Shown: piece by piece, positions 1 through 20,191 of the stretch
How the letters are laid out: every line of letters begins with the position of its first letter
How positions within the stretch are numbered: position 1 is the stretch's first letter
From: a virus
Virus record (IMG/VR): IMGVR_UViG_3300005529_000113
Span: 1 to 20,191 of that record
Length of the DNA: 20,191 nucleotides
Reading direction: 5' to 3' (one strand)
Program-made: the position numbers and the translations under genes
Notes under the pieces: generated by a model
What the model was told of the DNA's origin: nothing
Database searches by the model: none
The model's input: only the letters and a program-made list of their open reading frames with translations

Positions 1-248
1 TGAACGATCTGCGCGCGCAGGATCGAGGCGGTCGGCGTCGGCACGTCAAGGATGGGAAGCTGCACCAGGATCACGGCGGCGGCCTTGCCGCTGCGCTCAT
101 TGAGAACGCCCAAGGTCTTCTGGATTTCGTTCGGCGTGACCGCCTTTCTCTCCAGGATGATGGCGATGTTCACCAGCGACTGCGAAGCGAGGATGCGGCC
201 GTAGCAGTCCTCTTGGACGCGGAAAAGAACTTCTCTATCAGCGCTCAT
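1..248 (-). CDS. Unidentified late protein, C-terminus cut; tail-terminator position
   Basis: The reading frame starts at an ATG whose bases overlap the stop of the upstream HK97 gp10-like gene (ATGA) and stays open to the window edge, giving 82 residues of a longer protein. It begins MSADREVLFRVQEDCYGRIL. I do not recognise the family. The first part looks helical and is followed by an alternating hydrophobic stretch (AAAVILVQLPIL). In HK97-type late operons the gene after the gp10-like protein commonly encodes a tail-terminator or tail-completion protein, so that role is the best guess from position alone. The coupled start and uniform direction make it a real gene. Confidence 0.7.
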   Translation of the reverse strand, partial: MSADREVLFRVQEDCYGRILASQSLVNIAIILERKAVTPNEIQKTLGVLNERSGKAAAVILVQLPILDVPTPTASILRAQIV

Positions 249-787
249 CCGTTTTGCCCTCCCTGCTGCCAGGCTTCGATGATGGCCGCGCTTACGGATG
301 CGCTATAGTTCTCGGCGCATTCCTCGATGCCGGTGCGGAACATCGCGCGCGCCGGAAAGCGCATGTGCATCGGATGCGATTTCACAACGCTGATTCCGCT
401 CGCGGCGAGCTTGCGGCTGCCGCGGCCGGTCAGGGTGAAGCGGTCGTTGCCCGAGTTGCGGCGCGTGAATTGCCGGACAGTGACGATCTGGTCGATGCCG
501 TGTTCATGGACGCCGGCATAGATGACATTGCTGCCGATCGAGGACGAGATCGTGCCGTCGGTGAGCTCCTCCGCCTCCGTCGCGCGCACCGAGCTGCGCA
601 GCCGGTTGCTGCGCACGCCGAGGGTAGTCGGCCCGCGCTGCGAAAGCTTGGTGGCCGAGATATGCCCGATCGTATTCTGGTTCTCCGCATCGAGCGCTCC
701 CTCGATGGCTTTCGCCATCGCCTCCGGGAAGGCTTGGAGGCGCCGTACGATGTCCTCGGCGTTGGAAGTGATCGCGATGTCGCTCAT
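245..787 (-). CDS. HK97 gp10-like head-tail/tail completion protein
   Basis: This 180-residue protein begins MSDIAITSNAEDIVRRL. The frame is open further upstream, but the ATG at 787 was chosen because it overlaps the stop of the connector gene in an ATGA and because the sequence before it is the shadow of that gene. The features resemble the HK97 gp10 family: an N-terminal helix with regularly spaced hydrophobics, a middle Arg/Ser segment (RSNRLRSSVRA), then a segment ending YAGVHEHG, which matches the usual Y-A-x-x-x-E-x-G signature, and a C-terminal helix after the RPAR-like MRFPARAMFR. The family acts at the head-tail junction or in tail completion. Placement between the connector and a further tail-type gene agrees. 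The exact role is inferred from family and synteny. Confidence 0.68.
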   Translation of the reverse strand: MSDIAITSNAEDIVRRLQAFPEAMAKAIEGALDAENQNTIGHISATKLSQRGPTTLGVRSNRLRSSVRATEAEELTDGTISSSIGSNVIYAGVHEHGIDQIVTVRQFTRRNSGNDRFTLTGRGSRKLAASGISVVKSHPMHMRFPARAMFRTGIEECAENYSASVSAAIIEAWQQGGQNG

Positions 788-1437
788 GTGGTCATCGAGT
801 AGCGGATGAACGAATTGAGCAGCGCCTTCACATCGGGCAGGAGATCGATCAGGGCGAGCGATGGCACGACGCGGGTGTGGACGCTGTGCGGGTTGGTCGC
901 GACCGCCAGGCCGAGCTTGTCGCGCTGAGTCCAGACATGCTCGCATTGGAGCTGCCAGGCGAGGAGCAGCTCGGGCGGCAAGGGGAAGCTTCCCACCGGC
1001 GGGGTGGTCGGATAACCCATATCCGTCGGCTCAAGCTGCTCGAAGAAATATCCGCCGTCATAGGTGAAGCGGATCCTCGCCATGTGGAAGCCGGGGAAGA
1101 TCGGGAAGGTCACCAGGCCGGACAGGCTCGCGACGCACCAGACCATGTCATTGACGTTACCCTGGTCCTGCCATCCGTCCGTCTCCGACCATTTGACCTC
1201 GATCTTCGAGAGCCGCTCGACGGGAATACGCGGGAGGTTGACATGATGGATGTCGGCCGAGCATTCGAAAATATCGCCGGTCATGCGAAGTAGCTTGCGG
1301 TTGCAATATTGCTCTATCCGGCCGGCGACGCCCTTTCCGATGGCCTCAAGCTGCGAATCGTAATCGGTGCCCGCGAGCAGCGCCGGAGCGAGCAGCCAGG
1401 ATTTGAGGGTCGAGAGATTGGAAAGGCCGACGTTCAT
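784..1437 (-). CDS. Head-tail connector protein (gp6-like)
   Basis: This 217-residue protein has an N-terminal helical part with the pattern usual for phage gp6/YqbG-type connectors: LSTLKSWLL near the start, then a Tyr-Asp segment and the phrase GRIEQYCNRKLLR around residues 38-50. A mostly beta middle part follows, with LPRIPVERLSKIEVKW near residues 68-83 ('P-V-x-x-L-x-x-I'), which is also typical. These proteins form the ring below the portal to which the tail joins. The start overlaps the stop of a 33-aa ORF and the stop overlaps the start of the gp10-like gene, so translation is probably coupled on both sides. The protein is somewhat longer than many family members, with a C-terminal helical tail. 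Confidence 0.75.
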   Translation of the reverse strand: MNVGLSNLSTLKSWLLAPALLAGTDYDSQLEAIGKGVAGRIEQYCNRKLLRMTGDIFECSADIHHVNLPRIPVERLSKIEVKWSETDGWQDQGNVNDMVWCVASLSGLVTFPIFPGFHMARIRFTYDGGYFFEQLEPTDMGYPTTPPVGSFPLPPELLLAWQLQCEHVWTQRDKLGLAVATNPHSVHTRVVPSLALIDLLPDVKALLNSFIRYSMTT

Positions 1438-1535
1438 TTGGTCCGTATGGGATTAGGCAGCGGCCGCGAGATCGGTGAAGGCACCGGGCGAGTGCGGATG
1501 CCGGACGGTTGGTTGATTTCTGGTTTCGTGATCAT
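1434..1535 (-). CDS. Candidate 33-aa proline-rich small ORF between capsid and connector genes
   Basis: After the terminator that follows the capsid gene, an ATG at 1535 opens a 33-residue frame (MITKPEINQPSGIRTRPVPS...) whose TGA overlaps the connector's ATG (ATGA), as at many junctions in this operon. The peptide is rich in proline and basic residues with no hydrophobic segment. An A/G-rich stretch, AGAGAAG, lies about seven bases before the ATG and could serve as a weak ribosome site. It may be a short structural peptide, or simply a coupling leader that brings ribosomes to the connector start. No function can be assigned. Confidence 0.4.
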   Translation of the reverse strand: MITKPEINQPSGIRTRPVPSPISRPLPNPIRTK

Positions 1536-1547
1536 GGCGACTTCTCT

Positions 1548-1576
1548 AAAAAGCCCCGCCGCCCGTGCGGCGGAGC
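1548..1576 (-). terminator. Intrinsic terminator after the major capsid gene
   Basis: Read on the minus strand, positions 1576-1553 form a 10-bp GC-rich stem (one G-T pair) around a 4-base loop, followed directly by five T (1552-1548). It lies 25 bases past the capsid stop and before the remaining head-tail genes on the same strand. It could lower expression of the connector and tail genes relative to the capsid protein. Confidence 0.8.
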
Positions 1577-1600
1577 TCGAAGAGAATTCATTTCGTGAAC

Positions 1601-2998
1601 TCAGGTGGTGGACGTGACCAGGGCGGCGACGGCCTTGGAAGCCATGTAGCCCACCGTCAGGCGCTCCAGCGCGCGCACCAGGATTTCGTCGGTCGTGAAC
1701 GCGGCATCACGGCTCGTGTCGAACCGCACCCCGTTGCGAAGACCGAGATACTGGTAGCTCACGTCGCCGAAGGCCACGTAAGGCGTGGTGACGACAGCCG
1801 AGCTGGTGAGAACCGGCATGACGTTGATCCACTGGATCGGGAAGCCGTCGAGCGTGGCGGGCGAAGTCGCCGTGCCGCGCTGGTAGGGCTGCACCGTGGC
1901 CGAGGTGTTGAACGAGACCAGGAGAGCCTCGAAGGTGCGGTGCATGAAATAACTCGCGTTATTGAAGACCACACCGGAGAGGGTCGAGAGGCCGCGCAGG
2001 TTGCGGAAATCCGCAAGCGTGGCCTGGCTGATCGCCGTCTTGCCGCTGTTCGTTGCGCCGCCGAGGACGTAGGTGCAGGAATCCGTCACCGCGGCCTGGA
2101 GGATGCCAGGGCCGGCGCCGTTGATGCCGCTGTCGGCACCCGTGCTGGTGAAGACCTGCGTGTCCTCGATGCGGGCGATGTTGCGCGCGGTGTAACGGGC
2201 GAGGAACTGGCCCATCGAGACAATGGAGTCCTCGTCGATTTCCTCCGGAAGCCGGATGAGGCCGCCGAACTTTTCCGCGGTGAACGTGACGAACGCGATC
2301 TGCGGGCTTTTCTCCGTGACGGTGCCGGACTGCGCGATCAACCCGAAGGTCGTGTCGGTGGTGAGCTTCGGCAGCTTCACGGTGAGGGCGCCCATCGGGA
2401 AGACGGTGGCGAACTGCCGGCCCTGGCCGTATTGATAGACGAGCTCGACGATCTCGCCCGAATACTCGGTCGGGAGCGGAATGTCAGAGCTCGTCAGAGC
2501 GGCCTTGTGATGGACGCCGAGGATGTCCCTGGCCAGGCCCTGCGCCTGGTCGAGCGAGCGAGTGCCGAGGCGGCCTTGATTGCAGGCCGCCATGAGAATC
2601 AGGCCGCCAAGATGGCGGGCGCAATCCTCCGAGACGAACTCGCCCGGCCGGCGAACATGGTTCCGCTTGATTGCGATCTGCTGCTTGCGGAAGCTGTCGA
2701 GCTCCATCTTGACCTGCTCGACGACCTTCGTGACAGCGTCGTAATCCTCGCGGTTTTTGCCGACGGACTTTTCGATCTGGTCGAGTTGCTCCAGTCGCTT
2801 GTTGATGCTGCCGAGCGAAGCGATAAGCTGCTCGTCGATGGATTTGGCGCCGGGCTCGGCGATCACGGCCATCGAAAGGCGGGGCGCCCCGAAGGGAGTC
2901 GCCTTGAGCAGATTGTAGCATGCGACGAACGTGACCGCCGCGAACAATTTCAGGAACGGGTGAACGTGCGAGAAATAGAATTTATTCAGGAATTTCAT
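1601..2998 (-). CDS. HK97-fold major capsid protein
   Basis: This 465-residue protein has the layout of the HK97 capsid family. Residues ~45-110 form a charged, coiled-coil-like scaffold (delta) region (SIDEQLIASLGSINKRLEQL...). Residues ~165-465 form the shell domain, with recognisable stretches such as VTEKSPQIAFVTFTAEKFGG, LIRLPEEIDEDS, ARIEDTQVF and a C-terminal DAAFTTDEILVRALER. It builds the icosahedral head and is probably cleaved after the delta region by the protease encoded just upstream. The start at 2998 is seven bases after the protease stop with an A-rich leader (TAAAAATCAAATG). It gives an odd hydrophobic N-terminus (residues ~14-31); Met43 is a possible alternative start. A terminator follows the gene. 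Confidence 0.92.
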   Translation of the reverse strand: MKFLNKFYFSHVHPFLKLFAAVTFVACYNLLKATPFGAPRLSMAVIAEPGAKSIDEQLIASLGSINKRLEQLDQIEKSVGKNREDYDAVTKVVEQVKMELDSFRKQQIAIKRNHVRRPGEFVSEDCARHLGGLILMAACNQGRLGTRSLDQAQGLARDILGVHHKAALTSSDIPLPTEYSGEIVELVYQYGQGRQFATVFPMGALTVKLPKLTTDTTFGLIAQSGTVTEKSPQIAFVTFTAEKFGGLIRLPEEIDEDSIVSMGQFLARYTARNIARIEDTQVFTSTGADSGINGAGPGILQAAVTDSCTYVLGGATNSGKTAISQATLADFRNLRGLSTLSGVVFNNASYFMHRTFEALLVSFNTSATVQPYQRGTATSPATLDGFPIQWINVMPVLTSSAVVTTPYVAFGDVSYQYLGLRNGVRFDTSRDAAFTTDEILVRALERLTVGYMASKAVAALVTSTT

Positions 2999-3005
2999 TT
3001 GATTT

Positions 3006-3716
3006 TTAGATGTGAGCTTGGATCGCCGCCAGCAGTGCGAGTTTTGTCCGCGGACGGACCGCGCCGGCGGCCGCGGAATGATCGGCCGGCGTGGTGGTTT
3101 TCATGCCCGCATAGTGGGCGGCAAATTGATCGATGTCCTTTTCGGTGAGGCAGCCCGCCTTGTAGGCCTTGGCCAGGGCGTTCGGATTCGCTCCGATCAC
3201 GCAGGAGCTGAGCTCGATCTGCTCCTGCTGGACATAGACGCAGGTGAGCTTCGTCGCGTCCTCCATCGAGACCTTGAGCGCTGCGAGCTGGGCGAGGAAC
3301 CCGCTCTGGTCGGCGTCCCATTTGGTGACGTATTTCGTCGGATAGAACCCGACCGAGACGGCCTTGAGGAATCCGCCCACTGTCATCTTCCAGCCGAGCT
3401 CGGCCAGGCTGCCGGGCACGTCCTTCGCCCATTGCACGCGCTCGACGAGCTGGTTGCCCTGGATGTCGTGGCTGATCACGCGGCCCATCAGTTTTTCGAT
3501 CGTCGAGTAGTCGTGCGAATCGACGAAGGGGGCGTTCTTGGAAAAGCGGTTGAATTGCCAGCCGTTGACCCGGATGATCTCGTTGTAGCAATCGAGCGTC
3601 TCGTCGCTCGCGACGTAATCGCAGATGCCCTGATCGGCGTCGATGATGCGGACCTCGGGATGGATTTCACGGCGCAGCGGCTGGCCGGAGGAAAGAAGTG
3701 TGGCGATTGGATTCAT
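3006..3716 (-). CDS. HK97-type prohead protease
   Basis: This 236-residue protein matches the U35/S78 prohead protease family. An N-terminal beta region (VRIIDADQGICDYVASDETLD) leads to FVDSHDY with the likely catalytic His68 and to FLKAVSVGFYP with the likely catalytic Ser121. The later segment IELSSCVIGANPNALAKA is the usual motif before the C-terminal helix. In these phages the protease is packed inside the prohead, removes the capsid delta region and itself, and so allows maturation. The gene sits between portal and capsid genes, the classic order. The start is an ATG preceded by CCCATAAA, without a Shine-Dalgarno sequence, 21 bases after the portal stop. The C-terminal ~40 residues (Ala/Thr-rich) are probably a self-cleaved tail. 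Confidence 0.9.
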   Translation of the reverse strand: MNPIATLLSSGQPLRREIHPEVRIIDADQGICDYVASDETLDCYNEIIRVNGWQFNRFSKNAPFVDSHDYSTIEKLMGRVISHDIQGNQLVERVQWAKDVPGSLAELGWKMTVGGFLKAVSVGFYPTKYVTKWDADQSGFLAQLAALKVSMEDATKLTCVYVQQEQIELSSCVIGANPNALAKAYKAGCLTEKDIDQFAAHYAGMKTTTPADHSAAAGAVRPRTKLALLAAIQAHI

Positions 3717-3737
3717 TTTATGGGTGGAAAAATCGGG

Positions 3738-6026
3738 TCATTCGTCGTCGGGTCCCTTCGCGACCGCGATGGACACGCAGTGGCAATTGATCACGTTGTC
3801 GGGCGAGCCGTCGCTGTCTCCGGGATAATCTAGCTCCTCGCCTTCGACGACGAAGGGCTCATCGGCCGGGACCGTCTGGCCCTCCGCCTCGAGATGCGCG
3901 GGCCGGACGTTGGCGTTTCCGCTCGTCAGCCATTGCTTCCATTTCACGCCGGCGAAGAGCATCGCCTCATGCCGGCCGGCGCCATAGGCCGCGCTCGTCT
4001 CGGTCGCCGCGATCGTGCGCGCCCGCCCGTCGGAAATGTCGTTGAAGGCGCCTTTCACACGCGTTGCAAGCTGGTCTGCTGTGTCTCCGCCATCGAGGCC
4101 CTCGCTCAGGGTCTCCTTGATATTGTCGAAGACCTCGTCAGGCACGCCACCCAGCCGGTTTTCGCGCTTGTCGATGAAATCTTTCACCGCGGCCGGCGGA
4201 TATTTGAAGACATCATCCTTCTTCCCAACCTCCTCCAGGAGCTGCTGGCCTGCCGTGTCGAGCGAGATCGAGGCCTGTTTGCGCATCGCGGCGAAAAACC
4301 GGTTCGCAAAATTGTGCTTATTGAAGACCAGGTCCGCGGCGGCCGTGCGCGTGACCGGCTTGGCGGACGATTTTCCGGCCGTGACATCGATCAAGGTCGC
4401 ATGGGCCTCGATTTTGCGCAGGGTCTCGATCCTGGCCGCCATCAGCTCGCGGTTGATCCGGCTCTCGTATTGCTTCATCGTCGAGCGCCGCTTCGAGACG
4501 TGATCCTTCCATCGAGCGATGCGCTGGGGATCGCGGGCGCGGGTCGAGACCGGTGCACCATGGCAGGTGCAGACGAAGAACCGAAATTCATCCTTTTCCC
4601 CAGGTGAGGGCAAGGCCGGCGCCGGCTCGACCGGAACCGCATGGGAGTTGCGGATGCGCGCCGCGACGAGCGCCTTGAGGACTGCGATCTCCGGCCGCAG
4701 GGGAATCTTGCCATCGGCCTCTTCCGCCGGCGTCTCAGCCAGCGATGGATCGGTGATAGGCGAGGTCGCATTCTCGACCGGCCCGACCGTGAACGAGACA
4801 TAGGGGATATCCCAGCCCTTGAAAGGCTGCATCCCGAGATCGAGATAGGAATTGATGTCGCTCCAGGCCATGCCCGAGCCCCAAAGCTTGAGCGCGGTGT
4901 CGATGCGGCCATTGCGCACTTCGACCATGACGGGATGATCATCCCATTCCAGCTCGGCGGTAAGCATGGCTCCGGTCATCCGCATGGCCACGGCCGCAAG
5001 CACGCTGGCGATCTGGCTACCGAGCGGCATGCAGGTGCGGATTACAAGCTGGTAATAGTCGCTGTCCTTCCCCATCGAATAGCTCGCCTTCACCTCGGCC
5101 ATCGAAGGCGGAACGCCAAAGGCCACGAAAATCTCCTGGTGCGAGAGCGCCTTGCTCGCGATGACATCGGTGCCCGCCGCCTGCTCAACCGGCCGCTCGA
5201 CTGAGATGTCGCCGGTGAGGAACAAATCCTTGGCAACGCCCATGTGCAGCGCGCGACGCTTTTCCCGCAGGTCGGCCACGATCTGCTCGCGCTGCTCGTT
5301 GGAGGCGATGCCGTTTTTGCCAATGACGAGCATGCCTTGGTCGCCATTGTTGCGCATCAGGTCGCGGATATAGGTGCCGGTCAGGAACGCCCCCTCGGTC
5401 GCCACCCTGGCCGCCTTGTAATCGCCCAGGCCGCGCCATTCGTCATAAGGATTGAAGGCCTTCCAATGGATGACCTGGTCGGGCAGAAAGATTGTATGCC
5501 TGCCCTGCTGATCGGTATATTCATAGCCCTGGAGCTGGCCGCTGCTGACGATCAGCCGCATATGATCCGGCCGGGCGATGAAGAACGGTGTCAACATGGC
5601 TGGGTTCCGGCGCATGCCGGAGAGCGCCCAGCTATCATCGAAGCAGAGGAAAAACTCACCCTCCAGCTTGGCCCAGCTCGCCAGATCGCGGATCACCTCC
5701 TGGCGGCTCAGGCGCGGCTGCTGGGCGCCCGATATCTTCGGCCCGAGTGCCGGCGCTTCCCACCAGGCGTCAAAGGCCGGATTGGAGAAAGGCTGCTCGC
5801 CCTCATAGAAACAAAGCCGGCGCGAGACCAATTCGCCGGCGATATGGTTGATCGCCGCATGCACCCAGGCGGATTGCTGGAAAGGCCAGGTGAGATGATT
5901 GGCCCGGTTGGAATAGAGATCCTCCCCGTGGATAAAGGCGCTCGCCAGGGCGGTGAAGGTCTTGGTCTTGGCCAGGCGGCCAAAGGCCGAGGAAACGACC
6001 GGAGGGACAAAATCGCGTAATTTCAT
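3738..6026 (-). CDS. Portal protein fused to MuF-type minor head protein
   Basis: This is one continuous 762-residue frame with two phage modules. Residues ~30-420 are an HK97-type portal: WPFQQSAWVHAAINHIAGEL near the start, DQVIHWKAFNPYDEWRGLGD at ~183-202, and ALSHQEIFVAFGVPPSMAEV at ~293-312, the usual portal signature. After a proline-rich linker (~440-480), residues ~500-760 form a MuF/SPP1-gp7-like domain, with ARTIAATETSAAYGAGR at ~669-685, VRPAHLEAEGQTVP at ~707-720 and NVINCHC at ~744-750. The portal is the DNA entry ring at the head vertex; MuF proteins are minor internal head proteins. In Mu these are separate genes (gp29 and gp30). A clear GGGAGGG ribosome site lies seven bases before the ATG, one of the few strong ones here. 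Confidence 0.9.
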   Translation of the reverse strand: MKLRDFVPPVVSSAFGRLAKTKTFTALASAFIHGEDLYSNRANHLTWPFQQSAWVHAAINHIAGELVSRRLCFYEGEQPFSNPAFDAWWEAPALGPKISGAQQPRLSRQEVIRDLASWAKLEGEFFLCFDDSWALSGMRRNPAMLTPFFIARPDHMRLIVSSGQLQGYEYTDQQGRHTIFLPDQVIHWKAFNPYDEWRGLGDYKAARVATEGAFLTGTYIRDLMRNNGDQGMLVIGKNGIASNEQREQIVADLREKRRALHMGVAKDLFLTGDISVERPVEQAAGTDVIASKALSHQEIFVAFGVPPSMAEVKASYSMGKDSDYYQLVIRTCMPLGSQIASVLAAVAMRMTGAMLTAELEWDDHPVMVEVRNGRIDTALKLWGSGMAWSDINSYLDLGMQPFKGWDIPYVSFTVGPVENATSPITDPSLAETPAEEADGKIPLRPEIAVLKALVAARIRNSHAVPVEPAPALPSPGEKDEFRFFVCTCHGAPVSTRARDPQRIARWKDHVSKRRSTMKQYESRINRELMAARIETLRKIEAHATLIDVTAGKSSAKPVTRTAAADLVFNKHNFANRFFAAMRKQASISLDTAGQQLLEEVGKKDDVFKYPPAAVKDFIDKRENRLGGVPDEVFDNIKETLSEGLDGGDTADQLATRVKGAFNDISDGRARTIAATETSAAYGAGRHEAMLFAGVKWKQWLTSGNANVRPAHLEAEGQTVPADEPFVVEGEELDYPGDSDGSPDNVINCHCVSIAVAKGPDDE

Positions 6027-6133
6027 GCGTTAACCCTCCCGCTGCGTGGTCTTGCAATCGCGCGCTGAGCTTTTGCATTTTTGTCGGAACCGCCGGCACG
6101 GGTGTTGATACCCGCCAAACAAACGTCGGGCAT
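6023..6133 (-). CDS. Candidate 36-aa basic small ORF between terminase and portal
   Basis: The 160 bases between the large terminase stop and the portal start hold a 36-residue frame (MPDVCLAGINTRAGGSDKNA...) that ends in an ATGA overlap with the portal ATG. The C-terminal half is very basic (QRAIARPRSGRVNA). The portal's own strong ribosome site lies inside this frame, so the portal does not need coupling. No Shine-Dalgarno sequence is seen before the ORF's ATG. It could be a genuine small protein or a chance frame; the exact overlap is the main argument for it. Confidence 0.3.
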   Translation of the reverse strand: MPDVCLAGINTRAGGSDKNAKAQRAIARPRSGRVNA

Positions 6134-6186
6134 CCTGGAGCGTTTCCGGCTTTCCGAAAAAGGGGCGATTTTGGGCAAAAAGGTCA

Positions 6187-7575
6187 TCAGATGAGGGTGG
6201 AGGAGTAGCTGCCGCTGCCTTCGCCGGCCGCCCGCACAGCCAATGCAAGGCCTGTGCAGCGGTCGCTATGGCCCTCCTCCGTGCGCGGGGCCGAGTAGGT
6301 GTATTCGCCCTTGCGGATGATCTGCTTCATGGCGTGGAAATCCTCGCGGCAGGCGGTCGAGATGGGAACGCGCAGGCGGGTCGGTGCCTCGAAAGCCCGG
6401 CGCAGCTTGGGAAAAATCTGGCGCTTGAAGGGCGCGGTGAAGGTGCAGAGCTCGATCTTGCCGAAGAGATGCTTCTGCGGATTCCATTCGCCATGCTTGC
6501 GCACGAGGTGATCGCCCAGGCCGATACCAGGGCCGGTGTAGTCGAAGCAGACCCGCGTCGCGCGCTGGATGCGCTTGTCGAGCATCACCTCCTGGTCCGG
6601 CGTGGACATGCCCCGCTCCGCAAGGACCTCGCGCGTCCAGCGGATGTCCCCGACCGTTTCCAGGGCATAGCAGACGGTGGGATCATTCGTCCGGCCGAAG
6701 TCGATCCCGAGATCAACCCGGTTGCCGCCGCGCACGTCCCAGAAAGCCGGGTCGCAGAATTCACCGGCCTCGGCGCTCTCGGCCAGGGCGATGATATCGT
6801 AAGGCAGAAGCACGTTGCTGCCGTCGAGAAATTCGAGGTCGAATTCCTGCGCGGCCGATTCCGGGTCATCCATCGCCGCCCGCAGCTCGGCGCCATCGAC
6901 CGGCAACCCCTGGCTGATCGCATCATCGAGCGTGACGCGATGAACGCTCCAGGCCGCGAGGCGCTTGGGATCGAGCGGACCGTCGGCCTCCTGACCTGGG
7001 CCGCGATAATTGTCCGCAAAAAGTTTGTGGATCAGGTCGCCCTTGCCGTTGGGCGTGGTGATGATCCGCGCCTTCTTCAATCCGCCGCGCAGGGGATTGG
7101 TGATTGAGGGCAGGATCGCCCTCCAGGTGAGCTTGAGATTCTCGAAGAAGGCCGCCTCTGTGAGGAGCACGTTCGCCGAAAATCCGCGCACGGTATCGGG
7201 CCGGCCGGGCACGGCGATGACGCGCGAGCCGTTTGAAAACATGACCTCCGCGGACTTGAGTAGCGCTTCGGGATGGGATCCGTCGCGGGTGACGATTTGA
7301 TCGTCGATCGCGAGCTTGTAGGCCTCCGTCCAGTCCTTGACCTTCGCCAGTGTCTCGAAGCTCTGGCGCTCGGATGGCGCGGCGATCAGCCAGGGACACT
7401 TCGGCGTTGTATAGCAATCGTTGACGATTTCCTCCGAGGCGGAAAAATCCTTGCCCGTCTGGCGCCCCCAAATTCCGAGCTTGAACCGCGCCGGGTCTTC
7501 GACCCAACGCCGCTGGTAGGGCAGCATGATCTCGCGCGGCGAGACGATGCGCGGGTTTTTTTTGCGCGCGCTCAT
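6187..7575 (-). CDS. Terminase large subunit
   Basis: This 462-residue packaging motor begins MSARKKNPRIVSPREIMLPY, and its start overlaps the small terminase stop (ATGA). The open frame continues far upstream, but that part is only a shadow of the small subunit gene. ATPase half: Walker-A-like GRQTGKD at 37-43, a Walker-B-like strand NVLLTEAAFF at 135-144 with Glu140, and the coupling motif ITTPNGKGD at 172-180. Nuclease half, RNase-H fold: IDFGRTNDPT with Asp292, FDYTGPG with Asp345, and HSDRCTGLALA with Asp438. It cuts and pumps DNA into the prohead through the portal encoded next. The order small terminase, large terminase, portal follows Mu gp27-gp29. The residue before the Walker B Glu is Thr rather than the usual Asp. 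Confidence 0.92.
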   Translation of the reverse strand: MSARKKNPRIVSPREIMLPYQRRWVEDPARFKLGIWGRQTGKDFSASEEIVNDCYTTPKCPWLIAAPSERQSFETLAKVKDWTEAYKLAIDDQIVTRDGSHPEALLKSAEVMFSNGSRVIAVPGRPDTVRGFSANVLLTEAAFFENLKLTWRAILPSITNPLRGGLKKARIITTPNGKGDLIHKLFADNYRGPGQEADGPLDPKRLAAWSVHRVTLDDAISQGLPVDGAELRAAMDDPESAAQEFDLEFLDGSNVLLPYDIIALAESAEAGEFCDPAFWDVRGGNRVDLGIDFGRTNDPTVCYALETVGDIRWTREVLAERGMSTPDQEVMLDKRIQRATRVCFDYTGPGIGLGDHLVRKHGEWNPQKHLFGKIELCTFTAPFKRQIFPKLRRAFEAPTRLRVPISTACREDFHAMKQIIRKGEYTYSAPRTEEGHSDRCTGLALAVRAAGEGSGSYSSTLI

Positions 7576-8108
7576 TTGTCGCCGAAGATCGCCCGATAGC
7601 GGGCCAGTTTCTCCTCCGCAGAAAGATCGTTGTCCTCGGCCACCGCCTTGCCGGCATCGGCCTGTTTTGCTTTTTCCTCCAGGAGCGCGATCCGCCGCTC
7701 CGCGATTCCGACTTCGCGCTGCTTGAGCTCGATCCGGCGCGCATCGCCGATGATCATCGCGAGCTTTGTCAGCTCGTCGATGTTGCCATTCTTCGCCACC
7801 GCGCGCTCGAAGGCCTTCTGCTTCACCAGGGAGAGCGTCACCTTGTCGAAGGTCGGATCGGCCGTGAGCAGCTCCTTCTCGACCAGCGCCGCGAAGGCCG
7901 AGGCTTCCGAATAGCGCAAGGCAAAGCATTGCGTGGAGTAGAACTGCGAAAGGGCGCTGATGGAGGTCTTGATGTTGAAATCCTGCTCCAGCCGCTCCTT
8001 CGCGACCTCGTATTTCATGTTCTCGTCCACCAGCCAGTCGCGCAGCATCTTCTTCTGGTGCGGAGGAAGCGAATCGAGCTTGGAATCGGAACGTTTTTTT
8101 CGGCTCAT
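7572..8108 (-). CDS. Terminase small subunit, Mu gp27-like (DUF3486-type)
   Basis: This 178-residue, almost fully helical protein begins with a basic MSRKKRSDSKLDSLPPHQKK, followed by a helix-turn-helix-like part (YEVAKERLEQDFNIKTSISALSQFY at ~33-57) and a long charged coiled-coil region to the C-terminus (IGDARRIELKQREVGIAERR). This matches the shape of the Mu gp27 / DUF3486 family, the DNA-recognising small terminase of Mu-type phages, which often begins with an arginine/lysine-rich stretch and an 'LP' motif. It lies directly before the large subunit with a 4-base overlap. Its start also overlaps the stop of a 45-aa ORF. The family assignment rests on pattern and synteny; a search is needed to rank it against other small terminases. 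Confidence 0.75.
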   Translation of the reverse strand: MSRKKRSDSKLDSLPPHQKKMLRDWLVDENMKYEVAKERLEQDFNIKTSISALSQFYSTQCFALRYSEASAFAALVEKELLTADPTFDKVTLSLVKQKAFERAVAKNGNIDELTKLAMIIGDARRIELKQREVGIAERRIALLEEKAKQADAGKAVAEDNDLSAEEKLARYRAIFGDK

Positions 8109-8242
8109 ACATGTCCGAGGGGCTGGCCAAGGCGGCGGGTGAAACTCAGAACACCCGCCGCCAGGGACCTAACACCATGCAAACTTCCGGCGGGACTGAT
8201 GGCCCCCGGAATCGGGAAAAAAGTGATTGATGCGGTCATCAT
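8105..8242 (-). CDS. Small 45-aa protein coupled at both ends
   Basis: A 45-residue frame beginning MMTASITFFPIPGAISPAGS fills the space between the winged-helix-like gene and the small terminase. Its ATG overlaps the upstream stop and its TGA overlaps the terminase ATG, both as ATGA, the pattern of the verified genes around it. The N-terminal half is hydrophobic and proline-containing but too short and broken for a firm membrane helix; the C-terminal half is basic. I do not recognise it. The double coupling makes a real, small gene more likely than a chance frame. Confidence 0.5.
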   Translation of the reverse strand: MMTASITFFPIPGAISPAGSLHGVRSLAAGVLSFTRRLGQPLGHV

Positions 8243-8496
8243 GGGTTTTCCGCCAACCAGGCGCGCCCGCCATCGCTCAGCTTCCATTTCTTTCCGGTCT
8301 CGGCCAGAACGCCGGTGATGAGCCGGCCGGTATCGAGATAGCCGATCGAATTGTCCAACTCGCCCGTGGTCGGAGATGGCACGACGAGAAGAGAAATCTC
8401 ATCGCGCAGGATCGAATCGGGCAGAAGATAGTTCCCGCAGTTGGAAAGCGTGCGCAGGATGGCGCGATCGATCCGATGCTGGCGAGCGTCTCTCAC
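8239..8496 (-). CDS. Small winged-helix-like protein (Mu gp26 position)
   Basis: This 85-residue protein begins MRDARQHRIDRAILRTLSNC. The pattern suggests a compact winged-helix fold: a first helix (IDRAILRTLSNCG), a second (PDSILRDEISL), a helix ending DTGRLITGVLAETG and a C-terminal wing KWKLSDGGRAWLAENP, typical of 'x-W-x-L-T-x-x-G' wings. It sits between a coiled-coil membrane protein and the small terminase, which is the position of Mu gp26. Homologues there are often annotated as ArsR-like regulators, though their role is unknown. Start and stop both overlap neighbours by ATGA. It could bind DNA in packaging or late control; that is inference. Confidence 0.65.
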   Translation of the reverse strand: MRDARQHRIDRAILRTLSNCGNYLLPDSILRDEISLLVVPSPTTGELDNSIGYLDTGRLITGVLAETGKKWKLSDGGRAWLAENP

Positions 8497-8927
8497 TTGG
8501 ACATCCTCCCGGCGATTTCGCTGACGCGAGCGAGAATCATGTTCACCCGCTCATGCACGCCGATAAAATCGCTCTTCACTTCGCGGCGGAGCGCATCCGT
8601 TTTGCCCTCGATCGCCTGGTGTAATCCGGCGATCGACGTTGACCGCTTCCGATCAAGGGCATCGAAACCATCGCTGATTTTCGCTGCGATATTGTCGACG
8701 CGAGCCCGCAGCTCCTCGACTTCTTCCTTGGTCGCGAATTTTTCCGCCGCCTGGACGATCAACGGCTGAGGAGCGATATGCGCCTTGGCACCATTCCGCT
8801 CAGCAAAAGATTCGCGGCGATCGCTCCGCAGACGCAGAGCGATATCGAGGATGATGAGCGCGCATGCGCACCAGATTCCGAACTGTTCAAAGCTCGGCGA
8901 CGGAAGATCGGCGAAGAGAGAAGGCAT
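8493..8927 (-). CDS. Membrane-anchored coiled-coil protein (Mu gp25/DUF2730-like)
   Basis: This 144-residue protein has one likely membrane helix at residues ~16-33 (FGIWCACALIILDIALRL) followed by a long charged region with heptad-like spacing (FATKEEVEELRARVDNIAAK, then further helical repeats to the C-terminus). That design, and its position two genes before the small terminase, match the DUF2730-type proteins of Mu-like phages (Mu gp25). Their function is not established; a spanin-like role in lysis is an alternative because inner-membrane spanins have the same outline. The start has an AGGACC stretch just upstream, and 12 bases separate it from the previous stop. Confidence 0.65.
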   Translation of the reverse strand: MPSLFADLPSPSFEQFGIWCACALIILDIALRLRSDRRESFAERNGAKAHIAPQPLIVQAAEKFATKEEVEELRARVDNIAAKISDGFDALDRKRSTSIAGLHQAIEGKTDALRREVKSDFIGVHERVNMILARVSEIAGRMSK

Positions 8928-8939
8928 CGGTCCTGGTCC

Positions 8940-9179
8940 TCAGCTTTTGGCGGCGTTCTTCGTCGCGGACGCCTCGATGTCGCTCTTTAGCTTGTGGCCG
9001 AACTCGGCCGCGCGGCCGAGGATGCGCAGCTCCTCATCGCGCATGCGGGCGATGATCCGCGATTCCTCGGCCTGAACTTTTTCCGCGACCTTTCCGGCGA
9101 TCGATGGGAATGCGAAAATGAAAATAAAAAGCCAGAAGCCCGAGGTGATGGTGAAGGTGACGATGATGACAGGAATCAT
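8940..9179 (-). CDS. Small membrane protein with helical tail
   Basis: This 79-residue protein begins MIPVIIVTFTITSGFWLFIF. Residues 2-25 are a strong membrane helix and the rest is a charged helix (KVQAEESRIIARMRDEELRI). The frame is open further upstream, but the ATG at 9179 overlaps the stop of the holin-like gene (ATGA), and the longer version would contain only shadow sequence. Together with the next gene it makes a pair of single-pass coiled-coil proteins beside two holin-like genes, so a place in lysis (spanin-like) or in membrane association of assembly is possible. No signature decides it. Confidence 0.7.
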   Translation of the reverse strand: MIPVIIVTFTITSGFWLFIFIFAFPSIAGKVAEKVQAEESRIIARMRDEELRILGRAAEFGHKLKSDIEASATKNAAKS

Positions 9180-9706
9180 GATGCAGGTGGATTTGAAGGA
9201 ATGGAATTTGCCGAAGGTTTGGAGGGAACGAACTGGAGCATCTGGCGGCTTCCGAACCACCACATGATTGCCGCAGTCCAGGCCGTGACCGTCGCGCGGA
9301 TGATGAAATCGCGCATATCCGGCGCGCAGCCGGGATAAATTTCCGCGACGAAGATCGTGAGTCCGGCGGTCAACGTCGGGCGCCACAAAGAAAGAATGCC
9401 AGCAATCCAGGAGGGGACGTTGCTTGCGAGGGAACCAGCGGCGACTTGCGAGGCCTCGAAGGATGCATTTGCTCCCTGCTCCTGGGTGAGCTTCAGCTGC
9501 TCAGCCGAGAGCTTGCTCTGCGCATCGGATGCCGCGGCGATGCGCTGCAATTCGAGGGCGGCCATGGCCTCGTCGTGCTTGTATTGATTTTTCGCCTGAA
9601 AGATCGAGACGATGCCGGTGCCGATGCTTCCGACCAGGCCGAGGATGCCGCCGCTGGCCGCATTGGCCGCTGTGCCGAGAATGGTTTGGACGAGATTCGA
9701 GTCCAT
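9176..9706 (-). CDS. Three-TM membrane protein, possible holin
   Basis: This 176-residue protein has a glycine-rich hydrophobic stretch at ~8-36, a polar, Gln/Ala-rich helix at ~38-90, and two further membrane segments at ~97-124 (WIAGILSLWRPTLTAGLTIF) and ~136-152 (IRATVTAWTAAIMWWFG). The 'S-W-I-x(6)-W/V-R-P' phrase before the second segment is often seen in three-TM holins of transducing particles and tailed phages. Its place at the head of the late operon beside another small membrane protein supports a holin role, that is, timed permeabilisation of the inner membrane. The start follows the previous stop by one base with a CCATAAAATG leader. No endolysin is adjacent. Confidence 0.6.
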   Translation of the reverse strand: MDSNLVQTILGTAANAASGGILGLVGSIGTGIVSIFQAKNQYKHDEAMAALELQRIAAASDAQSKLSAEQLKLTQEQGANASFEASQVAAGSLASNVPSWIAGILSLWRPTLTAGLTIFVAEIYPGCAPDMRDFIIRATVTAWTAAIMWWFGSRQMLQFVPSKPSANSIPSNPPAS

Positions 9707-9707
9707 T

Positions 9708-9965
9708 TTATGGAGCCTTTCCGTCAGGCGAGGACGCGCCTTTTTCCTGGTAGGATTTCACGCCGGAGTAGCCGAGGATGATGGCATTGGCGGCGCCGAG
9801 GTATCCGGTGACGGTGAGCGGGATTTCCATCATCTGGATTTTGGCGATCGAGAGCGCGGCCCAGATGAAGAGCGGCAGGAGAACGATAGCAGGCACGGTG
9901 AGAATCACCAGGAGCCGGGTGTGACTCAGTTTGCCCGAGCGATCATGGAAAAATCCCTTGTTCAT
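9708..9965 (-). CDS. Two-TM holin-like protein
   Basis: This 85-residue protein begins MNKGFFHDRSGKLSHTRLLV. Membrane helices lie at ~18-41 and ~50-67, and the C-terminus is short and polar. The opening 'F-F-x-D-x-x-G-x-L-S-x-T-R-L' followed by two helices is a pattern I associate with small phage membrane proteins annotated as DUF2644 or holin-like. A two-helix protein of this size at the front of the late module fits a class II holin. Whether this or the three-TM neighbour is the true holin cannot be told from sequence. Leader TATAAAAACATG, no Shine-Dalgarno sequence. Confidence 0.65.
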   Translation of the reverse strand: MNKGFFHDRSGKLSHTRLLVILTVPAIVLLPLFIWAALSIAKIQMMEIPLTVTGYLGAANAIILGYSGVKSYQEKGASSPDGKAP

Positions 9966-9969
9966 GTTT

Positions 9970-10257
9970 TTATAGGCGTTCGGAGAGAATACGGCCCGAT
10001 TGCTTCGCCAGATTTTTCGAGAAGGAGAAACGAAAGCTGATCCCTTCCCGCGTGGTGATGGTCAGCAAGGCGATCTTTTCGTCCTGGGAACTATGCTGCA
10101 CTCCGATGCTCGTCGCCTCGAAGTTCCGCACCGGGAGACCGCGGACGGAGGATTTGGCCGCCGCGTCTATGCAATCCAGCAAATGATTGACGCGCTGGGC
10201 GCGATCATCGCCATTTGACGGATTCAGTTCATTGATGGCTGGATTCTTTGCTGGCAT
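9970..10257 (-). CDS. Unrecognised protein, first gene of the late operon
   Basis: This 95-residue protein begins MPAKNPAINELNPSNGDDRA. I chose the ATG at 10257; the frame is open to an earlier ATG at 10290, but that version would cover an inverted repeat and crowd the terminator at 10300. A helix (AQRVNHLLDCIDAAAKSS) is followed by beta-like strands (EKIALLTITTREGISFRFSF). It has no membrane segment, signal peptide or catalytic motif known to me and does not resemble an endolysin. Position suggests an early-late regulator or a structural accessory, but there is no evidence for either. Confidence 0.6.
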   Translation of the reverse strand: MPAKNPAINELNPSNGDDRAQRVNHLLDCIDAAAKSSVRGLPVRNFEATSIGVQHSSQDEKIALLTITTREGISFRFSFSKNLAKQSGRILSERL

Positions 10258-10262
10258 CAGGC

Positions 10263-10296
10263 TAAGGTGATGGCTCGTTCGAAAGCCCAACCTTAA
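10263..10296 (-). promoter_or_regulatory. Nested inverted repeat upstream of the late operon, possible activator site
   Basis: TAAGGT (10263-10268) faces ACCTTA (10290-10295), and inside it GGCT (10272-10275) faces AGCC (10284-10287). It lies directly before the first late gene and after the terminator of the moron transcript, so the late promoter is expected here. Late promoters of Mu-type phages carry dyads for Mor/C activators. No clear -10 or -35 is seen. Confidence 0.3.
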
Positions 10297-10299
10297 CCC

Positions 10300-10331
10300 A
10301 AAAAAAATCCCACCGTTAGAGTACGGTGGGA
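10300..10331 (-). terminator. Intrinsic terminator of the repressor-moron transcript
   Basis: On the minus strand, a perfect 9-bp stem (TCCCACCGT with ACGGTGGGA) around a 6-base loop is followed by eight T. It lies 25 bases past the stop of the moron gene and insulates the late operon from lysogenic transcription. Confidence 0.9.
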
Positions 10332-10356
10332 ATGGTAGGAATGGTAACGACTTTTT

Positions 10357-11022
10357 TTAATTAGCCGTTTGTTCTACCTCTATCTCCCAGTCGCAGTTGA
10401 GGGCGTTGATTTTCAAATCGAATGTACCTGCGCCATGCCCATAACTAATCTCATCCCCAGCTTGTCCGGTATTAACCAATAGATCATCTGAGGCGCCTTC
10501 GCTCATCACATTTAAAAAAGAAAAAACGGCCGCATCACGCGGATGCATTTGCCAATGGATTCTCCAAGAGTCGCTGGTGACCTGGAAGGAAGGAGACCTC
10601 TGTGTTCCTGCACCATTGAAATGAGCGAGTGAGACCCACCGTTCGGTTTTTGGGGTAATTGGATAAACCGCAGGAGACTGACTGGGTTGCTCACTGAGGG
10701 TCTCACTGCGAGTATTTGCTTTTTCCAATTTTGACCGCAGATCATCGTTTTCAGATTTCAAGCGGCTGATCACATCATTTGAATCCTCAGCCATCCTCGC
10801 CTCGTTCTCTTTGGTCTTCTGAACCAAGATAGCTTCGGCCTTCGATTGATTAGCTACAGCCTGTAGCTGAGTTTGAAGATGACCGACCTCGACAACTATA
10901 TCTGACAGTTGTTTCTCCTCGGAAACAGATGCGTTTATCAGCTTCTGATTCTTCGAAAACTGCCAAATGTTTCCAGCGATGCTTACCAGCAATAAGGCCG
11001 ATAGAATGTAAATTTTTCTCAT
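10357..11022 (-). CDS. Membrane-anchored moron-like protein with C-terminal beta domain
   Basis: This 221-residue protein starts MRKIYILSALLLVSIAGNIW, an N-terminal membrane anchor or uncleaved signal (~4-22). A coiled-coil region (~35-108) and a short Ser/Pro linker follow. The C-terminal domain (~128-219) is beta-like, with a repeating 'x-F-x-V-x-S-D-S-W-R-I-x-W' and ending NALNCDWEIEVEQ, a Trp-rich ending seen in small secreted sandwich domains. The gene is visibly AT-richer than the phage modules, uses different codons, lies 11 bases after the repressor and is closed by its own terminator. This is the arrangement of a lysogenic-conversion gene expressed from the prophage. A role at the cell envelope, such as exclusion of other phages, is a reasonable inference but not shown. 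Confidence 0.75.
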   Translation of the reverse strand: MRKIYILSALLLVSIAGNIWQFSKNQKLINASVSEEKQLSDIVVEVGHLQTQLQAVANQSKAEAILVQKTKENEARMAEDSNDVISRLKSENDDLRSKLEKANTRSETLSEQPSQSPAVYPITPKTERWVSLAHFNGAGTQRSPSFQVTSDSWRIHWQMHPRDAAVFSFLNVMSEGASDDLLVNTGQAGDEISYGHGAGTFDLKINALNCDWEIEVEQTAN

Positions 11023-11033
11023 CGTTTAAAGCG

Positions 11034-11375
11034 TTAGTATTTTTCGATTTCCTTCTCTAGTGCTTTCGTGACATCGACCAACTGTTTGACCAATCTTCGT
11101 ATCTCTGAGGATAGATGCGGTTGTCGATCCTCATTGAGAATCAGTGCGGTATTTTCCTCACCCATTAATAGGTATTCCATCCTAATCCTGAGAACCTTGG
11201 AAAGCTTATAAAGAGCATCTCCTCGGGGGATAGAACCGTTGAGCCAACCGCTTACGGTGGCCTGTGAGGAATTGGTTGCATCCGCGATTTGTGCCTGCGT
11301 GAAGCCCTGCTCCTTCATCTCGCGATCGAGAGTTTGAGCAAATATCGTTTTTCCGATATTTTTGTCTTGATTCAT
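11034..11375 (-). CDS. XRE-family phage repressor
   Basis: This 113-residue protein has a lambda-repressor-like domain at ~10-72. The helix-turn-helix is FTQAQIADATNSSQATVSGW (~25-44), followed by the usual helix DALYKLSKVLRIRMEYLLMG. The C-terminal part (SSEIRRLVKQLVDVTKALEK) looks like a dimerising helix; there is no peptidase domain, so this is not a LexA/CI self-cleaving type. It is read away from the early operon, with the control region between, as expected for the lysogeny repressor. Both this gene and the following moron are AT-richer than the rest. Regulation by binding its own inverted repeats is likely. The start has GGAAAA seven to eight bases upstream. Confidence 0.88.
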   Translation of the reverse strand: MNQDKNIGKTIFAQTLDREMKEQGFTQAQIADATNSSQATVSGWLNGSIPRGDALYKLSKVLRIRMEYLLMGEENTALILNEDRQPHLSSEIRRLVKQLVDVTKALEKEIEKY

Positions 11376-11414
11376 CGGTTTTCCGTTATCACAAAGGTGA
11401 TGTTACGGGTAACA
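11340..11414. promoter_or_regulatory. Divergent control region with three inverted repeats (operator candidates)
   Basis: Three dyads lie over the start of the repressor gene and the gap to the first early gene: AAATATCG facing CGATATTT (11340-11361, 6-base spacer), ATCAC facing GTGAT (11388-11401, 4-base spacer) and TGTTAC facing GTAACA (11401-11414, 2-base spacer). The last two abut. These are the natural operators for the repressor and the Ner-like protein. Consensus -10/-35 boxes could not be assigned with confidence on either strand. Confidence 0.55.
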
Positions 11415-11417
11415 ACG

Positions 11418-11606
11418 ATGCAAAAGAAAGGCAAAACCACCACCGCCGGATCGGGGCGCACCAAGTTTCACGGGATTGTTGAACAAGCCGGGCAGCTGCG
11501 TGTGAGCCGTGGGCATCTCTGGCAAGTCCTCACCGGCCGTCGGCAGAGCAAGGTTTTGCTTCAGCGCTATCTGAAACTCACCCGCAACAGGAAATTCCAG
11601 CCATGA
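11418..11606 (+). CDS. Small Ner/Cro-like HTH protein, first early gene
   Basis: This 62-residue basic protein begins MQKKGKTTTAGSGRTKFHGI. Residues ~18-52 read as a helix-turn-helix: VEQAGQLRVSRGHLWQVLTG, the 'L-x-V-S-R-x-H-L-x-x-V-L-x-G-R-R' pattern of small XRE regulators. As the first gene opposite the repressor it holds the place of Mu Ner or lambda Cro, which turn early and repressor transcription down during lytic growth. An ATG at 11400 would add six residues but sits inside the operator dyad, so 11418 is preferred. It is not certain which is used. The stop overlaps the next start (ATGA). Confidence 0.6.
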   Translation: MQKKGKTTTAGSGRTKFHGIVEQAGQLRVSRGHLWQVLTGRRQSKVLLQRYLKLTRNRKFQP

Positions 11607-11809
11607 TCAAAACAACCGTTTCCCATCTCCGCCCGGCCGATATCTTCACGCTGCGTCTTTCGGACGGCCGCGAAATCACCTCCTCGGCGGACAGTGTCCG
11701 CGGCCTTGGCGGCCTCATGAAGATCAGCTTCCGGGTCGGCGCTACCCGCAATTTTTCCAACGCCTGGCTCCGCGCCAGTCACCCCATCCAGATTTTCGCT
11801 CTCTTCTAA
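11603..11809 (+). CDS. Unrecognised small early protein
   Basis: This 68-residue protein begins MIKTTVSHLRPADIFTLRLS and has alternating polar/hydrophobic stretches that suggest a small beta barrel (IFTLRLSDGREITSS... MKISFRVGATRNF). It starts in an ATGA overlap with the Ner-like gene, with CCAGCC just before the ATG. I know no family for it. Small unknown genes between ner and the transposase are normal in Mu-like phages. Confidence 0.6.
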   Translation: MIKTTVSHLRPADIFTLRLSDGREITSSADSVRGLGGLMKISFRVGATRNFSNAWLRASHPIQIFALF

Positions 11810-11816
11810 CAGTCTA

Positions 11817-12197
11817 ATGTCAGTACTTCCTCCAGCTCAGGTGCGTCGCGCGGCGGCGCATGCAACTCTATCCTTTGATTGGCTCGTCCCGGCCAAGCCT
11901 TGGTTCACGCCCCGAGAGGTCGGCAACCTGGTGGGCATGTCCGATTGCTTCATCGAGAAGCTGCTGGACGAGGGCCGGCAGATCGCCGGCCACGAATACA
12001 ACGGCGGCGCCGGCAAGAAGTTTTCCAAGCGCGTGCCGCGCGCCTTCGTCATCAACCTCCTCATCAAGTCCGCGCGCTACGACGCCGAGACCAAGCTCGA
12101 AGCCTTTCTCTCCTGCCTGCGCGAGTTTTCCCAGCAGGAGCTCCTCGTCATCGCCGAGGCCGCCCGCAAGCACGCCTTCACCTCCTCCCGTTCATGA
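11817..12197 (+). CDS. Excisionase/MerR-like HTH DNA-binding protein
   Basis: This 126-residue protein has, at ~27-80, PWFTPREVGNLVGMSDCFIE (helix-turn-helix), then a 'wing' with GHEYNGGAGKKFSKRVPRAF. This is the order of excisionase-type winged helices, where a basic strand follows the recognition helix. The C-terminal ~45 residues are helical. It probably binds DNA, perhaps as an early regulator or as an architectural factor for transposition; phage excisionases share this fold, but this phage transposes and no integrase is present. The stop overlaps the next start by ATGA. Confidence 0.65.
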   Translation: MSVLPPAQVRRAAAHATLSFDWLVPAKPWFTPREVGNLVGMSDCFIEKLLDEGRQIAGHEYNGGAGKKFSKRVPRAFVINLLIKSARYDAETKLEAFLSCLREFSQQELLVIAEAARKHAFTSSRS

Positions 12198-12385
12198 AAA
12201 ACCGCGCTCCCGCCATCTTCTGCGGCATCCAGCAGGGATACGGCTACATTCCTGATCTAGAGCTCTGGACCTTGATCGAGCCGATCGCCGGCTATCCCGC
12301 CCACACGACACTCGCCCGCCAGACGATCGAGGCGGCCGGTTTCATCCTTCCCGCCGCGCCCGTTCCCGACGAGGCCGTCGCCTGA
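12194..12385 (+). CDS. Unrecognised 63-aa early protein
   Basis: This 63-residue protein begins MKNRAPAIFCGIQQGYGYIP. It is coupled to the preceding HTH gene by ATGA and stops 10 bases before the next gene. It contains a short aromatic/glycine segment and two predicted helices (LELWTLIEPI, LARQTIEAAGF) and has no membrane segment or known motif. The longer open frame upstream is a shadow of the HTH gene. Confidence 0.6.
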   Translation: MKNRAPAIFCGIQQGYGYIPDLELWTLIEPIAGYPAHTTLARQTIEAAGFILPAAPVPDEAVA

Positions 12386-12395
12386 TTTTTAATCC

Positions 12396-13085
12396 ATGTC
12401 TTCATCGAAATCCTACGCCCTCTCACTCGTGGCCGAGACCAAATCCTTACAAAGTAAAGATTTGACCGGCCTCGTAAACGCCACCCTCCGCCAGTTCGAA
12501 CTGATCCAAAAACTCGAAGGCGAAGCCGCCTTTCGCGCGATCTTCACCGGCTTGGGTCTACTCCAGGTTAAGACATCGATCAAACATGGTCACTTCGAAT
12601 CCTGGCTCAAAAATCACGTCCCAAAAAGTCTTACCTCGTGCAATTTCTACATGCGCCTCGCGCTGGCGTTTATCGAAGAAACCCATGCGACGAAGGCCGA
12701 GCTGCTTGCCATCTCCGGCGCCTCTTTTGAGCTGAGCACGACCGATGTTGACGGCCGGCGCTTCATCAAGCGCATGGAAAAATTCGTGGGCGAGCTCTCG
12801 CTCACCGATCTCCTCATCAAGCACGGCATCCGCGGCGTCGGCCTCAAGTCCTCGCTCTGCGATGGCGCTGATGACGATGAGGCCAACCTCTCGCCCGAGG
12901 AGCAGTTGAAGCGCGCCCGCGAGCGCGTCTTCGGCGAGACCGCTGAGCACCTGCTCTCCCTCCGCAAGACGCTGACCGACACCTCGCGCCTCCAGCTCCT
13001 GCGCCCAAGTGAGTTGATCCGAATCGACAGCGAGCTCGCCGAACTGCGCCGCGCCATCGCCACCATCACCGGAAACGCCGCCTGA
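12396..13085 (+). CDS. DUF3102-like helical early protein
   Basis: This 229-residue protein is mainly helical. The centre of its N-terminal half, GHFESWLKNHVPKSLTSCNF then YMRLALAFIEE (~65-95), resembles the DUF3102 signature, in which a Gly-x-F/W-x-W-L element is followed by a helix of type 'S-x-R-T-A-x-x-Y-M-R-x-A'. The C-terminal half has an acidic stretch (DGADDDEANLSPEEQLKRAR) and a further helix pair. DUF3102 proteins occur in phages and mobile elements and may bind DNA, but their role is not known. It sits directly before the transposase (11 bases), so it is expressed with it. Confidence 0.5.
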   Translation: MSSSKSYALSLVAETKSLQSKDLTGLVNATLRQFELIQKLEGEAAFRAIFTGLGLLQVKTSIKHGHFESWLKNHVPKSLTSCNFYMRLALAFIEETHATKAELLAISGASFELSTTDVDGRRFIKRMEKFVGELSLTDLLIKHGIRGVGLKSSLCDGADDDEANLSPEEQLKRARERVFGETAEHLLSLRKTLTDTSRLQLLRPSELIRIDSELAELRRAIATITGNAA

Positions 13086-13096
13086 ATTTTCCAGCC

Positions 13097-15481
13097 ATGT
13101 CTCCCGCCACCCAATCTTCAACCGCGCCGGCGCCCACGGGTCCGGCTTTCCTTGCCGAGGTCACATCCGGCGAGCTTGTCGCCTTCACCAGCGGAGCGTT
13201 TTCCATCCCTCCGGCCGAGCTGGGCGACTTCTCGAAGCTCACCGAGGCCGAGCGCGAGCGCATCCTTCTTCTGCTTTCCTGCTTCCAGCGCATGGCCGGT
13301 GATGTCATCGCGCAGAGCCGCTCCCTCGCCCTCCAGTTGTGCAGCGTGCGCGGGTTCTCGGCCAAGAATCTCCAGTCGCTTTATTACGCCTTCCGCTCGC
13401 ACGGCTGGCGCGCCCTGGTCCGCGCCTACAAGGGGCCGCAGGAAACGCCTGACGAGTTCCGCGCCTGGTTCATGGCGCAATGCGAGCGGAATGCCCGCAG
13501 CATCCGCGCCCAAATTGGGATCGTCTGCCGGCTCTGGCAGGCCGGCGAGCCCGTCCCCGGCTATGGCACCTGGCAGCAGTGGTTCGCGAAGGAATTTCCG
13601 GACCGGGACCTGCCGCATTCCTGCCCTGGCTACCCGCGCGGATGGAGTGAGCGCAACCTCTACACCCTCCAGCCTCCGAAGACCGAGCGCCAGCTGGTCA
13701 CGCGCGGCTATGCTGCCGCGAAAAAATACCTTCCCTCGATCGTCCGCGACACCTCAAAGCTGCGCCCTATGGAGCTGATCGTGATCGACGATTTCGAAAT
13801 CGACCAGTTCTGCGTGCATCACGATCCGGTTGCTGGCACGCGCCAGATTTGCCGCGTCGGTGGCCTGCTCGCGATGGATGTCGCCACGCGCCGCAAGCTC
13901 GCCCTCGGCATGAAACCGCGCGTCGAGAATGACCAGGGGATCAAGGAGGCCATCCGGCGCCGTGAGTTGCGCTACCTGCTTTTCTGCCTGCTCAGCGAAT
14001 GGGGCCTGCCCCACGATTATCCCATCACGATCCTCTGCGAGAACGCCACCGCGGCGATCGAGCACGACCTGGAGCTGGCACTCGGCCGGCTTTTCGGCGG
14101 CCGCATCCGCGTCACGCGCACCGGGCTGATCGAATGCCGTACACTCTCCAACGGCTTTGTGCAACACGGCGGCAAGCCCTGGGAAAAGGGCTGGATCGAG
14201 TCCGGCTTCAACGCCATCTGGAACCTCGCCGCCGTGCTGCCTGGCCAAAAGGGCGCGCGCTACGATCGCAAGCCGGCCGAGCTCGCCGCCAAGGTCCTCT
14301 ACACCGAGCGCATGCTCTCCACCGGCCCGCGCGGTCTCAACCTTTCCGACGACCAGGTCGCCGCCCTGAAACTGCCTTTCAAAAGCCGTGACGAGCTCTT
14401 GCAAGCCTACGAGGTCATCTTCGCCCTGATGGAGCGCCGCACCGACCACAAGATGCTCGGCTTCGAGCGCACGCAGCTCTGGCGCCGAAGCGAGGCCGAG
14501 CCCTGGCAGCCCTTCGAGCAACTCGCGCTCCTTCCGCCCGAGGAGCAGCTCTCCGTCGCCGTCACCGAACGGGCCGAGAGTCCGCTGGAGCGCTGGCAGC
14601 GCCTCGAAGCCCGTCCGGAGAACCGTCGCGACAAGATCGACGAGCACGTCCTCGCCGCGCTCCTCCTCCAGCCGAAAAAAGCGAAGCTGCGCAACGGCCG
14701 CGTCACCTTCACCCACCAGGGCCGCAACTACATCTTCGCCGATCGCCACGCCTACGCGCTCAATGAGCGAGAAGGCCAGGAGGTCCTCTGTTTCTTCGAT
14801 GAGGCGCGGATGGATTGCGTACACGTCTACGACGCCAAGGGCGCGCACATCCAGACGATCCGCCGGCTTGGCGAAGCCGACATCACCGATCCGCGCAGCA
14901 TCGCCGATTCCATCGCTACCGTGAAGGCAATCGAGAACCAGGCCATCGCCAGCATCCGCAGCCGCCACACCGAGGAGGCCGCGGAGATCGCCGGAATGAT
15001 CCTCCACAACGAGACCGTCGCACCGGGATCGCAGCTCGATCCCTCGATTCGCCGCGCGCTCGGCCTCAATGCCGCCTCGCTCCATAAAATTTGCCCAGCC
15101 GCCGGCGCCGATGCGGTTCTGCCCGCAACTGCGGAACTACAAACAGAAATATCGGAAGGCTCGAAATTGCCCGCATCGGCCCCGGCTGGGCTTTCCCGCT
15201 CGCTCGAGCAGAGCCGCCAGGCCGGCCCGCTTTCGCCCGGCCACCTTGCCCAGGCCGCCGCGCTCGCCGGAGCGCACGCGGCCGTCGAGACCTCCCGCGC
15301 CGCCGCGGAAAAGATCGCCCGCGCCAACGAGCGCGCGATCGACCGCGCCGCCGCCGGGCTCTCCGCCGAGGAGATCGAATCCGCGCTCGGCCATGAGACA
15401 CCGCCCGCGCCCCAGACCTTCACCGAGGATGAGATCGCCGACCTTCTGCGCGATGATCCTCCGCCACCCGACCAGCCTTAA
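13097..15481 (+). CDS. MuA-type DDE transposase
   Basis: This 794-residue protein is longer than MuA (663). Residues ~80-200 hold helical DNA-binding segments. The catalytic core follows: PMELIVIDDFEIDQFCVHH with Asp231/Asp232, then YPITILCENATAAIEHDL (~309-325) where the second acidic residue would lie, and GKPWEKGWIESGFNAIWN (~359-376) with Glu369. A beta-barrel-like region with GRVTFTHQGRNYIFADRHA and the Mu-type C-terminal region follow. The tail is Ala/Arg-rich with an acidic end (FTEDEIADLLRDDPPPPDQP), where MuA contacts MuB. The protein joins phage ends to new targets. Oddly, the second catalytic position reads C-E-N instead of D-N, and the N-terminus lacks an obvious repressor-like enhancer-binding domain. 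The MuB-like gene follows after 14 bases. Confidence 0.93.
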   Translation: MSPATQSSTAPAPTGPAFLAEVTSGELVAFTSGAFSIPPAELGDFSKLTEAERERILLLLSCFQRMAGDVIAQSRSLALQLCSVRGFSAKNLQSLYYAFRSHGWRALVRAYKGPQETPDEFRAWFMAQCERNARSIRAQIGIVCRLWQAGEPVPGYGTWQQWFAKEFPDRDLPHSCPGYPRGWSERNLYTLQPPKTERQLVTRGYAAAKKYLPSIVRDTSKLRPMELIVIDDFEIDQFCVHHDPVAGTRQICRVGGLLAMDVATRRKLALGMKPRVENDQGIKEAIRRRELRYLLFCLLSEWGLPHDYPITILCENATAAIEHDLELALGRLFGGRIRVTRTGLIECRTLSNGFVQHGGKPWEKGWIESGFNAIWNLAAVLPGQKGARYDRKPAELAAKVLYTERMLSTGPRGLNLSDDQVAALKLPFKSRDELLQAYEVIFALMERRTDHKMLGFERTQLWRRSEAEPWQPFEQLALLPPEEQLSVAVTERAESPLERWQRLEARPENRRDKIDEHVLAALLLQPKKAKLRNGRVTFTHQGRNYIFADRHAYALNEREGQEVLCFFDEARMDCVHVYDAKGAHIQTIRRLGEADITDPRSIADSIATVKAIENQAIASIRSRHTEEAAEIAGMILHNETVAPGSQLDPSIRRALGLNAASLHKICPAAGADAVLPATAELQTEISEGSKLPASAPAGLSRSLEQSRQAGPLSPGHLAQAAALAGAHAAVETSRAAAEKIARANERAIDRAAAGLSAEEIESALGHETPPAPQTFTEDEIADLLRDDPPPPDQP

Positions 15482-15495
15482 CCAAGGACCAATCC

Positions 15496-16593
15496 ATGAC
15501 TGACGAAAACAAAACCGAAGCTGCTGCTTCGTCCTCCGCTCGCGGCGTCAAGGGCGCCGAGATCGCGACGGCCGCCAGCGCCCACGCCCGGCTCAACATC
15601 CCGCTCAACCTTCAAAACTGGCGCGCGCTGCCCGCCGATCTCCAGGCGCTCCTGCTCTGGTTTCACCAGCACTGCCTCGACGAGGGGCTCAGCCTCAAGG
15701 AGGCCGGCGAGGCGCTCGGCTACGACACCAGCACGGTCTGGCGCATCCTCAAGGGCACCTACGAGGGCTCCTGGCCGAACACCGCCGCGCGGATCAAGAG
15801 CTACCAGCGCATCGCCAACGATCGTTCCGGCATCCAGCGCGCCAACTTCGCCGAGAACAGCATCTCTCGGCTTATCTGGGCCGGCCTCGACTATGCTGTC
15901 GCGAATAATTCCCTCACGCTCGTCGTCGGCGAGAGCGGCCAGGGCAAGACCCTCGCCGCCGAGGCCTGGCGCGACCGCAATAATCACGGCCGCAGCGTCA
16001 TGGTCGAAGTCCCCCCGATCGGTGGTGCCAAGATGCTCCTGCGCTGCATCGCCGATGCAGTCGGCGTGAACAAGAACCTCGCACAGGACCAGATGCTCGA
16101 AGCCATCATCCGCGCCTTCAATCCCAACCGCATCCTCATCCTCGACGAGGCCCGTCGCCTTCTTCCCGGCGATACCCGCGGCGACGTCAATCCGGTTAAG
16201 CTGGAGATAATCCGCTACATTCACGACCGCACGAAATGCGCCGTCGCCCTGATCGCCACGCAGCGCTTCGACGACACGCTCAAGAAGCTCAGCTACCAAT
16301 ATGAGCAGATTCTCGGGCGCATCGGCCAGCCCGTGCGGCTTTTCCGCCGCATCGAGCTGAAGGATGTCCTTCCGATCCTCGGCCAGTATTTCAAGAAGCC
16401 CTCGCAGAGCCTTCTCGATGCGGCCGCGCAGATCGTCAACGAGCAGGGGCGCCTCCGCGTGCTCTGCGAGCTCCTCAAGGTCGCCACGCGGATTTCAAGC
16501 AAGCACCGCCAGGACCTCTCCGAGGAGCACTTTTTCAAGGCCGTCGCCCTTCGCCGGCAGATGATGGGCGAGGTCTTCCACGCCGCCAAATAA
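15496..16593 (+). CDS. MuB-type AAA ATPase, transposition target protein
   Basis: This 365-residue protein has an N-terminal disordered Ala/Ser-rich part and a helix-turn-helix at ~64-88 (GLSLKEAGEALGYDTSTVWR), as in MuB. The AAA core carries Walker A GESGQGKT (145-152), Walker B RILILDEA (212-219) and a sensor-like strand ALIATQRF (~251-258). The C-terminal helical domain is basic. MuB polymerises on target DNA, delivers it to the transposase and gives target immunity; this protein should do the same. An AAGGACC stretch lies nine bases before the ATG. It is the partner of the gene just upstream, and together they define the phage as transposable. Confidence 0.93.
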   Translation: MTDENKTEAAASSSARGVKGAEIATAASAHARLNIPLNLQNWRALPADLQALLLWFHQHCLDEGLSLKEAGEALGYDTSTVWRILKGTYEGSWPNTAARIKSYQRIANDRSGIQRANFAENSISRLIWAGLDYAVANNSLTLVVGESGQGKTLAAEAWRDRNNHGRSVMVEVPPIGGAKMLLRCIADAVGVNKNLAQDQMLEAIIRAFNPNRILILDEARRLLPGDTRGDVNPVKLEIIRYIHDRTKCAVALIATQRFDDTLKKLSYQYEQILGRIGQPVRLFRRIELKDVLPILGQYFKKPSQSLLDAAAQIVNEQGRLRVLCELLKVATRISSKHRQDLSEEHFFKAVALRRQMMGEVFHAAK

Positions 16594-16600
16594 TCCCGCC

Positions 16601-16810
16601 ATGTTCGGCTTCATTCTTTACTTCACCTGGTGGGCTCTGCCCTCCGCAGTCTCCCTTATTTTTTTCGGCTTAATCGTCTTCCTCGCCGTGGTCGAGAGCG
16701 ATGCCGAGCTCCGCATCTGGCCTTCGCTCGCCATCGCGGCCATGGAGCTCGCTGCGGTCATCTGGCTGCTCTTCTACTTCGCGCATCTTCTTTGGAGCTT
16801 CTGGAGTTGA
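16601..16810 (+). CDS. Small two-TM membrane protein
   Basis: This 69-residue protein is almost entirely hydrophobic with two membrane helices: ~3-30 (ILYFTWWALPSAVSLIFFGL) and ~42-66 (SLAIAAMELAAVIWLLFYFA), joined by a short acidic loop (VESDAELRIW). It starts seven bases after the MuB stop. I know no family. In the early operon it might alter the host membrane or exclude other phages; this is speculation. It is not near the lysis genes. Confidence 0.65.
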   Translation: MFGFILYFTWWALPSAVSLIFFGLIVFLAVVESDAELRIWPSLAIAAMELAAVIWLLFYFAHLLWSFWS

Positions 16811-16812
16811 TC

Positions 16813-17067
16813 ATGATCTTGCCACAAAAAGTCCTCCTGCGCTGCAACCGCCTGGCCATCCTCACGCTCGTTCTGAGCGATAACAGCCTCTTTCCCTGGA
16901 AATTCCAGGGCATCACCTGCGACGATCACGATCACCAGCTCTGGCGCGAGGATGGCCGCTGGCGCGATGACGGCTCGCATCATCCCCTCGACATCGTCGG
17001 CCTCGTCGATCCTTCCGGATCAGTCAAGGCCTATGGCGCCGCCGCCGGCCAGAAAGGTCCGTTATGA
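16813..17067 (+). CDS. Unrecognised 84-aa early protein
   Basis: This 84-residue protein begins MILPQKVLLRCNRLAILTLV and has beta-like strands, then an acidic, His/Asp/Trp-rich middle (CDDHDHQLWREDGRWRDD). The frame is open upstream but that part is a shadow of the two-TM gene; the ATG at 16813 follows that gene's stop closely. The stop overlaps the next start by ATGA. The CDDHDH cluster could bind metal, but no known site pattern is present. Confidence 0.6.
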   Translation: MILPQKVLLRCNRLAILTLVLSDNSLFPWKFQGITCDDHDHQLWREDGRWRDDGSHHPLDIVGLVDPSGSVKAYGAAAGQKGPL

Positions 17068-17285
17068 TCGGCCGTCGCGACAGCACTATTTTCGTCGAGC
17101 GCAATTCCCGCGGCGGCTGGTCCATTCGCCTCGATGGTGATGACGAGCAGCTCGGAAATTATCCCTCCTTCTCCGCCGCCGAAAAGATCGCGCGGGCCAA
17201 CTGCCAGCACGTCCTGGTCCTCGACGATCCATTCCTTCCCGCAATACCCAATCCCGATTCCGAACATGACTTCGCCAACCTCTAA
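17064..17285 (+). CDS. Unrecognised 73-aa protein, weakly DUF2188-like
   Basis: This 73-residue protein begins MIGRRDSTIFVERNSRGGWS. It has the outline 'strand with G-G-W, strand, then helix FSAAEKIARANCQHV', which recalls the small DUF2188 fold (beta hairpin with G-W-x-V, then an 'A-x-x-x-A-R' helix). The similarity is weak. It starts in an ATGA overlap, and its last 20 bases overlap the first possible start of the Gam-like gene. Confidence 0.55.
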   Translation: MIGRRDSTIFVERNSRGGWSIRLDGDDEQLGNYPSFSAAEKIARANCQHVLVLDDPFLPAIPNPDSEHDFANL

Positions 17286-17360
17286 AACCCGCGGATATGC
17301 CGCCGCCAAGCGCTACCTTCCGCACCTCACACGAAACATGACCTCGCCGACCTCTGAAAC
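17264..17360 (+). repeat. Imperfect direct repeat spanning the Gam-like gene's two starts
   Basis: The 25 bases at 17264-17288 and 17336-17360 agree at 22 positions (three transitions) and lie exactly 72 bases apart, in frame. Each copy encodes an ATG followed by T-S-P-T-S-(K/E)-T, so the gene has two equivalent starts. The 47 bases between them encode RGYAAAKRYLP. Confidence 0.85.
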
Positions 17361-17901
17361 TTCCACTTCGCGCGCCATCACCTTGCTTGACATTCTCGCC
17401 CGCGATTATGCCGATGCCCGTGCGGTCCTGGCCCATCGCGTCGATGTTCTCCAAACTGAATTCGCCGCCGCTCGCATGCGTCTGGCTCCCGGCATCCGCT
17501 CCGCCCTGGCAAGTGCCAAGGCTGCGCAGGATGCCCTCAATCGCGCGATAGCGACAGAACCCAAGCTCTTCACCAAGCCCCGCACCTTCACGCTCCACGG
17601 CATCAAGGTCGGCTTCCAGAAGGGCAAGGGCAAGCTCACCTGGGATGATGCGCAGAATGTCGTCGCCCGGATCGATGCCGTCATCGATCCCGACCACAAA
17701 ACGCGCGAGCAGCTCATCGAGACGACCGAGACGCCGCGCAAGGAAGCGCTCATGCTTCTCGATGCCGCGACGCTGAAAAAGCTAGGCTGTAAGATCGAAG
17801 GCACTGAGGACCAGGTCGTCATCAAGGCGGACGATACCGATCTCGACAAGGTCATCGAGAAAATTCTCGAAGATGGCGCGCAGGCCTCGACGGGGGAGTG
17901 A
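17266..17901 (+). CDS. Gam-like DNA-end-binding protein
   Basis: From the ATG at 17266 the protein has 211 residues; an ATG at 17338 would give 187. The N-terminal third of the core is a coiled coil (LARDYADARAVLAHRVDVLQ...). The rest follows the pattern of Mu Gam / host-nuclease inhibitor proteins: PKLFTKPRTFTLHGIKVGF (a strand after a basic segment), LTWDDAQNVVARID, TPRKEALMLLDAATLKKLGC and a last strand DQVVIKAD. Gam, a Ku-like protein, shields linear phage DNA ends from exonucleases. Position downstream of the transposition genes matches Mu. The first 24 residues lie in a segment bounded by an imperfect repeat and carry a peptide also present in the transposase. I give 17266 because its frame continues in phase; 17338 is equally possible. 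Confidence 0.65.
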   Translation: MTSPTSKTRGYAAAKRYLPHLTRNMTSPTSETSTSRAITLLDILARDYADARAVLAHRVDVLQTEFAAARMRLAPGIRSALASAKAAQDALNRAIATEPKLFTKPRTFTLHGIKVGFQKGKGKLTWDDAQNVVARIDAVIDPDHKTREQLIETTETPRKEALMLLDAATLKKLGCKIEGTEDQVVIKADDTDLDKVIEKILEDGAQASTGE

Positions 17902-17905
17902 TTCC

Positions 17906-18619
17906 ATGAGTCTGCAACCAGCCATTCTCAGCGCCTGCCGGCTCACCGCCGACAAGGTCCGTTCACTCACCGGGCAGAGCGATGCAATGGCTATTAAAAT
18001 GGACAAGCAGGCGATAGCGGCCCTGCGCGTGACCGCCAATTCGCTGTCCAGCTCGATCGCCACCTTCGACAAAAACGAAAAGCAGAGACGCGAATCGCTG
18101 CGTCGAATGATCGAACTCCGGACCGAGGAGGAATCACGTCTCTCGCTCAGTCTTCACAATGCGGTCGCCCAAGTCATTACGGCGATCGCTTCGCTCGATG
18201 CCATCCTCAAGGATTCCATCTCGGGCATCCGGCCGGTCGCCTGCAACCTGTCGGATGTCAACGCGGACCGCATCGTCACGGTTCAGAAAATTTGCGCCGA
18301 CGCCTTCGGTATCGAATTGGCCGAGCTTCAATCCCGGATACGCTCCATGCCTTACGCGCGCGCCCGGCAATGCGCAATGGTGATCCTCTGCCGCCATACA
18401 AGGCTGACAACCGTGACCATCGGCAACGCCTTCGGCGGCTTCGATCATGGCACGGTTACGCATGCCAAGCGCACCATCGAGGAGCAATGCCTGACTGATC
18501 CGGCATTCAGGGATTTATTCGCGAAAATCGAGCTTCGCTGTCTGGAGGCGCTTAACGCAGAGCCGTCATCTGGCGCCGAAGAAAATTCACCGCGGCCTGA
18601 AGAGGATACTACTCGATGA
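17906..18619 (+). CDS. Protein with C-terminal DnaA domain IV
   Basis: This 237-residue protein has an N-terminal ~120 residues that are helical (coiled-coil-like, with EKQRRESLRRMIELRTEEES). Residues ~128-208 match the DnaA C-terminal DNA-binding domain: ICADAFGIELAELQSRIRSM, YARARQCAMVILCRHTRLTT and IGNAFGGFDHGTVTHAKRTI, whose last part is the classic DnaA-box recognition helix (G-x-x-F-G-G-R-D-H-T-T-V-x-H-A). There is no AAA ATPase module, so it cannot act as a full initiator; it may bind DnaA boxes on the phage or host and compete with or recruit DnaA. A good GGGGGAG ribosome site precedes the ATG by seven bases. The Gly-Phe-Asp-His reading replaces the usual Gly-Arg-Asp-His. The stop overlaps the DUF5131 start. 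Confidence 0.85.
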   Translation: MSLQPAILSACRLTADKVRSLTGQSDAMAIKMDKQAIAALRVTANSLSSSIATFDKNEKQRRESLRRMIELRTEEESRLSLSLHNAVAQVITAIASLDAILKDSISGIRPVACNLSDVNADRIVTVQKICADAFGIELAELQSRIRSMPYARARQCAMVILCRHTRLTTVTIGNAFGGFDHGTVTHAKRTIEEQCLTDPAFRDLFAKIELRCLEALNAEPSSGAEENSPRPEEDTTR

Positions 18620-19683
18620 AAAATTCTAAAATCGAGTGGTGTGATCATACCTTCAACCCGTGGATCGGCTGCACGAAGGTCTCCCCTGGTTGCCTGCATT
18701 GCTACGCCGAGAGCCTCAATCTCCGCTGGAGGAAAGGCGCCAACTGGGGCAAGGGCGCGACGCGGGAGAGGACGAGCGAGGCATATTGGAAAGAGCCGCT
18801 CCAATGGAATAAGGCGGCAGGGGAATCGGCACTATATGAAACGACCCCGGAAGGACTTAAAAAAATCCGTCCGCGTGTCTTCTGTGCCTCGCTTGCCGAT
18901 TGGCTGGACGGCGAGGTGTCGATCGAATGGCTGGTCGACCTGCTGGCCCTGATCCACCGGTGCAACAACCTAAACTGGCTATTGCTGACCAAGCGACCCG
19001 AGAACTGGAAGCCCCGGCTTGCTTTCGCTCTGAATAACTTGACGACCTCTCAACAGGCCTCACCTGAAAACTTCCGCTTCATACAATGGATCGAGGCATG
19101 GCTCAACGGAACCCCGCCGGAAAACGTCTGGGTCGGGACATCCGTCGAAGACCAGGCGCGCGTCAACCTGCGCGTGCCAGAGTTGCTCATGATCCCGGCG
19201 CGCGTGCGCTTCTTGAGTATCGAGCCAATGCTTGGGCCTATCGATCTTATGAAATGGTTTCACCCGAATGGACGTTGCGGAGAATGTCTCGATTTGATCC
19301 GCGTCGGGCGGGAATATGTGAGCTGCCAATGTTGCTGTGAGGGTCCAGAACAAACACTAACACGGACGGATTTAATCGACTGGGTCATCTGCGGCGGAGA
19401 GAGCGGGCCAGGAGCGCGGCCGATGCATCCAGACTGGGCGCGCTCACTGCGCGATCAATGCCAGGCTGCCGGCGTGCCGTTCTTCTTTAAGCAATGGGGG
19501 GAATGGATTCCTTGGTATCGCGGACTTGAAATCGGCAACCGGCAGCAAGCGTTCGTCATGGCCAATGCGTCGAGATATATCCCGGAAAATTTCTCTTCAC
19601 CGTTGGTGACGATGATCTGCGTCGGAAAAAAACAAGCCGGCCGCCTCCTCGACGGAGTCGAGTGGAATGAATTTCCCGTATGA
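18616..19683 (+). CDS. Phage Gp37/Gp68 family (DUF5131) cysteine-motif protein
   Basis: This 355-residue protein has the family's opening, IEWCDHTFNPWIGCTKVSPG then CLHCYAE, with Cys19-x6-Cys26-x2-Cys29 as the metal or iron-sulfur site. Further conserved parts are WLLLTKRPENW (~121-131), VWVGTSVEDQ (~171-180), FLSIEPMLGPID (~199-210) and WVICGGESGPGARPMHPDWA (~256-275). These proteins are common in phages, relate to radical-SAM-like folds, and sometimes accompany a TcmP partner; their reaction is not established. This copy also has an insert at ~218-242 with Cys221, 224, 237, 239, 240 and 241, which looks like a second metal site. The start and stop overlap neighbours by ATGA. No TcmP gene is visible in the window. 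Confidence 0.9.
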   Translation: MKNSKIEWCDHTFNPWIGCTKVSPGCLHCYAESLNLRWRKGANWGKGATRERTSEAYWKEPLQWNKAAGESALYETTPEGLKKIRPRVFCASLADWLDGEVSIEWLVDLLALIHRCNNLNWLLLTKRPENWKPRLAFALNNLTTSQQASPENFRFIQWIEAWLNGTPPENVWVGTSVEDQARVNLRVPELLMIPARVRFLSIEPMLGPIDLMKWFHPNGRCGECLDLIRVGREYVSCQCCCEGPEQTLTRTDLIDWVICGGESGPGARPMHPDWARSLRDQCQAAGVPFFFKQWGEWIPWYRGLEIGNRQQAFVMANASRYIPENFSSPLVTMICVGKKQAGRLLDGVEWNEFPV

Positions 19684-19979
19684 AAAAAACGACCAAACAA
19701 GAGGACGTAATTGTCCGCTCAAAATCAGCCGGTGTTTTCGCCGGCTTTCTGAAATCGAGGAATGGAAACGAAGTCGTGCTCACCAATGCCCGCCGTCTTT
19801 GGCGTTGGTATGGCGCCGCCTCACTGAGTCAGCTTTCTGTCGAAGGCGTCTCCGATCCAAACAACTGCAAATTTCCGGTCGCCGTCCCGGAAGTCACGCT
19901 GCTTGAAGTGATCGAAATCCTTCCTGTCAGCGAAAAAGCACGCGCATCAATCGATGCCGTAAAAGTCTGGAGGGCTTAA
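19680..19979 (+). CDS. DUF6948-like small phage protein
   Basis: This 99-residue protein contains SAGVFAGFLKSRNGNEVVLT, then NARRLWRWYGAASLSQLSVE and LLEVIEILPVSEKARASID. These phrases belong to a small, highly conserved phage family that I recall as DUF6948, found in many unrelated phages. The predicted fold is a short beta meander with an Arg/Trp-rich segment. Its function is not known. The start overlaps the DUF5131 stop by ATGA, and the repeat-rich gene follows with only one base between, so the three are likely co-translated. Confidence 0.75.
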   Translation: MKKTTKQEDVIVRSKSAGVFAGFLKSRNGNEVVLTNARRLWRWYGAASLSQLSVEGVSDPNNCKFPVAVPEVTLLEVIEILPVSEKARASIDAVKVWRA

Positions 19980-19980
19980 A

Positions 19981-20191
19981 ATGCCTGCCACTGAAAATTA
20001 CGGTGACGGTGACGGTGACGGTTCCGGTTACGGTTCCGGTTCCGGTTACGGTTCCGGTTCCGGTTCCGGTTACGGTTCCGGTGACGGTTCCGGTTACGGT
20101 TCCGGTTCCGGTTCCGGTTCCGGTTACGGTTCCGGTTCCGGTTCCGGTTACGGTTCCGGTGACGGTTCCGGTTACGGTTCCGGTTCCGGTT
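19981..20191 (+). CDS. Gly-Ser/Tyr/Asp dipeptide-repeat protein, C-terminus cut
   Basis: The frame opens with ATG at 19981 (M-P-A-T-E-N) and then alternates X-Gly, where X is Asp, Ser or Tyr, for the rest of the window (about 32 dipeptides, no stop). Such a chain is expected to be disordered and hydrophilic, with evenly spaced tyrosines. I recall similar short proteins after DUF6948-type genes in phage and bacterial genomes but know no function. Glycine is always GGT and the others always TCC, TAC or GAC, while neighbouring genes prefer GGC, so the block expanded as DNA. What follows the repeats is outside the window. Confidence 0.75.
   Translation, partial: MPATENYGDGDGDGSGYGSGSGYGSGSGSGYGSGDGSGYGSGSGSGSGYGSGSGSGYGSGDGSGYGSGSG
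20000..20191 (+). repeat. Hexanucleotide repeat array, units GGT-TCC / GGT-TAC / GGT-GAC
   Basis: From 20000 to the window edge the sequence is an uninterrupted series of 6-base units made of GGT plus one of three codons. Longer blocks recur, such as the order Tyr-Ser-Asp-Ser-Tyr codons at about 20071-20097 and again at 20143-20172, which suggests segmental duplications within the array. The array is in frame with the gene starting at 19981. Confidence 0.95.

What the first reader, a model, noticed from the sequence alone, without database searches (positions are those of the whole stretch)
10357..11022. Putative lysogenic-conversion gene in the repressor transcript
An AT-richer membrane-anchored gene follows the repressor by 11 bases and is closed by a strong terminator before the late operon. 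It would be expressed in the lysogen. The anchor, coiled coil and Trp-rich beta domain suggest an envelope protein that could affect the host or block other phages.
Basis: partly seen in the sequence, partly recalled or inferred. Interest (0 to 1): 0.6.

Follow-up and report, generated by a model that had tools for sequence, protein, structure and literature searches.

The report
Repressor-linked prophage envelope cargo gene
A Mu-like virus of Verrucomicrobiota bacteria carries, right behind the gene that keeps it dormant, an extra gene for a membrane-anchored protein with a bacterial exported-type domain; related viruses carry different exported proteins at the same spot, so this looks like a swappable slot for genes that change the host's envelope, perhaps to keep rival viruses out.

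Summary
A 221-aa, 46% GC gene lies 11 bp behind an HTH repressor in a 61% GC Mu-like phage record, with a strong intrinsic terminator between it and the late operon. The protein has an N-terminal anchor, a coiled-coil stalk (helix 2-109) and a Trp-containing beta domain (128-219). That domain belongs to an exported family absent from Pfam: a profile of 30 Verrucomicrobiota chromosomal copies, built without this protein, finds it at E=1.4e-11, and nearly all those proteins carry a signal peptide. In 32 related phages with an identifiable repressor, the first ORF behind the repressor is predicted exported or membrane-bound in 27, against 15% of other genes. These ORFs are mostly unrelated to each other, average 8 GC points below core genes, and overlap the repressor by 4 bp in eight phages; similar repressors carry different cargo. 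Best reading: a swappable slot for envelope cargo on the repressor transcript. Expression in the lysogen is inferred, not shown. Superinfection exclusion is the likeliest function (about 0.4), by analogy with Ltp and Sie2009, which lie in lysogeny modules; one sibling slot holds an exported nuclease. A spanin role is unlikely.

The parts
11034..11375 (-). Repressor gene (HTH_3, 113 aa), first gene of the proposed operon
   Evidence: Pfam HTH_3 E=4e-12; PHROG transcriptional regulator
10357..11022 (-). Focal cargo gene, 221 aa membrane-anchored protein, 46% GC
10957..11013 (-). Codons 4-22: N-terminal hydrophobic anchor
   Evidence: hydropathy, helix in model
10696..10953 (-). Codons 24-109: long helix / coiled-coil stalk
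   Evidence: model pLDDT mostly about 80-95; weak Rz-like PHROG match
10366..10641 (-). Codons 128-219: Trp-containing beta domain shared with exported Verrucomicrobiota proteins
   Evidence: profile without this protein: E=1.1e-10, 1.4e-11
10300..10331 (-). Intrinsic terminator: 9-bp stem, 6-nt loop, T8
9970..10257 (-). First gene of the late operon, beyond the terminator (unknown function)
11418..11606 (+). Divergent short early ORF in the place of Ner (frame open from 11289; ATG at 11418)
   Evidence: position and sequence; similar short HTH-like ORFs lead the early arm in relatives
11340..11361 (.). Inverted repeat AAATATCG-CGATATTT, possible operator
   Evidence: function not tested
15496..16593 (+). 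MuB-type ATPase used to collect relatives
   Evidence: PHROG DNA transposition protein 1.6e-39

Best explanation
The gene is lysogenic-conversion cargo (a moron) in a swappable slot of the repressor operon of Verrucomicrobiota Mu-like phages. Step 1 (inferred from anatomy): the repressor promoter reads through repressor and cargo and stops at the terminator, so the cargo is made in the lysogen while the late operon stays off. Step 2 (predicted; export of the domain is supported by its relatives): the protein sits in the inner membrane by its N-terminus and holds a beta domain in the periplasm on a stalk of about 90 residues. Step 3 (shown by comparison): the domain is shared with exported bacterial proteins, so the gene was probably assembled from host-type material, and sibling phages hold other exported proteins in the same slot. 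Step 4 (inference, about 0.4): it most likely interferes with entry of competing phages at the envelope (superinfection exclusion); another change to the host envelope is the main alternative.
For: Repressor 11 bp upstream and terminator downstream. In 32 relatives the first ORF behind the repressor is exported or membrane-bound in 27, against 100/655 other genes and 70/234 same-strand genes (Fisher 1e-16 and 4e-9), holding over cut-offs. Only 5 related pairs among 41 cargo ORFs; 4-bp overlap of repressor and first cargo ORF in 8 phages. Cargo GC 8 points below core genes, 39/41 lower; terminator-like hairpins right downstream in 10/32 against 0.1 expected. Repressors of L017, L027, L080, L082 are clearly related but their cargo is not; L068 has an extra exported gene between its repressor and a zinc-ribbon TM gene that L069 has right behind its related repressor. 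Domain homology to signal-peptide-bearing chromosomal proteins. L015 slot: secreted staphylococcal-nuclease-like protein. Ltp and Sie2009 precedents in lysogeny modules.
Against: No expression data; no consensus promoter found (the sigma-70 consensus may not apply here). Five first-slot proteins look cytosolic (L009, L013, L027, L065, L077) and the membrane call for L081 is doubtful. Slots were assigned by hand and export by a hydropathy rule; relatives were not corrected for kinship. The repressor gene is as low in GC as the cargo, so GC does not single out the cargo. A terminator was recognised in only a third of relatives. No direct evidence of phage exclusion; no PADLOC match.
Confidence: 0.72

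Rival explanations
1. It is an Rz-like inner-membrane spanin used in late lysis: TM anchor plus periplasmic coiled coil, displaced from the lysis cassette.
For: PHROG phrog_89 (Rz-like spanin) at 5.7e-5 for the whole protein and 1.5e-5 for the N-terminal half; same predicted topology.
Against: Adjacent to the repressor and cut off from the late operon by a terminator; no lipobox ORF in or beside it; C-terminal domain has no PHROG match and is related to host exported proteins; the late operon has its own small TM genes.
Confidence: 0.08
2. Lysogen-expressed envelope protein that serves the host rather than blocking phages, e.g. stress resistance, adhesion or nutrient binding.
For: The domain comes from a chromosomal exported family of unknown function; sibling slots hold varied host-like proteins such as GYF_2-TM and zinc-ribbon-TM proteins.
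Against: The rapid turnover of slot contents and the nuclease in one slot fit phage competition at least as well; nothing decisive.
Confidence: 0.35
3. The gene is a partner of the repressor (signal-sensing or anti-repressor membrane protein that ties prophage induction to envelope stress).
For: Tight linkage to the repressor, with translational-overlap layout in several relatives; membrane location would allow envelope sensing.
Against: Slot proteins do not co-vary with repressors: closely related repressors have unrelated cargo and one cargo family occurs with different repressors.
Confidence: 0.08
4. Virion or other lytic-cycle protein.
For: It lies on the late-gene strand.
Against: No homologue in 14 related genomes or records or among the phage loci searched by profile; terminator between it and the late genes.
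Confidence: 0.04

Closest known systems
Ltp lipoprotein of Streptococcus thermophilus phage TP-J34 (PMC3952083)
   Same: Gene in the lysogeny module, transcribed in the prophage state; protein tethered outside the cytoplasmic membrane.
   Different: Lipoprotein of a phage of a Gram-positive host with shown block of DNA injection; here an N-terminal TM anchor, a stalk and a different domain, in a transposable phage.
Sie2009 of lactococcal phage Tuc2009 and related P335 phages (PMC7693887)
   Same: Small membrane-associated protein with hydrophobic N-terminus in the lysogeny module; contents of that position differ among phages.
   Different: Lies between repressor and integrase genes; exclusion shown by experiment.
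Morons / regions of genomic plasticity of Pseudomonas Mu-like phages (PMC4378225)
   Same: Accessory genes at fixed places in Mu-like phages; morons are described as having odd composition and sometimes prophage expression.
   Different: Those are mainly short ORFs (34-100 codons) in several regions; here one slot is tied to the repressor and filled mostly with exported proteins.
Rz-type i-spanins (phrog_89)
   Same: Inner-membrane anchor and periplasmic coiled coil.
   Different: Late lysis genes with a lipoprotein partner; here neither is seen and the C-terminal domain differs.
SNIPE membrane-bound nuclease (PMC13190303)
   Same: Membrane-localised defence acting on incoming phage DNA; a loose parallel for the exported nuclease in the L015 slot.
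   Different: No sequence relation to the focal gene was tested or is claimed.

Membership tests
Moron / lysogenic-conversion gene | Extra gene absent or replaced at the same place in related phages | tested here: met
   32 relatives, mostly with unrelated slot genes; no homologue of this gene among them
Moron / lysogenic-conversion gene | Base composition unlike neighbouring phage genes | tested here: met
   46% vs 61% GC; 39/41 cargo ORFs below core genes, though the repressors are too
Moron / lysogenic-conversion gene | Own promoter | tested here: inconclusive
   11-bp gap, no sigma-70-like site found; read as riding on the repressor promoter
Moron / lysogenic-conversion gene | Closed by a terminator | tested here: met
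Moron / lysogenic-conversion gene | Expressed from the repressed prophage | not testable with these tools
   needs RNA-seq of a lysogen
Lysogeny-module superinfection-exclusion protein (Ltp/Sie2009 kind) | Gene in the lysogeny module next to the repressor | tested here: met
Lysogeny-module superinfection-exclusion protein (Ltp/Sie2009 kind) | Membrane or lipid anchor | tested here: met
   predicted only
Lysogeny-module superinfection-exclusion protein (Ltp/Sie2009 kind) | Blocks DNA entry of other phages | not testable with these tools
   needs plating and DNA-entry assays
Lysogeny-module superinfection-exclusion protein (Ltp/Sie2009 kind) | Sequence homology to Ltp or Sie2009 | not tested
   no direct comparison made; no Pfam family passed its cut-off
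Rz-type i-spanin | N-terminal TM and periplasmic coiled coil | tested here: met
Rz-type i-spanin | Lipoprotein partner gene overlapping or adjacent | tested here: not met
   no lipobox ORF in or next to 10357-11022
Rz-type i-spanin | Lies in the lysis cassette / late operon | tested here: not met
   adjacent to the repressor, separated from the late operon by the terminator
Verrucomicrobiota exported Trp-containing beta domain (unnamed) | Match to a profile made without this protein | tested here: met
   E=1.1e-10 and 1.4e-11
Verrucomicrobiota exported Trp-containing beta domain (unnamed) | Signal peptide and two tandem domains, as in chromosomal members | tested here: not met
   here one domain on a TM-coil anchor, so it shares the domain, not the whole architecture; a Bacillota relative is also single and TM-anchored

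The most novel reading that the evidence does not exclude
Mu-like phages across the phylum Verrucomicrobiota keep a dedicated exchange slot on the repressor transcript that selects for exported proteins; each lysogen thus displays a different envelope factor, many of them unknown exclusion systems, and the protein here is a new class that presents a borrowed bacterial exported domain on a membrane stalk.
Probability: 0.4. Interest if true: 0.7.

Novelty: new variant of a known kind. Interest (0 to 1): 0.5.

Why it matters
If true, the position behind the repressor predicts envelope-acting prophage genes without any homology, and gives a ready list of about 40 untested candidates for phage exclusion or host-surface change in a phylum with few phage studies. 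It also defines an exported domain family, not in Pfam, shared by bacteria and a phage.

Tried and rejected
Pfam on the whole protein gave only weak matches below cut-off. PDB sequence searches found only apolipoprotein E-type coil matches, fimbrial fragments and designed Ig proteins, none convincing. The plasmid search gave TraB coil matches plus one Bacillota relative of the domain, confirmed by profile. AlphaFold without an alignment gave a confident helix but a poor beta domain, so the fold search was uninformative and no fold is claimed; homologues from the genome search were not handed to the predictor because its stated rule does not list them. A codon-trained gene caller missed repressor and cargo because of their odd composition, so a combined score was used. 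L014, L016, L070 and L079 were left out of the count: no clear repressor or slot. PADLOC gave nothing for the focal protein.

Full report
What the record is. The window is a whole IMG/VR virus record of 20,191 bases, probably a fragment. It carries a MuA-type transposase and a MuB-type ATPase, a weak Mu Gam-like match, terminase and a portal fused to a Mu gpF-like domain. The closest MuB relatives in bacterial genomes all come from records named Verrucomicrobia, Kiritimatiellae, Opitutaceae, Oleiharenicola, Akkermansiaceae, Chthoniobacterales or Limisphaerales, so the host is very probably a Verrucomicrobiota bacterium. Early genes run on the + strand; repressor and late genes run on the - strand.

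The observation. The ORF 10357-11022 (-) has 221 codons, starts 11 bases after the stop of an HTH_3 repressor (11034-11375, -), has 46% GC in a 61% GC record, and is followed by a perfect 9-bp hairpin with a T8 tail at 10331-10308 (fold energy z = -3.3). A stop-free run this long occurs in 1 of 3000 dinucleotide shuffles of the region. All stated features are there.

The protein. A single-sequence AlphaFold model gives one long, mostly confident helix over residues 2-109, including the hydrophobic N-terminus, and an unreliable beta-rich C-terminus. The C-terminal part is not in Pfam. Searching 388 genomes of the phylum with residues 112-221 found matches in 7; an alignment of these found 26. 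Profiles built without the phage protein return it at E=1.1e-10 (7 sequences) and 1.4e-11 (30 domains), at residues 128-219; the chromosomal copies were first found with the phage protein as query, so the two E-values are slightly favoured. Invariant columns in the 8-sequence alignment are W4, G12, G14, F21, W87 and Q93. Nearly all chromosomal proteins have a signal-peptide-like start just before the first of two tandem domains (read by eye). A Bacillota plasmid ORF has one domain behind a TM segment. So the domain is an extracytoplasmic module, and a periplasmic C-terminus is the natural topology here.

The slot. MuB relatives were collected from viral contigs and genomes, genes were called, and repressor and slot were assigned by hand for 32 loci, the window included. 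The first ORF behind the repressor is predicted exported, lipidated or membrane-bound in 27 of 32 (16 of 20 in the closer set), against 100 of 655 other genes and 70 of 234 same-strand genes. A rule using N-terminal hydropathy alone gives the same direction at every cut-off from 1.8 to 2.6, though at the strictest it is weak against same-strand genes (p = 0.0085). Of the five first ORFs that look cytosolic, three (L013, L027, L065) have an exported gene next in line. The 41 cargo ORFs show only five related pairs, some perhaps only by coiled coil or TM segment. In eight phages the repressor and first cargo ORF overlap by 4 bp. Cargo averages 8 GC points below core genes (39/41), but so do the repressors, so low GC marks the region rather than the cargo alone; terminator-like hairpins follow the last cargo gene in 10/32 against 0.1 expected. 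Four phages with clearly related repressors (L017, L027, L080, L082) carry unrelated cargo; L010 and L021 share a cargo family under different repressors; L068 and L069 differ by one exported gene right behind closely related repressors. One cargo (L015) is an exported SNase-like nuclease; a GYF_2 protein with a TM segment lies in L014, outside the count; the L025 cargo has distant chromosomal relatives.

Mechanism. Shown: anatomy, domain homology, slot variability. Inferred: cotranscription with the repressor and hence expression in the lysogen; periplasmic display; benefit to the prophage by an envelope change. The most likely benefit is exclusion of other phages, because membrane or lipoprotein genes in lysogeny modules have that role where tested (Ltp, PMC3952083; Sie2009, PMC7693887) and because an exported nuclease sits in a sibling slot. 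I give that step about 0.4 and the broader cargo reading 0.72.

Rivals. The Rz-like PHROG match (1.5e-5 on the N-terminal half) reflects a TM-coil layout; gene position, terminator, missing lipoprotein partner and C-terminal domain speak against a spanin. A structural role is unlikely because the gene is missing from the relatives searched. A regulatory partner of the repressor is unlikely because cargo and repressor do not co-vary.

Limits. No expression data, no host strain, hand-assigned slots, a simple hydropathy rule for export, relatives not corrected for kinship, no reliable model of the beta domain, and no paper on this phage group found in the held library, which misses many journals.

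Noticed in passing
L019:3551-4198; L028:1575-2324; L018:2311-2922; L009:2786-3430: Late regions of several relatives encode alpha/beta hydrolases or a class 3 lipase (DUF900, Lipase_3; the L009 ORF had no Pfam match and is only similar by eye) where Mu has its endolysin; no endolysin was recognised in the window's late operon.
   Followed up: partly
window 18616-19683: DUF5131 (phage Gp37/Gp68-like) gene at E=1.3e-85 in the early arm; a gene of similar sequence start is in L006 (11263-12327).
   Followed up: no
window 3738-6026: Portal protein fused to a Mu gpF-like domain in one 762-aa ORF.
   Followed up: no
L077:9374-10102: The slot ORF of this prophage looks by eye like a MuA N-terminal fragment, at 42% GC in a 67% GC locus.
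   Followed up: no
L121:1501-1743 (NZ_CP116888.1): Unannotated Bacillota plasmid ORF with a TM segment and one copy of the same beta domain, next to an HTH regulator gene.
   Followed up: partly
window 11340-11361 and 11388-11401: Two small dyads near the divergent control region that could be operators.
   Followed up: no
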